Shown piece after piece: positions 1-64,000 of a stretch of DNA of 64,000 nucleotides. The position numbers and the translations under genes were made by a program. This DNA is from Subtercola endophyticus (GTDB taxonomy: Bacteria > Actinomycetota > Actinomycetes > Actinomycetales > Microbacteriaceae), in NCBI RefSeq assembly GCF_021044565.1, contig NZ_CP087997.1, positions 3,410,001 through 3,474,000 on the forward strand, written 5' to 3'. Position 1 is the first letter of the stretch. Each line of letters begins with the position of its first letter. Below the pieces are notes generated by a model. It worked only from the letters and a program-made list of their open reading frames with translations, did no database searches and had not been told where the DNA came from.

Positions 1-491
1 ATCCACGATCGAAGGAACGCGCGTTCTGGGCGGTCATCGCGACGGGTGTGTTACCGACCGAGGCTGGTGTCGCTATCGGCGTGTCTCCGGTCGCGGGCTC
101 GCGATGGTTCCGAGAATCAGGCGGTATGTCGCCTTATTCCTGGCCCGCGCCGTCGGGCCGTTACTTGTCATTAGCGGAACGCGAGGAGATCGCCATCCAG
201 AAGGCGTTAGGCAAGGGCGTTCGTCAGATCGCAGCGGTTCTCGGGCGTAACCCCTCGACGATCTCTCGTGAGTTGCGACGAAACGCGGCGACTCGCGGCG
301 GGAAACTCGACTATCGGGCATCCGTCGCGCAATGGAAAGCCGAGCTGTTTGCCAAACGACCAAAGCTCGCCAAGCTGGCCGCGAATCAGCGCCTGCGCAC
401 ATACGTTGAGGAACGTCTTGCGGGTGGTGTCGAGCGTCCCGACGGGACGTTCGTGCGTGGCCCTGGCACAGGATGTCTAACCCCGGGTTAA
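1..491 (+). pseudogene. IS30-family transposase fragment
   Basis: The reading frame is already open at the window edge and runs to a stop at 489-491. The N-terminal part has the helix-turn-helix of IS30 transposases: LSLAEREEIAIQ, then a recognition helix in the style of IAAVLGRNPSTISRELRRN. The DDE catalytic domain is missing. After about position 470 the protein loses resemblance and ends in a short unrelated tail where an IS3-like end begins. A full IS30 transposase would be roughly 320-400 residues or more, so this is an inactive remnant whose 5' part may lie outside the window. Confidence 0.8.
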
Positions 492-526
492 ATGGAGGTT
501 CTTGATTCCCTGGAAGGGTAAGAATC

Positions 527-670
527 GTGCCTGCGATGAAGAAGTATCCGCCCGAGTTGAAAGAGCGGGCTATCCGGTTGGTTTTGGACTCCGTTGACGA
601 GAACGGTGGCCGTCGTGGAGCCTTTGAAATCGATTGCGGGCAAGCACCCGTCGGTCGGCTGACTCAATAA
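527..670 (+). pseudogene. IS3-family OrfA fragment
   Basis: A 47-residue frame starts at a GTG (an ATG lies at 536). It opens with MKKYPPELKERAIRLVLD, the typical start of IS3-family OrfA helix-turn-helix proteins. After about 30 residues the similarity fades and the frame closes, so the recognition helix, leucine zipper and all of OrfB are absent. The upstream sequence TGTCTAACCCCGGG at 474-487 resembles an IS3-type terminus and abuts the cut IS30 gene, suggesting insertion into it followed by deletion. The family call rests on the N-terminal motif only. Confidence 0.65.
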
Positions 671-867
671 TTTCGAAACCCATCACTCTGTCTGACGGAG
701 GAGTGATAAACGTTGAGTTCCCTGCAGGCAACCAGGTGGCGATTTTCAAGGTCTCGGATTTGAGTTCCTGAAGTTGGACTGCTCAGGACGGGAGCCTCTG
801 ACCAGCCCCGTGTTAGATGCATCGTTGGGGGAAGTGTCTCGCGATTTCTGCCTGCACGGTCGGCAAA

Positions 868-918
868 AATGAACAGATAACTGTACAGATAGCTGCATAG
901 TTGTGTTAGCCTGGGGCC
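868..918 (+). promoter_or_regulatory. Putative MarR operator and leaderless promoter
   Basis: AT-rich sequence just before the marR start contains CAGATAACTGTACAGATAGC (874-893), with two CAGATA repeats and short inverted pieces. A -10-like TAGCCT at 907-912 lies six bases before the ATG, and no good Shine-Dalgarno is seen. This fits a leaderless, autoregulated marR transcript, but the operator call is inference. The rest of 671-867 holds no gene I can support and may be IS debris. Confidence 0.4.
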
Positions 919-1422
919 ATGAGCAAGCCAGCCGACACTTCGGGTTCCGCAACGGCAGCCGCCCCGCTTGCCCCGCACGCCGCACCCGCGCAGGTGGAGC
1001 ACGACACAACAGCCAGCGAGCTGCGGGTCGTGCTCGGCCAGCTGACGCGGCGCCTGCGCGAGCAGGGCAATGGAGGCAGCGACTACACGCATTCGCAGGG
1101 CAGTGCCCTGCTGAGGCTCGAGCGCGAAGGGCCGCAGACCATCAGCGACCTTGCAAGAGCCGAAGGCGTGAGGCCGCAGTCGATGGCGGCAATCGTTCAA
1201 TTCTTGCTCGAGGCAGGGTACATCGAAGGTTCGCCCGACCCGAAAGATGGGCGCAAGACGCTGCTTTCCATCACCGACGAGGCCCGCGCCAAGTTCGCGA
1301 GTGGGCGTCTCGCGAAAGAAGATTGGCTCTTTCGCACCATCAGAACCACGTTCACGGACGACGAGCGGCAGGCGCTCGCCACGAGCATCCCGTTGCTGCG
1401 GCGTCTCGCCACGTCGCCCTGA
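919..1422 (+). CDS. MarR-family transcriptional regulator
   Basis: A 167-residue winged-helix regulator. An Ala/Pro-rich N-terminus of about 35 residues precedes the MarR core: QGSALLRLEREGPQTISDLA, the recognition helix region VRPQSMAAIVQFLLEAGYI, and the wing DPKDGRKTLLSITDEA. MarR proteins usually repress efflux or detoxification genes and are released by small aromatic ligands. The next two genes on the strand are an isochorismatase-like hydrolase and a DHA2-type MFS exporter, which fits a locally acting, ligand-responsive regulator of that set. The promoter appears leaderless. The ligand is unknown. Confidence 0.9.
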   Translation: MSKPADTSGSATAAAPLAPHAAPAQVEHDTTASELRVVLGQLTRRLREQGNGGSDYTHSQGSALLRLEREGPQTISDLARAEGVRPQSMAAIVQFLLEAGYIEGSPDPKDGRKTLLSITDEARAKFASGRLAKEDWLFRTIRTTFTDDERQALATSIPLLRRLATSP

Positions 1423-1449
1423 CGCAAAGGCGTCTCGCCACGTCGCCCT
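1400..1449 (+). repeat. 21-bp direct duplication of the marR 3' end
   Basis: The last 21 bases before the marR stop (1400-1420, GGCGTCTCGCCACGTCGCCC...) are repeated exactly at 1429-1449, after the stop codon. Copies are eight bases apart. This looks like a small slippage or tandem duplication event and has no evident function. Confidence 0.75.
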
Positions 1450-1532
1450 AGCCGCCACCAGGCTGCCTTGCCCGATCTTTCGGGCGGCTTCGCCATGCCC
1501 GAAAACTACTTCATACAACACAAGGAGCCCCC

Positions 1533-2108
1533 ATGCCCATCACCGCCCTCGACGAACGTACCGCCCTCATCGTGATCGACCTGCAGGCCGGAATCGTGAA
1601 GATGCCGGTCATCCATCCCATCGACGAGGTCATCGCGCGTTCGGCCGCGCTCGCCACGGAGTTTCGCCGCCGCGGCCTGCCGGTCGTTCTCGTGAGCGTC
1701 GACGGCCGGCCCGGTGGGCGCACCGACGTCAACGGCGGCAGCGCGGGCACACCTTCGGCTTTTCCGGCCGATTGGCTTCCGCTTGTCGACGAGCTCGACC
1801 CGCAGCCTACGGACATTCGCGTCACGAAGCAGACGGGCAGCGCGTTCGTCAACACGGGCCTCGACGAGAAACTGAAGCAGCTCGGCGTCACCCAGGTGGT
1901 CGTCACGGGAGTCTCGACCAGCAACGGGGTCGAATCGACGGCGCTGTACGCGTTCAATCACGGCTACCACGTCACGATCCCGACGGATGCCGTGACCGAC
2001 GGAAGCGCAGAATCCCACTCCTACTCGGTCGGCACCCGCTTCCCGCGCATCGCCGAAACCGGCACCACCGACGAGGTGCTTGCACTGCTCGCCAGCGCCC
2101 GCTCATGA
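1533..2108 (+). CDS. Isochorismatase-like hydrolase lacking the usual cysteine
   Basis: A 191-residue Rossmann-like cysteine-hydrolase-fold protein. The N-terminal strand carries the conserved aspartate (TALIVIDLQAGIV), and the lysine region is DIRVTKQTGSAFVNTGLD. In the family the nucleophile sits in a 'GvaTdxCVesTAR' segment. Here that segment reads VVTGVSTSNGVESTALYAF, with glycine where cysteine is expected. Isochorismatase or amidase chemistry is therefore doubtful, although many annotated relatives share TSNGVEST. AGGAG lies before the ATG. The stop overlaps the start of the next gene (ATGA), so it is probably co-translated with the MFS exporter. Confidence 0.85.
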   Translation: MPITALDERTALIVIDLQAGIVKMPVIHPIDEVIARSAALATEFRRRGLPVVLVSVDGRPGGRTDVNGGSAGTPSAFPADWLPLVDELDPQPTDIRVTKQTGSAFVNTGLDEKLKQLGVTQVVVTGVSTSNGVESTALYAFNHGYHVTIPTDAVTDGSAESHSYSVGTRFPRIAETGTTDEVLALLASARS

Positions 2109-3661
2109 GCTCGCCCGTCGGGCCGTCGGGGCCCGCGGCAGCGAACGACGCCGAGGTGAATGCTCGCCCAGCCTCCGCAGCAGGAGCCCACCCGGAAACT
2201 GCGACACCAGACGATCGCGGCGGCGGAGCGGCACCGGATACGCCTACCGTGCCAGGAACCGCCTCGGGGCCCACCCCGGTTGCTGCGCCGCCCACTCCGC
2301 CCACCAAGCCCTTCGGCTGGCGCTTCACCGCACCCCTGCTGCTCGGCAGCACCCTCAACCCGATCAACTCGTCGATGCTCGCCACCGGGCTCGTTTCGAT
2401 CGGCCTCGACTTCCACACCGGCCCCGGCCAGACCGCCACGCTCATCTCGGTGCTCTACCTCTGCAGCGCCATCATGCAGCCCACCATGGGCAAACTCTCG
2501 ACGCTCTTCGGGCCCCGCCGGGTGTTTCTGGCGGGCATCATCATTCTGTTCGTGGCGGGCGTGATCGGTGCCACGGCGCCCGCGTTCGGCGTTCTCGTGA
2601 TCTCGCGCGCCCTCATCGGCATCGGCACCTCGGCCGCCTACCCCACCGCCATGGCTCTCGTGCGCCGTCGCGCCGACAGCGTCAACATGGGCGTGCCGAC
2701 CCGGGTGCTCGGCAACTTCTCGATCGCCGCGCAGATCACCACGGTGTTCGGCCTGCCGCTCGGCGGTGTGCTCGCCGGAACCTTCGGCTGGCGTGCGCTG
2801 TTCTTCGTGAACATTCCCCTGGCACTCGTCACGTTCGTGCTCACTCTGGTCGGCGTGGCGAAAGACGAGCGGATGCCGCGCAGCAGCCGAGGCTCGATCC
2901 TTCGCGCGGTGGATGTGCCGGGCATCCTGCTGTTCGCCGGTGCAGTCACGAGCGGGCTGCTGTTTCTCGGCAGCCTGGCGTCGCCCACGTGGTGGCTGCT
3001 GCCGGTGGTGGTCGTGGTGCTGGCGGCGTTCTTGCTGTGGGAGCGCCGAGCATCCAGCCCTCTGATCGACGTGCGGATGCTCGGGGCCAACCGTCCGCTG
3101 CAGAGAACGTATCTGCGGCAGACGCTCGTTTCACTGGGCATCTACTCGACCCTGTACGGCACGAGTCAGTGGATGGAGCAGTCCGCCGGCCTCACTCCCA
3201 CCGAGGTGGGGCTCGTGCTGCTGCCGCTCTCGGGCTTGAGCATCATCATCGCGCGGGTCGTGTCGCGCCGGGGCTGGGTGCGCTGGCCGCTCATTCTCGC
3301 GGGTGTCGCGCTGCTGCTTTCGGCGCTGGTGATGCTGTTCGTCACGGGGTCGTCGGGCATCCTGGTGCTCATCGGCATGTCGCTGCTGCTCGGTTTCGTG
3401 AACGGATTCAGCGGATTCGCCAACCAGGCCGCCCTGTACACGCAGGCGCCGGCGGGCGAGATCGCGGTCGCGTCGGGGCTGTACCGCACGTTCGCCTACA
3501 TCGGAGCGATCTTCTCCTCGAGCCTCATCAGCATCACCTTCGGTGCCGAGGCGACGGATGCCGGGTTGCACGTCTTGGCGTGGGTGCTCGGCGGTATCGG
3601 GGCTCTCGTGCTGCTGCTCGCCGTGTTCGACCGCGCCATTCCCGCGGTGGCGGCCAAGTAG
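2105..3661 (+). CDS. MFS drug exporter, DHA2-like (14 predicted TM)
   Basis: An inner-membrane transporter of 518 residues with a 70-residue Pro/Ala/Thr-rich cytoplasmic N-terminus, then about 14 hydrophobic helices, as expected for the DHA2 (QacA/EmrB-like) branch. Motif A-like sequence GKLSTLFGPRRVFLAG follows helix 2, and a motif C-like segment lies near GLPLGGVLAGTFGWRALFFV. The ATG at 2105 overlaps the hydrolase stop. The same frame is open far upstream, but that part is out-of-frame sequence over marR. With MarR and the hydrolase it forms a three-gene efflux/detoxification operon. Substrate unknown. Confidence 0.88.
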   Translation: MSSPVGPSGPAAANDAEVNARPASAAGAHPETATPDDRGGGAAPDTPTVPGTASGPTPVAAPPTPPTKPFGWRFTAPLLLGSTLNPINSSMLATGLVSIGLDFHTGPGQTATLISVLYLCSAIMQPTMGKLSTLFGPRRVFLAGIIILFVAGVIGATAPAFGVLVISRALIGIGTSAAYPTAMALVRRRADSVNMGVPTRVLGNFSIAAQITTVFGLPLGGVLAGTFGWRALFFVNIPLALVTFVLTLVGVAKDERMPRSSRGSILRAVDVPGILLFAGAVTSGLLFLGSLASPTWWLLPVVVVVLAAFLLWERRASSPLIDVRMLGANRPLQRTYLRQTLVSLGIYSTLYGTSQWMEQSAGLTPTEVGLVLLPLSGLSIIIARVVSRRGWVRWPLILAGVALLLSALVMLFVTGSSGILVLIGMSLLLGFVNGFSGFANQAALYTQAPAGEIAVASGLYRTFAYIGAIFSSSLISITFGAEATDAGLHVLAWVLGGIGALVLLLAVFDRAIPAVAAK

Positions 3662-3686
3662 CTGCTGCCGCGCCCGCGCTGCTGGT

Positions 3687-3752
3687 GAGAGAAGCCGGGA
3701 CGGACGAGAGAAGCCGGTGCAAGGGCTTCTCTCGTCTCGACAGTCTTCTCTC
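3687..3752 (+). terminator. Nested hairpin (repeat family C) after the MFS gene
   Basis: GACGAGAGAAGCC (3703-3715) pairs perfectly with GGCTTCTCTCGTC (3724-3736) across an 8-base loop. An outer pair GAGAGAAG (3687-3694) / CTTCTCTC (3745-3752) encloses it. There is no clear U-run. It may terminate the MFS transcript. The same stem and loop sequence recurs at 29670-29707, so it also belongs to an interspersed repeat family. Confidence 0.6.
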
Positions 3753-3794
3753 GGTGGCGCTGAGGCCGAGGTGGGCTACTGGCAGGATGGAGGC

Positions 3795-5153
3795 ATGGAG
3801 CCTTCGCGCGAGATCTGGGTCGGAACGTACACGACTGATTCGGGGCGTGATGGGGTCGGGATCGGGGCGCTGCGCCTGAGCTCAGGTGGCGCGGTGCGCG
3901 CAGATGCAGCCGTGAACGGTGTGCCTGCCACGGTCGCCGGAGATGGCGCCACCGGCTCGGCAGGCGCGACCGTCGAGGTGGGCGGAGATGCCGTGACTGG
4001 CGCCGCTGCCTCGCCAGGCGTGATCGCCGCGGTGGCCGGAGATGCCGTCACTGGCATCACCGCCTCGACCGGCGTGACCGCCGAGTGGCTCGGCCGGGCG
4101 GTGGAGGCTCCGTCGCCCTCGTTTGTGGCCGTGCATCCATCGCTGCCCATCGTCTACGCGGTCGCCGAGCGCGCCGAAACCGTTGCCGCCTATCGCCGCG
4201 TCGATGCGAGCGTGGCCGGTGGCGTCGGCGCCGGTGACACCAGCGCAACCGAGAGCGTCAGAGAACCCACCGGTGTGCCGCAGCTCGAGCCGTTCGGCGA
4301 GCCGTGGCCAGCGGGCGCGGCCGTCTGCCACATTTCCGTCGACCCGCAAGGCCGATACGCCGTCGCCTGCTGCTGGGGCGACGGCCAGGTGGTGCTCTAC
4401 GAGCTCGACTCCGACGGCGCCATCGTCGATCGTTTCGTCGGCACTCCCGCGACCGACCCGCACGCTGAGGCCGCCGCTGCCGAGGCAGATGTGGCCGGGA
4501 TGCTCGCCCGCACCGGCTTCGCTGCGCGCACCAGTCGCGCGCATTGTTCTCTCGTGCTGCCCGACGGCCGCATCATGACCACCGACCTCGGCTTCGACCT
4601 CGTGCGCGTCTGGACGTTCGTTCCCGGCGCCGGCCTCGCCCTCGACCACGAACTCGAGCTGCCGTTCTGGTCGGGCCCGCGGCACCTCGTGGCGCACCCC
4701 AACGGATCCGTGCTCATCGTCACCGAGTACTCCGTCGAGGTCGTCGTGCTCACGCCGCAACCCGCCGGCAGCGCGGAGCCCGCGGCCTCGGGCCTGCCCC
4801 GGTACACGGTTGCCCAGATCTCACCTGCGACCGCCCGGGGCGCCCGACCACTCGACGGTGGCGCCGAGATCGCCCTCAGCGATGACGCCCGTTTCGTGTA
4901 CGTGACGGTACGCGGGTCGAACAGCGTCACGACTCTGCGAGTGGATGATCGGGGTCACGTGCATCCGCTCGCCGATCTCTCGACCGGGGGCGACTGGCCC
5001 CGTCATCACGTCGTGCTGGGTTCCGCACTGCTCATCGCCCACGAACGCTCGAGCCAGGTCACCCTCTTCGCCCTGGATGCGTCTTCAGGCCTCCCGTCGG
5101 GCCCCACCCAGCAACTCGCCGTCGAGGCCCCCACCGCCCTGATTCCCGCCTGA
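3795..5153 (+). CDS. Lactonase-family beta-propeller (6-phosphogluconolactonase-like)
   Basis: A 452-residue protein resembling the YbhE/Pgl seven-bladed beta-propeller lactonases. It opens with EIWVGTYTTDSGRDGVGIGA and contains blade motifs such as PSFVAVHPSLPIVYAVAE, HISVDPQGRYAVACCWGDG and ALSDDARFVYVTVRGSNSV. Residues about 40-95 hold an inserted stretch of three degenerate 18-residue Gly/Ala/Val/Thr repeats containing GDAVTG, absent from ordinary members and probably a recent minisatellite in a loop. The ATG at 3795 follows GGAGGC closely. The gene stands alone between two hairpins. Hydrolysis of 6-phosphogluconolactone is the family role, but this subgroup is often of unproven substrate. 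Confidence 0.8.
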   Translation: MEPSREIWVGTYTTDSGRDGVGIGALRLSSGGAVRADAAVNGVPATVAGDGATGSAGATVEVGGDAVTGAAASPGVIAAVAGDAVTGITASTGVTAEWLGRAVEAPSPSFVAVHPSLPIVYAVAERAETVAAYRRVDASVAGGVGAGDTSATESVREPTGVPQLEPFGEPWPAGAAVCHISVDPQGRYAVACCWGDGQVVLYELDSDGAIVDRFVGTPATDPHAEAAAAEADVAGMLARTGFAARTSRAHCSLVLPDGRIMTTDLGFDLVRVWTFVPGAGLALDHELELPFWSGPRHLVAHPNGSVLIVTEYSVEVVVLTPQPAGSAEPAASGLPRYTVAQISPATARGARPLDGGAEIALSDDARFVYVTVRGSNSVTTLRVDDRGHVHPLADLSTGGDWPRHHVVLGSALLIAHERSSQVTLFALDASSGLPSGPTQQLAVEAPTALIPA

Positions 5154-5278
5154 CACCCCGCGGAACCTGCTCGCCGGGGCCGGTTGGCTGGGGGTGCTCG
5201 ACATCGATCCTCGATTGCGCAAACCACCCGCTGGTCGCGCTCGGATCGCTCCGAGCCCGACAGCGGGAGCCGAATGAC

Positions 5279-5315
5279 CGCGAGCCCGGCCTCGTGGGGA
5301 GAAGCCGGGCTCGCG
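5279..5315. terminator. Bidirectional hairpin between convergent genes
   Basis: CGCGAGCCCGGC (5279-5290) and GCCGGGCTCGCG (5304-5315) form a perfect 12-bp stem with a 13-base loop. It lies in the 261-bp gap between the lactonase gene and the convergent surface-protein gene. No U-run is seen. The rest of the gap holds nothing else I can support. Confidence 0.5.
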
Positions 5316-5414
5316 GAGTCGGGATGGCGTCGAACGGCGGTGACCGCTGGGTGGTCGCGCCGGTTCTGGCGGAGGGATTTCTGGCGGAAGAGGCTCTGGC
5401 GGGGCGCCTTACCT

Positions 5415-6596
5415 CTACCGGCGGCGGCCGCGTTGCACGGAGCGGCGGTACGCCAGCGCGAGCAGAAGCACGGCGGCTCCGAGCGACGTCGCCGCCGCCC
5501 CGATGAGTACCGGGCTCTGCGTGGCGAGGCCCGTGCTCGCGAGCTGTGCGTCGGCGCTCGAAGACCCGCCGGTTCCGCCGCCGCTACCGCCGATGCCCGC
5601 GCTGCTTCCGGTTCCGGTTCCGGTTCCGCTGCCGCCCGAGCCCGCCCCACCTGACCCGCCGGTGCCCGGCGTCGGGGTCGGAGTGGCCGTCGGGGGAGCA
5701 GTGGGCGGACTCGTCGGAGGCGACGTCGGCGGAACGACAGCCGTCGCCGCCCCGGTCAGAGCTGTCTCGACGATCACGCTCGGCGGCTCGGGATCGTTCG
5801 TGGCCTGCGTACCGACGATTCTGAGCACTCCCGACATTGTCTCCTCGCCCGCCGGTGCGTATGTCAGATCGAATGTCGCCGAAGCGCCGGGGATATAGTC
5901 GGCTCCTGCATCTCCGAATGACGAGTTTGAGATGGTGACGTCAGGTATCGGCGTGCCCGATGTATTCACGACCGAGATGCCACTGTTCTTGAATCGAAGC
6001 GGGATGATGCCGTCGTTGACCAGAGTGATCGTCTGGGTGGTCGATTTGCCGACAGTTACCGACCCGAAGTGCACCGGGGCGCCGACGATTTCGAAGTGCG
6101 CAGGGTCGGTCGCGAGCGACTGGCCCTGGAAGCTGAGTACAAGGGAGATCGGCGTATCAGTGTGGTCGGCATCGGTGACCGCGACGGTGATGTCTTGCCG
6201 GGAGTTGGTGCCAGCCGAGGGAGCAGTGTACGAGACCGTGAAGCTGGCGACTCCGAGATGATGCACGCGGTCGGTAGAGCTGAACGTGAAGTTGCCGGCC
6301 GTGAAAGGAGTGGTGAGCAGCCCCAGCGTCGACGGATCGATTCGAATGTCGTCGTCACCCGTGTTCAGCAGGTCGAAGCGCTGGGTGACCACCGTGCCTT
6401 GCTTTACCGCACCGAAGTCGGTGTGGCCCGAAGCGACGGCGATGTCGAATGGGGCCGCCTGAGCGGGCGTTGCGACACCGACGACGGCAGCAGCGATCGC
6501 TGTGACACCGAGAAGTACGGCCGCGGGCCGTGCGACGCCGCGCGCCCGCAATACACGAGGGGACGAGCGTCGCCATAGTCGAGAGAGAAGAGCCAT
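5415..6596 (-). CDS. Sortase-anchored surface protein with Ig-like repeats (LAxTG)
   Basis: A 393-residue exported protein. Residues 1-47 form a signal peptide ending PAQA. Two immunoglobulin-like 'choice-of-anchor D' or ASPM/SPD-2/Hydin-type repeats follow (about 50-150 and 155-270), each opening with a 'DFGAVKQGTVVTQRFDLLNTG' or 'HFGSVTVGKSTTQTITLVND' pattern. A Pro/Thr then Gly/Ser-rich wall-spanning linker covers about 275-348. The C-terminus is a sorting signal: LASTG (352-356), a hydrophobic helix and a basic tail. LAxTG is typical of actinobacterial sortase E substrates. It is probably covalently attached to peptidoglycan and displayed outside. The sortase is not in this window. Binding partner unknown. 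Confidence 0.82.
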   Translation of the reverse strand: MALLSRLWRRSSPRVLRARGVARPAAVLLGVTAIAAAVVGVATPAQAAPFDIAVASGHTDFGAVKQGTVVTQRFDLLNTGDDDIRIDPSTLGLLTTPFTAGNFTFSSTDRVHHLGVASFTVSYTAPSAGTNSRQDITVAVTDADHTDTPISLVLSFQGQSLATDPAHFEIVGAPVHFGSVTVGKSTTQTITLVNDGIIPLRFKNSGISVVNTSGTPIPDVTISNSSFGDAGADYIPGASATFDLTYAPAGEETMSGVLRIVGTQATNDPEPPSVIVETALTGAATAVVPPTSPPTSPPTAPPTATPTPTPGTGGSGGAGSGGSGTGTGTGSSAGIGGSGGGTGGSSSADAQLASTGLATQSPVLIGAAATSLGAAVLLLALAYRRSVQRGRRR

Positions 6597-6670
6597 GCGA
6601 TCCGCACTTTCGGTTCGTAAGTTGGTGAGCTTACGTCACGATAGTACAAAGGCGAACTTTACTCAAATAG

Positions 6671-8227
6671 CTACTTCGCGCGGGGAGGCTCGCCCCCGTC
6701 GGAGATGACTTCGGTGTCGCGTTCCGCGATCACGAGCGTGTCTGCGTCGCCAGCCGCAGCCTCCGGAACCACTTCGGCCAGAGCATCCACCCGCCCCTCC
6801 GCCGCAACCTCCTCCGCCGCACTCGCAGCCACCGCCTCCGAGGGAGTCAACTTGTCGGCCGGCACCAGCTCATCGACCGGCCGCTGCAGCAACTCCACCA
6901 GAATCAGCACGATGACGGCGCCGAAGAGGGTCCAGAAGATGCCCGCGGGCGTGATCGGCCGGTTCAGCAGAATGATGAGCGCCCCGATCACCGCCACCGC
7001 GGCCCGGATGACGTAGCGCAGCTTGTAGACCCATTCGCCGAACACGCCCGTCGTGAATCCGCGAGACGCCGCGGCACCACGCAACCACGCGGCGCCCGAC
7101 GCCGCCAGCGAACGGAGCGCTCGAGGCGCACGATACGGCCCCGCAAGCCAGCCCACGACAGCCACCACCACCGCGAGCACAGCGATTGCCGTCGCACTGC
7201 TCGACACCAGCGAGAGAATGTGCGTGTAGAGCGTGTCGGCGACATCGCTCGGTATGTACGTCGGAGACACCGCCCCGATGAAGATGATGTGCCCGATCGC
7301 GACCCCCGACGCCGTGGCGATCATCGCCAGAGCGAGCGCCACCGCGGCCCAGATCAGCGCAAGCGACCGCCGCCGCGCCACGAGAACGCCCGCGATCAAG
7401 AACAGCAGAGCGATCCACGGCAGCCAGGATCCTACGGCGATCGCCAGGTTGTAACCGAGCTGCGCCTGCACGACCGAATCCGATTGGGCGATCACGATCG
7501 TCTGATTGATGTCGGGAATCTGCGCCGCGAACGTCACCCCGCGATCGACGAGCACCTGTTTCACCTGGGCGATGATCGGCCCGAGGGCGATTCCGACCTG
7601 CCCGTTGCCGTCGATGGTGAGCGCCGAATTCGGGTTGTTCTGCATCGCAGAGATGAGCTGATCGTGACTGGTGGTGAGCGCCTGCCGCCACACGTCCGCG
7701 AACGCATCCGACTGAACGAACGCACTCACTGCGTTCGTCATGACGCTCCGGATGCCGTTGGCCGCCACTCCCTTGAACGAATCCAGTGCCGTGGTCGCTG
7801 CCGGCCCCAGACCGAGGCCTGAGATCGAGTCGAACACGTCAGAGGTGAGCTTGTCGATGTCGATCTTCTGGTCGATCGCTGACACCACCTCGGTGGTCAC
7901 GTAGGCCTGCACGGCAGGATCCTTGGCGAGCGGAGCGAAGGTATCGACGAACGTCGTGGTGTCGGCGAGCTGCAGCTTGGCCCAGTTCGCCACAATAGCG
8001 ACGGGCGAGAGCAGCGCGCCGATGAGGATGAGCACGGTCGCGAGCAGGGTCCAGCCGCGACCGCGCGGCTTGCGCACGCGCGGCTCACCAGAGCCGGAAC
8101 CGCCGCCCCGGGCATCCGGAACCGCCGCCTGCACCGAGGCGACCTGCAACTCGTCGCGCAACGTGGTGTTCTCGTCGCGCAGTTGCTCGACGAGCTGCTC
8201 GAGTTGCGCCTTCGTCAGCTGTGCCAT
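6671..8227 (-). CDS. Large membrane protein with N-terminal coiled coil
   Basis: A 518-residue integral membrane protein of unknown function. It starts with a short coiled coil (LTKAQLEQLVEQLRDENTTL) and a basic Gly-rich stretch, then one TM helix near residue 60. A roughly 200-residue extracytoplasmic part follows (DTTTFVDTFAPLAKDPAVQAYV...), then about five TM helices and an acidic Ala/Glu-rich cytoplasmic tail. An upstream in-frame Met gives 18 more residues, but the one chosen directly precedes the coiled coil. Similar proteins occur widely in actinobacteria as hypothetical membrane proteins. It is transcribed alone. No enzyme motif is visible. Confidence 0.75.
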   Translation of the reverse strand: MAQLTKAQLEQLVEQLRDENTTLRDELQVASVQAAVPDARGGGSGSGEPRVRKPRGRGWTLLATVLILIGALLSPVAIVANWAKLQLADTTTFVDTFAPLAKDPAVQAYVTTEVVSAIDQKIDIDKLTSDVFDSISGLGLGPAATTALDSFKGVAANGIRSVMTNAVSAFVQSDAFADVWRQALTTSHDQLISAMQNNPNSALTIDGNGQVGIALGPIIAQVKQVLVDRGVTFAAQIPDINQTIVIAQSDSVVQAQLGYNLAIAVGSWLPWIALLFLIAGVLVARRRSLALIWAAVALALAMIATASGVAIGHIIFIGAVSPTYIPSDVADTLYTHILSLVSSSATAIAVLAVVVAVVGWLAGPYRAPRALRSLAASGAAWLRGAAASRGFTTGVFGEWVYKLRYVIRAAVAVIGALIILLNRPITPAGIFWTLFGAVIVLILVELLQRPVDELVPADKLTPSEAVAASAAEEVAAEGRVDALAEVVPEAAAGDADTLVIAERDTEVISDGGEPPRAK

Positions 8228-8365
8228 GTGTGCCGCCCCGTTCTGCCCCGCACCGCACGACTGCGATCGGCGGCTGCTCACTTGAACAGTATCGCCAAGG
8301 CGACGGCGGGCGGGAGAGAAAAGTCACACGTCATCCGAAGCGGATGATCGCCGGCGGCGGCGCCG

Positions 8366-8448
8366 GGCGAAGTGGATGCTCGGGGTGTGGCCGCGCCGGC
8401 GAAGTGGATGCTCGGGGTGTGGCCGCGCCCGGCGAAGCGGATGCCCGC
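8366..8448. repeat. 32-bp tandem repeat, 2.5 copies
   Basis: Unit GGCGAAGTGGATGCTCGGGG... starts at 8366, 8398 and, truncated and diverged, 8431. It fills most of the 231-bp gap between the SDR gene end and the upstream membrane-protein gene. It is a minisatellite with no open frame of its own. It contains the GGATGC hexamer that is common in this genome. Confidence 0.75.
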
Positions 8449-8458
8449 CGCTTACGTC

Positions 8459-9157
8459 TTACGCGAACTGCGGGTACAGCGCCTCGATCGGTGCGGCGAG
8501 CCCGCGCTTCACATCGGTCGAGATCTGGTCGGCCAGCACCTCGAGCTCTCCCGCCTCAAGTCCGTCGTACGCCGCCGAGACGATGTCGGCCGGGTCGCTC
8601 TTCGCGGCGTCGATGCCGGCCGTCATGGGGGTGTCGGCGTAGCCGAGGTGCAGCCCGGTGACCTGCGTGCCCTGCGGCGCGAGCTCGATGCGCAGCGAGT
8701 TCGTCGCCGACCAGAACGCCGCCTTCGAGGCGCTGTAGGCGCCGGCCAGGCCGATCCAGCTGAGCACGGAGTGCACGTCGACGAACGCCCCGCCGCCGTT
8801 GGCGCCGACCACAGGAGCGAACCCGCGCGCGACGTTCAGCGCGCCGAAGAAGTTGGTCTCCATGATGCGCCGGATCTCGCTCATCTCGCCCGTGGCGATG
8901 GGCGCGTTGCCCGAGACGCCGGCGTTGTTGATGACGATCGTGGTGTCAGCGGCCGCGGCTGCTGCGGCGGCGACGGATGCCTCGTCGGTCACATCGAGCG
9001 CCAGCGCAACGACGCGCTCGTCACCCCAGTCGCGCGGCGAACGGGCGGTGGCATACACCTTGACCGCTCCGCGGGCGAGGGCCTGGGTGACGAACTGGAT
9101 GCCCAGGCCTCCGTTCGCTCCGGTGACGAGAACGGTTGCGCCTGCGAGTGATGTCAT
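8459..9157 (-). CDS. SDR-family oxidoreductase
   Basis: A 232-residue classical short-chain dehydrogenase. The NAD(P)-binding motif TGANGGLG is at about residues 12-19, INNAGVSG follows strand 4, and the catalytic serine region is VDVHSVLSWIGLAGAYSASKAAF, with the YxxxK pair present. An arginine in TARSP after strand 2 suggests NADP preference. The ATG was chosen because CAGGAG stands six bases upstream. Substrate is unknown. It is read away from a MarR gene, with a small zinc-ribbon gene between, and a palindrome lies in the divergent promoter region, so MarR control of this set is plausible. Confidence 0.88.
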   Translation of the reverse strand: MTSLAGATVLVTGANGGLGIQFVTQALARGAVKVYATARSPRDWGDERVVALALDVTDEASVAAAAAAAADTTIVINNAGVSGNAPIATGEMSEIRRIMETNFFGALNVARGFAPVVGANGGGAFVDVHSVLSWIGLAGAYSASKAAFWSATNSLRIELAPQGTQVTGLHLGYADTPMTAGIDAAKSDPADIVSAAYDGLEAGELEVLADQISTDVKRGLAAPIEALYPQFA

Positions 9158-9249
9158 TGGTTGCTCCTGAGTCGTGGGGTGAGGATGTTGCTCACACTCG
9201 ACAACCGTTCCACCTGACTTGGATATTCCCACTCAGGCGGAATTCTGCC

Positions 9250-9486
9250 TCAGGGGCAATAAAGCTGTGTGCGCACGCCCGAACGGTCGACGTCGTGCAG
9301 CGACATCGGCTGCCCGCAGAGCGGACACGCCCCGGCTTGGGCCCGGCGCGCCTTCGACTCGGCGGACTCGGTGTCGATCGGCCCGAGGGGCGGCGGGCCG
9401 AGGTAGGGAAAGAGGCGTTTGTTGAGCCAGTTGCCGACACCCCCGGCCTCTCGTATGGTGACCTTATGCGTTTTGTTCGTGCCCAT
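9250..9486 (-). CDS. Small zinc-ribbon-like protein
   Basis: A 78-residue protein with a basic N-terminal half and a C-terminal half containing CPLCGQPMSLHDVDRSG...LYCP. The CxxC plus a final cysteine and nearby histidine could bind zinc as a small ribbon. The N-terminus reads NKTHKVTIREAGGVGNWLNKRLFPYLGPPPLG, which looks conserved in character rather than random. It is transcribed divergently from the following MarR gene and lies upstream of the SDR gene, possibly in the same transcript. No function can be assigned. Confidence 0.7.
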   Translation of the reverse strand: MGTNKTHKVTIREAGGVGNWLNKRLFPYLGPPPLGPIDTESAESKARRAQAGACPLCGQPMSLHDVDRSGVRTQLYCP

Positions 9487-9490
9487 ATGA

Positions 9491-9502
9491 TTAGTGTACT
9501 AA
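9491..9502. promoter_or_regulatory. Candidate MarR operator in divergent promoter
   Basis: TTAGTGTACTAA is an inverted repeat (TTAGT / ACTAA with a two-base centre) in the 47-bp gap between the divergent zinc-ribbon and marR starts. Its size and place suit an autoregulatory MarR site controlling both directions. Confidence 0.5.
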
Positions 9503-9533
9503 CTAAATGCTTCGACCAGAAGGGTTTGAACAA

Positions 9534-10043
9534 ATGACCGACGCCCAGGCGGCAGCGAACGATGCGACGGCAGCGAACGATGCGACGGCGCCTGCCCCCG
9601 TGGCCGCCGAGCCGAACATCCTCGCGCTCGAGAACCAGGTGTGCTTCGCGCTGGCCATCGCCGCTCGCAACGTGATCTCGCTGTACCGTCCGCTGCTCGA
9701 GCCGCTCGGGCTGACGCATCCGCAGTACCTCGTGATGCTCGCGCTCTGGCAGCAGAGCCCGCGCTCGGTGCGCAACCTCGCCACGGCGCTAAGTCTCGAG
9801 CCGGCGACGCTGTCGCCGCTGCTCAAGCGGCTCGAGGTTGCCGGTTACGTGACTCGTGAGCGCAGCTCGTCAGACGAGCGGATGCTCGACCTCACCCTCA
9901 CGCCCGCCGGAGCCGCCCTGCGCGACACCGCGCTCACCATTCCGCCGCGCGTGGCCTCGGCGCTGAACATGAGCGTGCCCGACCTCGAGCACCTGCGCAC
10001 CGTGCTGCACGGCGTGATCGCCGCGACATCCTCGCCCCTGTAG
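9534..10043 (+). CDS. MarR-family transcriptional regulator
   Basis: A 169-residue winged-helix protein. After a repeated low-complexity N-terminus (AANDATAANDATA), the core reads ALENQVCFALAIAARNVISLYRPLL with LGLTHPQYLVMLALW, then SVRNLATALSLEPATLSPLLKRLE and wing RERSSSDERMLDLTLTPAG. The cysteine in NQVCFAL sits where OhrR-type peroxide sensors carry their reactive cysteine, so organic-peroxide sensing is possible. The start at 9534 is preferred because AGAAGGG lies nine bases upstream; an ATG at 9507 lacks one. Divergent zinc-ribbon and SDR genes are the likely targets. Confidence 0.88.
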   Translation: MTDAQAAANDATAANDATAPAPVAAEPNILALENQVCFALAIAARNVISLYRPLLEPLGLTHPQYLVMLALWQQSPRSVRNLATALSLEPATLSPLLKRLEVAGYVTRERSSSDERMLDLTLTPAGAALRDTALTIPPRVASALNMSVPDLEHLRTVLHGVIAATSSPL

Positions 10044-10107
10044 CCCGCCCCGCTGCCTCCTCCGCCTGACGCTGCCCCTCCGCCTGCGCAACTCTCCCGG
10101 GTTGCAT

Positions 10108-10155
10108 TTTGCGCAGAAGCACCCATGGGCGGCGTCTTAGGTGCTTCTGCGCAAA
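10108..10155. repeat. 48-bp palindromic element, family B copy 1
   Basis: TTTGCGCAGAAGCACC (10108-10123) and GGTGCTTCTGCGCAAA (10140-10155) are perfect inverted copies around a 16-base centre. Both arms and most of the centre recur at 31055-31102. It sits downstream of marR, where it could end transcription, but the conserved loop argues for a dedicated repeat element. Confidence 0.8.
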
Positions 10156-10216
10156 CCCGATAACGATCCAGGCCGGTTGATGGGCGCGGGTTGACTGGCG
10201 GGTCGGGGAGCGAGTA

Positions 10217-10253
10217 TATTCAACTCAGCGGTATAGAACTAAGTAGTTGAATA
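10217..10253 (+). promoter_or_regulatory. ArsR-type operator before the arsR/SRPBCC pair
   Basis: TATTCAACT (10217-10225) and AGTTGAATA (10245-10253) are perfect inverted repeats separated by 19 bases, immediately ahead of GGAGGG (10255-10260) and the regulator start. The place and symmetry fit an ArsR-family operator overlapping the promoter. Confidence 0.65.
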
Positions 10254-10268
10254 CGGAGGGAGCCGAAC

Positions 10269-10859
10269 ATGCCGACCGACCAGTTGAGCCGCACGTTCGC
10301 GGCTCTCGCCGACCCCACTCGGCGCGCCATGCTGTCACGCCTCACTCGGGGCGAGGCGACCGTGGGTCAGCTCGCAGAACCGTTCGACCTCACGTTCGCC
10401 GCCGTCTCGAAGCACCTACGCGTTCTCGAGCACGCCGGGCTCGTCAGTCGCGGCCGCGATGCGCAGTACCGTCCGGCACAACTGGATGCTCGTCCGCTCG
10501 CCGCCGCATCCGGCTGGATCGGCGACTACGCCCAGTTCTGGCACGACAGCTTCGACACCCTGGGCGACTACCTCGGCCGCCTGCAAGGCTCCCCTGCTCC
10601 GGGCGAGGCGCCCGCCGCGCACGCCGTTCCGGCAGCGCTGGTCCCAGCTGCGCCAGCTGCGCCAGCTGTCCGAGCTGCGCCGACCTCCGCGCCCGCCCTT
10701 CTCGCTCCCGCCGCGCCAGCCCCGCCCCCCGCCGCGCCAACCACTTCCGCCACCCCGACCGCGCCAACCACCCCAGCCACCCGCGCCACCCGCGCCACCC
10801 CCGCCACCCCTTCGACCACCCCCACCAGCCGCACCCACCCCAGAGGAGACCACTCATGA
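10269..10859 (+). CDS. ArsR-family regulator with low-complexity tail
   Basis: A 196-residue protein. Residues 1-90 are a standard ArsR winged helix: FAALADPTRRAMLSRLTRGE, VGQLAEPFDLTFAAVSKHLR, VLEHAGLVSRGRDAQYR. No metal-binding cysteine pair is seen, as in the subgroup paired with SRPBCC proteins. From about residue 105 the chain is an Ala/Pro/Thr-rich tail of nearly 90 residues with PAAPA and TPATRAT repeats, absent from usual members of about 110 residues. Its stop overlaps the SRPBCC start (ATGA), so the two are translationally coupled. An inverted-repeat operator lies just upstream. Confidence 0.88.
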   Translation: MPTDQLSRTFAALADPTRRAMLSRLTRGEATVGQLAEPFDLTFAAVSKHLRVLEHAGLVSRGRDAQYRPAQLDARPLAAASGWIGDYAQFWHDSFDTLGDYLGRLQGSPAPGEAPAAHAVPAALVPAAPAAPAVRAAPTSAPALLAPAAPAPPPAAPTTSATPTAPTTPATRATRATPATPSTTPTSRTHPRGDHS

Positions 10860-11296
10860 CCGCCGGAATCACCATCACCCGCACCTTCGCCGCTCCGCGC
10901 GACCTCGTCTACGCCATGTGGACCACCCCCGAGCACTTCTCCGTGTGGTTCGGCACCGATGCCGTGGAGATCCCGCTCGACTCCGTGGCCATGAACGTCG
11001 AGGTGGGCGGCGACTGGAAGGCCACCATGCACCTGCCCGACGGAAACCAGATCAACTGGGTCGGAGAGTACCTCGAGGTCGATCCGCCCGCGCGCCTCGC
11101 CTTCACCATGACCGACGACCCGTCGAACCCGGCCCGTGAGCCCGTCACTGTGACCCTCGTGGAGGTCGACGGCGGCACCGAGATGACCATGACGCAGAGC
11201 GGCGGCAACATCACCGAAGAGCAGTACGCCCAGACCATCGTGGGCTACAACGCCTTCTTCGACGTCATGCAAAAGCTGCTCGCTGCGCAGGTTTAG
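10856..11296 (+). CDS. SRPBCC (AHSA1-like) domain protein
   Basis: A 146-residue START/Bet v1-fold protein. It begins ITITRTFAAPRDLVYAMWTTPEHFSVWFG, the typical AHSA1 opening, and contains DGNQINWVGEYLEVDPPARLAFT and GGTEMTMTQSGGN further on. Such proteins bind hydrophobic ligands in a deep cavity. Many, like this one, are encoded directly after an ArsR regulator, where they may act on or sense the inducing ligand. GAGGAG precedes the ATG. Its stop codon overlaps the stop of the convergent DksA-like gene by four bases. Confidence 0.88.
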   Translation: MTAGITITRTFAAPRDLVYAMWTTPEHFSVWFGTDAVEIPLDSVAMNVEVGGDWKATMHLPDGNQINWVGEYLEVDPPARLAFTMTDDPSNPAREPVTVTLVEVDGGTEMTMTQSGGNITEEQYAQTIVGYNAFFDVMQKLLAAQV

Positions 11297-11661
11297 GTCT
11301 GGCGGGCGCAGGTGATGCAGAGCTCGGCTGCGGGCAGGGCATCCAATCTGTCGGGGGCGATCGGCTGACCGCACCGGATGCACGTGCCGAACGTTCCCGC
11401 AGCGACGCGCTCGAGGGCGCCCTCCACGGATGCCGCACGAGCCTCCAGCTCGGTGCTCAGCCCGCTGATTCGCGACCACTCCGATGACAGCGTCGGACCC
11501 TCCGGGTCGTGCTCGTCGTCGGCATCCGACCCGCTTCGGGCTGCGCGCACGTCGTCGAGCGACCCGGCCATTCGCGCTGCCGCAGCCGTGATCTCGGTGC
11601 GCTGCCGGTGTAGTGCTCGTTCGAGTGCGGCGAGCTGGGCATCCGTGAGTCGTTCGGCCAT
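11293..11661 (-). CDS. DksA/TraR C4-type zinc-finger protein
   Basis: A 122-residue protein with an N-terminal helical hairpin (LTDAQLAALERALHRQRTEI... and WSRISGLSTELEARAASVEGAL) and a C-terminal finger CIRCGQPIAPDRLDALPAAELCITC. All four zinc-binding cysteines are present. DksA/TraR proteins bind RNA polymerase in the secondary channel and modulate initiation. Actinobacterial versions are less studied, and the acidic tip here (DADDEHDPEG) should be compared with DksA. The Met at 11661 is preferred, because further upstream the frame runs into a 7-bp tandem repeat. Confidence 0.8.
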   Translation of the reverse strand: MAERLTDAQLAALERALHRQRTEITAAAARMAGSLDDVRAARSGSDADDEHDPEGPTLSSEWSRISGLSTELEARAASVEGALERVAAGTFGTCIRCGQPIAPDRLDALPAAELCITCARQT

Positions 11662-11679
11662 GACCCCGGTAATGCTACG

Positions 11680-11725
11680 CCCGTGCCCCGTGCCCCGTGC
11701 CCCGTGCCCCGTGCCCCGTGCCCCG
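11680..11725. repeat. 7-bp tandem repeat (CCGTGCC, about six copies)
   Basis: CCGTGCC is repeated head-to-tail with almost no variation just upstream of the DksA-like start, between it and the HAD gene. A 7-bp unit would shift frame or promoter spacing when copy number changes. Confidence 0.85.
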
Positions 11726-11787
11726 CCCGCCGCCACCGACGCGCTGGCATGGAGCGAGCGCCTGTTCAAGGCGCCCGCCGCCACCGC

Positions 11788-12567
11788 CTACGAGGCGGCC
11801 GCAGCCGCCTGCAGCTCGGGGATGAGCTTCTCGAGGTACGCCGCCGTGTCGTGCCAGCCTTCGACCGCGACGCACTCCACGCCCAGCACCTTGACCGGAT
11901 AGTCGTTGCCGTCGGGGTCGAGTCGATCGCCCACGAAGATCATGTCGTCGAGTGAAATGCCGGTCAGGTCGGCCAGCTTCTTCATGCCGTAGGCCTTGTC
12001 GATGCCCTGCCGAGTGATGTCGACCGACGTCGACCCGCCCGAGCGCACCTCGAGGTCGGGCAGCTCGGCCTGAGCCGCCTCGCGCAGGGTGTTCTTCTTG
12101 ACCCCGGTCGGATCCCACGCCGTCTTATCGGCCACCGGCGCCTGCTGGCCGAGGGCCGAGAACGTGATCTGCGAGCCGCGGTCTTCGAGGATCGGGCCCC
12201 AGGTCTTGGTCTCCCAGTAGCCGAGCTCGCGGGCGACGCGCTCGACCACCTCGAGGGCGCGAGACTTTTCGTCGTCGGTGAGGTTCTGGGCGTAGATCTG
12301 ATTCCACGCGCCGTCTTCGTAGCGGTAGTACTGAGTGCCGCACGTCGGCATGAGATGCAGTCGCTCGAGGGCTTCGTCGCTGGCGCCTTGCAGGTTGTCG
12401 ATGACCTGCATTTCGAACTGGGCGATCTGGCCGCCTGAGATCACGCACACCTCGACGACGCCGAGCAGTCGTACGAGGATTTCGGCCATTGCGGGGTCGA
12501 GTGGCGATTTCGACGGAGCGAGGGTGTCATCGAGGTCGAAGGCAACCAGCCGGGGGAGGGTCGTCAC
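11788..12567 (-). CDS. HAD-IIB hydrolase, phosphomannomutase-like
   Basis: A 259-residue HAD-superfamily protein. The catalytic loop FDLDDTLAPSKSPLD is at residues 9-23 with both aspartates. Motif II is VCVISGGQ, the lysine region is IDKAYGMKKLA, and motif III/IV is MIFVGDRLDPDGNDYP. The cap and layout resemble the type IIB group that includes eukaryotic-type phosphomannomutases, so a sugar-phosphate substrate is likely. Actual mutase activity would need a bisphosphate-activated mechanism and is unproven. It lies alone, upstream of the DksA-like gene on the same strand. Confidence 0.8.
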   Translation of the reverse strand: MTTLPRLVAFDLDDTLAPSKSPLDPAMAEILVRLLGVVEVCVISGGQIAQFEMQVIDNLQGASDEALERLHLMPTCGTQYYRYEDGAWNQIYAQNLTDDEKSRALEVVERVARELGYWETKTWGPILEDRGSQITFSALGQQAPVADKTAWDPTGVKKNTLREAAQAELPDLEVRSGGSTSVDITRQGIDKAYGMKKLADLTGISLDDMIFVGDRLDPDGNDYPVKVLGVECVAVEGWHDTAAYLEKLIPELQAAAAAS

Positions 12568-12684
12568 GAATGTGTCCTGTCGTGTTCATTCTGGCGCCGC
12601 TCATCTTCGCGGCGCGGTCGTCGCGGTTTCGTACCAGGGTATTCGACCTCGCCCTCCAGCGCGATTCGACGGGCGGGGCGGGGG

Positions 12685-14697
12685 TCAGGCCTGCACGAGA
12701 TCGTCGACGAGCAGGGCACGTACCGTGCCGACCGCCGCCAACGCTGCGGCCGTTCCTCTCGGCGCCGCCTCGCCCGAGACGGGATCGGCACGCGGAGTGC
12801 TGGCGAGGGCCCGGCGCGCCTCGCCCACCGCGCGGGCGAGCGCTCTGAGCCGGGCTCGGGCGACCGGATGCCCGCCCTCCGCCATGAGCGCAACGAAGCC
12901 CGATACCAGCGGCTCCAGCCCCGCCACCGCGTCGATGAGGTCCGCCTGGTGCGTGCCGTGCGTAACCCGCGAGCTGCGAGGGCTCACACCGATGCCGCCG
13001 CCGGTTCCCTCGACGGTGCCGCCAACAAGGCCCATGCCCCCGCCGCCCTCGGAACCCCGCCGCCTGCCGGGCAGGCCCGCAACGAACCGCCGGTGCACGC
13101 GCACGACGCGGGCGACCTGCTCCAGGCGCTCGAGTTCGGCCGAGAAACGCTCCAGCGCGGCGGAGCGTTCCGCGGGTTCGCTGCGCGGGTGAACGACCGT
13201 CGAGAGTTCGGAGAGGGCATCCGCGAGCCGTCGCCTGACGACGGCCTCCGTGCGAACGGGCAGCACGAACCACGACGCGAGCACCCCGCAGAGGGCGCCC
13301 ACGACGATGGCCACCACGCGCTCGCCGAGCGTCACCCCGGTCGTGAGCGCCGTGACGCCCGCCGTGACGCCCGCTGCGGCGCCGGTCGCCCCCTGCACCA
13401 GTGTCAGGATCACCGTGACCGCCGCCGCCCAGAACGCGTAGTTCACGTCGCGCAGCCACAGTCCGAAAAAGAGCATCGTGAAGACCGCGAGCGTGATCAG
13501 GGTGCCGTCGGCGTGGCTGAAATCGGTGTTCGAGGCCGTGATGCTCTCGGTCAGCGCGACGGCAGCTACGGTTCCGGCGATCGCTCCGGCGACCCGCAGG
13601 ATGCTCTTGTACACAACATCGCCGCGCCCGCGATTGCCCGCGCACACGATGAACGCCGTGAGCACCACCCACCCCCAGTGATCGGGAAACACCAGAATCC
13701 CCACCACGAACGCCGCCGTGAGCGCGACCGCTAGTTGCACGGCCATGCGTGTGCTCGCAGGCATCCTGTTGCTCGCGGGCGTGCTGTTGCTCGCCGGCGT
13801 GCGCCGGGGTTCGGATGCCCGGCCGCCGCCCCCAGCGCCCGGCGCCGTCGAGCGGCCCGCGCCGGCTGCCGCGTTCGTCGAGCGCCCACCGCCCTCGGCC
13901 GCCGCGGGAGTGGCCCGGGGTGTCGTGCGCGCGTCGCGTGGCTCGGGGCTGGTCGTCGCTGCTCCGGAGCCTGCCGCCGCGTCCTCGCCCACGCCGCGCG
14001 CAGCGGGGTCGGTGTCCTCCGCGTCGGATACACCCTCCCGGCCTCCGCCCGCGCCGCGCTGCGCGGCCGCATCGAGCACGTCGTCGGGCATACCGTCGGC
14101 ACGGGCATCCAGCCGCACCGCGGCATCGGCGTCGGGCCGGGGCAGCAGGCCGGTGAGCCGCGCCAGCGCTTGAGCGATCTCCACCCAGCCCACCGCGACG
14201 ACCGCCGCCACGACTCCGGCGGCCAGCGCCAGCCACGGAGACAGCGTGCTCGGAAGCCGCACCGGCACCACAAGCACCGCCATCAGCGGCAACGACACGA
14301 CCGATCCGAGGCGAGATGCGACGGGCCCGTACCGCCGCACCCACACGGACAGCGACAGCACCACCACAAAGACGGCGGCCCCGACCGGAAACGCCGAGCG
14401 AAAGAGCCACGCCACCCCCGTCGCGGCGACCGAGATGAGCGGGATGCTCGCGAACCGCAGCACGCGCACACGCCGGCGCGCCTGCGCGGAGAGGCCCCGG
14501 GCGGGCCTGCTGTCGCTGCGAGAGAAGGTGATGGCGAGCACCGCGGCGAGCACGGCGGGCGTGACGCCGATGCCGAGCGGGATCCCGCCGACCCAGAGCG
14601 TGAGGAAACTCGCCACAACGGCCGCCATCGTCACCGCGGCCCGGCGCAACAGCAGCAGCCGCGGATCGAACGACATTCGGCTCCGCACCCCGCTCAC
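12685..14697 (-). CDS. FUSC-family membrane protein
   Basis: A 670-residue inner-membrane protein organised like FUSC/aromatic-acid-exporter proteins. There are about six TM helices in residues 20-190, then a low-complexity cytoplasmic linker (about 195-330) rich in Ala/Gly/Arg with TPASN repeats. A second TM bundle covers about 335-500 (AVQLAVALTAAFVVGILVFPDHWGWVVLTAFIV is typical of FUSC), followed by a helical cytoplasmic tail with a Gly-rich insert. Relatives are linked to efflux of aromatic acids or fusaric acid. The substrate here is unknown. It has no close operon partner. Confidence 0.8.
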   Translation of the reverse strand: MSGVRSRMSFDPRLLLLRRAAVTMAAVVASFLTLWVGGIPLGIGVTPAVLAAVLAITFSRSDSRPARGLSAQARRRVRVLRFASIPLISVAATGVAWLFRSAFPVGAAVFVVVLSLSVWVRRYGPVASRLGSVVSLPLMAVLVVPVRLPSTLSPWLALAAGVVAAVVAVGWVEIAQALARLTGLLPRPDADAAVRLDARADGMPDDVLDAAAQRGAGGGREGVSDAEDTDPAARGVGEDAAAGSGAATTSPEPRDARTTPRATPAAAEGGGRSTNAAAGAGRSTAPGAGGGGRASEPRRTPASNSTPASNRMPASTRMAVQLAVALTAAFVVGILVFPDHWGWVVLTAFIVCAGNRGRGDVVYKSILRVAGAIAGTVAAVALTESITASNTDFSHADGTLITLAVFTMLFFGLWLRDVNYAFWAAAVTVILTLVQGATGAAAGVTAGVTALTTGVTLGERVVAIVVGALCGVLASWFVLPVRTEAVVRRRLADALSELSTVVHPRSEPAERSAALERFSAELERLEQVARVVRVHRRFVAGLPGRRRGSEGGGGMGLVGGTVEGTGGGIGVSPRSSRVTHGTHQADLIDAVAGLEPLVSGFVALMAEGGHPVARARLRALARAVGEARRALASTPRADPVSGEAAPRGTAAALAAVGTVRALLVDDLVQA

Positions 14698-15235
14698 GAC
14701 GGGAATCTTACGCCGCTACCCGCCTGCGGGTACTGCACGTGTTCGGCTCAGGCCGCATTCCCCGCCCCCGCCCCCGCGCCCGCGCCCGCCCCGCCACCTA
14801 CCGCCCTACCGCCATCGAGCGTTTTCTCGATGCAAGAGCCGCCCGGGTGCCGTCTCGCGCACTTTGGAGCACACCGCGCGCACTTCGGATCAACCGCGCG
14901 CGCTCGAGCAGGCGCGCATGCGCCGAACTGCGCGCACCCCTCTCGCTCACGGATTCGGCCGACCCTCTTCCGACCCTCTTCCGACCTGCTGCCGGGCGGA
15001 CCCCCTGCCGAGCCGTGTACTCAGTCGCCCGCTTCCGGGCCGACTACCGAGCCGCGCACAGGGCTGAACCGCTACCGAACCGCTACCGAACCGCTACCGG
15101 GCCGAGCCACCACCGGGCCGGTACCGGGCCGAGACGCCTGCGGGGCCGACCCGCTACGACCCGCGCCCGGGGTCGATCGCTACCGAACCGAGTTCGGGCT
15201 GACCAGCTACCGGGCCGCGCAAGAGGCCGACCCGC
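14698..15235. other. Gene-free GC-rich spacer with short repeats
   Basis: About 540 bases without a credible gene between the FUSC start and the AlkC-like gene end. It holds short imperfect repeats: an 11-base unit CGAACCGCTAC near 15067-15100 in about three copies, then CCGGGCCG(A/G) variants, and CCGCGCGCACTT pairs near 14875-14900. Open frames across it are compositionally biased and not conserved in character. Confidence 0.6.
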
Positions 15236-16801
15236 TCAATCGGCGAGTAGCACGAACGGAACGCGACCCGACGCGACCCCGTTCACCTGAACCTCGAGGG
15301 CGTGCTCGCCGGGGTGGTACACGCGCGTGGTGATGCGTCTGAACGAGTGGCGGCGCGCATAGCTGACCCGCTCGCCGGGGGCGAGCGTGGTGGTGGCGAG
15401 CTTGAAGACCTTTGCGGTCTGGGTTCCGTTGGCCTTGCGGTGCTGCACGATGTAGTCGATCACCAGGGTCGCGGGCGTGGCCGTGGTGTTCTCGAGGGTG
15501 ACCGAGAACGGCAGCTCGCCCCCGATGGCGACCTCGGCGACGCCAACCCGCGCGGGCTCAGCGGTGCCGCCACCCGCGATGTCGTGTGATGCCCCTTCCG
15601 CTGCGGTCCGACTCGCTGCGGCCCGACTCGCCACCGCTCCTCCCGCCGCGCCGCCATCCGCACCCGCGCCGTCGATGCCCGCGCCGGCACCTGCGCCGTC
15701 GACCACCGCGCCGGCACCTGCGCCGTCGACCACCGCGCCGGCACCTGCGCCGTCGACCACCACGCCGAGCACCGGCCCCACCACCGTGACACCGTGCTGT
15801 GGATCGAAACCGAACAGGGCGAGCGTCGGCCCGTGCCCCTTCTTCACGAGGGAACGCAGCCCGTGCCGAACCACCCGGGCCGTGTTCTCGTCGGGAGCGA
15901 GCATCCACTCGGCCGCGACCTGCGCCGCAAGGTCGGGGCTCTGCCGGCTGAGATCGTTGAGGTGGTTGGCGACCGAGCGGCGCACGTAGTCGCTCTCATC
16001 GCGGTACATGGCAGAAATGATCGGCACGGTCGCGTATGGGTCGGCGAGCAACGCGGGCACCCTCTTCGCCCACGGCAGGAACGACCGCGTACCTTCGCTG
16101 GCCAGCCGCCGCACGTGCGGGTCGGGGCTCGTCACCCAGCTCTGGATGATCGGCAGCGCCCGCGCCAGATCGGCCTGCAGCAGCGGGCGAATCGCGAACT
16201 CCGCCGTGAGCCGAGGTGTCAGCGCCGCCAGCAGCTCGAGCGCCGCGTCGAAGTCGCGGTCGGCGGCCAGCGGCGACCCGTCGCCCGCCGTGGAGCCCTT
16301 GGCGTCGATGCGTGCCGCGCGGATTGGCCCGGCGACGGCCGCGTTACCCGTGGAGCCCTGGTTGCCGGTGCGTGCCGCGCGGATTGGCCCGGCGACGGCC
16401 GCGTTACCCGTGGAGCCCTGGTTGCCGGTGCGTGCTGCGCGCGAAGGCCCATGACCGGCCGCGCCGGGGGCCCCGCTCGCGGCAGGCGCCCGGCTTTCGA
16501 GCGTGCGGGCGGTCACGGCCTCGGTGATGGGCCAGATCATCCACCCCGTGAATCGCGCGTCACCCATCGCCCCGCGCACCACGGCGTCGAACTCGGCCGC
16601 CGACCCCGGAACGTCGGCGAGCAGCGCGTCTTTCAGCAGGTCGCTGCGCTCGCGCAGGGCGAGCGGGGTCGGCGCATCGGCCGCGAGTGCCGGGCGGCAT
16701 GACTCCAACGCGGCGAATGGATGCCCGGGGCGAACCCCGTCGAGCACGTCGATGAGTCGCGAGAGCACGTCGGGCCCGAGGAGTTCGTCAGCGGTTGGCA
16801 C
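15236..16801 (-). CDS. AlkC-like DNA alkylation repair protein with repeat expansions
   Basis: A 521-residue protein with a HEAT-like helical DNA glycosylase body (SWVTSPDPHVRRLASEGTRSF, DESDYVRRSVANHLNDLSRQ, ENTARVVRHGLRSLVKKG). The C-terminal Ig-like domain (FSVTLENTTATPATLVIDYI... to VNGVASGRVPFVL) marks the AlkC branch rather than AlkD. AlkC proteins remove 3-methyladenine and related lesions. Two insertions disturb the fold: 20-residue repeats (AARTGNQGSTGNAAVAGPIR, two copies plus a partial) near residues 120-170, and four 9-residue units (VVDGAGAGA) near 345-380. Both are exact in-frame DNA repeats. GTG start with CAGGAT upstream. Activity is likely but untested. Confidence 0.82.
   Translation of the reverse strand: MPTADELLGPDVLSRLIDVLDGVRPGHPFAALESCRPALAADAPTPLALRERSDLLKDALLADVPGSAAEFDAVVRGAMGDARFTGWMIWPITEAVTARTLESRAPAASGAPGAAGHGPSRAARTGNQGSTGNAAVAGPIRAARTGNQGSTGNAAVAGPIRAARIDAKGSTAGDGSPLAADRDFDAALELLAALTPRLTAEFAIRPLLQADLARALPIIQSWVTSPDPHVRRLASEGTRSFLPWAKRVPALLADPYATVPIISAMYRDESDYVRRSVANHLNDLSRQSPDLAAQVAAEWMLAPDENTARVVRHGLRSLVKKGHGPTLALFGFDPQHGVTVVGPVLGVVVDGAGAGAVVDGAGAGAVVDGAGAGAGIDGAGADGGAAGGAVASRAAASRTAAEGASHDIAGGGTAEPARVGVAEVAIGGELPFSVTLENTTATPATLVIDYIVQHRKANGTQTAKVFKLATTTLAPGERVSYARRHSFRRITTRVYHPGEHALEVQVNGVASGRVPFVLLAD
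15666..15773. repeat. 27-bp in-frame minisatellite in the alkC-like gene
   Basis: Unit GCGCCGTCGACCACCGCGCC... starts at 15666, 15693, 15720 and 15747, exactly 27 bases apart. It encodes the 9-residue VVDGAGAGA repeats between the helical body and the Ig-like domain. Confidence 0.9.
16289..16440. repeat. 60-bp in-frame minisatellite in the alkC-like gene
   Basis: Two virtually identical 60-bp units (16321-16380 and 16381-16440) follow a partial unit ending at 16320. They encode the 20-residue AARTGNQGSTGNAAVAGPIR repeats. Near-identity suggests a very recent duplication. Confidence 0.92.
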
Positions 16802-16860
16802 CCACCCATCCTGCCGCGCACCCCCGACACTCGCTCGCGGAACGCGCCCGTTCGCTCCTC

Positions 16861-17200
16861 AGCCCTCGCGCGCAAGGACTCGCCGAGGGAGAACGGTCGG
16901 AGCTCAGCGAAGCTGTCGACGTATTGCGCGCATACTGGCTCAGCTCCGACGGAGGCGACGGGCGGGGGCGGCCCCCGCCCCGCCCCCGCGCTCCCGGCGA
17001 CCACACGACGACCCCGCCGCGCCGCGCGCAGCCCTCGCGCGCAAGGACTCGCCGAGGGAGAACGGTCGGAGCTCAGCCAAGCAGTCGACGTATTGCGCGC
17101 ATACTGGCTCAGCTCCGACGGAGGCGACGGGCGACGGGCGGCACCCGCCCCCCCGCGCTCCCGGGATCGCGGAGACCACACGACGACCCCGTCGCGCCGT
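16861..17200. repeat. About 170-bp tandem duplication upstream of the alkC-like gene
   Basis: AGCCCTCGCGCGCAAGGACT starts copy 1 at 16861 and recurs for copy 2 at 17030. Each copy contains CGGAGCT ... AGCTCCG as inverted flanks around GTATTGCGCGCATAC, then CCACACGACGACCCCG. The 478-base gap 16802-17279 has no credible gene. The copies differ at several positions and by small indels. Confidence 0.8.
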
Positions 17201-17279
17201 CGCACCGTCGCACCGTCGCGCGCCGCTACCGCCGCTACCGCCGCACCACCGTGCAAGCCCCGCACCGACGCGCGCGCCG

Positions 17280-18896
17280 CTACCGCCGCCGCACCCGCGC
17301 CAGGATCGGCCCGACCGCGTCGCTGAGCTCCGACGACCGCAGCACTCGCAACGCCACCGCGTAAACCGCCGCCATCACGGCCCCGATGACCACCATCGCC
17401 ACGATCGCCTGAATGCGCCCTGACAGCGCGAACCCGGTGTCGGATGCCCCACCAAACAGCACGAACACCACGACACCGGCGGCCGACGCCGGAACAGCTG
17501 CCAGGGCATCCTTCGCGAAGCTCACAATCGTGCGGCGAGCGTTGCCCGAAAGCTTTCGCCTGATCAGCACTGCGATCAGAATCGTCTGCAGAATGCCCGC
17601 CAGCGAGAGCATCAGCGCCACACCCACGCCACGCCACTCGACGGGTACGACGAACAGCACCACCAGAGCGCCCGCACTGAACACGATGCCCTGAAACAGC
17701 GTCGTGAAGAACGGCGTGCGCGTGTCGCCCAGCGCGAAGAACGCGCGCTGCAGCACGAACAGTATCGAGAACGCCGGCAGCCCGATCACGAACGCGATGA
17801 GTACATCGCCGATGGCCGCCGCCCCCGCCGTCGAATCGATGATGACGCGCCCGAACGGGTACGCCACCACCACCAGCACAATCGCCGCGAGAACCATCAT
17901 CACGGTGATCTGCCGGATGCTCGCCGACACATCAGCCCGCACCTTCGCCAGGTCGCCCCCGGCCGCGTTCTCGCTCATCCGCGTGAAGTACGCGGTCGCG
18001 ATCGACACCGCGATCACCGAGTGCGGCAGCATGAAGATCAACCACGCATTTCCCAGCACGGCGACGGATGCATCGGAGTCGGTCGATGCCGTAGCGACAA
18101 CGTTCGTCTCCACGAACCCGGCCGCGGTAGTCACCAGGATCATTCCGAACGACCACCCCGCGATGCGGCCGGTCGCCCCGAGGTTGACGCCCCGCCAGCG
18201 GAAGTCCGGCCGATACGTCAGCCCGACCCGACGCCAGAATGCGAACAGAATGAGGCCCTGCAGGGCGATTCCGAGCGTTGCGGTTCCGGCGAGCAGGGCG
18301 ATCGACGAAGGCGTCCACCAGCTGATCGACCGGAGCCCGTTCGGGTCGGCGCCGTAAACGCCGATGAACACGATCAGGCCGGTCAGGGCCACGATGTTGT
18401 TCAAGATCGGCGCCAGCGTGAACGGGCCGAACGAATTACGCGCGTTCAGCACCTCGCCGAGGATCGTGTAGACGCCGTAGAAGAAGATCTGCGGCAGACA
18501 CCAATACGCGAACGCCGTTGCCAACGCGGCCTGGTCTGCAGGAAGTGCGTGAGCCGTGATCGAGACGAGGAACGGTGCCAGAATCGTAGCGATGACCGTG
18601 GTCACGGCCAGCAGCAGCAGCGAGATCGTGACGAGCTTGTTGATGTAGCCGCGCCCGCCGTCGGCGTGCAGAGCGCTGCGCACGATCTGCGGCACGAGTA
18701 CCGCGCTGAGCGCACCGCCCGCCACGATGACATAGATCGTGTTCGGCAGCTGATTGCCGATGGCGAACATGTTGCCCGAAATGAACACGCCGATCGCCTG
18801 CGCCAGCACGATCGCTTTCAAGAAGCCCAGGATGCGCGAGGCGACGGTTCCCGACGCGAGCAGTGTGCTCGACCGCGCTATGCTCCGCTCAGCCAT
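17280..18896 (-). CDS. murJ: MurJ-family lipid II flippase
   Basis: A 538-residue polytopic protein with about 14 TM helices. It opens ASGTVASRILGFLKAIVLAQAIG, the MviN/MurJ signature, and keeps the charged residues typical of the central cavity. It would flip lipid-linked peptidoglycan precursor across the membrane. Mycobacterial MurJ carries a C-terminal pseudokinase region; this protein ends after the helices. The ATG at 18896 overlaps the end of the DUF6049 gene in ATGGCTGA, so the pair is translationally coupled. The frame is open further upstream, but that part lies over the DUF6049 coding sequence. Confidence 0.93.
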   Translation of the reverse strand: MAERSIARSSTLLASGTVASRILGFLKAIVLAQAIGVFISGNMFAIGNQLPNTIYVIVAGGALSAVLVPQIVRSALHADGGRGYINKLVTISLLLLAVTTVIATILAPFLVSITAHALPADQAALATAFAYWCLPQIFFYGVYTILGEVLNARNSFGPFTLAPILNNIVALTGLIVFIGVYGADPNGLRSISWWTPSSIALLAGTATLGIALQGLILFAFWRRVGLTYRPDFRWRGVNLGATGRIAGWSFGMILVTTAAGFVETNVVATASTDSDASVAVLGNAWLIFMLPHSVIAVSIATAYFTRMSENAAGGDLAKVRADVSASIRQITVMMVLAAIVLVVVAYPFGRVIIDSTAGAAAIGDVLIAFVIGLPAFSILFVLQRAFFALGDTRTPFFTTLFQGIVFSAGALVVLFVVPVEWRGVGVALMLSLAGILQTILIAVLIRRKLSGNARRTIVSFAKDALAAVPASAAGVVVFVLFGGASDTGFALSGRIQAIVAMVVIGAVMAAVYAVALRVLRSSELSDAVGPILARVRRR

Positions 18897-21564
18897 CGCG
18901 TCCGTCTCGCTCGTCGCCCGCGGCGGAGTCGTTGCCGTCGTTCCCAGCGTCGTCCGCGACATCCGTGCCACCGCCGGTGGCCGCTGTGTCGGCTGTGGCG
19001 CCGGTCGCCGCGGCCTCAGCATCGCCACCCGCGCCACCCGCGCTACCCTCCGCCGCCGCAGCCCGCCGCGCCCGCAGCCGCTTCCGCACCTGCCGCACGA
19101 CGCCGAACGCCAGCAGCAGCACCGCGAGAATGCCGATCACGAGGGTGCCGATGCCCTCCCAATCGGCGCTCACGTTGATCTGCAGCGGCTCGGCCTGGCT
19201 CACCAGCACGCCGTTCTTGTTGTACAGCTGCAGCCCCAGCTCGACCTGACCCGTCGCGACAGCGGCCTTCACCGGAACCTTCGCCGTCTTCTGCGAGTGC
19301 GCCTCGATGGTCACGTCGATGCTGCTCGGCTCCACCACGAGCCGCCCGTTCGAGGCCGTCACGTTCAGCGTCACCGTGACGGCCTGGTCGAGGTCGTTAC
19401 TGATCGGCACCGGAACATCGCCGTTCGTCGCCAACAGATTCACCGTGCTGCCGTCGACGATCTGAACCGACGTCAGGGTCGTGCTCGCCGCCTTGTCGTA
19501 GCCCGCGATCGCTGCCGCCGCTTTGTCGCTGTCGTCGAGCCACGATTGCGCGAGCACCGTCAGAAGGCTCGCCCGCTGCTTGCCCGTAATCAGCTCGGGC
19601 TCGTCGATCACCGGCGCGAAGTCGCTCACCTGGTGCTCGGCCGTGAGCATCGACGAGACCGCGGCGACCCGATCGGGCGACTCCGGGCTGTCGACCAGCG
19701 TCACGCCGGCCGTCTGCGGCGCCGTCAGAACATCGGCGAGCGGAACCTCCGCCGCCCACGGCAGCGTCTCGACCGTATCGAGCGTGTGGGTGACGGCGAA
19801 GGTCGATGAGGGGGCCGATCGTCCGAGGCTCGCAACGAGCGCCGGGGCAGTGCCGCCGGCCTGTGCGGTGATGATGGCGAGCTCGGCCGAGACCTCTGCC
19901 AGGGCAGCGTCACGAGGAGCCTGGGTCGGCGCGCCCACGGCGTTCTGCAGGGCATCCGTCAGCTGAGCGTCAGCCACGATCACGTTCGACGAACCGATGG
20001 TGGTCGGCGCATTCGGCGTCGCGCCCGCCTCTGGCGTGCTCACGTTCGTCGAGCTCAGGATGCTCGTGCCGAGCCCGCTGGCGGCGAAGTACTCGAGGTC
20101 GCCGGTGCTCACCGTGCCCGAGGCGGGCCAGGCGATGTCGGTGCGGGTGTAGTTCCACGCGGTGAGGTCGGCGAAGGTCGGCAGCGCTCCCGCCGCGGGG
20201 GAGGAGGTGGAGGTGGGGGCGGGGGTGGCCGCGCCCGGGGCGCTCGCCGCGCCCGTCGAACCGGCGGAGCCGGCCGCGCCCGTCGAACCCGCCGCGCCGG
20301 CCGCCGGAGCGAGCGGATCGATCGAGCTCACCTGCCCCGGCAGTGCGAACGGATCGGGCGACGGCAGCGTCTGAAAATTCGTCTGACTCAGCGCATAGTC
20401 GAACGAGGTCGGTGCGAGCAGCGCCGGCGCCCCGGCTGCCCGCTGCACCGCGAGATCGGCATCGGCGTAGGCGAGCTCGAAGGTCGGATTCGCCGCCGCC
20501 GCCAGCTTCGCCAGCCAGTTCAACGCCGACTGGGGGGCGGCGGTGCCGAGCACCCTGATCGAGACGATCACCAGGGGGTCGATGGCGAGCGTGACCGGTC
20601 GACCGATGACCCCGTCGAGCTTCGTGGTGAGCACTCCGCCGGGTGCGGTGTCGGCGGCGAGCTGCGTCGCCGTGAGCAGCCCGGAGCTCGACGGCGGCAC
20701 CGTCAGCGGCATGATCAGTCCGATCGTGGCCCCCGTTGCCGGAGCACCCACCGACCACGTGACGACGCTGGTGCTCCACACGCCGCTCGCCAGCGTGTCG
20801 GCCCCCAGGGCCAATCCGGTGCCGGTTGCGGTAGCCGAAGCGAGCGCCTCGATTCCGTATGCGCCCCAGGCGCCGAGCGCCAGCTGGGCGGCGGGAATGG
20901 ATGCTCGCAGCGTCGCTGTCGTTCCGGGCGCGATCCCGGGGCTGACCACGTCGACGGCCACGGTGTTGGCGCCCTGCACGGGCGCGGGCTGGGCGGACGC
21001 CGTGGATGCCGCCGAACCCGTCTCGCCCGACGTCGCGGCCGGCGACGGGGTACTGGTCGCCGCGTCTTGCGCACCTTCGGCCGTCGTCGTGGCCGCGTCG
21101 CCCTCAGCCGTCGAGCTCGCCCCGAGCCACGTCGACAATTCGGCGCGCGTCGACAGCTGTGTGCGATCGAGCCACACGTGCACGATCGTGGCGGGCACCA
21201 CCTCGGCGGTGTTGTTGCTCAGTGTGACCGTCAGTCCGAGGTCTTGGCCGGCCGCGAGCGTACCTCCGTTATCGGGAGCGAGCGCAAGCGTGAGCGCCCC
21301 CGGCGTGGCCGCTTCGGTGCTGCCGGGCGTCGGCGTGGGGGTCGTATCGGCGTTCGCCGCGAGCGGGGAGCCGAGCATCCCGAGCAGCATCACGATCAGC
21401 CCGACGACGGCGATCGACCCCGCCCGCAGCCGTCGCGCTTCGCGCGCTGAGGCACCCGAACGGGCTGCTCTGCGCGACTGAGGTCGGCCGATTCCACCCG
21501 CCACGATCGGCCAGAACGGATGTTCGGGGCCGCGGCCGGCGCCCGAAATACCCGACCGCTCCAT
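18889..21564 (-). CDS. DUF6049-family secreted/membrane-anchored protein
   Basis: An 891-residue protein with an N-terminal hydrophobic export segment ending near residue 71 (LGMLGSPLAANA). It has a large extracytoplasmic region with an Ig-like start (LALAPDNGGTLAAGQDLGLTVTLSNN) and a Gly/Ala/Thr-rich insert with GAAGSTGAAGSAG repeats. A C-terminal TM helix (GTLVIGILAVLLLAFGVV) leads into a basic then acidic Ala-rich cytoplasmic tail. It matches the uncharacterised actinobacterial family encoded beside murJ. The eight-base overlap with murJ suggests a stoichiometric partner at the outer face of the membrane in wall assembly; that role is inference. Confidence 0.82.
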   Translation of the reverse strand: MERSGISGAGRGPEHPFWPIVAGGIGRPQSRRAARSGASAREARRLRAGSIAVVGLIVMLLGMLGSPLAANADTTPTPTPGSTEAATPGALTLALAPDNGGTLAAGQDLGLTVTLSNNTAEVVPATIVHVWLDRTQLSTRAELSTWLGASSTAEGDAATTTAEGAQDAATSTPSPAATSGETGSAASTASAQPAPVQGANTVAVDVVSPGIAPGTTATLRASIPAAQLALGAWGAYGIEALASATATGTGLALGADTLASGVWSTSVVTWSVGAPATGATIGLIMPLTVPPSSSGLLTATQLAADTAPGGVLTTKLDGVIGRPVTLAIDPLVIVSIRVLGTAAPQSALNWLAKLAAAANPTFELAYADADLAVQRAAGAPALLAPTSFDYALSQTNFQTLPSPDPFALPGQVSSIDPLAPAAGAAGSTGAAGSAGSTGAASAPGAATPAPTSTSSPAAGALPTFADLTAWNYTRTDIAWPASGTVSTGDLEYFAASGLGTSILSSTNVSTPEAGATPNAPTTIGSSNVIVADAQLTDALQNAVGAPTQAPRDAALAEVSAELAIITAQAGGTAPALVASLGRSAPSSTFAVTHTLDTVETLPWAAEVPLADVLTAPQTAGVTLVDSPESPDRVAAVSSMLTAEHQVSDFAPVIDEPELITGKQRASLLTVLAQSWLDDSDKAAAAIAGYDKAASTTLTSVQIVDGSTVNLLATNGDVPVPISNDLDQAVTVTLNVTASNGRLVVEPSSIDVTIEAHSQKTAKVPVKAAVATGQVELGLQLYNKNGVLVSQAEPLQINVSADWEGIGTLVIGILAVLLLAFGVVRQVRKRLRARRAAAAEGSAGGAGGDAEAAATGATADTAATGGGTDVADDAGNDGNDSAAGDERDGRDG

Positions 21565-21599
21565 ACCTGCGATTGTAAGGGCTCCCGCCTGTGAAGCCG

Positions 21600-21810
21600 G
21601 ATTGCGCTTGCGCCGCGCGCCCGCGTGGTCGGCGGAACGCGGCGACCGCGCTCGTCGCGTTCCGCGTCTGGGCCCACGCCTCCCGGAGGCTCCAAGCGCC
21701 GCTCTCGGCGGTTGGAGTGGGGGGTGGGGAGAGCGGCCAATGCGTCGGATCGAGCATCCAGTCGCACAGTGCGCCGCAGCGGCGGCGGCGCACTAATAAA
21801 CACAGGGCTG
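21600..21810. repeat. Interspersed mosaic repeat, family A (rearranged copy)
   Basis: The gap before cca contains three modules shared with 29422-29612 and 30771-31025. They are an inverted repeat CGGAACGCGGCG / CGTCGCGTTCCG (21633-21664), a TCTGGGCCCACGCC...CGGAGGCTCC module (21666-21695), and, on the minus strand, a GTGCGCCGC hairpin (21769-21793) flanked by TTTATTAGTGCG and GTGCGACTGGATGCTCG. Module order and relative strand differ from the other copies. Confidence 0.8.
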
Positions 21811-21825
21811 CCGTAAAGTAACGGG

Positions 21826-23253
21826 GTGCGTTCGGTAGTGGAATCAATGAAGGCCCTGGCCGACCTGGCGGCCCAGCCGCCGGTCTCTGCGGTGGCGCGC
21901 GCGTTCGCCGCCGCCGGGCACGAGCTCGCCCTCGTCGGTGGACCGGTGCGCGATGCATTTCTCGGCCGGCCGGTGCACGACCTCGACCTCACCACCGACG
22001 CCACGCCCGACCAGATTCTGAAGATCATCGCCCCCCTCGCCGATGCCCACTGGGACATCGGCCGGGCCTACGGAACCATCGGCGCGCGCATCGGCGGCGA
22101 GACCGTGGAGATCACCACGTACCGTTCCGACGTGTACGACCAGGTCACTCGTAAGCCCTCGGTCGAGTTCGGCACCTCACTCGAGGCCGATCTGCTGCGC
22201 CGCGACTTCACCGTGAACGCCCTCGCCCTCAAGCTGCCCGAGCTCGTACTCGTCGACCCCTCGGGCGGCATGGACGATCTGCTCACCGGCACCCTCCGAA
22301 CCCCGTCTACGCCCGAGGTCTCGTTCGGCGACGACCCCCTGCGCATGCTGCGCGCCGTGCGCTTCACCGCGCAACTCGGCTTCGAGGTCGATGACGAGAC
22401 CCGGCATGCGCTCACCGACATGGCCGAGCGCATCACCATCATCTCGGCCGAGCGGGTCAACGAAGAGCTGAGCAAGCTGCTGCGCTCGCCGTCGCCCCGC
22501 CGCGGCATCGAGCTTCTCGTCGACTCCGGCCTTGCCGAATTCGTGCTGCCCGAGATTCCCGCGCTGCGTCTCGAGACCGACGAGCACCACCACCACAAAG
22601 ACGTCTACCAGCACAGCCTCACCGTGCTCGAACAGGCCATCGACCTCGAGAACGAGCGGCACCCCGGCGAAGCCCCCGACCTCACCTTGCGTCTCGCCGC
22701 GCTGCTGCACGACATCGGAAAACCCGCCACCCGCAAGCTCGAGCCCGGCGGAGTCGTGTCGTTCTACCACCACGATCTCGTCGGAGCGAAGCTCGCCAAG
22801 AAGCGCCTGCGCGCCCTCCGCTACGACAACGACACCATCGCCGATGTGTCGCGTCTCATCGAGCTGCACCTGCGCTTCTTCGGCTACACCGACGGCGCCT
22901 GGACCGACTCTGCCGTGCGCCGCTACGTTCGCGACGCCGGCCCCCTGCTCGAGCGACTGCACATGCTCGTGCGAGCCGACGTCACCACGCGCAACCGCCG
23001 CAAGTCCGATCAGCTGGCGTTCGCATACGACGACCTCGAAGACCGCATCGCCCAGCTCGCCGAGCAAGAAGAACTCGACTCGACCAGACCCGATCTCGAC
23101 GGCGAACAGATCATGAGCATCCTGAACCTGAAGCCCTCCCGTGAGGTCGGCCAGGCCTACACGTTCCTGCTCGAACTGCGTCTCGAAGAGGGCCCCCTCG
23201 GCGAAGAAGAGGCCACCCGCCGCCTCCTCGCGTGGTGGGAATCGCGCTCTTAG
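21826..23253 (+). CDS. cca: CCA tRNA nucleotidyltransferase
   Basis: A 475-residue class II nucleotidyltransferase that adds or repairs the CCA end of tRNAs. The catalytic head [24 protein letters not shown] (about 37-60) carries the GG and DxD motifs. [11 protein letters not shown] and [20 protein letters not shown] are the neck signatures. An HD domain follows ([13 protein letters not shown], then HH), suggesting phosphohydrolase activity typical of many bacterial CCA enzymes. GTG at 21826 is used; an ATG seven codons later is equally possible, as neither has a strong Shine-Dalgarno. It converges with ino1, the stop codons overlapping by four bases. Confidence 0.94.
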
Positions 23254-24323
23254 GCCGAGTGCTCGGCTATGAAATCCTCGAGTGCAGTGCGCGCCACGTC
23301 GTCGGGCAGCTGCACCGCGGGGCTCTTCATGAAGTAGGCCGACGCCGCCTCGAGCGGCCCGCCGAGCCCCGCGGCCCGCGCAATCGCGGCAGCCCGAACC
23401 GCGTCGATCACCACTCCGGCCGAGTTCGGCGAATCCCACACCTCGAGCTTGTATTCCAGGCTGATCGGCGCATTGCCGAAGCCGTGGCCCTCGAGCCGCA
23501 CGAAGGCGAACTTACGGTCATCCAGCCAGGGAACATGGTCGCTCGGGCCGATGTGCACGTCACGCTCGGGCAGGTCGATGTCGATGTTGCTCGTCACCGC
23601 CTGCGTCTTCGAGATCTTCTTGGACTGCAGCCGCTTGCGTTCGAGCATGTTCTTGAAGTCCATGTTGCCGCCCACGTTCAGCTGATACGTGTGGTCGATG
23701 GTGATTCCGCGACTCTCGAGCAGCCGGGCGAGCACCCGGTGCGTGATGGTGGCGCCCACCTGGCTCTTGATGTCGTCGCCCACGATCGGCAGACCCGCAT
23801 CGCGGAATCGGGATGCCCAAACAGGGTCGCTCGCAATGAACACGGGCACGGCGTTCACAAACGCGACCCCCGCGTCGATGGCGGCCTGTGCGTAGAACCG
23901 CACCGCGTCTTCAGACCCCACCGGCAGGTAGCAGACCAGCACGTCGGCACCGGATGATCGAAGCTCGCCCACCACGTCGACGACGGGCGCCTCCGACTCT
24001 TCAACGAGTTCGCGGTAGTACTCGCCGAGCCCATCGAACGTGGGCCCGCGCTGCACGGTGACGCCGGTCGGAGCGACCTCTGCGAACTTCAGGGTGTTGT
24101 TCTCGCTCGCCCAGATGGCGTCGGCCAGGTCGGCGCCGACCTTCAGGGCATCAACATCGAAGGCGGCCACGAACTCGAGATCTCCCACGTGGTGCGGGCC
24201 GAACTGCACATGCATGAGACCGGGCACGGGATGATCGAGCGGGGCGTCGCGGTAGAACGTCACCCCTTGAATCAGCGAATTCGCGCAGTTCCCGACTCCA
24301 GCGATGGCGACTTTGACACTCAT
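23250..24323 (-). CDS. ino1: Inositol-3-phosphate synthase
   Basis: A 357-residue enzyme converting glucose-6-phosphate to 1L-myo-inositol-1-phosphate with NAD. It has the short actinobacterial form: [18 protein letters not shown] as the Rossmann start, then FDVDALKVG. The catalytic core contains [24 protein letters not shown] and [10 protein letters not shown]. Downstream on the same strand lies nothing; upstream is an MshA-like glycosyltransferase whose acceptor is inositol phosphate. Together they could supply mycothiol and phosphatidylinositol lipids. Two TCTCTCGAC repeats (24331-24355) lie just before the start and may be regulatory. Confidence 0.95.
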
Positions 24324-24378
24324 CTAAAACACTCTCTCGACTACAAAATCTCTCGACGTGAAGATAACGGATGTAATG

Positions 24379-25605
24379 CTATGCCGTGAGCTGGTTGTAG
24401 AGCGCAAGGGTCGTATCGGCTGTGACGTGCCAACTGTGTTGAGATCCGTATTCCGCCGCCGAAGCCGACAGACGTGCGAGCGCACCGGGCGTGGTGAGCA
24501 GGTGTGTCACAACGCGGGCCCAGCGCACCGGGTCGCGGTCGTCGAGCAACACCCCGCTGACTCCGTCGAAAACCGAGACCGCCATGCCTGACGTTCGGGT
24601 ACTGACGACGGGCGTTCCCGACGCGGCAGCTTCGAGCGCCACCAGACCGAACGTCTCGCTGTGCGACGTCAGCAGCAACAGCGACGCCTGGCGCATCAGC
24701 TCGGCGACCTGGGCTCGCGTCTGCGGCCCGGCGAACTCCACCCACTCCGCGACCTGCAGCTGCGCGGCCAGCGTTACCAGGCCGTCCGCATACGACTCTT
24801 CTCCCGGGGTAGGGCTGCCCGCAATGACGAGCATCGGGCGTACGGCCCGGTCGATGGCAGCAACGGCGCGGATCGCCAGCTCGTACCCCTTCAACGGCTG
24901 GATGCGGCCGATGGCCAGCAAAAAGGGCTCCCGGGCCGAGTCGCCTTCGCCGACGCCGTGCTCGTTCGTGACGCGGTCGCCGGCGTACGCAGGGCGCTCG
25001 GGATGGAACAGCGCAGTATCGACGCCCGGCGAGATCACGTGCATCCGTTCGGGCCGCGCGCCGTACTCGGCCTCGATCGCCGCACGCTCGGCCGGAGTAG
25101 ACACGATCGTCGCGGCCGAGCGCGTCACCAGAAGCCGCTCGGCGTTCAGGCGCGCCTGAGGTTCTGGGCGATCATCCGCCCCGCGTTCGACGTTCTTCAG
25201 CGCCGCCACCGTGTGCAGGCTCTGAATGTGCGGGCAATGGTTCATGGTGGCGACAGGCAGAGCGGCGAGCCCCGACAGCCAATAGTGCGAGTGCAGCACG
25301 TCGAACCGCGGCAGCGCCGCGAGGGCGGACTGAAAGCGGCCGACGATGGGCGGCAGGTCTTCTTTGAGCAGTTCGTGCGGCGGCCCGGCGTCGAGAAACC
25401 GCACAGGCACGCCGGCCCGGGTGCGCTGGATCTCGGGTTGCTCGGGGCTCGTGCGCCGCGTGAGAAGCTCGACCTCGACACCCCGCTCGGCCAGAGCTTC
25501 GGCGAGGGCGACGACGTAGACGTTCAAGCCGCCCGCGTCTCCGATGCCGGGCGCGGCCAGCGGCGACGTGTGCAGCGAAACCAGGCCAACGCGCATCGCA
25601 CTCAC
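24379..25605 (-). CDS. GT4 glycosyltransferase, MshA-like
   Basis: A 408-residue GT-B enzyme. The N-terminal half has SLHTSPLAAPGIGDAGGLNVYV, the glycine-rich acceptor loop seen in MshA and sucrose synthases, and FDVLHSHYWLSGLAA. The C-terminal half has ISPGVDTALFHPERP, AIGRIQPLKGYE and the donor-site motif HSETFGLVALEAAASGTPVV. MshA joins GlcNAc from UDP-GlcNAc to inositol-3-phosphate, the first committed step of mycothiol synthesis. Its place next to ino1 supports that role, but the family also contains other specificities. GTG start at 25605; ATG at 25596 is an alternative. Confidence 0.8.
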   Translation of the reverse strand: MSAMRVGLVSLHTSPLAAPGIGDAGGLNVYVVALAEALAERGVEVELLTRRTSPEQPEIQRTRAGVPVRFLDAGPPHELLKEDLPPIVGRFQSALAALPRFDVLHSHYWLSGLAALPVATMNHCPHIQSLHTVAALKNVERGADDRPEPQARLNAERLLVTRSAATIVSTPAERAAIEAEYGARPERMHVISPGVDTALFHPERPAYAGDRVTNEHGVGEGDSAREPFLLAIGRIQPLKGYELAIRAVAAIDRAVRPMLVIAGSPTPGEESYADGLVTLAAQLQVAEWVEFAGPQTRAQVAELMRQASLLLLTSHSETFGLVALEAAASGTPVVSTRTSGMAVSVFDGVSGVLLDDRDPVRWARVVTHLLTTPGALARLSASAAEYGSQHSWHVTADTTLALYNQLTA

Positions 25606-25644
25606 GCTGACACTCTAAGGGTTGAAACTCTCTCAACGACGCTT

Positions 25645-25719
25645 TTGTTATCGGGTCGGGTCTGTTAGGCTCTCTAGGTTGTCTACGCCCAGTGGGGTTC
25701 TCCCACCGCGGGCGCAGAC
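25645..25719 (+). promoter_or_regulatory. rpsF promoter and structured leader (S6:S18-type)
   Basis: TTGTTA (25645-25650) and TAGGCT (25666-25671) form a plausible promoter. The leader then folds: GTCTACGCCC (25681-25690) pairs with GGGCGCAGAC (25710-25719) with one bulge, enclosing GTGGG-GTTCT-CCCAC. The inner stem is followed by CCG in the internal loop. A hairpin with an unpaired CCG is the published S6:S18 autoregulatory motif of rpsF leaders. The match is by eye. Confidence 0.6.
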
Positions 25720-25782
25720 GTATGCACACACCCTCCTGCTACAGAACGTCTGTAGCCGATCTAGTCCAAAGGAGGTGGGTTA

Positions 25783-26298
25783 GTGACGCATCAGTACGAA
25801 CTCATGGTCATCCTCGATCCAGAAATCGACGAGCGCACCGTGGCTCCGAGCCTCGACAAGTTCCTCAACGTCATCCGCAAAGATGGTGGCACTGTCGACA
25901 ACGTCGACATCTGGGGCCGACGTCGCCTGGCTTACGAGATCAACAAGAAGACCGAGGGCATCTACGCCGTCGTGAAGCTGACCGCTACGTCGGAATCCAC
26001 TGTGGAGCTCGACCGCCAGCTGAAGCTCTCCGAAGCCGTCATGCGCACCAAGGTGCTGCGTGCCGAAGAGGCCATCGCTCAGGTCGCAGCAGAGTCGAAG
26101 CGTAAAGAAGAGAAGGCTGCCCGTGCGGCTGCCAACCCGAAGGCGTCGGCACCCAAGGCTGCTTCCGCTTCGGCACCTAAGGCAGCCGCCGCCCCTGCGG
26201 CTGCGGCATCGGCACCCGTCGCTCCTGCCGCTCGCGCTGCAGCTGCCGTCAGTGCCGCTCCGAAGGCGCCTGCTGCTGCCGCAACGGCTGCCGAGTAG
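25783..26298 (+). CDS. rpsF: 30S ribosomal protein S6 with Ala-rich extension
   Basis: A 171-residue protein. The first 96 residues are ordinary S6 ([41 protein letters not shown]). S6 pairs with S18 on the 16S rRNA central domain. The remaining 75 residues are a Lys then Ala/Pro-rich low-complexity tail with SAPKAA repeats; S6 is usually about 95-130 residues, so the tail is unusual but such extensions occur in actinobacteria. GTG start with AAGGAGG upstream. First gene of rpsF-ssb-rpsR-rplI. A hairpin leader upstream probably gives feedback control. Confidence 0.95.
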
Positions 26299-26304
26299 TC
26301 GCTC

Positions 26305-26838
26305 ATGGCTGGCGAAACCGTAATCACCGTGGTCGGTAACCTCACCGGCGACCCCGAGCTGCGTTACACGCAGAACGGGCTGGCGGTTGCCAACTTCACC
26401 ATCGCTTCCACTCCTCGCACGTTCGATCGTGCGTCGAACGACTGGAAAGATGGCGAAGCACTGTTTCTTCGCGCAAGCGTGTGGCGTGAATTCGCCGAGC
26501 ACGTCGCCGGATCGCTCACGAAGGGTGCCCGTGTCGTTGCGACCGGTCGCCTGCGTCAGCGTTCCTACGAGACGAAAGAGGGCGAAAAGCGCACCTCGAT
26601 CGAACTCGAGGTCGACGAGATCGGCCCTAGCCTCCGGTACGCCACGGCCCAGGTGACGCGTGCGTCGTCGGGTGCGGCATCCGGTGGCCGTGGCCAGTTC
26701 GGCGGCGGCAACGGCGGCGGCGGCCAAGTAGCCGGCGGCGACGAGCCGTGGGCAGCGAGCGCTCCCGCGTCGGCCACCAGCGGTGGCGGCGACGTGTGGA
26801 ACACGCCCGGCAGCTACAGCGACGAAACCCCCTTCTAA
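26305..26838 (+). CDS. ssb: Single-stranded DNA-binding protein
   Basis: A 177-residue SSB. Residues 1-115 form the OB fold ([46 protein letters not shown]). A Gly-rich linker follows, then the acidic tip DETPF, which docks replication and repair partners. It lies six bases after rpsF and is co-transcribed with it, linking replication to ribosome synthesis, as in most bacteria. Confidence 0.96.
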
Positions 26839-26871
26839 ACTTCACCATTTTCAGAAAGCAGAACAACAACC

Positions 26872-27135
26872 ATGGCAGGAAAGAGCAGCGGCGACCGCCG
26901 CAAGCCGATCCGCAAGGGGAAAGACGGTAAGAACGCCGCCCCCGCGAAGTCGATTCGCGTCGGCGTGATCGATTACAAAGACGTCAACACCCTTCGCAAG
27001 TTCATCTCCGAGCGCGGAAAGATTCGCGCCCGTCGTATCACCGGCGTTTCCGTTCAGGAGCAGCGCCTCATTGCCCGTGCAGTCAAGAACGCTCGCGAGA
27101 TGGCCCTGCTGCCATACGCAGGCTCGGGCCGGTAG
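26872..27135 (+). CDS. rpsR: 30S ribosomal protein S18
   Basis: An 87-residue S18. The core reads [26 protein letters not shown], ending in [16 protein letters not shown]. No cysteines are present, so this is a zinc-free form. The N-terminal 20 residues are a basic, Lys/Arg-rich extension. It forms a heterodimer with S6, encoded two genes upstream, and this pair is the effector in S6:S18 leader control. Confidence 0.96.
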
Positions 27136-27145
27136 GAGCTAAACC

Positions 27146-27598
27146 ATGTCAAAACTCATTCTCACCCACGAGGTCACTGGCCTCGGATCAGCCGGTGACG
27201 TCGTCGAGGTCAAGAACGGCTTCGCCCGTAACTACCTGATTCCTCAGGGCTTCGCCGTGACCTGGAGCCGCGGTGGCGAAAAGCAGATCGAATCGATCAA
27301 AGCCGCTCGCGTCGCTCGTGAGCTCGCGACCATCGAAGAGGCCCAGCACCTCAAGCAGGTTCTCGAGAACAACACCGTCAAGCTCGCCATCAAGGCCGGC
27401 AAAGAGGGTCGCCTGTTCGGTTCGGTCAAGACCGGTGACATCGCTGACGCGGTGTCGGCTGCCGGCTTCGGCCAGGTCGACAAGCGCAAGATCGAGATCA
27501 CCTCGCCCATCAAGTCCGTAGGAACCCACGAGGCATCGGTTCGTCTTCGTGACGACCTGAGCGCGACCATCACCATTCAGGTGGTTGCAGCTAAGTAG
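27146..27598 (+). CDS. rplI: 50S ribosomal protein L9
   Basis: A 150-residue L9 of normal length. The N-terminal domain [30 protein letters not shown] binds 23S rRNA. A long connecting helix and the C-terminal domain ([16 protein letters not shown]) follow. It is last in the rpsF operon, followed by a hairpin and a rho-independent terminator. Confidence 0.96.
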
Positions 27599-27617
27599 TA
27601 GTACCTGCATTTATTGA

Positions 27618-27691
27618 TGCGCCGCCGCTACTGCGGCGCATCGCACGGGGAGTCCCGGCGCTCTACCAAGCGCTGGGGCTCCCCTTCTTTG
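27618..27691 (+). terminator. Hairpin plus rho-independent terminator after rplI
   Basis: TGCGCCGC (27618-27625) pairs with GCGGCGCA (27633-27640); this hairpin, with TTTATT just before it, is the same as the first module of the interspersed repeat family A. A second, stronger stem follows: GGGGAGTCCCGGCGCT (27647-27662) with AGCGCTGGGGCTCCCC (27669-27684), then TTCTTT. It should end the rpsF-rplI transcript. Confidence 0.8.
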
Positions 27692-27699
27692 TGCCGAAA

Positions 27700-28015
27700 G
27701 TCAAGTGTTTTGTGCACAGGTCGTTATGGATTTGTGAACATTCAAGTGCGTGTCTAAACATCCACTTATCAACAGCCTGTGACAAAGTAAATGTGCTGGT
27801 CAGAAACACAGTCGGCGTGAAAAGATTTCCTGTTTCCACATCTCATTCCACAGGTTCTGCACAAGACGCGCGGCGTTTCTCCGATTTAGTGCACAGAGTT
27901 ATGCACAGGGTGATTTGGCACACCTCGCCCGTCCTTTCTAGTCTTAGGCAGCTTGCCCCCCGACCGGGGCTGCGCCAGCAGTGTCGGTGGCGAATGCGAG
28001 TCTGTTCACAACTGA
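27700..28015 (+). promoter_or_regulatory. Low-GC region with DnaA-box-like sites before dnaB
   Basis: This gap is notably AT-richer than its surroundings. Near-consensus DnaA-box-like 9-mers are TTGTGCACA (27710-27718), TTATCAACA (27766-27774) and TTATGCACA (27899-27907), each one change from TTATCCACA or TTGTCCACA. Weaker ones are GTTTCCACA (27832-27840) and TTGTGAACA (27732-27740). No gene is supported here. It probably holds the dnaB promoter. DnaA binding is a prediction. Confidence 0.45.
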
Positions 28016-28025
28016 AGGAGTACGG

Positions 28026-29402
<1,377 letters not shown>

Positions 29403-29421
29403 CGCGCGGCATATCCGCGCG

Positions 29422-29660
29422 GTGTTTATTTGTGCGCCGCCGCTTCTGGGCCCACGCCGGCCGGAGGCTCCGCGCGCCGCTTGCGGCGGGTGGAGGGGCC
29501 CGGTGGGGACGGCGCACCGTGCGACTGGATGCTCGCTCCGCCGTTCTGGCCGCTACCGACACGGAACGCGGCGAGCGCGGTCGCCGCGTTCCGTCGATTC
29601 CGGGGGCGCGGTGCGATTGGATGCCACCCGCCATCCTTCTCGCGCCGCCTTTCGTGAGAG
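29422..29660. repeat. Interspersed mosaic repeat, family A (long copy)
   Basis: It begins GTTTATTTGTGCGCCGCCGC just after dnaB, followed by the TCTGGGCCCACGCC module, then GGCGCACCGTGCGACTGGAT. The paired arms CGGAACGCGGCG / CGCCGCGTTCCG (29562-29593) come next. A second GTGCGATTGGATGC follows at 29612. No gene is supported in 29403-29832. Apparent open frames here are translations of the repeat. Confidence 0.8.
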
Positions 29661-29669
29661 CGGTGGCTG

Positions 29670-29707
29670 CGGACGAGAGATGCCGGTGCAACAGCATCTC
29701 TCGTCCG
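29670..29707. repeat. Palindromic element, family C copy 2
   Basis: CGGACGAGAGATGC (29670-29683) is a perfect inverted match to GCATCTCTCGTCCG (29694-29707) with loop CGGTGCAACA. The copy after the MFS gene (3703-3736) shares GACGAGAGA, the CCGGTGCAA loop start and the returning arm. Confidence 0.75.
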
Positions 29708-29832
29708 GAAGAGTCGCTATCGCGGTCGGATGCCGCAGGGTGGAGCCATCGGGATGGTGGTAGGCGAGGCGGCGGACCGGGCGCAGGCACCCAGCTAACG
29801 CGCCGTACAATGGAGGGTCAGCAAGCAACGGA

Positions 29833-30462
29833 ATGAGGCCGCTTCTCTTGAGCGTCGAGCGTGAACACGCGCCGGGCCGCTCGCCCTACTGGGGCGTACC
29901 CGTGGCCCGGGCGATCCCGGCCTTCGTGGTCGCCGCCTACCTCACGTTCACCGAGAACCACTCGCCGCAGGTGGGGCTCTTCGTGTTCGGCGCCTACGCC
30001 GTCGTCGAGTCGTTGTTCGTCGCCGTTCTGTCGGCGCGCTTCGTCACGGGGCGGGTCACGCGGCGAATGTTCATCGCTCAGGGTGTCGTCGGCTTCATCA
30101 TCGGGGTCGTCGCGCTGGTGTTCAACGCCGGCGGAACCCCCTTCTTTCTCTACACGGTCACGCTGTTCGCGGCCCTCACCGGGTTTCTCGAGCTGTACAG
30201 CGGCCTGCGCGTGCGTTCGTCACGGGCATCCGATTCGGCCGTCGACAAGCTCGCGGCCAAAGACTGGATCGCCGCCGGCGCTTTCACGGCTCTGCTGGCT
30301 CTCGTGTTTCTGATCATTCCGCTCGATGTGGTGACAGCGGTCGGCCTCTTCGGCGGCTACGCCGTGATGCTCGGCATCTACCTCGTCATCGGCGGACTCT
30401 CGCTGCGCTGGGGCCCGACACCAGCGGCACCCACCTCGCTGAGCCAAGAATCGACATCGTGA
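29833..30462 (+). CDS. HdeD/DUF308-like membrane protein
   Basis: A 209-residue protein with about six TM helices in three hairpins (IPAFVVAAYLTFTENHS, GLFVFGAYAVVESLFVAV, FIAQGVVGFIIGVVALVF and so on). This resembles the HdeD/DUF308 family known in enterobacteria for acid resistance, though its actinobacterial role is unknown. A -10-like TACAAT (29806-29811) lies 20-odd bases before the ATG. The stop overlaps the next small membrane protein (GTGA), so the two are coupled. Confidence 0.72.
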   Translation: MRPLLLSVEREHAPGRSPYWGVPVARAIPAFVVAAYLTFTENHSPQVGLFVFGAYAVVESLFVAVLSARFVTGRVTRRMFIAQGVVGFIIGVVALVFNAGGTPFFLYTVTLFAALTGFLELYSGLRVRSSRASDSAVDKLAAKDWIAAGAFTALLALVFLIIPLDVVTAVGLFGGYAVMLGIYLVIGGLSLRWGPTPAAPTSLSQESTS

Positions 30463-30767
30463 CCGAACCCGTGCAACCTGTTCCGCCGACCCGCAAAGAG
30501 ATCCTCAAGCCGGTCGAGCTCATCGTCATCTCGCTCATTCTGGGTCTGTTCGTGGGCCTCGCCGTGCTGCTGTCGACCCGCCAGCCGCTGCTCGCGCTGG
30601 TGTTCTTCGGCATCGCGTTCATCGTGTCGCTCGTCGTGATCGCCATGTTCACCCTCACCTTTAAGCCGAACGCCGCCGAGCAGCAAGAGCTGAACGATGA
30701 CGGTGACGGCAGTCCCGGATCCGGCACCCCTCGCCCCTACCTCGGCCCAGGGCCGAAGGGGCACTGA
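30459..30767 (+). CDS. Small two-TM membrane protein
   Basis: A 102-residue protein with a cytoplasmic Pro-rich start (PVQPVPPTRKEILKP), two TM helices (VELIVISLILGLFVGLAVLL and LALVFFGIAFIVSLVVIAMF) and an acidic Gly/Pro tail. GTG start inside the stop of the upstream HdeD-like gene shows coupling. No known family is recognised with confidence. It may be a partner of the upstream membrane protein. Confidence 0.72.
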   Translation: MTEPVQPVPPTRKEILKPVELIVISLILGLFVGLAVLLSTRQPLLALVFFGIAFIVSLVVIAMFTLTFKPNAAEQQELNDDGDGSPGSGTPRPYLGPGPKGH

Positions 30768-30770
30768 GTT

Positions 30771-31025
30771 TATTTGTGCGCCGCCGCCTCTGCGGCGCAC
30801 GGTGCGACTGGATCTTCGTGTCGAGGTTTTGGCCGCTACCAGCGCTGAACGCGACGAGCGTGGTCGCCGCGTTCAGCTGATTTCGTGTTGTGCGCCGCCG
30901 CTTCTGCGGCGCACTGTGCGACTGGATCTTCGTGTCGAGGTTTTGGCCGCTACCAGCGCTGAACGCGACGAGCGTGGTCGCCGCGTTCAGCTGACCTCGG
31001 TTGGTGCGCCGCCGCTGCCGCGCCG
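30771..31025. repeat. Family A repeat as a 114-bp tandem duplication
   Basis: Two nearly identical 114-base units start at 30776 and 30890, and a third begins at 31004 and breaks off. Each holds hairpin GTGCGCCGC...GCGGCGCAC, then GTGCGACTGGATCTTCGTG, TTGGCCGCTACCAGCG, and paired arms CTGAACGCGACG / CGCCGCGTTCAG. TTTATTT precedes the first copy, four bases after a stop codon. The 411-base gap 30768-31178 has no credible gene. Confidence 0.9.
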
Positions 31026-31054
31026 GAATAGTGGCCCCTTTGGCGCTCGCCCAC

Positions 31055-31102
31055 TTTGCGCAGAAGCACGTTTGGGCGCGATTTTAGGTGCATCTGCGCA
31101 AA
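31055..31102. repeat. 48-bp palindromic element, family B copy 2
   Basis: TTTGCGCAGAAGCAC (31055-31069) and GTGCATCTGCGCAAA (31088-31102) are inverted with one mismatch. The centre (GGGCG...TTTTAGGTGC) matches the copy at 10108-10155 as well as the arms do. It lies between convergent genes. Confidence 0.8.
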
Positions 31103-31178
31103 CTCGACGGGAGTGAGGGACGCGCGGTCCGGGGGAGCGCGCCGGGCGGGGCGCAGCACAACGGCGCCCTGAGTACAC

Positions 31179-32558
31179 CTACAGAATGTAGTCCACGAGC
31201 GAGCCGGCGATCCCCGTGTACGTCGAAGGCGTGAGCGCGATCAGGCGCGCCTTCGCCTCGTCGCCGATGTCGAGGCCGGAGACGAACGCGACGAGGTCGG
31301 CCTGGCCGATCTTCTTGCCCCGGGTGAGGTCTTTCAGCAGCGCATAAGGGTCGGTGATGGAGCTGCGCCCCGCCGTGATCTCGGCGCGCACGACGGTCTG
31401 GATGGCTTCGCCCAGAATCTCCCAGTTGTCGTCGAGGTCGGCGGCCAGAAGAGCGCTGTTCAGCGAGATCGAGCCGAGCCCACCGCGGATGTTGTCGAGC
31501 GCGAGCAGCGAATGCCCGAGAGCGACCCCGATGTTGCGTTGCGTGCTCGAATCGGTGAGGTCCCGCTGCAACCGCGACGTCACGAGAGTCTGCGACAGCG
31601 AGTCGAGCAGCGCGCTCGACAGCTCGAGGTTCGCCTCGGCGTTCTCAAAGCGGATCGGGTTGATCTTGTGCGGCATGGTCGACGACCCCGTCGCCCCTGC
31701 CACCGGAATCTGGGCGAAGTAGCCGAGCGAGATGTAGGTCCAGATGTCGGTGCACAGATTGTGCAGCACGCGGTTGGCATGTGCAATGCGCGAGTACAGC
31801 TCGGCCTGCCAATCGTGCGACTCGATCTGCGTCGTGAGCGGGTTCCAGGTGAGCCCGAGCGACGTTACGAACTCCGCCGAGATACCAGGCCAGTCGAGCG
31901 ACGCGTCAGCCGCGAGGTGCGCGGCGAAGGTTCCGGTGGCGCCGCTGAACTTCGCCAAGTACTCCGTCGACGAGATCTGCGCCACGATGCGCTCGAGCCG
32001 GTACACGAACACCGCGAGTTCCTTGCCCATAGTGGTGGGCGTCGCGGGTTGGCCGTGGGTGCGCGCCAGCATCGGCTGGTCGCGGTAGAGCACGGCCTGC
32101 CGCCGCAGTTCTTCGATGACGAGGGTGAGGGCGGGCATCCATACGCCCGTCACCGCCTCGCGAATCGTCAGCGCATACGAGAGGTTGTTGATGTCTTCGC
32201 TGGTCGCCGCGAAGTGCGTCAGTTCGGCGACCTCGGTGAGGCCGAGTGACTCGAGCCGATTGCGCACGAGGTATTCGACGGCCTTCACATCGTGCCGCGT
32301 CACCGCCTCGAGTGCCGCGAGCTCGTCGATCTCGGGCTGCCCGAACGACGAGGCCAGGTGCCGCAGGCTGCGAATCTGCTCGTCGGTCAGCGGCGCCGAC
32401 CCCGCGAAGGAGCGCCCGGTGAGGGAGATGAGCCACTCGACTTCGACCTGCACTCGGGCGCGGTTGAGCCCCGCCTCAGAAAGGTACTCGCCGAGGGCAC
32501 TCACAGCGGGGCGGTAGCGGCCGTCGAGCGGGCTGAGCGGTTGGGGGGGCAGTGACAT
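31179..32558 (-). CDS. purB: Adenylosuccinate lyase
   Basis: A 459-residue enzyme cleaving adenylosuccinate to AMP, and SAICAR to AICAR, with release of fumarate in purine synthesis. The fumarase-superfamily signature GSSTMPHKINPIRFENAE is at about 293-310, with the catalytic His in ARTHGQPATPTTMGKE. The ATG at 32558 has GGAG nine bases upstream. The frame is open further, but that part covers the phosphatase gene in another frame. It begins four bases after the phosphatase stop, so the two are probably one operon. Confidence 0.95.
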   Translation of the reverse strand: MSLPPQPLSPLDGRYRPAVSALGEYLSEAGLNRARVQVEVEWLISLTGRSFAGSAPLTDEQIRSLRHLASSFGQPEIDELAALEAVTRHDVKAVEYLVRNRLESLGLTEVAELTHFAATSEDINNLSYALTIREAVTGVWMPALTLVIEELRRQAVLYRDQPMLARTHGQPATPTTMGKELAVFVYRLERIVAQISSTEYLAKFSGATGTFAAHLAADASLDWPGISAEFVTSLGLTWNPLTTQIESHDWQAELYSRIAHANRVLHNLCTDIWTYISLGYFAQIPVAGATGSSTMPHKINPIRFENAEANLELSSALLDSLSQTLVTSRLQRDLTDSSTQRNIGVALGHSLLALDNIRGGLGSISLNSALLAADLDDNWEILGEAIQTVVRAEITAGRSSITDPYALLKDLTRGKKIGQADLVAFVSGLDIGDEAKARLIALTPSTYTGIAGSLVDYIL

Positions 32559-32562
32559 GGTT

Positions 32563-33213
32563 CTAAGCTCCGAGACTGGTTTCGCCGGGGCGGGCGGTCG
32601 GTGTGGGCAAAGGTGCCTGAGGGGCTTGTGCGAGGTGCGACGGCAGCCGAACTGCAGGCTCGTCTGCCTGCGGCTGCAGGATGCCCGGGGCCTCGTTATG
32701 GCGTAACGCCGGCTCGAGCTGGCCATACAGAGCGCGGCAGCTGCGCTCGACCGAGCCGAGCACCTCGTCGAACATCGCGCTGTCGGCATAGTAGGGGTCG
32801 GGAACGTCGAGCACTCCGCCGCCGTCGGGGTCGAAGCTCGCCAACAGCCTGATCTTCGACCGATCGGCATCGGTGTGCGCCCAGGCCCGAACGACACGTT
32901 CGTGGCTGCGATCGAGCACAATCACCAGGTCGAGTTCGTCGAACCATGCCGGATCGAACTGCCGCGCCCGATGCGACTGCCCGTCGTAGCCGCGCTTGTG
33001 CAGGGCCTCGATGGTGCGCGGATCGGCCTTCTCGCCGACGTGCCAGTCTCCGGTGCCCGCAGACGTGACGACGATGCGGTCGTCGAGCCCGCCCCGGCGC
33101 ACGAGGTCGCGCAACACGACCTCTGCCATGGGCGAGCGGCAGATGTTGCCCGTGCACACCATGCTCACGCGAAACACGCCGTCATTCGGCGAGGATCGCG
33201 TGGGGGTGGGCAT
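32563..33213 (-). CDS. Low-molecular-weight protein-tyrosine phosphatase
   Basis: A 216-residue phosphatase. The P-loop VCTGNICRSPMAE at residues 19-31 carries the nucleophilic Cys and the Arg. The general acid lies in VPDPYYADSAMFDEV, as DP[YF] in the family. The catalytic fold ends near residue 165. A 45-residue Pro/Ala-rich tail (ending TARPGETSLGA) is extra. Such enzymes dephosphorylate tyrosine kinases of polysaccharide export or host proteins. The target here is unknown. It lies just upstream of purB. Confidence 0.92.
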   Translation of the reverse strand: MPTPTRSSPNDGVFRVSMVCTGNICRSPMAEVVLRDLVRRGGLDDRIVVTSAGTGDWHVGEKADPRTIEALHKRGYDGQSHRARQFDPAWFDELDLVIVLDRSHERVVRAWAHTDADRSKIRLLASFDPDGGGVLDVPDPYYADSAMFDEVLGSVERSCRALYGQLEPALRHNEAPGILQPQADEPAVRLPSHLAQAPQAPLPTPTARPGETSLGA

Positions 33214-33263
33214 GGCTCCAGTCTATTTTGTGCGGAGAGCCCCGTTGGTGTGCCGCGAAAACG

Positions 33264-33318
33264 GCGGAGATCTCGACACGGTGGCGGTGTATAGCGCTTA
33301 CCGGGTCGAAATCTCCGC
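33264..33318. repeat. 14-bp inverted repeat in the gap before the phosphatase gene
   Basis: GCGGAGATCTCGAC (33264-33277) and GTCGAAATCTCCGC (33305-33318) are inverted with one mismatch around a 27-base loop. The layout resembles family B, but the sequence differs and there is one copy here. It lies between the holin-like gene end and the phosphatase start, so it could act as a terminator. Confidence 0.6.
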
Positions 33319-33407
33319 TGCTTTCAGCGCTGACGAAGCCCCGTGGTGGTGGCGATGGGCCAGCGCGGCGGCTGCCCCGTGGGTTGCCGCGAGGGCCGCC
33401 CCGCGGG

Positions 33408-33821
33408 CTACCGTCGGCCGCTCGAGTGGCCGACGCGGAAGATGGCCTTCAGGATGGCACCGATGATGGCGCTCAGAATCGCCAGAACGAGGGCGCCGAG
33501 AATGGCCGACCAGAAGAAGCTGTCGACCTTCAGGCCGAACCCGAACCATCCGGTCACCCAGCTGGCCAGCTCGAGCAGAAACGCGTTGACGATCAGCGAG
33601 ATGAGGCCGAGCGTCAGAATGTACAGCGGAAACGCCACGATACGTATCGCGGTGCCGATGATGCCGTTGACGATGCCGAAGACCAGCGCCACGAAAAGTA
33701 ATGTCACGACCCGAGCGAAGTCGTTGTCGGCATAGGGAACCAGCGTGACGCCCGTGACGATCAGAGTCGTGAGCCAGAGCGCGATGGCGTTGGTGACGAG
33801 GGAGACGAGAAAGCGGGCCAT
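33408..33821 (-). CDS. Phage-holin-IV-family (PF04020-like) membrane protein
   Basis: A 137-residue protein with four TM helices (FLVSLVTNAIALWLTTLIV, VVTLLFVALVFGIVNGIIG, FPLYILTLGLISLIVNAFLL, SAILGALVLAILSAIIGAIL). The motif ALVFGIVNGIIGTAIRIVAFPLYILTLG is characteristic of the 'phage holin family 4' domain, a widespread chromosomal family with no proven holin role. It begins seven bases after the GT1 gene stop, so it is the third gene of a glycosyltransferase operon, not phage debris. A short basic C-terminus faces the cytoplasm. Confidence 0.85.
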   Translation of the reverse strand: MARFLVSLVTNAIALWLTTLIVTGVTLVPYADNDFARVVTLLFVALVFGIVNGIIGTAIRIVAFPLYILTLGLISLIVNAFLLELASWVTGWFGFGLKVDSFFWSAILGALVLAILSAIIGAILKAIFRVGHSSGRR

Positions 33822-33828
33822 GCCTCAA

Positions 33829-35307
33829 CTATGGCAGGTGCGCGGTGGGCGGCATAGTGCCGATCGTGGGCCCGTGCTCGAGGCCCGGCGGCCACCCCGA
33901 TTCCGGATCCGCCTCCGAATTCGGCTCCAGTTCGAACTCCGACGCCGGTTCGAGGCCCGACCCCGGCCTCGGCTCCGACCCCGACTCCGACGGCGACGCC
34001 CGAACCCAAGCCTCTGCACCCGTCACGAACGAGTACGCTCGCGCCGGCCCCGGGTTGAACTGCAACGTGGCCCCCAGCGCCTTCGCGACCGCCGGGGCGA
34101 GTCCGCCCAGAATGCGCACGATCGACTCCCGCAGCTCGGTCGACGTGGCGGTGTTGGGGTCGAGCGCCTCACCGAGCCCGCAGACCTCGATCGCCCGCGC
34201 CCCGGCGAACTGGTCGGTCGAGAAGGGCAGCACAAGCAACGGAACTCCGGCGCTCGCCGCCTCGGTCACACTGTTGTTGCCGCCGTGCGTCACAGCCAGC
34301 TGAGCCTGTTGCAGCAGCGTCACCTGAGGCAGGTAGGCGCGTACAAGCCACCCCGAGGGCACATCGGCGAAGGCGGCGGGGTCGGAGCTGCCGGTCGCGA
34401 GGGCGACACGCACGGGCAGGTCGCGCAGAGCATCTACGACTCGCAGCAGCACATCGGTGCGCTCCGAGAGAAAGCTGCCGAAGCTCACGTACACGAGCGG
34501 CGTGCTCTCGCGCAGGAGCCATTCGTCGACCTCCGGGTCGAACGCTTCGGCGCGCACGGCCGAGCCCAGAAAGACATGCGGCGAAAGCAGGGCTGTGCGT
34601 TCAGGCTCGTGCAGGGCCTCAGGGTAGTTCAGCAACAGCACGTCACCGACCTCGGCAAATGCGTCGCGAGAGGGCGGCAGGCTGTCATTCAGTTCGGCGA
34701 GAGCGGCATTCCACTGCCGAGTGAACTCGTCGCGCACGTTTTCATTGACGCTTCGCAAGTGCGCGATGTCACTGGCCGAGGGGCTGAACGCTTCTGGCCA
34801 GGCGGGTGGATGCCCGTAGACCTCGTCACCGACAGGCAGGGCCGACGGATGCCCGAGTACAACATCGGCGTACGCGATGCCTGCGGCGCGCAGGCCCAGC
34901 CGTGCCCCGAACGCGAGGTGATCCACGAGGATCTGGTCGGGCGCGACCTCGTTCACCACAGCCTGAACTCGGCGCGCGTTCTCCACAGGATCGAACAAAA
35001 GGTCGGTGCTGCGGGCTTCGGCCTGGAATCGTAGGGTCTCGATCATTCCCACCCGGGTCGCATCGAAGAACCCTCGAAGGGCGTCGTCTTCGCCCTTCGG
35101 CTGCTCGTCGGCGCGAATGACGCCCGGGTTCGATCCCCGACCCAATTGGAGGTTTATTCGTGAATACCCGAAGCTCTCGACGATCGACGCCGTCGCGGGG
35201 CCCGTCGCAACGACCACCCGCTCGCCAGCGTCGCGCCACGCTGTCGCGAGGGTCGCCAAGGGCAGCAGGTGTGAGGCGTAGTCCGGGCTGATGACCAGCA
35301 GCGTCAC
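33829..35307 (-). CDS. GT1-family glycosyltransferase (MGT-like)
   Basis: A 492-residue GT-B enzyme. The acceptor half begins TLLVISPDYASHLLPLATLA. The donor half contains VYVSFGSFLSERTDV, VRAYLPQVTLLQQAQLAVTH and HGGNNSVTEAASAGVPLLVLP, the signature of UDP-sugar GT1/MGT enzymes that glycosylate small hydrophobic acceptors. The last 55 residues are a Glu/Pro/Ser low-complexity tail (SESGSEPRPGSG...) beyond the catalytic fold. Its start overlaps the stop of the HEAT-GT4 gene by four bases (ATGA), and the holin-like gene follows. Acceptor unknown; a carotenoid, lipid or secondary metabolite is possible. Confidence 0.85.
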   Translation of the reverse strand: MTLLVISPDYASHLLPLATLATAWRDAGERVVVATGPATASIVESFGYSRINLQLGRGSNPGVIRADEQPKGEDDALRGFFDATRVGMIETLRFQAEARSTDLLFDPVENARRVQAVVNEVAPDQILVDHLAFGARLGLRAAGIAYADVVLGHPSALPVGDEVYGHPPAWPEAFSPSASDIAHLRSVNENVRDEFTRQWNAALAELNDSLPPSRDAFAEVGDVLLLNYPEALHEPERTALLSPHVFLGSAVRAEAFDPEVDEWLLRESTPLVYVSFGSFLSERTDVLLRVVDALRDLPVRVALATGSSDPAAFADVPSGWLVRAYLPQVTLLQQAQLAVTHGGNNSVTEAASAGVPLLVLPFSTDQFAGARAIEVCGLGEALDPNTATSTELRESIVRILGGLAPAVAKALGATLQFNPGPARAYSFVTGAEAWVRASPSESGSEPRPGSGLEPASEFELEPNSEADPESGWPPGLEHGPTIGTMPPTAHLP

Positions 35308-37856
35308 GACTCGGATCCGTTCGCCAGTGCGGAGAAGTGCGTGTGCTCAGGCCTGTGTTGCGTGGCGGCCGTTCGGTAGACGTCTGCGAGAGCGGTCGAC
35401 ATGGCGCCGATCGTGAATCGATCGCGAACGAGGGCTTGTGCCTGTTCGACGCGGGCAGCGTCGGCACCGAGTTCGAGCAAGGGATTCACGCCGGCGAGCG
35501 CGAGGGCGTCGTGCATGCCGCGCCGCACTCCTGCCGTGGTTCGTGTGTCGACCAAGAACCCGGTGGTGCCGTCGGCCACATAGGTGGCCGGCCCGCCGCC
35601 ATTCGGAGCGATCACCACCAAGCCGGTCGCCAGCGCCTCGAGCAGCGCGATTCCGAACTCCTCCTTGACACTGCCGCACACGTAGATGCCGCCGGGGGCG
35701 CTCAACCCCGGGCGCCCGAAGCGCACCGCGGCGAGCCAGCGCGCCACGACGTCGTTCGGGCGATGGCCGGCGAGCAGCAGGCCGGCCCGGGCATCCGGAT
35801 GCTCGGTGAGGGTCTGCTCGATTCGATCGAGTTGACCGCGTTCGTCTGCCGACGGGTTGCGAAGATCTCCGCCCACGATGAGCAGGTTGCTCGTCGAGCT
35901 CAGCACGGCGTCGCTCGCCCACGACTCCACGATGGTGGCCATGCCCTTCACCGGGTGCAGCCGGCCCACGCTGATCGCCAGGGGGAGGCCGCGCCGGGCG
36001 GGAGGCAGGCCGGTGAGCAGCGCGCCGAGGGCCGTGAAGGCGTCGCGGCCGGTGCGCTGCTCGGTGCGGGGGTTGGTCCGCAGTTCGGGGCGCTGCTCGG
36101 CCGCTGCGGTGGATTCGGCCCGCGTTTCGCCCTGAGTTTCGGCCCGCGATTCGGCCTGCGCTTGGGCGAGCGCCTCGGTGACCACCGAGACGTCGATGCC
36201 CTCCGGCACGACGGTGTAACGGCCCGCGTCTGCCGCGATGTCGATGCCGAGCAGCCCTTCGAGGTCGCCCGCCAGGTCGGGGCGCGGAAAGAGCACTTTC
36301 TGGTCGGCCTGTGCGGCCAGCTGCGCCACGAGGTACGCCCGGTACCAATAGTGCTCACGCGCATCGGCCTCGCCGAATGTGCCTCGGGTCAGGGTTCCGG
36401 CCATGTCGAGAGCGTGGATCACCGCGTGCGGGTCGGGTGCCAGGGTGAAGACGACCGGAATGCCCAGTCGCGTGGCGACGGTCGCGGCGGCAAGGCTGCC
36501 GACATCGGCCATGCGCAGATGCAGAACATCTACGGGGCCGAGTGCGAGAAGCGCGCGCCGGATGCCTCGCTCCGCCGCCACTCTCGCCGGCCACGCGCGG
36601 GCCGAGGGCAGGGGTTCGGCGAGCAGCGGAATCGGAGCGAACACGTGGTGCGGTTCGGTGCTGCCCGTGCTGCCCGTGCTGCCCGTGCTGCCGGCGCTGA
36701 TGCCGCTAGTTCTGCCGACGTCGCCGGTGCCGCCGCTGCTGCCGAGGATGCGGATGCCGCCAGCAGTGCGGCTGCCAGCGGTGCCGGTGCCGACGCTCGT
36801 GTCTTGAGCCGCGATCGCGCCGCCACCTGCTCCGTCGCCGACGCTTGCGCCGAACCCCATTCCCTCTGCATCCGGCAGCGCAGCGAGCGCAGCTGCGGCC
36901 GAACCTCGCGACATGGTGATGACCCGGGCGATCTGCGGGCTCGCGACGAGGGCGTCACCGAGCCGCACGAGCAATGTGGCAATGCCGCCGTTGTCGCCGG
37001 CACCCGACTGTGTCAGCTCACGATCGATATCGGCGTGCAGAAAGAGTTGCGCCACGGTGAGCCCGCGTTTGTCTTCCGCAGACGCGCGGCCGACAGCGGA
37101 ACGCACACGCTCCGGCGGGTTCAGCCAGAGTTCAATGTCGTATGCGGCGAGTCGAGCGACGTCGCCGAGCGCGCCCGGTTCGTCGATGTAGCGCTGCACC
37201 GTGCGCAGCGCGGCGTTATCGGTCGTGCGATCGGCCAGCGCGGCCAGCGCGGCACAGCGAACCGTGACGTCTTCGTGTTCGTCTGTGGCGAGAGCCACCA
37301 GCACTCGACCGGCGACCCGCCCGGAGACGAGACCCAGCGTCTCTGCCAGCCGTGCACGAGACCCGTCTGCATCCGCCGCGCCCGCCCCCGCCCCAGACAC
37401 CGATCCCGCAACCAGCGCGCCCTCGAGAGTCAGCGCCACATGGTCGGGCGCCGTTGTGGCCCAGTGCTGCAGCGTCGACTGAGCAAGTGCGCCCGTGAAT
37501 CCGCCGGCGCAAACGGCTCCGACGAGCCGCGCAATGGCGTCGAGCCGCGGCAGGCGCTCGGCCATGGCCCACGCCGCGTGTTCGCGTACGAAGGCGCGAT
37601 CGTCAGAGAGCAGGTTGGAGAGGGCGATCTCAGCCGCGTCGTCGAAGATCCGCGCCAGTGCGTGAATGGCCGCGATGCCCGTCACCGTGTCTGAGGGGTC
37701 GCCCACCATCGCGAGCAGGGCTGCGACCGACCGGTCGCCGAAACGATCGACCGAGTCAGCAAAACGCTTGGCGGCACGCATCGCATCGACAATGAACGGC
37801 GTCGTGTGCAGGTCTGCAAGCGCGCTCTGCTGCTGCGGGGAGGAGTGGATGGTCAT
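35304..37856 (-). CDS. HEAT-repeat protein fused to a GT4 glycosyltransferase
   Basis: An 850-residue two-part protein. Residues about 35-300 form HEAT-like helical repeats (SVAALLAMVGDPSDTVTGIA, LSDDRAFVREHAAWAMAERL, LATDEHEDVTVRCAALAALA). A Gly/Ser/Thr linker follows, with STGSTGSTGST near 390-400. Residues about 410-835 are a retaining GT-B enzyme with VDVLHLRMADVG, PEGIDVSVV, SVGRLHPVKGM and EEFGIALLEALATGLVVIAP (ExE-type donor site). An insert near 570-595 carries RAETQGETRAES repeats. The ATG at 37856 is used; a GTG at 37937 would add 27 residues. It heads the GT4-GT1-holin-like operon. The fusion suggests a scaffold-bound transferase. Product unknown. Confidence 0.8.
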   Translation of the reverse strand: MTIHSSPQQQSALADLHTTPFIVDAMRAAKRFADSVDRFGDRSVAALLAMVGDPSDTVTGIAAIHALARIFDDAAEIALSNLLSDDRAFVREHAAWAMAERLPRLDAIARLVGAVCAGGFTGALAQSTLQHWATTAPDHVALTLEGALVAGSVSGAGAGAADADGSRARLAETLGLVSGRVAGRVLVALATDEHEDVTVRCAALAALADRTTDNAALRTVQRYIDEPGALGDVARLAAYDIELWLNPPERVRSAVGRASAEDKRGLTVAQLFLHADIDRELTQSGAGDNGGIATLLVRLGDALVASPQIARVITMSRGSAAAALAALPDAEGMGFGASVGDGAGGGAIAAQDTSVGTGTAGSRTAGGIRILGSSGGTGDVGRTSGISAGSTGSTGSTGSTEPHHVFAPIPLLAEPLPSARAWPARVAAERGIRRALLALGPVDVLHLRMADVGSLAAATVATRLGIPVVFTLAPDPHAVIHALDMAGTLTRGTFGEADAREHYWYRAYLVAQLAAQADQKVLFPRPDLAGDLEGLLGIDIAADAGRYTVVPEGIDVSVVTEALAQAQAESRAETQGETRAESTAAAEQRPELRTNPRTEQRTGRDAFTALGALLTGLPPARRGLPLAISVGRLHPVKGMATIVESWASDAVLSSTSNLLIVGGDLRNPSADERGQLDRIEQTLTEHPDARAGLLLAGHRPNDVVARWLAAVRFGRPGLSAPGGIYVCGSVKEEFGIALLEALATGLVVIAPNGGGPATYVADGTTGFLVDTRTTAGVRRGMHDALALAGVNPLLELGADAARVEQAQALVRDRFTIGAMSTALADVYRTAATQHRPEHTHFSALANGSES

Positions 37857-38148
37857 GCGGGGTGTGCCTCGAATCGTGGGGTCGAGCGCGCCGAAGCGGT
37901 CGTCGTTCGTCGTCGCCGCGGCACCAACTCTTGGCACCCGCGGTTTCAGGGGTTCGGAGCACTCGCCGCAGTGGCTTGCCCGCGCCGCGGAGTTCAGGCC
38001 GGGGTCCGGGGCCTGACTGATCAGTGCGGCTGAACCCTATTGAATTCGGTCGCCGAAATCGGGGCAATCCCTTGACAGGGGGCCAGCCGTGCCGACCAGG
38101 CGGGTCGATCCCCTCGAACCGCGCAGCCGGGTGAAATAAGATGACCGG

Positions 38149-39255
38149 ATGACCGCGCCCGACTCACCCCCGATCAAACTGCGCCCGGAGATCATGGCCC
38201 TCCCTCCCTACCGGCAGGGTAAGGCGGTCGAAGGCGGGTTCAAGCTGTCGTCGAACGAGAATCCTTTTCCACCGCTGCCGGGCGTGCTCGCGGCTGCAAA
38301 CGAAGCCGCCGAGACTCTGCACCGTTACCCGAACGGGTTCGCTCCCGAGTTGTCGGCCCGACTGGCCGAGCGGTTCGGCGTCGCGCTCGAGCAGGTCATC
38401 GTCGGTGCCGGGTCGGTCTCGTTGCTGGCCCAGCTCGTCATCGCCGCGGCGGGCGCCGGCGACGAAGTCGTCTACTCGTGGCGATCGTTCGAGGCGTACC
38501 CACTCTTGCCGCCGATGAGCGGGGCCACGAGCATCCAGGTGCCGAACCTGCCCGACCATCGGCATGACCTGCCTGCGATGGCGGCGGCGGTCACCGATCG
38601 AACCCGGCTCCTCATCGTCTGCACGCCGAACAACCCCACCAGCACCATCGTGACCAAGGCCGAGTTCGCGGACTTCATGTCGCAGTTGCCGAGCGACCTG
38701 CTCGTCATTCTCGATGAGGCATATACCGAGTTCGTGACCGATCCCGACGCGGTCGACGGCAAAGAACTGGTCGGGCAGTACCCGAACCTCGTCGTGCTGC
38801 GCACGTTCTCGAAGGCCTACGGGCTGGCCGGTCTGCGTATCGGGTACGGCATCGGCCCGGTCAGCGTGATCGACGCGGCGCGCAGCGCGAGCATTCCTCT
38901 GGCGGTCACGAATCACGCCCAGCTCGCCGCTATGGCCTCGCTCGATGTCGAAGACGAGCTCCTCGAACGCGTCGGCCACATTGCAGCTTTGCGCACCACC
39001 ATCGTGCAGGGACTCGCCGAGCAGGGCTGGCAGGTTCCCGACCCGCAGGGCAACTTCGTCTGGCTGCCTACGGGTGATTTCACCGACGAGGCGGCCGCCA
39101 TTCTGGTCAGTCACGGAATTATGGCCCGACCTTTTCACCCCGACGGAATCCGTATTTCGATCGGTGAGCGCGATTCAGTGGAGAAACTCCTGTCATCTAC
39201 ACAAGAGATTGTTCAGAACCTCTCAAAGAGAGGTCTCTCCCAGCCGATACGTTAG
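38149..39255 (+). CDS. HisC-like PLP aminotransferase
   Basis: A 368-residue fold-type I aminotransferase. It has [16 protein letters not shown] near the start, [12 protein letters not shown] at the PLP phosphate site, [19 protein letters not shown] (the Asp contacting PLP) and the Schiff-base lysine in [17 protein letters not shown]. The family covers histidinol-phosphate and aromatic-amino-acid aminotransferases. No other his gene is near. The genes after it form a 2-oxoacid dehydrogenase, so aromatic or branched-chain amino acid transamination feeding that complex is conceivable. Exact substrate is open. Confidence 0.88.
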
Positions 39256-39324
39256 AAGCTGGCACGGAGTCAGAACCATGCACAGCACCGAAGCATGCAC
39301 AGCGATAGAAGTAAGAGGCAGCCA

Positions 39325-40446
39325 GTGGCAGAGCGAACTCCCGCGGTTCAGTTTCTTTCGATCGACGGAAAATTCGCTCCGAACGAGGCGGCCGAGCAAT
39401 ACCTGCCCTACCTCGCCCATCTGACCGAGAGTGATCACCAGCAGTTCTATCGCGACATGGCGATCACTCGCCGGTTCGACGAAGAGTGCACGAATCTGCA
39501 GCGTCAGGGCCAAATGGGTCTGTGGCCGCCGAGTCACGGGCAGGAGGCCGCGCAGGTCGGCTCGGCTCGCGCAGCACGATCTCAAGACGTGCTGTTTCCG
39601 ACCTACCGCGAGCACGCCGTCGCGCTGGTTCGCGGCGTCGACATTCTCGACATCGTGCAAGTGATGCGCGGCACCAGCCTGGGCGGCTGGAACCCGAACG
39701 ACCCGAAGAACGGCAATTTTCGCAACTACACGCTCGTCATCGGGTCGCAGACGCTGCACGCCACCGGCTACGCGATGGGTGTCGCTTTCGACGGCGCGGT
39801 CGGTACGGGCGACCCTGAGGTCGACACCGCGGTCATGGTCTATTTCGGGGACGGCTCGACGAGTCAGGGCGACGTGAGCGAATCGTTCGTCTTCGCGGCG
39901 TCGAACCAGACGCCGCAGGTGTTCTTCTTGCAGAACAATCAGTGGGCGATCTCGGTGCCGGTCTCGACTCAGTCGCGCATACCCCTCTATTTGCGCGCAC
40001 AGGGGTTCGGAATCCCGAGCGTGCAGATCGACGGCAACGATGTGCTGGCCAGCTATGCCGCCAGCAAGAAGCACCTCGACGAGGCGCGCTCGGGCGAGGG
40101 GCCGGCCATGATCGAGGCGCTGACGTATCGCATCGGTGCACACACCACGTCAGACGACCCCACTCGTTACCAGACGCCCGAGCAACTGGCGCATTGGGTC
40201 GCGCGTGATCCGATCATCCGCTTCGAGAGCTACCTGCGCTCGCAGGGTGCGCCCGAGCAGTTCTTCGCCGATACCGTCGTCGAAGCGAACGACTTCGCGG
40301 CCGATCTGCGGCACCGCACGCTGGCCCTCGAGGCTCCGACGCTGGCGTCGATGTTCGAGAACGTCTATGCCGAGCCGCATCCGCTGACCAGCGATCAGCT
40401 CGCCTGGCTCGACGCCTACGAACTCTCGCTTCGAGAGGGAGTCTGA
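39325..40446 (+). CDS. 2-oxoacid dehydrogenase E1 alpha subunit
   Basis: A 373-residue thiamine-diphosphate E1 alpha subunit. The TPP motif GDGSTSQGDVSESFVFAASN (about 173-192) ends in QNNQWAIS, and the phosphorylation-loop-like RIGAHTTSDDPTRYQ follows. The heterodimeric E1 with an alpha/beta split points to branched-chain 2-oxoacid or acetoin/pyruvate dehydrogenase rather than the one-chain AceE typical of actinobacterial pyruvate dehydrogenase. GTG at 39325 is preferred for AAGAGG six bases upstream; an ATG ten codons earlier is possible. The stop overlaps E1 beta in TGATG. Confidence 0.9.
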   Translation: MAERTPAVQFLSIDGKFAPNEAAEQYLPYLAHLTESDHQQFYRDMAITRRFDEECTNLQRQGQMGLWPPSHGQEAAQVGSARAARSQDVLFPTYREHAVALVRGVDILDIVQVMRGTSLGGWNPNDPKNGNFRNYTLVIGSQTLHATGYAMGVAFDGAVGTGDPEVDTAVMVYFGDGSTSQGDVSESFVFAASNQTPQVFFLQNNQWAISVPVSTQSRIPLYLRAQGFGIPSVQIDGNDVLASYAASKKHLDEARSGEGPAMIEALTYRIGAHTTSDDPTRYQTPEQLAHWVARDPIIRFESYLRSQGAPEQFFADTVVEANDFAADLRHRTLALEAPTLASMFENVYAEPHPLTSDQLAWLDAYELSLREGV

Positions 40447-41432
40447 TGGCCGCGTCAGTCGAAGAGCTGCCCCTCGCCAAAGCTCTGAACGCCGGCCTGC
40501 GCGCCGCGATGGCGACGGATGACCGTGTTCTGCTGATGGGCGAAGACATCGGTACCCTTGGCGGCGTTTTTCGCGTCACCGAGGGTCTGCAAGACGAGTT
40601 CGGAAAGAAGCGGGTGCTCGACACCCCGCTCGCCGAGTCCGGAATCGTCGGAACGGCGATCGGCCTCGCCATGCGTGGTTATCGGCCGGTCTGCGAGATT
40701 CAGTTCGACGGGTTCATCTTTCCCGCGTTCGACCAGATCACAAGCCAATTGGCCAAGCTGACGAACCGAACGGCAGGCGCCGTGCACATGCCCGTCGTCA
40801 TTCGGGTGCCCTACGGCGGCCACATCGGTGCCGTCGAGCACCATCAGGAGAGCCCCGAAGCCTATTTCGCTCACACCGCGGGACTGCGAGTGGTGAGCCC
40901 GAGCACGCCGAACGACGCGTACTGGATGATTCAGGAAGCTATTGCTTCTGACGACCCGGTGATGTTCTTCGAGCCCAAGAGCCGATACTGGCCGAAGGGC
41001 CCTGTCGACTTCACGTCGAGCGCGGCACCGCTGCACGCGACCCGCGTGGTGCGCACCGGAACCGATGTGACGCTGCTCGCGCACGGGGCCATGGTCTCGA
41101 CGCTCCTGCAGGCCGCCCAGGTCGCTGCCGACGAGGGAGTGAGCGTCGAGGTGCTCGACCTGCGATCGCTGAGCCCTGTCGACTTTGGCCCGATCATCTC
41201 GTCGGTCGAGAAGACCGGCCGTCTCATCGTCTGCCAAGAGGCACCGGGCTTTGTCAGCGTGGGGTCAGAGATTGCCGCTACGGTCGCTGAACGGGCGTTC
41301 TTCTCCCTCCAGTCGCCGGTGCTGCGTGTTTCGGGTTTCGATACGCCCTACCCGGCCTCGAAGATCGAGACGTTCTACCTGCCAGACGCCGACCGCGTGC
41401 TCGATGCGATCGACCGCTCACTCGCCTACTGA
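40446..41432 (+). CDS. 2-oxoacid dehydrogenase E1 beta subunit
   Basis: A 328-residue transketolase-type E1 beta. Key segments are VLLMGEDIGTLGGVFRVTEGL, LDTPLAESGIVGTAIGLAMRG, EIQFDGFIFPAFDQI, RVPYGGHIGAVEHHQESPEA and the C-terminal domain LLAHGAMVSTLLQAA. It joins E1 alpha to form the alpha2beta2 decarboxylase that passes an acyl group to E2. The start overlaps the E1 alpha stop, ensuring balanced synthesis. Confidence 0.93.
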   Translation: MAASVEELPLAKALNAGLRAAMATDDRVLLMGEDIGTLGGVFRVTEGLQDEFGKKRVLDTPLAESGIVGTAIGLAMRGYRPVCEIQFDGFIFPAFDQITSQLAKLTNRTAGAVHMPVVIRVPYGGHIGAVEHHQESPEAYFAHTAGLRVVSPSTPNDAYWMIQEAIASDDPVMFFEPKSRYWPKGPVDFTSSAAPLHATRVVRTGTDVTLLAHGAMVSTLLQAAQVAADEGVSVEVLDLRSLSPVDFGPIISSVEKTGRLIVCQEAPGFVSVGSEIAATVAERAFFSLQSPVLRVSGFDTPYPASKIETFYLPDADRVLDAIDRSLAY

Positions 41433-41465
41433 TACGCGCTTCTTCACCCAGAGAGCTGGAGCTCC

Positions 41466-42842
41466 ATGAGAGAATCACTGTTCTTACTTCCCGATGTCGG
41501 CGAGGGTCTGACCGAAGCCGAGATCGTCACGTGGCGGGTCGCGGCAGGCGACACCATCGAGATCAATCAGGTCATCGTCGAGATCGAGACCGCTAAGTCG
41601 CTCGTCGAGCTGCCCTCGCCCTACGAGGGTGTCGTGCGCGAGATTCTGGTGGGCGAAGGCAACACGGTCGAGGTCGGCACCCCGATCATCCGCGTCGCCA
41701 ATGAGGCCGAGGGCGGCGTCGAAGAGGCCGAGATTCCGCAGGTCGTCGCCGAGGTTGCCGCGACGGTCGTGCACGAACCAGAAAGCCTGCCCGGCGCTGT
41801 TCTCGTGGGCTACGGCAGCAAAGGTCACGTCACGAGCCGCCGCCGATCGCGACTGGTTCCCCCGGTGGGTCTCGCGGCGGGCACCGACGTAGCTCGCGCA
41901 GGGCTCACCGCCACCGCTCCGACCTCGGGGGCACCGGTCGCTAGCCGCCCGGTCGGGCACTCGTCGCCGGTGCTCACCGGGCTGCCGATCATTGCGAAGC
42001 CGCCCATTCGCAAGCTGGCCAAAGACCTCGACGTCAGTCTGGCCGAAGTCACCCCGACCGGCCCGATCGGCGACATCACCCGTGAAGACGTGGTCAGGCA
42101 CGCTTCGCAGGCCAAGGTGTTCCACAACGTCGAGACCCCGCAGTGGGCGGATGTTCGTGAAGAACGAATCCCGGTGAAGGGCGTTCGCAAGCAGATCGCC
42201 AAGTCGATGGTGACCAGCGCTTTCACCGCTCCGCACGTGAGTCTGTTCGTCGATGTCGACGCCACGCGCACCATGGAATTCGTGAAGCGGCTGAAGAACT
42301 CCGCCGACTTCGCAGGCGTCAAAGTGTCACCGCTCCTGATCATCGCGAAGGCCATCATCTGGGCGGTTCGGCGTAACCCGATGGTGAATTCGGCGTGGAC
42401 CGATCGCGAGATCATCGTGCGCAATTACGTGAATCTCGGTGTAGCGGCGGCGACTCCGCGCGGGCTGCTCGTTCCGAATGTCAAAGAGGCGCAAGCGATG
42501 ACGCTGCTCGAGCTCGCCTCTGCGCTGGAGTCGTTGACGCTGACCGCGCGCGAGGGCCGCACGAGCCCCACCGACATGGCCGACGGAACAATCACCATCA
42601 CCAACATCGGCGTTTTCGGCATGGACACCGGCACGCCCATCCTGAACCCCGGCGAAGTGGCCATCGTCGCTCTCGGAACCATCAAACAGCGCCCGTGGGT
42701 CGTCGACGGCGAAGTGCGCCCCCGCTTCGTCACGACTCTCGGTGCCAGCTTCGATCACCGAGTGGTCGACGGCGACGTGGCGAGCCGCTTTCTGGCGGAT
42801 GTCGCGGCCATCGTCGAAGAGCCGGCGCTCTTGCTCGACTAG
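41466..42842 (+). CDS. Dihydrolipoamide acyltransferase (E2)
   Basis: A 458-residue E2. One lipoyl domain at the N-terminus carries the lipoylated lysine in [18 protein letters not shown]. An Ala/Pro linker leads to the peripheral subunit-binding domain ([30 protein letters not shown]). The catalytic acyltransferase domain ends with [16 protein letters not shown], which holds the active-site His and Asp. It starts 34 bases after E1 beta. No E3 (lipoamide dehydrogenase) gene follows, so E3 must be supplied from elsewhere. Branched-chain acyl specificity is the best guess. Confidence 0.93.
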
Positions 42843-42869
42843 GTACCGCTTGTCGAGCGGCTAACGCTT

Positions 42870-42906
42870 TTGACAATCATTATCAATAAGCCCTAGCATC
42901 GGAGGG
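42870..42906 (+). promoter_or_regulatory. Zur box over a leaderless znu promoter
   Basis: TGACAATCATTATCA (42871-42885) is a near-perfect Zur/Fur-type palindrome with one mismatch. It overlaps a consensus -35 TTGACA (42870-42875). TAGCAT (42894-42899) is the -10 at 18-bp spacing. The likely start of transcription falls on or next to the GTG at 42906, and the only Shine-Dalgarno-like sequence, GGAG, is just one base from it. This suggests a leaderless mRNA that Zur shuts off when zinc is plentiful. Confidence 0.78.
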
Positions 42907-43835
42907 TGCTCACCCGACTCTCCCTCCCTTCAGCTGTTCTGGTCTCTGCCGCGCTTCTGGCCGGGCTGGCCGGCTGCGCTGGTGCCTCTGCCACGGCCGA
43001 GACAGGCGGCAGCCCCGGCGCGACCATCAGCGTCGTGGCCTCGACCGACGTCTACGGTGACATCGCCGCTCAGATCGGCGGCGATCGGGTCTCGGTCACG
43101 TCGCTCATCGACGATCCGAACAAAGACCCGCACGAATACCAGGCGAGCGGCCAGAACCAGCTTGCGGTCTCGAAAGCTGACATCGTCATCGAGAACGGTG
43201 CCGGGTACGACGACTTCATCGACTCGATGCGCTCGAGCGCGAAGAACCCCGACGTGGTCGTGCTGAACGCTGCGAAGCTCTCTGGCTTCGATCTCGAACC
43301 TGCCGACGGAGACTTCAACGAGCACCTCTGGTACGACTTTGCGACCGTGCAGAAGGTTTCGACCGCTCTCACCGACGCACTCAGCCGAATCGACCCGAGC
43401 GACGCCGCGACGTTCGCCGCAAACGCCGCGACGTTCGCCTCGGGGCTCGATGGGCTGACGGCCACCGAGTCAGACCTGAAGGTCACCGCGGCAGGCCGAG
43501 GCGTTCTCATCACCGAGCCGGTACCGCTTTACATGCTCGCCGCGATCGGCATGGTGAACCGAACACCCGAGGCCTTCAGCAGGGCCGTCGAAAACGACTC
43601 CGATGCTCCGCCCGACGTTCTGGCGGCGACGACCGGCCTGCTTGCCGCGCACCAGGTCGCGATTCTCGTCTACAACTCGCAGACCAGCGGTGCACAGACC
43701 GACGCCGTGCTCGCCGCGGCCGCGGCGGCGTCGATTCCCGTCGTGCCGGTGACCGAGACCCTGCCCGCCGGCGACACCTACCTCTCGTGGATGACGCAGA
43801 ACCTCGCCGCCCTGAAAGTTGCTCTGACCACATGA
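42906..43835 (+). CDS. znuA: Zinc ABC transporter substrate-binding lipoprotein
   Basis: A 309-residue cluster A-I metal-binding protein. The signal peptide ends in lipobox LAGC near residue 24, so it is membrane-anchored outside the cell. Likely metal ligands are His in DPNKDPHEYQ, His in DFNEHLWYDF, Glu in LITEPVPLYML and a late Asp in PAGDTYLSWM. The His/Asp-rich loop of enterobacterial ZnuA is absent. The place in a znuACB-zur operon behind a Zur box points to zinc. GTG start, probably leaderless. The stop overlaps znuC (ATGA). Confidence 0.9.
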   Translation: MLTRLSLPSAVLVSAALLAGLAGCAGASATAETGGSPGATISVVASTDVYGDIAAQIGGDRVSVTSLIDDPNKDPHEYQASGQNQLAVSKADIVIENGAGYDDFIDSMRSSAKNPDVVVLNAAKLSGFDLEPADGDFNEHLWYDFATVQKVSTALTDALSRIDPSDAATFAANAATFASGLDGLTATESDLKVTAAGRGVLITEPVPLYMLAAIGMVNRTPEAFSRAVENDSDAPPDVLAATTGLLAAHQVAILVYNSQTSGAQTDAVLAAAAAASIPVVPVTETLPAGDTYLSWMTQNLAALKVALTT

Positions 43836-44665
43836 CCGCCGCCGACTCTGACAATCTGCTGGCCGGGCAGCCCGTTCTGCGGCTCGCCGACGCCTCACTC
43901 GCCTTCGGTTCACGCACGCTCTGGAGCAACCTGAACCTGCGGGTCTCGGCGGGAGAGTTCATCGCCGTCATCGGGGCGAACGGATCGGGCAAGACCAGCC
44001 TCTTGAAGGTCATTCTGGGGCAGCAAGAGCTTTCCAGCGGAACGGTCGAGTTTCTCGGGGCGCCCGTGTCGCGAGGCAACAGGCGTATCGGCTACATTCC
44101 TCAGCAGAAGCTCGCCGACGATGGAACGCCGCTTCGCGCGCGTGACCTGGTGGGTCTCAGCCTCACCGGGCATCGCTTCGGTTTTCCGTGGCCGTCGCGT
44201 CGCCGCCGTGAGCAGGTCGACTCGCTGCTCGACTCGGTGGGCGCCACCGCGTACGGCAACGTCTCCATCTCGCACCTCTCGGGAGGCGAGCAGCAGCGGC
44301 TGCGCGTCGGGCAAGCGCTCGCCGGTGACCCGGCGCTGTTGCTCTGCGACGAACCGCTGCTTTCGCTCGACCTCAACTATCAACGTGCCGTCAGCGAACT
44401 CATCGACGCTCAGCGGCGCGAACGCGAGCTGGGCGTGCTGTTCGTGACCCACGACATCAACCCCGTGCTGGGTATGGTCGATCGGGTGCTGTACCTGGCC
44501 GGCGGCCGCTTTCGCATCGGTACACCCGACGAGGTCTTGCGTTCGTCAGTGTTGAGTGAGCTCTACGGTTCGCCGGTCGACGTCATTCGTTCGCAGGGTC
44601 GTGTCATCGTGGTCGGAACGCCCGACGGCCCGCACGAGCATCCCGACGCCGGAGACGCAGCATGA
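43832..44665 (+). CDS. znuC: Zinc ABC transporter ATP-binding protein
   Basis: A 277-residue ATPase. Walker A GANGSGKTSLLKV is at about 49-61, the Q-loop is GYIPQQK, the signature is HLSGGEQQRLRVGQAL, Walker B is LLLCDEPLLSLD and the H-loop is FVTHDINP. It powers zinc import through ZnuB. Overlapping start and stop codons with znuA and znuB (ATGA both sides) show tight coupling. Confidence 0.93.
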   Translation: MTAADSDNLLAGQPVLRLADASLAFGSRTLWSNLNLRVSAGEFIAVIGANGSGKTSLLKVILGQQELSSGTVEFLGAPVSRGNRRIGYIPQQKLADDGTPLRARDLVGLSLTGHRFGFPWPSRRRREQVDSLLDSVGATAYGNVSISHLSGGEQQRLRVGQALAGDPALLLCDEPLLSLDLNYQRAVSELIDAQRRERELGVLFVTHDINPVLGMVDRVLYLAGGRFRIGTPDEVLRSSVLSELYGSPVDVIRSQGRVIVVGTPDGPHEHPDAGDAA

Positions 44666-45546
44666 CGGGCGACCTGTGGTCGCAGATCTTCAATTTCGAC
44701 AACTACGGCGAACTTTTCGTACTGCTGCAGAACTCGATCATCGCTGGCGCCGTGCTCGGCGTCGTCGGCGGCCTGATCGGCGTTTTTGTGATGTCTCGCG
44801 ACATGGCGTTCGCTGTGCACGGCATCAGTGAACTCTCGTTCGCCGGGGCATCCGCAGGTCTGCTCTTCGGCGTCGGGGTGGTGGAGGGTTCGATTCTGGG
44901 ATCTCTGGTCGCGGCCGCCGTCATCGGCCTGCTGGGTGCTCGGGCCCGTGACCGCAACTCGATCATTGCCGTGCTGATGCCGTTCGGGCTGGGCCTCGGA
45001 ATACTCTGTCTGTCGCTGTACCCCGGTCGCACCGCGAACAAATTCGGGTTGCTCACCGGCCAGATCGTGGCGGTCGACGACCCGCGGCTCAACTCGCTGA
45101 TCGCCATCTCGATCGTCGTCGTGATCGGCCTCGCCGTCGTCTGGCGGCCACTGATGTTCGCGAGCGTCGATGCCGACGTTGCGTCGGCCCGCGGCATCCC
45201 GACGCGGTTTCTTTCGCTGTACTTCATGCTGCTGCTCGGGCTCGCTGTCGCGGTGTCAGTGCAGATCGTCGGCTCGCTGCTGGTCTTGTCGATTCTCGTC
45301 ACCCCGGCCGCGGCCGCCCTGCGGCTGTCTTCGTCGCCCGTGCTGGTGCCCCTGCTCAGCACGATCTTCGCGGTGGTCTCGCTCGTGGGGGGCATCATGC
45401 TGGCTCTGGGCGGGTCGATTCCGATCAGCCCGTATGTCACGACCATCTCGTTTCTGATCTACGTGGTCTGTCGGGTCATCGGGGGGCGGCGAAGTCGGCG
45501 GGGCAATACAGGGCGAACCGCCGCCATAATGCCCGTGAAAGGCTAA
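44662..45546 (+). CDS. znuB: Zinc ABC transporter permease
   Basis: A 294-residue ABC-3 family permease with about eight TM helices. HGISELSFAGASAGLLFG and GLAVAVSVQIVGSLLVLSILVTPAAAALRL are typical signatures of zinc/manganese permeases. It forms the channel for substrate delivered by ZnuA. It starts inside the znuC stop and ends four bases before zur. Confidence 0.93.
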   Translation: MTGDLWSQIFNFDNYGELFVLLQNSIIAGAVLGVVGGLIGVFVMSRDMAFAVHGISELSFAGASAGLLFGVGVVEGSILGSLVAAAVIGLLGARARDRNSIIAVLMPFGLGLGILCLSLYPGRTANKFGLLTGQIVAVDDPRLNSLIAISIVVVIGLAVVWRPLMFASVDADVASARGIPTRFLSLYFMLLLGLAVAVSVQIVGSLLVLSILVTPAAAALRLSSSPVLVPLLSTIFAVVSLVGGIMLALGGSIPISPYVTTISFLIYVVCRVIGGRRSRRGNTGRTAAIMPVKG

Positions 45547-45550
45547 AATC

Positions 45551-45979
45551 ATGGTCATGCAACGCAACACGTGGCAGCGCGAAGCCGTGCGTTCTGCCCT
45601 CGATACACAGATGGGCTTCGTCAGCGCTCAGAGTCTGCATTCGAAATTGCGGGGTTCAGGATCGCACATCGGTCTCGCTACGGTCTACCGCGCGCTGGGA
45701 GACCTGGCGAGCGAGGGTCAGGCCGATTCGTTGCAGTCGCCCGAGGGTGAGAACCTCTACCGCGCGTGCTCGACCGGGCATCACCATCACTTGATCTGCC
45801 GCAGTTGTGGCCTCGCCGTCGAGATCGAGGCAGACGACGTCGAAGCGTGGGCGAAAAAGGTCGCCAGCCTGCACGGTTTCACGCAGGCGGAGCATGTCGT
45901 CGACGTGTTCGGATACTGTTCATCGTGTGTGGCGCCGTCGCCCGAAACGGCTGCGAACCCCGTCAGCGCGCGGAAGTAG
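45551..45979 (+). CDS. zur: Fur-family regulator, probably Zur
   Basis: A 142-residue Fur-family repressor. The DNA-binding half has FVSAQSLHSKLRGSGSHIGLATVYRAL. The metal-binding half has GHHHHLICRSCG, the VEI stretch, and a second CxxC in GYCSSC, together forming the structural zinc site. It closes the znuACB operon, four bases after znuB, and a matching palindrome covers the operon promoter. It therefore most likely senses zinc and represses uptake, and perhaps also the ribosomal genes downstream. Confidence 0.9.
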   Translation: MVMQRNTWQREAVRSALDTQMGFVSAQSLHSKLRGSGSHIGLATVYRALGDLASEGQADSLQSPEGENLYRACSTGHHHHLICRSCGLAVEIEADDVEAWAKKVASLHGFTQAEHVVDVFGYCSSCVAPSPETAANPVSARK

Positions 45980-46032
45980 CGCCCGCCCAGCTTGCGTAAG
46001 CCCCCTGCGTCACGTAGCATTGGACGCTGATC

Positions 46033-46134
46033 GAGTGGTATCTCCACTCGCATGTACGCAAACCCTCCCTTCTTCTGTTTCGGGAGAGTTGTGCGTGCCG
46101 ACAAGAAAACTTGGGTAGGGCATTTCAGCCCTAC
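46033..46134 (+). promoter_or_regulatory. Structured leader of the rpmB-rpmG-rpsN genes
   Basis: Three hairpins lie between zur and rpmB: GAGTGG / CCACTC (46033-46049), CTCCC / GGGAG (46065-46086) and GTAGGGC-ATTTCA-GCCCTAC (46115-46134). No good copy of the znu palindrome is seen. The leader could provide translational feedback or attenuation. Only the folding potential is seen. Confidence 0.45.
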
Positions 46135-46152
46135 GGTAATTGGAGGAAAACC

Positions 46153-46389
46153 ATGGCCGCAGTGTGCCAGGTGACCGGAGCCGTTCCTGGCTTCGGGCAC
46201 AACATTTCGCACTCGCACCGACGCACCAAGCGTCGTTTCGACCCGAATGTACAGAAGAAGACCTACTACGTTCCGTCACTTCGACGCAACGTCAACCTGA
46301 CGCTTTCGGCTAAGGGCATCAAGGTCATCGATGCTCGTGGCATCGAGGCCGTCGTCAAAGAGATCCAGGCACGCGGGGTGAAGCTCTAA
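46153..46389 (+). CDS. rpmB: 50S ribosomal protein L28
   Basis: A 78-residue L28 ([28 protein letters not shown]). It has a single cysteine and no CxxC pairs, so it is the zinc-independent form. ATG at 46153 with GGAGG upstream. The stop overlaps the rpmG start (TAATG). It follows the znu-zur operon by 170 bases and leads the L28-L33-S14 cluster. Confidence 0.94.
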
Positions 46390-46556
46390 TGGCAAAGGCA
46401 CAAGACGTACGCCCGATCATCAAGCTCCGCTCGACCGCCGGAACCGGGTACACCTACGTGACCCGCAAGAACCGTCGTAACGACCCCGACCGCCTCGTGC
46501 TGAAGAAGTACGACCCGGTCATCCGCAAGCACGTCGACTTCAGAGAGGAGCGGTAA
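46389..46556 (+). CDS. rpmG: 50S ribosomal protein L33, cysteine-free
   Basis: A 55-residue L33: [40 protein letters not shown], ending KHVDFREER. None of the four zinc-ligand cysteines of the 'C+' form is present. Zinc-free L33 paralogues are classically induced under zinc starvation in actinobacteria. It sits between L28 and S14 with overlapping or near-abutting ends. Confidence 0.94.
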
Positions 46557-46560
46557 CACA

Positions 46561-46865
46561 TGGCTAAGACAAGCAAGATCGCAAAGAACGAGCAGCGCAA
46601 GGTCATTGTCGCTCGCTGGGCAACCAAGCGCCTGGAGCTGAAGAAGGCTCTCGTCGACATCAACGGAACCGACGAGTCGCGTGAAGCAGCTCGTGTCGGT
46701 CTGCAGAAGCTTCCCCGTGACGCTTCGCCGGTGCGCGTGCGCAACCGCGACGCTGTCGACGGCCGCCCCCGCGGTCACCTCTCGAACTTCGGCATCTCGC
46801 GTGTTCGTTTTCGTGAAATGGCTCACCGGGGCGAGTTGCCGGGCATTACGAAGTCAAGCTGGTAG
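46561..46865 (+). CDS. rpsN: 30S ribosomal protein S14, cysteine-free long form
   Basis: A 101-residue S14 ([20 protein letters not shown] ... [20 protein letters not shown]). The short zinc-binding S14 is about 61 residues with CxxC pairs; this long form has no cysteines. Together with the L28 and L33 here it makes a zinc-sparing ribosomal set right behind the zinc-uptake operon. It may be this organism's alternative set or its only one. Confidence 0.95.
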
Positions 46866-46879
46866 GTTACCCTCGGTCG

Positions 46880-47022
46880 CCTGAGCGCGCCAGCCCTCCC
46901 TCGGAAGGGTCGGTCGCCCAGGCGAAATGTGGCCTCTCGGGCCATGCCGTGCTTTACTGCTTCACTGAGAACTACAAAAAATTTGCTGCCTCTGCAGCAG
47001 GATGGTCCGAGGAGGACACTAA
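46880..47022 (+). promoter_or_regulatory. rpsN terminator and HU promoter region
   Basis: CGCCTG (46878-46883) and CAGGCG (46919-46924) can pair around CCCTCCCTCGGAAGGG, a possible terminator for rpsN. Beyond lies an AT-rich stretch ending in GAGGAGG before the HU start. No further gene is seen. Confidence 0.4.
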
Positions 47023-47310
47023 ATGGCTGATAAGTCACTCAACAAGACCGAGCTCGTCGCTGCCGTCGCCGCCGCGTCTGGCCAGACCCAGACCGCTGTC
47101 AACGAGGTGCTCGACTCCTTGTTCACCACTCTCGCCGACTCGGTGTCGAACGGCGTGAAGGTCACCATCCCGGGCTGGCTCGCCGTCGAGCGCACCTCGC
47201 GTGCCGCTCGCACCGGTCGCAACCCGCAAACCGGCGAGGCCATTCAGATCGCCGCCGGCAACTCGGTGAAGATCAGCGCAGGCAGCAAGCTCAAGGCTGC
47301 CGTCAAGTAG
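47023..47310 (+). CDS. HU-family DNA-binding protein
   Basis: A 95-residue nucleoid protein. NKTELVAAVAAASGQTQTAVNEVLDSLF forms the helical dimer body. VTIPGWLAVERTSRAARTGRNPQTGEAIQI is the DNA-binding beta arm with the conserved RxGRNPxTGE. It lacks the long Lys/Ala tail of mycobacterial HupB. GAGGAGG precedes the ATG. A strong terminator follows. Confidence 0.95.
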   Translation: MADKSLNKTELVAAVAAASGQTQTAVNEVLDSLFTTLADSVSNGVKVTIPGWLAVERTSRAARTGRNPQTGEAIQIAAGNSVKISAGSKLKAAVK

Positions 47311-47323
47311 TTCTGCTTTTCGA

Positions 47324-47363
47324 GAAGGGGATTCCGGCTTCGGCCGGGATCCCCTTCTTTTTT
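47324..47363 (+). terminator. Rho-independent terminator after HU
   Basis: GAAGGGGATTCCGGC (47324-47338), loop TTCG, GCCGGGATCCCCTTC, then TTTTTT. A stem of about 15 bp with one mismatch and a run of T; a textbook intrinsic terminator. Confidence 0.92.
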
Positions 47364-47444
47364 GCACAGCCGGAGCACACCCGGCGTTATGCACAGATGG
47401 CCGCTCGGGCGGGCTTCCCAGGCAGGCTGACGTAGGGTTGACGG

Positions 47445-49403
47445 GTGCCAAAAGTCATTCGCATCGTGGGGCCCGCCGCCCTGGTGGCGGTGGCTTTCGT
47501 CGCGCTCATCTTCGGCCTGCAGTACGGCGGCGGCGCCACCGCGTTGCTGCTCGAAGACCCGGGCCCCCTGGTGCGCTTCGGGCTGCCGATCGCTACCCTG
47601 TTCGTCAACCTCAGCGCCTCCTTGACCATCGGGGCGCTTCTGCTCGCGGTGTTCGTGCTGCGAAACGACAAGCCCGAATTCGCTCGCGCCCTCGACGTGG
47701 CGGCAGCGGGGGCCGCGCTGCTCACCGTATCGGCCGCCATCACCGGTTTCTTGAGCTTCTTGAACGTGACCGCATCGTCGGCGAGTCTGGACTCGAAGTT
47801 CGGTCAGATTCTCGGTCAGTTTCTCAGTGACGTGCCGCTCGGCCAGGCCTGGCTCGAAACCACTCTCATCGCTGCGGCGGTCACCGTGCTGTGTTTCGCC
47901 GTGAGAAATCTCACAGGCCTCGTCTTCGTGGGCGTGCTCGCGGTCATCGCCCTGGTGCCCATGGCCCAGCAGGGGCACGCTGCGGGCACCGACGGCCATG
48001 ACGCAGCGATCACCGCTTTGTTCTTGCATCTCTTGTTCGCTGCGGTCTGGCTCGGTGGACTGCTGACCCTCGCGCTTCTGTCGCGGCAGCTCGACAATGC
48101 GCGGCTGGTCGAAGCGGTTTCGCGGTACTCGACCGTTGCGCTGGTCTGCTTCATCGTCGTAGCGACCTCGGGGTACGTGAGCGCCGAGCTGCGAATCGGT
48201 TCGCTTGATCGGCTGCTCACGCCGTACGGAATCCTCGTTCTCATCAAGGTGGCGGCCCTTATTGTGCTGGGGCTCATCGGCGCGATGTACCGACGGCTGC
48301 TCATTCGGCGGCTGAACGACGGTCGTGGGCGTGCGGTGTTCTGGCGCATCGTCGTTGCCGAACTCGTGTTCATGGGCGTCGCATCGGGTGTCGCGGTGGC
48401 GTTGGCTCGCACGGCCACGCCCATTCCCGAAGTGCTGCCGAGCAGCCCGACGCCCGCAGAGATCATCACTGGGTCACCGCTGCCCCCCGAGCTGACTTTC
48501 GCGAGCTATTTCACGCAGTGGAACTTCGACCTGCTCTGGCTGCTCATCTGCGGTTTCGGAATCTTCTTCTACATCGCCGGAGTGGTTCGGCTGCACCGCC
48601 GCGGCGACAAATGGCCGATCTACCGCACCGTTCTGTGGATAGCCGGCATGCTGTTGTTGTTCTACGTCACCAACGGCTTCATGAACGTGTACGAGAAGTA
48701 CCTGTTCAGCGTGCACATGATGGGCCACATGGTTCTCGCCATGATGATTCCCATCTTGCTCGTCTCTGCCGGGCCCATCACTCTCGCCATGCGTGCCATC
48801 AAGAAGCGTAACGACGGCACCCGCGGCGCTCGCGAATGGCTGCTGCTCGCCGTGCATTCGAGGGTCGGCGAGTTCTTAGCCAATCCCATCGTGGCCGCTG
48901 TGCTCTTTGCGAGCAGCCTCATCGTGTTCTACTACTCACCTCTCTTCCGGTGGGCCACAACCGACCACATCGGGCACGAGTGGATGATCGTGCACTTCTT
49001 GATCGTCGGCTACCTCTTTGCGCAGGCCCTCATCGGCATCGACCCGGTGAAGCGCAAACTGCCGTATCCGTTCAAGCTGCTGCTTTTGCTCGGCACCATG
49101 GCCTTCCACGCCTTCTTCGGGTTGACGCTCATGACGGGCTCGGGACTACTGCTCGCCGATTGGTATGGCTCCATGGGGCGCGCCTGGGGCGTCAGCGCCA
49201 TTGCAGACCAACAAGCCGGCGGCGGCATTGCGTGGAGCATCGGAGAGATTCCGACCGTTATTCTGGCAATCGTGGTGGCCATCCAGTGGAGCAGAAACGA
49301 TACGAAAGAGACCAAACGTCTCGACCGCAACGCCGACCGCACGCACGACGCCGAGTTGAACGATTACAACGCGATGCTGCAGCGGCTCGACAAGACGCGA
49401 TGA
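47445..49403 (+). CDS. CopD/CtaG-type copper membrane protein
   Basis: A 652-residue membrane protein with two parts. The N-terminal half (about 1-300) resembles CopD (GHAAGTDGHDAAITALFLHLLFAAVWLGGLLTLAL). The C-terminal half (about 345-610) resembles the caa3-oxidase assembly factor CtaG (FSVHMMGHMVLAMMIPILL, DHIGHEWMIVHFLIVGYLFA, MAFHAFFGLTLM). Conserved His and Met residues in these helices suggest copper handling, probably copper delivery to cytochrome oxidase. The joined form is common in actinobacteria. GTG start. Confidence 0.87.
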   Translation: MPKVIRIVGPAALVAVAFVALIFGLQYGGGATALLLEDPGPLVRFGLPIATLFVNLSASLTIGALLLAVFVLRNDKPEFARALDVAAAGAALLTVSAAITGFLSFLNVTASSASLDSKFGQILGQFLSDVPLGQAWLETTLIAAAVTVLCFAVRNLTGLVFVGVLAVIALVPMAQQGHAAGTDGHDAAITALFLHLLFAAVWLGGLLTLALLSRQLDNARLVEAVSRYSTVALVCFIVVATSGYVSAELRIGSLDRLLTPYGILVLIKVAALIVLGLIGAMYRRLLIRRLNDGRGRAVFWRIVVAELVFMGVASGVAVALARTATPIPEVLPSSPTPAEIITGSPLPPELTFASYFTQWNFDLLWLLICGFGIFFYIAGVVRLHRRGDKWPIYRTVLWIAGMLLLFYVTNGFMNVYEKYLFSVHMMGHMVLAMMIPILLVSAGPITLAMRAIKKRNDGTRGAREWLLLAVHSRVGEFLANPIVAAVLFASSLIVFYYSPLFRWATTDHIGHEWMIVHFLIVGYLFAQALIGIDPVKRKLPYPFKLLLLLGTMAFHAFFGLTLMTGSGLLLADWYGSMGRAWGVSAIADQQAGGGIAWSIGEIPTVILAIVVAIQWSRNDTKETKRLDRNADRTHDAELNDYNAMLQRLDKTR

Positions 49404-49425
49404 GCGGCGCGGCAGAACCGGCGGG

Positions 49426-50706
49426 GTGGGCATCGTGGCGAGGGTAGGCGCTCCCGAGCTCTCTGCTGAGCAGAAGCGTGTCTTCGACCTCATCGAGGGC
49501 ACGAAGAGCCATGTCTTCGTCACGGGCCGGGCGGGTACCGGAAAATCCACCCTGCTGAACCACTTGGCGTGGAACACCGAGAAACAGCTCGTCATCTCTG
49601 CCCCGACCGGGGTCGCCGCGCTGAATGTGGGTGGGCAGACCATCCACTCGCTCTTTCGGTTGCCGATCGGCGTCATCGCCGACCACGACATCGAGCAGGG
49701 CGGCGACGTGCGCAAACTGCTCAACACCATCGACACGCTTGTCATCGACGAGGTATCGATGGTGAACGCCGACCTCATGGACGCGATGGACCGCAGCCTG
49801 CGTCAGGCGCGGCAGCGGCCCCTCGAGGCGTTCGGCGGAGTTCAGGTGGTGCTGTTCGGCGACCCCTACCAGCTCGCGCCGGTGCCGGGCGATTCCGATG
49901 AGCGGGCGTATTTCAGCGATCACTACTCGTCGATGTGGTTCTTCGACGCCAAAGTATGGCGCGAGGCGACGCTCAACATCGTCGAGCTCACCGAGATTCA
50001 TCGGCAGCACGACGACCAGTTCAAGTTCATGCTGAATGCGGTGCGGCAGGGCATGGTCACCAAAGAGATCGCCGACGTTCTGAACGGCGCCGGCGCGCGA
50101 ACACCGCCGACCGACGGAACGATCACTCTCGCGACGCGAAACGACTCCGTCAACCGCATCAATGCCGAAGCGCTCAAGCGGCTCAAGGGGCCCGTGAAGA
50201 CGGCGAAGGCTCAGGTTTCCGGCGACTTCGGTGGTCGGGCGTTTCCGGCCGACGAGAACCTCGAGCTGAAGGCGGGCGCTCAGGTGATGTTCTTGCGCAA
50301 CGACTCAGACCAGCGCTGGGTGAATGGCACGGTGGGAACCGTGACGAAGATCTCCGGTTCTGTCTGGGTCGAGGTCGAGGGTGAGGTGCACGAGGTCGAG
50401 CCCGTGAGTTGGGAAAAGTACAAGTACAACTACTCTCAGACGAGCAAGCAGCTGACCAAAGACGTGGTGGGGGAGTTCACGCAGTTTCCTCTGCGGTTGG
50501 CCTGGGCGGTGACCATCCACAAGTCTCAGGGCAAGACGTACGACTCGGCGATTGTCGACCTGGGCTCCCGGGTGTTCAGTTCGGGGCAGACCTACGTGGC
50601 GCTCAGCAGGCTCACGTCTCTCGAGGGTCTCTACCTGACGAGGCCGTTGCGCCCGTCAGACATCATCGTCGATGCGAACGTACAGAGGTTCATGCGGCGC
50701 GGTTGA
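49426..50706 (+). CDS. Pif1/RecD-like DNA helicase
   Basis: A 426-residue superfamily 1B helicase. Walker A VTGRAGTGKSTLLNH is near residues 32-46, APTGVAALNVGG is motif Ia, TLVIDEVSMVNADLMDAM is Walker B, GDPYQLAPVPG is motif III, and AVTIHKSQGKTYD with YVALSRLTSLEGLYL are motifs V and VI. Pif1-type enzymes unwind G-quadruplex and forked DNA; bacterial members are common but little studied. It begins 22 bases after the CtaG gene. GTG start with an alternative three codons later. Confidence 0.9.
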   Translation: MGIVARVGAPELSAEQKRVFDLIEGTKSHVFVTGRAGTGKSTLLNHLAWNTEKQLVISAPTGVAALNVGGQTIHSLFRLPIGVIADHDIEQGGDVRKLLNTIDTLVIDEVSMVNADLMDAMDRSLRQARQRPLEAFGGVQVVLFGDPYQLAPVPGDSDERAYFSDHYSSMWFFDAKVWREATLNIVELTEIHRQHDDQFKFMLNAVRQGMVTKEIADVLNGAGARTPPTDGTITLATRNDSVNRINAEALKRLKGPVKTAKAQVSGDFGGRAFPADENLELKAGAQVMFLRNDSDQRWVNGTVGTVTKISGSVWVEVEGEVHEVEPVSWEKYKYNYSQTSKQLTKDVVGEFTQFPLRLAWAVTIHKSQGKTYDSAIVDLGSRVFSSGQTYVALSRLTSLEGLYLTRPLRPSDIIVDANVQRFMRRG

Positions 50707-50764
50707 GCCGGGCATCCGCTGGCGACCAGTCGTTCAGGCGGCGCACCGACGAGTGCGAGATGCG

Positions 50765-51529
50765 TCAGGCGGTCGCCGCGACCGCGGCCACCACGGCCTC
50801 TGCCAACTCGTCGGGCCGTGAGAACTGCGGCCAGTGGCCCGTGAGCAGCTCGACGACCGTCAGAGCGTTGAGTTTTGTCAGTTCGGCGAGAAACGGTGCG
50901 CCCTGCTCGGCATAGTCGTTCAGCTGAGCTGCCGTGAGTGTGCACGTGATCACCGTCGACGGAATGTCGAAGCGGCGCGGGTCGCTGACCGCCTGCAGGT
51001 CTTTCGACACACGGCTGGGCTCGGCGATGGCGTTCGCCCTGAACTCCTCGAGCAGCTTGGGAGTGAGGCCGACGAGTTCGTCGGGGTCGAAGAACTCCCA
51101 GGCCGGCAAAGGCATTTCGCCGCCGACCTCGGGAATGTTCGGATTGATGGCGAGACCCGCGGCGAGCGGGCCGCTGTCGACGTAGACGATGCGTGCGATT
51201 CGGGTGGGGCGCTGGTCGGCGGCCGCGTAACTGATGGGGCCGCCACCGCTGTGGCCGACGAGAACGATGTCGGCCGCGGTGCGGTCGACGCTTCCGTCGT
51301 GGTCGAATGTGTCTGCCGCCGGGTGCCCGCCCGTGCCTACGGCATCGATGGCGGCGACAACGGCCGCCACCTGGTCGGCGAGCGTTATGCCGCTGCGGTC
51401 GGCATCGGCCGATTCGAGCCCGGGCAACGTCAACGCGTGCACCGAATGCCCGGCGTCGACGAGTGCCGCTGAGACCGGTGACCATGACCAGGCGCCCAGC
51501 CAGAATCCCGGAACCAAGATGACGTTCAT
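50765..51529 (-). CDS. Alpha/beta hydrolase
   Basis: A 254-residue alpha/beta-fold hydrolase. The oxyanion region is ILVPGFWLGAWSW, the nucleophile elbow is VLVGHSGGGPISYAA (Ser at about residue 94), and a late GHWPQFSRPDEL supplies the His. An insert near 70-84 (ADTFDHDGSVDRT) lengthens the loop before the elbow. Substrate unknown; resemblance is to esterase/haloperoxidase-like members. It is transcribed alone, convergent with the helicase. Confidence 0.87.
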   Translation of the reverse strand: MNVILVPGFWLGAWSWSPVSAALVDAGHSVHALTLPGLESADADRSGITLADQVAAVVAAIDAVGTGGHPAADTFDHDGSVDRTAADIVLVGHSGGGPISYAAADQRPTRIARIVYVDSGPLAAGLAINPNIPEVGGEMPLPAWEFFDPDELVGLTPKLLEEFRANAIAEPSRVSKDLQAVSDPRRFDIPSTVITCTLTAAQLNDYAEQGAPFLAELTKLNALTVVELLTGHWPQFSRPDELAEAVVAAVAATA

Positions 51530-51613
51530 GGTCGTCCCCGCTTACTGTCTGTGTCGCCCATCGGCTGCGCTGCTTACCGACTGCGCCGCCTGACGACTGC
51601 GCTGCCTGTCGAG

Positions 51614-52267
51614 CTATGCCGCGGCCGCTGCTTTGGCGTCGGCCAGGTCGATGAACAGCTCTGTGTTGAAACGATACGCCTCGATGACCTCGTCGATGAC
51701 CCGGTCGCGTTCGTCGGCGCTCCAGCCGACGGCGTCGAGTTGCGCACGGTAGGTCTCTTTGAATTCGCGTGGCTTCGCTATGTCGGCGAAGAGGTAGAAG
51801 CCCACGCCGTTGGTCTCGAACCCGAACTGACGCTGCATGAGAGTGCGGATGACCTGGCCACCCGACAGGTCGCCGAGGTAACGCGTGTAGTGGTGTGCGA
51901 TGAAGCCGCCGGGCCAGCGTTCGCCCACCTCGTTGATGCGCGCCACGTACCGCGCCGTCGTGTTCAGCGGGGTGATCTGTTCGAGCCAGTCGTCACCGAT
52001 CAGAAACCGCAGGTCTTCACGAATCGCGGGCAGCCGGGTGAGTTTGGGCGAGATGAACGGGGCGGCCGTGGGGTCGTCTGCCATCTTCTCGGCCGCGGAT
52101 TCGATGGCCTCGTAGATGAAGTAGTGCTGCGCGACGAGCGCAATGTAGTCGTCGCGGCTCCCCCTGCCGCTCATGAGATCGCTCATGAAGCCGGCCCCTT
52201 CGCTCTCGCCGTGGCCAGACCACGTGCGCTCGCGCAGGGCCTGCGAGAAGGGGATCACATTCGACAC
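51614..52267 (-). CDS. Heme oxygenase (biliverdin-producing)
   Basis: A 217-residue HO/HmuO-type enzyme that opens heme to biliverdin, CO and iron. The proximal His is in ERTWSGHGESEGAGF (about residue 19), and the distal-helix glycines are in TRYLGDLSGGQVIRTLM. FYLFADIAKPREFKETYRAQL is typical of the C-terminal region. An iron-box-like palindrome lies just upstream, so it is probably induced by iron starvation. A DUF2470 gene of heme-linked type precedes it on the strand. Confidence 0.93.
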   Translation of the reverse strand: MSNVIPFSQALRERTWSGHGESEGAGFMSDLMSGRGSRDDYIALVAQHYFIYEAIESAAEKMADDPTAAPFISPKLTRLPAIREDLRFLIGDDWLEQITPLNTTARYVARINEVGERWPGGFIAHHYTRYLGDLSGGQVIRTLMQRQFGFETNGVGFYLFADIAKPREFKETYRAQLDAVGWSADERDRVIDEVIEAYRFNTELFIDLADAKAAAAA

Positions 52268-52276
52268 GTCGGCTCC

Positions 52277-52299
52277 TAGGTAAGTGTACCCTAACCTTA
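52277..52299 (-). promoter_or_regulatory. DtxR/IdeR-type iron box before heme oxygenase
   Basis: On the minus strand the sequence reads TAAGGTTAGGGTACACTTAC, resembling the actinobacterial iron box TTAGGTTAGGCTAACCTAA. It lies within 32 bases of the heme oxygenase start and overlaps the stop codon of the DUF2470 gene. Iron repression is inferred. Confidence 0.6.
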
Positions 52300-52608
52300 C
52301 TCGACGCCGTGGCGGGGCGGAAGACCGAGGGCTGCGCTCGCCGAATCGTAGAGGGCGACGATCTGCTGCCGAATCTCAGCGCGGGACTCTATGGCGCCGG
52401 CAGGCCACGGGATGACGATCTGGGTGCTCTCGTCTTCGGGCACGAGCCAGGCGCTCCAGGTCGCGCCCACCGAGTCGAGGTCGATCATCTCGGCGCGTTC
52501 GGCATCGGGAGCACCGAACGCGCGAACGATGACGAGGTTGTCTTCGGGGTGGTCGTTGTTCATGTGCGCGAGTATCGCGCCGACGACGTCGGCAGAGAAA
52601 GTGGTCAT
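52297..52608 (-). CDS. DUF2470 domain protein (heme-associated)
   Basis: A 103-residue protein. FSADVVGAILAHMNNDHPEDNLVIVRAFG is the typical DUF2470 start, with a conserved His in NNDHPEDN. The domain also occurs at the C-terminus of some heme-utilisation (HugZ-like) proteins. It stands 29 bases upstream of the heme oxygenase gene, supporting a role in heme iron release. An IS481 element is inserted 10 bp before its start, likely cutting it from its original promoter. Confidence 0.85.
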   Translation of the reverse strand: MTTFSADVVGAILAHMNNDHPEDNLVIVRAFGAPDAERAEMIDLDSVGATWSAWLVPEDESTQIVIPWPAGAIESRAEIRQQIVALYDSASAALGLPPRHGVE

Positions 52609-52618
52609 GGCAACACAC

Positions 52619-53744
52619 CCTAGCTGTACTGCTCAGGGAGGTTGGTTAACCGGCTGATGGGTGGGTGGCTTCCGATGGCGGTGTGGGGTCTGTGGTGATT
52701 GTATTCATGGAGCCATGCGGGGAGGGCGTTTCGGCGCGCGGTTTCGGTGGGGTAGAACCGTTTGTAGGCCCACCCGTCGGCGAGGGTGCGGTGGAATCGT
52801 TCGATCTTCCCGTTCGTTTGGGGCCGGTACGGCCGGGTCTTTTTCGGTGTGATCCCGAGTTCCGCGCAGGTATCGCGCCAGAGATGCGACTTGTACGCTG
52901 ACCCGTTGTCGGAGAGCACTCGTTGCACAGTGACGCCGCGGACGGCGAACCAGGACACCGCCCGCTGCAGCACGGCCACGGCGGTGGCGGCGGTTTCATC
53001 GGCGTGGATCTCGGCGTACGCGACCCGGGAGTGGTCATCGATCACGGTGTGCACGAACTCTTTCCCCGGCCGGGGTTCATAACGAGCATCTCTGACAATC
53101 CCGACGGTAGCGGCCCGGTTCCGGCGACCTTGCTGCCGGCCAACGTATCGGTGCCCGCCCCCGTCAGGAATGTTGCCGAACTTCGTGACATCGACGTGGA
53201 TCAACGAGCCCGGAGTGTCATGTTCGTAGCGGCGGACGACCTCACCGGTGTGTTTATCGATGTAGCCGAGCCGGTTCAGCCGACACCGCACGAGAACGGC
53301 GTGCACTGTTGATGCTGGCATCCCGAGCTTCGCGCCGATCGCGACCGGGCCCAGGCGCTGCTTCCACCGCAGATGCCCAATTTTCCGCACGAGCTGCTGC
53401 CGGGTCCTGGTTGGGCTGTAGTGCGGACGAGAAGAACGATCCACGACACCCGCTGCGCCCATCGCCGCGTATCTGTCGGCCCAACGCTTCGCCGTAGGCC
53501 AGGAAACATTGAATTGCGCCGCGGCATGAGCGACGGGCCAGCCGTCATCGATTATCAGGCGCGCGATGCGGAGACGGTGACGTGGGGTGAGAGCTGCGTT
53601 AGCGTGAGACACGAGGGCCCTTTCAGGTCGGTAAGTGGTTGACTGAGCAACTCCACTTTCGCCCCGGGGGCCCTCACCCCATTCCAACAACTACAGCGAG
53701 TCGTCACACCGAATCAACCAACCTCCCTGAGCAGTACACCTAGC
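52619..53744 (-). mobile_element. Complete IS481-family insertion sequence with 6-bp duplication
   Basis: The element spans 52625-53738 (1,114 bp). Terminal inverted repeats begin TGTACTGCTCAGGGAGGTTG and are identical for 23 bases (52625-52647 and 53716-53738). The target CCTAGC is duplicated at 52619-52624 and 53739-53744. One intact transposase gene fills it. Exact ends and duplication indicate a recent insertion. Confidence 0.95.
52620..53612 (-). CDS. IS481-family transposase
   Basis: The transposase runs from a GTG at 53612 (SHANAALTPRHRLRIARLIID), giving about 330 residues. The N-terminal HTH region has WPVAHAAAQFNVSWPTAKRW. The DDE domain has SLIHVDVTKFGNI (first D), VLSDNGSAYKSHLW (second D) and RPYRPQTNGKIERFHRTL (E). 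The frame looks intact. The coding sequence runs out through the element's end, using a stop at 52620-52622 in the duplicated target. The same frame extends upstream to 53690, but that part is not needed for the family. Confidence 0.93.
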   Translation of the reverse strand: MSHANAALTPRHRLRIARLIIDDGWPVAHAAAQFNVSWPTAKRWADRYAAMGAAGVVDRSSRPHYSPTRTRQQLVRKIGHLRWKQRLGPVAIGAKLGMPASTVHAVLVRCRLNRLGYIDKHTGEVVRRYEHDTPGSLIHVDVTKFGNIPDGGGHRYVGRQQGRRNRAATVGIVRDARYEPRPGKEFVHTVIDDHSRVAYAEIHADETAATAVAVLQRAVSWFAVRGVTVQRVLSDNGSAYKSHLWRDTCAELGITPKKTRPYRPQTNGKIERFHRTLADGWAYKRFYPTETARRNALPAWLHEYNHHRPHTAIGSHPPISRLTNLPEQYS

Positions 53745-53831
53745 CGGGCATCCGCGACCCTGGCAGGTTTACGCGGAACGCTGGCGAGAATTCGCGGGGC
53801 TCGCCCCCGAGGTTCTTTCTATGCTGTTGAG

Positions 53832-54350
53832 ATGGTTATCGTTCCCGACACAAAAAACTGGACCTGGGTTCTCGAGCGGGCCTGCCCCGAGTGCGGCTTC
53901 GACTCCTCGGCGACGGCGGCAATCGACGTGCCGCGTCTCACTCGCGAGAACGCAGCGGCCTGGCCGGCCGTGCTCAAGCGCGCCGACGTCGCGGTGCGGC
54001 CCGACGCCGAGACCTGGTCAGCCCTCGAATACGGGGCCCACGTGCGCGACGTGTTCCGCATCTTCGCGGGACGACTCGCTCTGATGCTCGCCGAAGACGA
54101 CCCCGAGTTCGCCAACTGGGATCAGGATGCGACCGCCGTCGAAGAGCGCTACAACGAGCAAGACCCGGCTGTTGTCGCAGCCCAGCTCGTCGAGGCGGCC
54201 GAGTCGCTGGCCTCGGCGTTCGAGCGTGTGCCCGATGGTCAGTGGGGCCGCACCGGGCGCCGCAGCGACGGATCCGGTTTCACCGTCGACACCTTGGCGC
54301 GCTACTACATTCACGACCCCGTGCATCACCTCTTCGACGTGCACCGCTGA
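53832..54350 (+). CDS. DinB-superfamily protein
   Basis: A 172-residue four-helix protein. Candidate metal-binding histidines are in WSALEYGAHVRDVFRIFAGRL and in the late YYIHDPVHHLFDVH. It starts TKNWTWVLERACPECGFDS. The superfamily includes mycothiol- and bacillithiol-dependent transferases, which fits an organism likely to make mycothiol. The reaction is not known. It is transcribed alone and ends at a very long hairpin. Confidence 0.82.
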   Translation: MVIVPDTKNWTWVLERACPECGFDSSATAAIDVPRLTRENAAAWPAVLKRADVAVRPDAETWSALEYGAHVRDVFRIFAGRLALMLAEDDPEFANWDQDATAVEERYNEQDPAVVAAQLVEAAESLASAFERVPDGQWGRTGRRSDGSGFTVDTLARYYIHDPVHHLFDVHR

Positions 54351-54393
54351 CTCTGATCCGGTGCCCGGCGCCGGTCTGCGGCGCCGGTCTGCG

Positions 54394-54458
54394 CCGTCGA
54401 GCTACGGAATCGGGCGGGTGCGGCGGGCGACGACCCGCCCGATTCCGCAGCTCGACGG
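54394..54458. terminator. 26-bp inverted repeat between convergent genes
   Basis: CCGTCGAGCTACGGAATCGG... (54394-54419) and its inverted copy (54433-54458) match at 25 of 26 positions around a 13-base loop. The right arm ends exactly at the stop codon of the convergent hydrolase gene. A bidirectional terminator is likely. Confidence 0.8.
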
Positions 54459-55142
54459 CTATTCTTCGAGTTGCTCCTGCAGAAAGTAAGTCGAGCGGGC
54501 GAAGGCGAGAGCTGCGGCGTTCTTGTCGAGCCGGTCGAGCAGGGTGGCGTTGGCGAAAAAGCTCGAGGTTCCAACGTAGGTGTGCCGGCTGACCGGCGTG
54601 CCCATCTCCTTCAGGCGGCTCACGAACGAATCCGCCGGATGCCCGACGCCCCACTCGCCGTTTTCGCTGTAGTTGAGCAGCACGGGGCAGGGCACGATGC
54701 CCGGCTCGTCGTCGCCGAGGCCGGCGCAGTAGGCGATGACCGCGTCGACCGAACCCGACTGCGCCAACCTCAGAGCGAGCCAGCCGCCCACCTCGAAACC
54801 GAGAAGCCCGACCTTCGTGCTCTGACTCTGGATGCTCGCGTCGGGTGCCCCGTCGAAGCCGTGCCCGCGCCCCAACTCGACGGCGTCTTCGAGAGCGGCC
54901 AGCGCGAAGCCGATGTCGATGCCGCCCCGCAACTCGTCGGCCCCCTCGGCCTCGATGGTGGCTAGACCGTTGAAGAGGTCGGGCACGACGACGTAGAAAT
55001 CACGACTGGCCAGTGCCGTTGCGTACGACTCGAGGTAGGGCAAGCGCCCGAAGCTGTCGTGCACGACGACTACCGAAGGGTTTCCCGGTGTTCCGAAGGT
55101 CAGTGGCCAGCTCGGCGACGGAATGTCGATGAACTCAGGCAC
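54459..55142 (-). CDS. Dienelactone-hydrolase-like protein without the catalytic Cys
   Basis: A 227-residue protein with the dienelactone hydrolase fold (PSVVVVHDSFGRLPYLESYATAL, PDLFNG, VGLLGFEVGGWLALRLA). In the family the elbow reads GFCxGG; here it is GFEVGG, Glu replacing the nucleophile. The usual C-terminal His motif (Y.ga.HgF) is replaced by YVGTSSFFAN. The Asp/Glu arm is also unclear. It is probably not a classical hydrolase and may bind a ligand or act differently. Its start lies inside the end of the upstream SRPBCC gene, an eight-base overlap. Confidence 0.8.
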   Translation of the reverse strand: MPEFIDIPSPSWPLTFGTPGNPSVVVVHDSFGRLPYLESYATALASRDFYVVVPDLFNGLATIEAEGADELRGGIDIGFALAALEDAVELGRGHGFDGAPDASIQSQSTKVGLLGFEVGGWLALRLAQSGSVDAVIAYCAGLGDDEPGIVPCPVLLNYSENGEWGVGHPADSFVSRLKEMGTPVSRHTYVGTSSFFANATLLDRLDKNAAALAFARSTYFLQEQLEE

Positions 55143-55692
55143 TCTCGCGCTCCGCGCCGTCGGCCCGGCGTTCGTCGACGATGGCGGCCAGTACGTTGCG
55201 CATCGATCGTCGCATGTACCGCATCCAGAGCGGGCCGATCAGCCGCCGAACGACGAACGTGCGCCCCGGCAGAGGGCGGTAGGCGTAGGCCCACGTGATG
55301 CGGGTGCGGCCGGTGGTGCCGGGCGCGTAGGTCCAGCGGGCCGTCGCGTCAGAGACGATGTGGCTCAGTAGACCCGTGAATTTGGTGACGTCGTAGTCGA
55401 AGTAGCCGGTCGAGGCTTCGCCGGGCGGCGTTGTCTCGTGGGCGCTGTGCGGGCGAACGTACCGCACGATCTCTTCGCGAAAGGTGCCCCCGTCTGAGAG
55501 ACGCACCGTTCGCGAATCGCCGATGCGGTCGTACGTCTCGCCATGATTCTCCGCTGAGGTGACGGCGGGAAGCACCCCGGCGAATCCGGTGAAGAGCGTG
55601 CTGTCGTCGCGCGGCACCACCACGTCGAAGGCGAACCGTGGCTCAGAGAAGCTCACGCCCACGACGGTGAACAGAACCGGCTTCGGTTGCAT
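55135..55692 (-). CDS. SRPBCC-like protein
   Basis: A 185-residue protein with a probable START/polyketide-cyclase fold: FVVVGVS-type strand at the start (VLFTVVGVSFSEPRFAFDVVVP), GETYDRIGDSRTVRLSDGG, TARWTYAPGTTGRTRITWAYAYRPLP and a long C-terminal helix (RRLIGPLWMRYMRRSMRNVL). The last part resembles lipid- or polyketide-binding members. It overlaps the degenerate hydrolase gene by eight bases and is likely co-translated with it. Confidence 0.7.
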   Translation of the reverse strand: MQPKPVLFTVVGVSFSEPRFAFDVVVPRDDSTLFTGFAGVLPAVTSAENHGETYDRIGDSRTVRLSDGGTFREEIVRYVRPHSAHETTPPGEASTGYFDYDVTKFTGLLSHIVSDATARWTYAPGTTGRTRITWAYAYRPLPGRTFVVRRLIGPLWMRYMRRSMRNVLAAIVDERRADGAERESA

Positions 55693-55860
55693 AAGTGAGG
55701 CTCTCCGCGAGGGGTCGAATCAGTACATCCACTCTACGACGTACCGCTCGGCAGTGTGTTTTCGGGTTGCAGGGCGCCCTCGCGCCGCGGGCGCGTCGCC
55801 TAAACTAGAGGCGTCGACCCCGAGCAGCCGGCGAGCATTCTCGCCTTCGATGGTCGGCCA

Positions 55861-57240
55861 GTGAGGTTCAGCGTGTCTTCTGCGCGCATTCGTTTCTTCG
55901 GCTCGTACGCCGACATTCTGCGGGTCCCCGGTTCGGTGCAGTTCGTCGCGGCCGGCTGGCTCGGCCGCATTCTGCGCTCGACGTCGGGCATAGCCACGAT
56001 TCTGCTGGTCGCGGGCCAGACCGGCAGCTTCGCCCTCGCGGGTGCCGTCGCCGGAACCATCGTGCTCGGCATCGCCGTCGGTGGCCCGCTGTGGTCGAGG
56101 GCGGTGGATGCCCGGGGCCAGCGTCTCATCGTGCCGTTCAGCCTGGCGGCTACCCTGGTCGCGGCCGCCGCGCTGGTGACGACCGTGCTGCTCGGCGCCC
56201 CCGTCGCGACCTGGTTCGTGTCGGCGTTCGCCCTCGGAGCGGTGTCGATCGACATGGGATCACTCGTTCGTGCACGCTGGCGCTACCTGCTGTCGGCCCC
56301 TGCCGAGCAGCACACCTCCCTCGCGCTCGAATCGGTGAGCGACGAACTCGTGTTCGTGGTCGGCCCGCCGGTGGTCACACTCGTCGCGGCGACGGCCGGT
56401 ACCGTGGTGGGTTTCGCGGCCGGAGTGCTGGCGACGCTGGTGGGTGGCTTCTGGCTGTGGTCGCAGAAGAAGACCACGCCACCGGTGCGCGGGCGCCGCG
56501 TCACCGACGCCGTGGTCGGCGCCCAGTCCGCGAACAATGCGCCGTCTGCGGTCGGCGCCCTAGCCGCGATCGACCCCGCGGCCGCGATCGGCTCCTCGTC
56601 TGCGCAGGGTCGTCGCCGCTTGCGCCTGCCGTCTGGCGTTGCACCCCTGTTGCCCATCTACCTGGCGGTCGGGGTCGTCTTCGCGTCGATCGATGTCGGC
56701 GCCGTGGGGGTTTCGCGTGAGGCCGGGCAGACCTGGCTCGCAGGAGTCATTCTCGCTGTCTTCGCCGTCGGCAGCGTCGTGGCAGGCTTCGCGTTCGGTC
56801 CGCTCAGCGCCCACTGGGCACCGACCACGCGAGTGCTGGTCAGTACGGTGGCCTATGCCGTGGTGGTGCCGAGCCTGCTGTTCTTTCACACACCGGCCGT
56901 GGTCGCCAGTCTGATCTTCGTGGCCGGGCTGGTCACAACTCCGGTTCTCATCTCCGGCACGTCGCTCATCGCGTCACGAGTCGACGAGTCGCGGCTGACC
57001 GAAGCGCTCACCTGGCCGTCGATCGGTCTATCGCTCGGAGTCACCGTGGGCGGCGCCATCACCGGCATTGCCATCGACGGCGGCTCCGCGTTCAGTGCGT
57101 TCGTCGTGTCGGCGTGCGCTGCCGCCGCCGTCGGTCTCTTCGGGCTGGTGCATGCGGCGATCTGGCGCCGCCGAGCATCCGCCGTTGGGCTGGCTGCGGA
57201 GGCGTCAGATGATGTCGCTGCCGACGCAACGGCTCCCTGA
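55861..57240 (+). CDS. MFS transporter
   Basis: A 459-residue protein with about 12 TM helices, opening ADILRVPGSVQFVAAGWLGRI. A cytoplasmic central loop of about 60 residues (QKKTTPPVRGRRVTD...) separates the two bundles. No substrate-specific motif is seen. The GTG at 55861 lies close to a preceding short low-GC patch. It converges with the phosphoketolase gene, five bases apart. Confidence 0.85.
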   Translation: MRFSVSSARIRFFGSYADILRVPGSVQFVAAGWLGRILRSTSGIATILLVAGQTGSFALAGAVAGTIVLGIAVGGPLWSRAVDARGQRLIVPFSLAATLVAAAALVTTVLLGAPVATWFVSAFALGAVSIDMGSLVRARWRYLLSAPAEQHTSLALESVSDELVFVVGPPVVTLVAATAGTVVGFAAGVLATLVGGFWLWSQKKTTPPVRGRRVTDAVVGAQSANNAPSAVGALAAIDPAAAIGSSSAQGRRRLRLPSGVAPLLPIYLAVGVVFASIDVGAVGVSREAGQTWLAGVILAVFAVGSVVAGFAFGPLSAHWAPTTRVLVSTVAYAVVVPSLLFFHTPAVVASLIFVAGLVTTPVLISGTSLIASRVDESRLTEALTWPSIGLSLGVTVGGAITGIAIDGGSAFSAFVVSACAAAAVGLFGLVHAAIWRRRASAVGLAAEASDDVAADATAP

Positions 57241-57245
57241 GCGGG

Positions 57246-59765
57246 TCACACGTTGTCACCCCCGGTATCGTCGGCCGTCGTGCTCTGCTGCGAGAGGCCC
57301 GTTCCGTTCGATCGAGACCAGCTCCAGTCGGCCACGATGGGGATGTCTTCGCCATGCTCGCGCGTATATGCCCGTGCGCGCATACGGGCGTCTTGCATCT
57401 CTTGCCGCAGTTCGGCGGCCACCACGGCGAGGCCGGGCACGCGATCGATGACATCCATCACGAGGTGATACCTGTCGAGGTCGTTCAGCATCACCATGTC
57501 GAACGGCGTCGTGGTTGTGCCCTCCTCTTTGTAGCCGCTCACGTGCAGGTTGACATGCCCCGTGCGGCGGTACGTAAGCCGATGGATGAGCGACGGGTAC
57601 CCGTGATAGGCGAAAACTACGGGCTTGTCGGTGGTGAAGATGGTGTCGAACTCCTTGTCGGCGAGACCGTGCGGATGCTCGCTGGCCGACTGCAGCCGCA
57701 TGAGGTCGATCACGTTCACGACCCGCACCTTCAGCTGCGGGAGGTGCTCGCGTAACAGAGCGGCCGCGGCGAGTGTCTCGAGTGCGGGCACGTCTCCGGC
57801 GCAGGCGAGCACCACGTCGGGTTCTTCGCCGGCGACCTCTGTGCCCGCCCACGGCCAGATGCCGAGTCCGCGAGTGCAGTGCGCGACGGCCTCAGGCATC
57901 GTGAGCCAGTTCGGGGCCGGCTGCTTTCCGGCGACGACCACGTTGATGTAGTCGACCGAGCGCAGGCAGTGGTCGTACGTGCTGAGCAGGGTGTTCGCGT
58001 CGACCGGCAGGTAGACCCGCACGACGTCGGCCTTCTTGTTGACCATGTGGTCGATGAAGCCGGGGTCTTGGTGGCTGAAGCCGTTGTGGTCTTGCCGCCA
58101 GACGTGAGACGAGAGCAGGTAGTTCAACGAGGAGATGGAGCGGCGCCACGGAATGGTACGTGAGACCTTCAGCCACTTGGCGTGCTGGTTCGCCATCGAG
58201 TCGATGATGTGAATGAACGCCTCGTAACAGTTGAACAGGCCGTGCCGGCCGGTCAGCAGATACCCTTCGAGCCAGCCTTCGCACTGATGCTCCGAGAGCA
58301 TCTCCATCACCCTGCCGGCGCGGGCGAGGTGCTCGTCGATCGGCCAGATGGCCGAGTTCCACTGCTTCTCGGTGCTCTTGTAGACCCCTTGCAACCGATT
58401 GGAGGCGGTTTCATCGGGGCCGAAGATACGAAAGTTGTCGGGGTTCTTCTCGATGACGTCGGCGAGCCAATCGCCCAGCACCTTCGTGGCCGAGTCGTCG
58501 GTGGCACCCGGGCTCGGCACGTCGACCCCGTAGTCGCGAAAGTCGGGTAGATCGAGTTCGCGCCGCAACAGGCCCCCGTTCGCGAAGGGAGTGGCGCTCA
58601 TGCGCAGCTCACCGCGTGGTGCCAGGTCGGTGATGAAGTCGAAGGGTGCCCCGCTCTCGTCGAAGAGCTCTTCGGGCTTGTACTTCTTCAGCCAGTCTTC
58701 GAGAATGCGCGTGTGCGCTTCGGTGTCGCGGGCATTCGCCAGCGGAACCTGGTGCGCGCGCCAGGTGTTCTCGACGGGCAGGCCGTCGATCTCCTTCGGG
58801 CAGGTCCAGCCTTTCGGAGTGCGCAAGATGATCATGGGCCACCGAGCTGTGCCGGTGAGACTGCCGTCTGCGGCCTGGCGTTTGATCTCGGCGATCTCGT
58901 TGAGCACCTCGTCGAGCGTTTCAGCCATGCGCTGGTGCACGAGCAGGGGATCTTCGTCGTCGAAACCGCCGGAGACGATGTGCGGGTTGTGCCCGTAGCC
59001 CCGCATGAGGTCGAGCAGTTCGTCTTCGGGGATGCGCGCCAGAACAGTCGGGTTGGCGATCTTGTAGCCGTTCAGATGCAGAATCGGCAGTACGACGCCG
59101 TCTTGAGCGGCGTCGAGAAACTTGTTCGAGTGCCAGCTCGTCGCCAGCGGGCCGGTCTCGGCCTCGCCGTCGCCGATGACGCACGCCACCAACAGGTTCG
59201 GGTTGTCGAAGGCAGCGCCGTAGGCGTGGCTGAGCGAGTATCCGAGCTCACCGCCCTCGTGAATCGAGCCCGGCGTCTCGGGCGAGTCGTGGCTGGGAAT
59301 GCCGCCGGGAAACGAGAACTGCCGAAAGAGCCGCCGCATGCCCTCTTCGTTTTTGCCGATGGGGGAGTAGACCTCGGAGTACGTGCCGTCGAGGTAAGCG
59401 TTCGCCACCATGCCAGGACCACCATGCCCCGGGCCGGTGACGTAGAGCGTAGCCTGTTCGCGCTGCTGAATGATGCGGTTGAGGTGCGCGTAGACGAAGT
59501 TCAGGCCCGGCGTGGTGCCCCAGTGCCCGAGCAAGCGAGGCTTGATGTCGTCGCGACTCAGGGGCTCTTTCAGCAGCGGATTGTCGAGCAGGTAGATCTG
59601 CCCGATAGAGAGGTAGTTGGCTGCGCGCCACCAGGCGTTGACCCTCTGCAGTTCTTCGCCTTCGAGTCGTTCTGGGGCCCGAACGGGCCACGGCTGCGAC
59701 GCTCCGTGTGACGTCTGAGCCTCGATGCCGTCAAAGGTCGTCGAGACCTCGGCTGTGTCTGTCAT
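57246..59765 (-). CDS. xfp: Xylulose-5-phosphate/fructose-6-phosphate phosphoketolase
   Basis: An 839-residue thiamine-dependent enzyme splitting xylulose-5-P (or fructose-6-P) with phosphate to acetyl-phosphate and a shorter sugar phosphate. Signatures: [56 protein letters not shown] and the C-terminal [15 protein letters not shown]. Length is normal. The ATG at 59765 has AGGAGGG seven bases upstream. No acetate kinase or phosphotransacetylase is adjacent, so the acetyl-phosphate route must be completed elsewhere. Upstream is the IS1595 element. Confidence 0.96.
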
Positions 59766-59979
59766 GACTGAACCCTCCTGTGTGCGGGCAGTGCCCACTC
59801 GGCATGGTCTATCTGCCTCAGCCTAGGCATGCCGCCTGGTAGAGGCCAGAGGCGCAATGGTGTCGAGCAGGCCAACACCGCTTGAACACACGAATGAGGC
59901 TCGGTGCGCGTCGAGGGCGATTGAAGAGAACATCGAACATATGTACTGGGTATCTGCTTGGGTGAAGTAACCTTTGAGT

Positions 59980-60933
59980 ATGGCTGAACATTCGGGCCCG
60001 TTGCCTGGTGTGGACTATCCAGGAACATTTCCTGAATTCCAGGAGTGGTTCTCGACCGAGCGGGGTTGTTTTGATTTCCTCGCTGGTTTGCGGTGGCCGG
60101 GTGGGTTCGTGTGCCCGAAGTGCGATGCGACTAAGTTTTGGCGCACGGGCGACGGGTTGTGGATGTGTCGGGTCTGTCAGCGGCGCACGTCGGTGACGGC
60201 GGGCACGCTCTTTGATCGCACTCGTACGCCGTTGCAGACCTGGTTCGCTGCGGCGTGGTTCATCACGGCGCAGAAGAACGGGGTCTCGGCTCTCGGGTTG
60301 CAGCGGGTGTTGGGGTTGAAGTCGTATGAGACGGCGTGGGCGTGGATGCATAAGTTCCGGCGTGCGATGGTGATCCCGGGCCGTGATGTACTCACGGGCA
60401 CGGTCGAGGTCGATGAGACCTTCGTCGGCGGCATCAGCCGCGGCAACGCGGGCCGTTCCTCGTCCAAGCTCGGTGTGATGGTTGCCGCGGAAATGCTCGG
60501 CCCCAGAAAACTCGGCCGAATCCGGTTGGAGCCGACACTGAAAGAACCGCTCGCGCTCGTCACGTTCGCCACGCGTACCGTCGAGCCGGGGTCGAGGATC
60601 AAAACGGACGGCGCGAGAGAGTTACGCCGGCTGTCGGGGCTGGGCTATCAGCATGATTACTACACGCAGCTCGGTGGTACGAAACCTGCGCATGTTGACC
60701 TGCCCGGGGTGCATATCGTTGCGTCGTTGTTGAAGCGTTGGTTGCAGGGAACACTGCAATATGGGGCATCCTCTGATCACCTCGCGTACTACCTGGACGA
60801 GTTCACATTCCGCTTCAACCGGCGTTCCGCGAAAAACAGGGGCCTGCTGTTCTACCGGCTGATGAGCCAGGCGGTGAACACCGAACCCCACCCGCTGCCC
60901 AGCCTCGTTAGCGATCAACCCCTCTGGGAGTGA
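59980..60933 (+). CDS. IS1595-family transposase
   Basis: A 317-residue transposase. The N-terminal zinc-binding domain has FVCPKCDATKFW and WMCRVCQRRTS (two CxxC pairs). The DDE/N-type domain has GTVEVDETFVGG (first D), RIKTDGARELRR (second D) and late DHLAYYLDEFTFRFNRR, matching the IS1595 layout. The frame is intact. ATG at 59980 is used; 59974 is two codons earlier. Confidence 0.93.
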   Translation: MAEHSGPLPGVDYPGTFPEFQEWFSTERGCFDFLAGLRWPGGFVCPKCDATKFWRTGDGLWMCRVCQRRTSVTAGTLFDRTRTPLQTWFAAAWFITAQKNGVSALGLQRVLGLKSYETAWAWMHKFRRAMVIPGRDVLTGTVEVDETFVGGISRGNAGRSSSKLGVMVAAEMLGPRKLGRIRLEPTLKEPLALVTFATRTVEPGSRIKTDGARELRRLSGLGYQHDYYTQLGGTKPAHVDLPGVHIVASLLKRWLQGTLQYGASSDHLAYYLDEFTFRFNRRSAKNRGLLFYRLMSQAVNTEPHPLPSLVSDQPLWE

Positions 60934-60950
60934 ATCGAGCGATGCACTCG

Positions 60951-61247
60951 CTACATTCGGCGGTGCCCATTCATGACGCGAAGTACAACCCTGGCCAACG
61001 TCCACGCTGCAACAGGGATTGCAATGGCAAAAGGAAGCCCGAAGGTGATCGCAGCTTGGATATCACTCTTCATGGCAGAGTCCGGTAGAAAGTGCACAAC
61101 AACTGAGAAGATCAATACGGGCGTGAAGACCCACCAGAATGCCGATCGCGACCGATGGAGAATTCGATACCAGCGATCTCGTCCAGCCGCCCTTGACACC
61201 GCCGACTTTTTTGCATCCTCAATCGCAGAAGATCGCCAAGCATTCAT
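60951..61247 (-). CDS. IS1595 passenger: small two-TM membrane protein
   Basis: A 98-residue protein inside the element, between the transposase stop and the right end, on the opposite strand. A charged N-terminus (AWRSSAIEDAKKSAVSRAAGRDRWYRIL) is followed by two TM helices (AFWWVFTPVLIFSVVVHFL and AITFGLPFAIAIPVAAWTLA) and a basic C-terminus. It matches no family I recognise. IS1595 elements are known to carry passenger genes, so it is likely real, but no function can be given. Confidence 0.65.
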   Translation of the reverse strand: MNAWRSSAIEDAKKSAVSRAAGRDRWYRILHRSRSAFWWVFTPVLIFSVVVHFLPDSAMKSDIQAAITFGLPFAIAIPVAAWTLARVVLRVMNGHRRM

Positions 61248-61325
61248 TGCTTCATCATAGTTGAGTGATTATCATTACGTTTGCTTCACCTAAGCAGATA
61301 CCCAGTACATATGTTCGAAACTCGC

Positions 61326-61331
61326 TAGAGT
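61326..61331 (+). promoter_or_regulatory. alkB -10 element and remnant SOS half-site
   Basis: TAGAGT lies seven bases before the alkB ATG, with no clear Shine-Dalgarno, so a leaderless message is likely. GTTCGA (61313-61318) just upstream is the right half of a LexA-type box. Its left half TCGAAC is at 59933-59938, on the far side of the IS1595 element. Confidence 0.55.
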
Positions 61332-61337
61332 CGGAGT

Positions 61338-61979
61338 ATGAATCTCGCGTATCAAATGTCGTTGTTCGACGAACCCGGCGCCGCGCCAGAACTGCAACCT
61401 CTCGGCGGCACGGTCGAACGGGTCGAGCTCGGTGAAGGAGCGTGGCTCGACGTGCGGCCCGGCTGGGTGACCAACTCCGACGAACTGTTCGAGCGCCTCG
61501 CGTTGCAGGTGCCGTGGAAGGCAGATGCGCGGCCGATGTACGACAAGGTGGTTGCTGTGCCGCGACTGGTTTCGTGGTTCGGCCCGCGCGACTCGTTTCC
61601 TGACGGTCTGCTCGATCGTGCGCAAGACGATCTCAACGACCACTATGGTCGCCCGAAAGACCAGGTCTTCGAAACCGCGGGGCTGTGTTTCTACCGCACG
61701 GGAGACGACAGCGTCGCCTGGCACGGCGACCGGGTCGGCAGACTGATCGACCGCGACACCATGGTGGCGATCGTCTCGGTGGGAGCCGAGCGAACTCTCT
61801 CGCTTCGGCCGAAGGGCGGGGGTGAGGTGCGCCGGTTCGTGGTGAGCCACGGTGACCTGGTGGTGATGGGCGGCAGCTGCCAGCGCACGCACGAGCACGC
61901 GATTCTGAAGACCAAGCAGGCGGTGGGTCCGCGCATCAGCATTCAGTTCCGGCCGCACTGGAAGCGCCTCGGCGCGTAG
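61338..61979 (+). CDS. alkB: AlkB-type alpha-ketoglutarate-dependent dioxygenase
   Basis: A 213-residue Fe(II)/2-oxoglutarate dioxygenase that reverses N-alkyl damage in DNA and RNA. The iron triad is HxD in SVAWHGDRVGRL (about residues 129-131) and the distal His in RTHEHAILKT. The 2-oxoglutarate arginine and base-contacting segment is GPRISIQFRPHW. It starts near LFDEPGAAPELQPL. An IS1595 element ends 31 bp upstream and splits an SOS-type box there, so its damage control has probably changed. Confidence 0.93.
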   Translation: MNLAYQMSLFDEPGAAPELQPLGGTVERVELGEGAWLDVRPGWVTNSDELFERLALQVPWKADARPMYDKVVAVPRLVSWFGPRDSFPDGLLDRAQDDLNDHYGRPKDQVFETAGLCFYRTGDDSVAWHGDRVGRLIDRDTMVAIVSVGAERTLSLRPKGGGEVRRFVVSHGDLVVMGGSCQRTHEHAILKTKQAVGPRISIQFRPHWKRLGA

Positions 61980-62284
61980 TCGTCGGCAAGGGCGTGGCGT
62001 TGCGTGCGCATGTGCGGCGGCGAGCACGCGCCGTCGCGAGTCATTGCCGTGCGTTTCAGCGGAGATATCGACCCCGTCGGCGCCACATAGCCTCACCAGG
62101 TCGAATTCTCCTACGTTTTGCGCCTGCACCACGGCGCCGAGGTGCCGGCGCGGGTAGTGCCGACGCAGGCTCCGACCACGCGGGTAGCGCCCCCGCAGGC
62201 CGTGCCCACGCGCGCTCCGCCGACGCAGACGGTGCCGCTTGAGGCCGTGCCGCCCGGGACCGTGCCGCGTCGGGCCGAGCCGCA
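61980..62284. other. Gene-free spacer with imperfect repeats
   Basis: About 305 bases between alkB and the convergent hypothetical gene. From 62150 the sequence is a run of loosely repeated GTGCCGACGCAGGC / GCCCCCGCAGGCCGTGCC pieces. No gene or clear terminator is supported. Confidence 0.5.
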
Positions 62285-62716
62285 TCAGGCCGCCGCCCGC
62301 AGCTCGGCCGGACGCAGCACTCGTACGCCGCGCGAATGGCACAACAGCTGCGCCCGGAGCGGAATGCCGCGCCGTTCGCAGTGCTCGGCGAAGGCGGCCG
62401 CCCAGCGGGCGTCTGTGGGGGTGGGTGAACCGCGGCCCTGCCGCTCCCACACCGTGACGAGCTGGCTGCCGCCGCGGTCGAAGAGCATTCCGGCTGCGAA
62501 TGCGGCGAGATTGTCGACCTCGAGCTCGGTGGGCTCTGGCCTCAGGTCGTCACACGGAATCGCGACGGGCAGCTGGCGTTCGTCGGAGTCGAGGAGCAGG
62601 AGCCATACCTGGCTGCGGCACGCCGGCCCCATGCACGAGAGCACCCGTTTTTCGAGGAGGCGGTCGGTGGTGAGCGGTTCGCTGAGCGGATCTTCGGTGG
62701 TGGTGAGAGTTGTCAT
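62285..62716 (-). CDS. Conserved hypothetical protein
   Basis: A 143-residue protein not recognised by family. A Thr-rich start precedes a middle segment with CMGPACRSQVWLLLLDSDERQLPVAIPCDDL, including three cysteines. Then VDNLAAFAAGMLFDRGGSQLVTVWERQGRG and a C-terminal ARWAAAFAEHCERRGIPLR follow. The second half reads like a nuclease- or sensor-like alpha/beta fold, but no catalytic motif stands out. The Met at 62716 fits better than the one 29 codons earlier. Confidence 0.6.
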   Translation of the reverse strand: MTTLTTTEDPLSEPLTTDRLLEKRVLSCMGPACRSQVWLLLLDSDERQLPVAIPCDDLRPEPTELEVDNLAAFAAGMLFDRGGSQLVTVWERQGRGSPTPTDARWAAAFAEHCERRGIPLRAQLLCHSRGVRVLRPAELRAAA

Positions 62717-62826
62717 GCGTCGATGTTCGGCCACGGGCATCCGCTCGCCGGCCGTTGGGCCGCCGATTGTGGAGAACTCGCCGTGATCGACGGTTGTGTA
62801 CAACGACGACTACCGTGTGCGACCGG

Positions 62827-63339
62827 TCAGAGCGGCTTGCGCATCTCCATCTCACGCTGATGCGGGTTCAGAATGTAGGGAAACAGTCGCCCGGTCGCCA
62901 CGTAACCGCGTCGTTCGTACGCGGCGATCGCTCGCGCGTTCTGGCTGTGCACGTGCAGAGTCAATGTGCTGGAATGCCCGCGCGCCCACTCTTCGATGCC
63001 CTGCATCAAGGCGTCGGTGACCCCGCGCTCTGTTCCGCGGTAGTCGGGCGAGACGTAGACGCCCACGAGCATCGGGCCCGCTGTGCGATCGATGTACCCG
63101 CCCATGGTGCCTACCCAACGGTCACCGGCAGCAGTGTCGATGGCGGCGAGATTCGCGCCGGTTCCTGTGGTTCCGCGGCCGCCGCGCTCGCGCCAGTACT
63201 GCTCGCCCTGCAGCTTTGCAGATTCGAGGGTGTCACCGAATGCGATCGGAGTGTCGGCCAGCATCTCGAGGCGCAGCGCGCGTACATCGACCCAGTCTTC
63301 GGCCGTCGTGGGGCGAACGATGATGTCAGCGAGACGCAC
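62827..63339 (-). CDS. GNAT-family N-acetyltransferase
   Basis: A 170-residue acetyltransferase. ADIIVRPTTAEDWVDVRALRLEML is the usual start; the acetyl-CoA loop is VYVSPDYRGTERGVTDALM, and SQNARAIAAYERRGYVATG is motif B. The P-loop normally reads R/Q-x-x-G-x-G/A; here YRGTERGV has Glu-Arg within it, a mild variation. The acceptor is unknown. It is divergent from another GNAT gene 55 bases away. Confidence 0.88.
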   Translation of the reverse strand: MRLADIIVRPTTAEDWVDVRALRLEMLADTPIAFGDTLESAKLQGEQYWRERGGRGTTGTGANLAAIDTAAGDRWVGTMGGYIDRTAGPMLVGVYVSPDYRGTERGVTDALMQGIEEWARGHSSTLTLHVHSQNARAIAAYERRGYVATGRLFPYILNPHQREMEMRKPL

Positions 63340-63394
63340 GTCTTGAGCCTACGCGTACGAGACAAAGTGAACCGCGAGGGTGCGAGACAATTGA

Positions 63395-63862
63395 GTGGTG
63401 AGCATTTCGATCGAGCGGGCAGAGTGGTACGATGCTGACGGCGAGAGGCTGCGGCAGGCTCAGCGTGACGAGCTCGACAACCGGTATGGCGCCGATACCG
63501 AACCGGGAACGAAGCCATCGGCCGACGACATCGAAGTCTTTCTGATCGCCCGCACCGAAGACGGTGCCGCCGTCGGTTGCGGTGCCCTGCGACTGCTTGC
63601 TCAAGGTGCAGCCGAGATCAAACGGATGTTCGTGGTGCCGGCCGCGCGCGGCACCGGAGTCTCGACGCGCATTCTGGCCGCCCTCGAGGCCGAAGCGGTG
63701 GCGCGAGGCATCGCGGTGCTGCGCTTAGAGACCGGGCCGGCCCAGCCCGACGCGGTGCGGTTCTATGAGCGCGAGCAGTATGTGCCCATTCCTTGTTTCG
63801 GCTACTACGCGGACTCGCCGCAGTCGCTCTGCTACGAGCGCCGTCTCGAGCAGGCGAGCTAG
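63395..63862 (+). CDS. GNAT-family N-acetyltransferase
   Basis: A 155-residue acetyltransferase. The acetyl-CoA site is IKRMFVVPAARGTGVSTRILAALE, with the intact R-G-T-G-V loop. The C-terminal motif is QPDAVRFYEREQYVPIPCFGYYADSP. This resembles the group of putative acetyltransferases that end with a Pro-Cys-Phe-Gly loop. GTG start at 63395, with a GTG at 63398 as alternative. It is divergent from the preceding GNAT gene. Confidence 0.88.
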   Translation: MVSISIERAEWYDADGERLRQAQRDELDNRYGADTEPGTKPSADDIEVFLIARTEDGAAVGCGALRLLAQGAAEIKRMFVVPAARGTGVSTRILAALEAEAVARGIAVLRLETGPAQPDAVRFYEREQYVPIPCFGYYADSPQSLCYERRLEQAS

Positions 63863-63913
63863 GCAGGCGAGCTAGGCGGGCATCCGCTAGCGCACAAAGG
63901 TCTCGCGCGCTAA

Positions 63914-63930
63914 TGTGAACAGCGTACACA
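63914..63930 (+). promoter_or_regulatory. Candidate TetR-type operator near window end
   Basis: TGTGAACAGCGTACACA is an imperfect palindrome (GTGAAC / GTACAC) of the kind bound by TetR regulators. An ATG follows directly at 63931 and its frame is open to the window end, but only 23 codons are visible, so no gene is called. Low confidence. Confidence 0.35.
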
Positions 63931-64000
63931 TGAGGAACGGTCGACGTTGTCGGTGGTCTGAGGTAACGTCTGCCGCAACCAGAAGTTCATGTTCGCGGCG

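Follow-up and report, generated by a model that had tools for sequence, protein, structure and literature searches.

The window, a 64,000-nucleotide stretch of the Subtercola endophyticus genome, carries an insertion sequence (IS) between the two halves of a LexA-type operator in front of an alkB-type gene. By window position, the features are:

59933..59944, no strand: left remnant of the LexA-type operator (TCGA plus the duplicated centre), from the sequence
59937..59944, no strand: target duplication ACATATGT, left copy
59945..61306, plus strand: IS1595-family insertion sequence, 1362 bp, from the sequence and family profiles; single full copy in the genome
59945..59967, plus strand: left terminal inverted repeat
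59974..60933, plus strand: transposase of 319 aa with zinc ribbon and DDE_Tnp_IS1595 domains; start at TTG 59974 or at the in-frame ATG 59980
60951..61247, minus strand: possible passenger ORF of 98 aa, without a family match
61284..61306, minus strand: right terminal inverted repeat
61307..61314, no strand: target duplication ACATATGT, right copy
61307..61318, no strand: right remnant of the LexA-type operator (duplicated centre plus TCGA), from the sequence
61326..61331, plus strand: putative alkB -10 element TAGAGT, 7 bases after the box, from sequence comparison with relatives
61338..61979, plus strand: alkB-type 2OG-Fe(II) dioxygenase of 213 aa (2OG-FeII_Oxy_2; PDB relatives)

The terminal inverted repeats of the element agree at 22 of 23 bases, and both ends are bordered by the 8-bp duplication. 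The transposase scores 73.4 bits against PF12762 (cut-off 27), 45.5 bits against PF12760 (cut-off 25.4) and 167.6 bits against NF033547 (cut-off 75). The element thus combines a DDE_Tnp_IS1595 catalytic domain and an N-terminal zinc ribbon with an 8-bp target duplication and terminal inverted repeats, the same features as the IS1595 family, some copies of which hold extra genes. The groups of this family named in an excerpt of one source are IS1016, ISPna2, ISH4, IS1595, ISSod11, ISNwi and ISNha5 (PMC8101967). The transposase frame is open, and D147, D212 and E276, invariant in seven aligned sequences, are the predicted catalytic triad. The 98-aa ORF in the 3' part of the IS looks membrane-like by eye and may be a passenger gene. 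One full copy of the element is present in the host genome, a single contig of 4.32 Mb; a search of that genome for further full copies found none; it returned a single partial relative, distant at 31% identity. Elsewhere in the genome, a solitary end carries the element's repeat (L237) and is not at a LexA box.

Joining the outer bases to one copy of the duplication gives TCGAACATATGTTCGA, with 0 mismatches in 12 to TCGAAC-N4-GTTCGA. The preliminary description had placed an IS1595 element inside a perfect LexA-type box before alkB, a palindrome restored when the element and one duplication are removed, with TAGAGT just downstream. The ends, the duplication and the transposase profiles agree with that placement, the rejoined target is the palindrome it described, and TAGAGT occupies 61326-61331 with the ATG at 61338. 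As read from the sequence, the alkB operator is split by the insertion. The alkB product is a 2OG-FeII_Oxy_2 protein with AlkBH2/AlkBH3 as PDB relatives; NCBIfam profiles gave it no name.

TAG-type hexamers occur in relatives at about the same distance after the box as TAGAGT. The insertion keeps this putative -10 and the last 12 operator bases at alkB. The -35 window for a spacing of 16 bp was CGAACA and becomes AGTACA, the two being equally poor as compared to TTGACA, and no outward -35 was seen by eye in the right IS end. Because the -10 is kept and the new -35 window is no poorer, alkB is expected to be constitutive rather than silent; a silent gene, which had also been considered, is not favoured by the sequence. 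With the -10 and the downstream operator half in place, the insertion should weaken or abolish LexA binding and so derepress alkB.

The rarity and conservation of the box were examined in the host genome and its genus. Two intact, perfect copies of TCGAAC-N4-GTTCGA occur in the genome, and 62 sites lie within one mismatch, as compared to 9 for the pattern read backwards; the box is therefore more than chance. Sites with three mismatches are common (78 in the window versus 38.9 expected from shuffles). In the genus, alkB was found in 9 of 12 genomes, in ten copies. Relatives whose alkB lacks the palindrome had been named as evidence that would count against the proposed operator; instead, eight of the ten copies have an unbroken box starting 35 bases before the ATG, and in the other two the box is split by an IS at the same place. 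Mismatches in 12 number 0 in L003 and L011, 1 in L004, L006, L009 and L010, and 2 in L005 and L008. The nearest relative, L003, whose AlkB is 98% identical, has an uninterrupted site with flanks that can be aligned across it, its spacer differing by one base (CAGATG for CATATG). Upstream of lexA, TCGAACN4GTTTNN is found in all 12 genus genomes, 2 or 3 mismatches in 12 from the full consensus, and the LexA of the genus is predicted to use a TCGAAC-type motif. The ChIP-seq motif of Streptomyces venezuelae LexA is tCGAAC-N4-GNNCGa, and alkB belongs to its core regulon, according to part of the published account (PMC9380542). The box before alkB is conserved across the genus, and these comparisons support its assignment as a LexA operator. 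Elsewhere in the genome, a perfect LexA-type box lies 2.3 kb before the window at G000:C1:3407730-3407745 (L013), with no obvious gene, and a one-mismatch box at 629319-629334 (L026) lies just before an ORF that resembles a DUF222 protein by eye.

Related elements were surveyed for their targets. Relatives were fetched by transposase similarity from the family (10 of 398 genomes), the order (16 of 396) and named genomes (best 80 of 330); further loci came from eight genomes reached through loci and from the order of Caballeronia (4 of 399), and plasmid relatives from 14 and 15 records, of which 13 regions were fetched. Inverted repeats and duplications were used to find the IS ends ab initio, independently of the target. 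The count leaves out duplicates, copies lacking either end, unequal duplications and end pairs more than 5000 bp apart; it comprises 55 distinct insertions with exact 8-bp duplications, grouped by best match among seven query transposases. The background was 275,000 random 16-mers of the same loci.

In the group defined by the window and L067, 21 of 26 targets have at most 3 mismatches in 12 to TCGAACN4GTTCGA (background 0.10%), and 16 of 26 have at most one (background 0.00036%). In the L078 group, 7 of 8 targets have at most one mismatch in 8 to a different motif, CTGTN8ACAG (background 0.019%). None of the 21 targets in the other groups (L075, L083, L106 and L112) fits either motif. For this IS lineage, then, the survey answers yes to the earlier question of whether the element prefers such sites. 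Many copies have strand transfer 4 bases to either side of the dyad, with a half-site kept at each junction. The alkB operator was hit at the same place in two species by two IS lineages (the window and L040), whose elements measure 1362 and 4066 bp and whose transposases are 68% identical.

The misses in the first group are L051, L054 and L187 (5 mismatches), the nested L089 (8) and L129 (9), and in the second group L119. Outside the count, one-ended or unequal-duplication copies show TCGAAC halves at L041, L047, L066, L069, L086 and L189 (at L189, the outer ends of an array) and CTGT/ACAG halves at L073, L098, L103 and L152; by eye, L064 also fits, its two duplication copies differing at one base. 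The one-ended copies L057, L079, L087 and L102 do not fit. Counted together with the three ends L237-L239 described below, the first group has 12 misses, and eight of these are Arthrobacter or Sinomonas copies, but others from these genera fit (L055, L058 and L154). The targets of L068, L076 and L192 were unreadable, and at L044 the pipeline read the target against a nested second element. The record of the first-group member L056, on the same contig as L044, bears the title of an Acidobacteria MAG, though the genome search assigns it to the window's family. The second-group element L153 is carried by a gammaproteobacterial plasmid, and the misfit L119 of that group comes from a Candidatus Aegiribacteria MAG. 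The one-mismatch box hit by L153 is internal to a transposase gene belonging to a different IS, an unexpected place for a LexA operator.

Additional searches extended the sampling. A repeat-only search (6 of 396 genomes) found three new ends, L237 in the window's genome, L238 and L239, none of which fits the LexA box. A class-wide search returned three genomes besides the window's; two repeat surveyed contigs (L063 and L117), and the new one, L247, has a TCGAAC half at one end and no fit at the other. Among viral contigs, 38 stretches matched a pattern, none being a relative by tblastn. For the Enterobacter element, a search of E. coli genomes gave no record with 80% of the query, and the 10 listed of 112 matched only the ISPpu12 flank.

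Several copies are nested or arranged in tandem arrays of these elements (L044 4662-5832, L187, L189 and L193); the one at L044 includes a 150-bp element that lacks a transposase gene and has the same ends and duplication. The element on an Achromobacter pestifer plasmid (L152), next to an SRAP gene, is flanked by a CTGT half and an ACAG half, and its duplications are unequal, an arrangement that looks as if two copies had recombined.

The genes beside the insertions were surveyed by searching 30 chosen ORFs against Pfam. The genes at the sites, often of SOS type, include alkB (the window and L040), imuA' (L189), SRAP (L152) and dnaE2, the last at two sites, with its start approximately 24 bases from the duplication at L073 and as an N-terminal piece at L184. 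DUF222 proteins, the type encoded by 13E12-repeat genes, are found at L043, L045, L066, L067, L124 and L187, the target of L187 being a miss. The LexA regulon of M. tuberculosis is reported to include 13E12-repeat genes, in the part of the source available (PMC5005354). Other neighbours encode DUF1905 (L044), DUF4007 (L098) and an HNH protein just under cut-off (L080). Among the chosen ORFs, nothing SOS-like was detected by Pfam beside L042, L053, L059, L060, L062, L063, L070, L074 and others.

The two target motifs were compared with the LexA motifs of the hosts. In the eight tested hosts of actinobacterial elements outside the genus, TCGAAC-type sites lie upstream of lexA with 1-3 mismatches. 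According to an excerpt of PMC3108266, LexA of E. coli and of most beta- and gammaproteobacteria uses the box CTGT-N8-ACAG. This box is found before lexA in three of the four second-group hosts tested (Massilia, Duganella and G909); in Caballeronia, the host of L078, there is no CTGT box within 320 bp of lexA. In a tree of 90 rows, 36 of them without a known target, built by a quick search with SH-aLRT support only, a 30-row clade with support 100 contains all 22 A-labelled rows, and a 10-row clade with support 99 contains all 9 B-labelled rows. The two targeting clades are separate; a 17-row clade without LexA targets groups with the first of them, at a support of only 88. Operator targeting would have either arisen twice or been lost in between.

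We consider it highly probable that this IS1595 lineage targets LexA operators and that the alkB operator was split in this way, by whichever route the site is found. The junctions of many copies show an 8-bp staggered strand transfer symmetrical about the operator dyad, which makes the duplicated 8 bp the operator centre. The target is TCGA-AC-N4-GT-TCGA in Actinobacteria and CTGT-N8-ACAG in the separate, mostly betaproteobacterial clade, each matching by comparison the LexA motif of the hosts. Because the target motif changes with the host LexA motif, we favour guidance by the LexA-operator complex as the means by which the site is found; we rate this at roughly an even chance, with direct reading by the transposase nearly as likely. 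The DNA around the insertions is also richer in AT than that around the motif's other copies in these loci, with a flank GC of 0.613 (n=21) versus 0.694 (n=22; p=6e-5), which we likewise count for LexA guidance. The contrast is weaker in the window's own genome, where the first 15 of the 62 near-boxes have a mean flank GC of 0.641 versus 0.666 for the window, and survivor bias could also yield AT-rich contexts. Counting against LexA guidance are the cut, which falls where LexA sits, and L153. In its fullest form, which we hold tentatively and place just short of even, the proposal is that the lineage uses operator-bound LexA as a landing signal and that its motif follows LexA across phyla, while sister lineages may use another dyad-binding host protein. 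Insertion would then be coupled to the DNA-damage state, each event hard-wiring one SOS gene on.

A variant of this explanation, credible though we would not give it an even chance, is that the transposase itself reads the operator. LexA would have no part in it and may even block the site until SOS cleavage, the two clades having each evolved to read a different LexA box. Strand transfer inside half-sites that LexA would cover fits such direct reading, as does the insertion of L153 into a sequence unlikely to be a LexA operator. However, it needs two independent evolutions onto the right phylum's LexA box, and it leaves unaccounted for the avoidance of GC-rich motif copies in the same loci, although selection could produce that too. 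Only one transposase position, H262, is common to both targeting clades and rare elsewhere, so that no shared reading element is seen.

The remaining explanations are far weaker. A general palindrome preference, with LexA boxes hit simply as palindromes, would suit the targets of L077, L092, L109, L112 and L116 from the other groups, which are palindromic in all four arm positions, yet we regard it as very improbable. The targets within each group share LexA motif letters beyond symmetry, although base frequencies taken from the fitting sites only overstate this agreement. Some one-mismatch CTGT/ACAG targets (L081 and L153) are palindromic at only 3 of their 8 pairs, when 6 such pairs are reached by 0.8% of random 16-mers. 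Less probable again is random insertion followed by survival of only those copies that derepress a useful SOS gene. The frequency of SOS-type genes beside the sites agrees with it, but any break in an operator or promoter would serve, whereas the breaks seen in both phyla fall at the dyad, in a single exact register. Pure chance, a lone insertion into the alkB box with no broader significance, is compatible with the one full copy in the genome but scarcely credible, being contradicted by the hit at the same place in another species and by the related elements surveyed.

Tn7, Tn5053 (res sites) and the IS30 family (palindromes) are familiar examples of elements that insert at a defined type of site. 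To our knowledge, no site-seeking transposon of this type uses the operator of a host repressor. Phage GIL01 is reportedly a mobile element under LexA control. With integron integrases, too, LexA regulates the mobile element, as the accessible part of PMC3108266 describes, whereas here the operator is the landing site. The IS1016-type ISApl4 differs in that its 8-bp repeats, found both in coding sequence and outside it, are for the most part A/T-rich, in the portion of the report available (PMC12561309). ISCsp2, the name given in plasmid annotations to members of the second clade, has a transposase 52% identical to that of the window and differs from the window's element in operator motif and phylum. 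The only plasmid copy of ISCsp2 with both ends and an exact duplication, in Diaphorobacter sp. MNS-0, lies in TACTGT-N8-ACAGTA; copies on L146-L150 share the L151 flank at one end and were counted as the L151 insertion. In the excerpt of one report, ISCsp2 is mentioned only as the neighbour of a catabolic cluster (PMC8406286). A literature search, with most subscription papers and ISfinder outside its scope, found no host repressor operator described as an IS1595 target. The IS1595 family is already known; its targeting of LexA operators appears to be new, although an earlier report may exist.

By seeking out the operators at which the SOS master repressor acts, an IS lineage would tie transposition to the DNA-damage response through target choice. 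Release of one SOS gene from control, such as alkB, the mutagenic polymerase gene dnaE2 or imuA', is expected from each insertion, and the freed genes could give rise to repair or mutator variants. The motif switch between phyla makes operator finding by the transposase directly testable.

A sister group around L106 and L112 (L112, L116, L109, L155 and L049) may land on Xer/dif-like sites, a lead that points to XerC/XerD. When compared with the E. coli dif sequence, the L112 target matches 22 of 28 bases and that of L116 matches 16, with the other seven targets of the group at 8-14; in 5400 background tries, the best match averaged 10.5 and never exceeded 17. TTATGC occurs in the same register in four of the nine targets of this group (L049, L112, L116 and L155).
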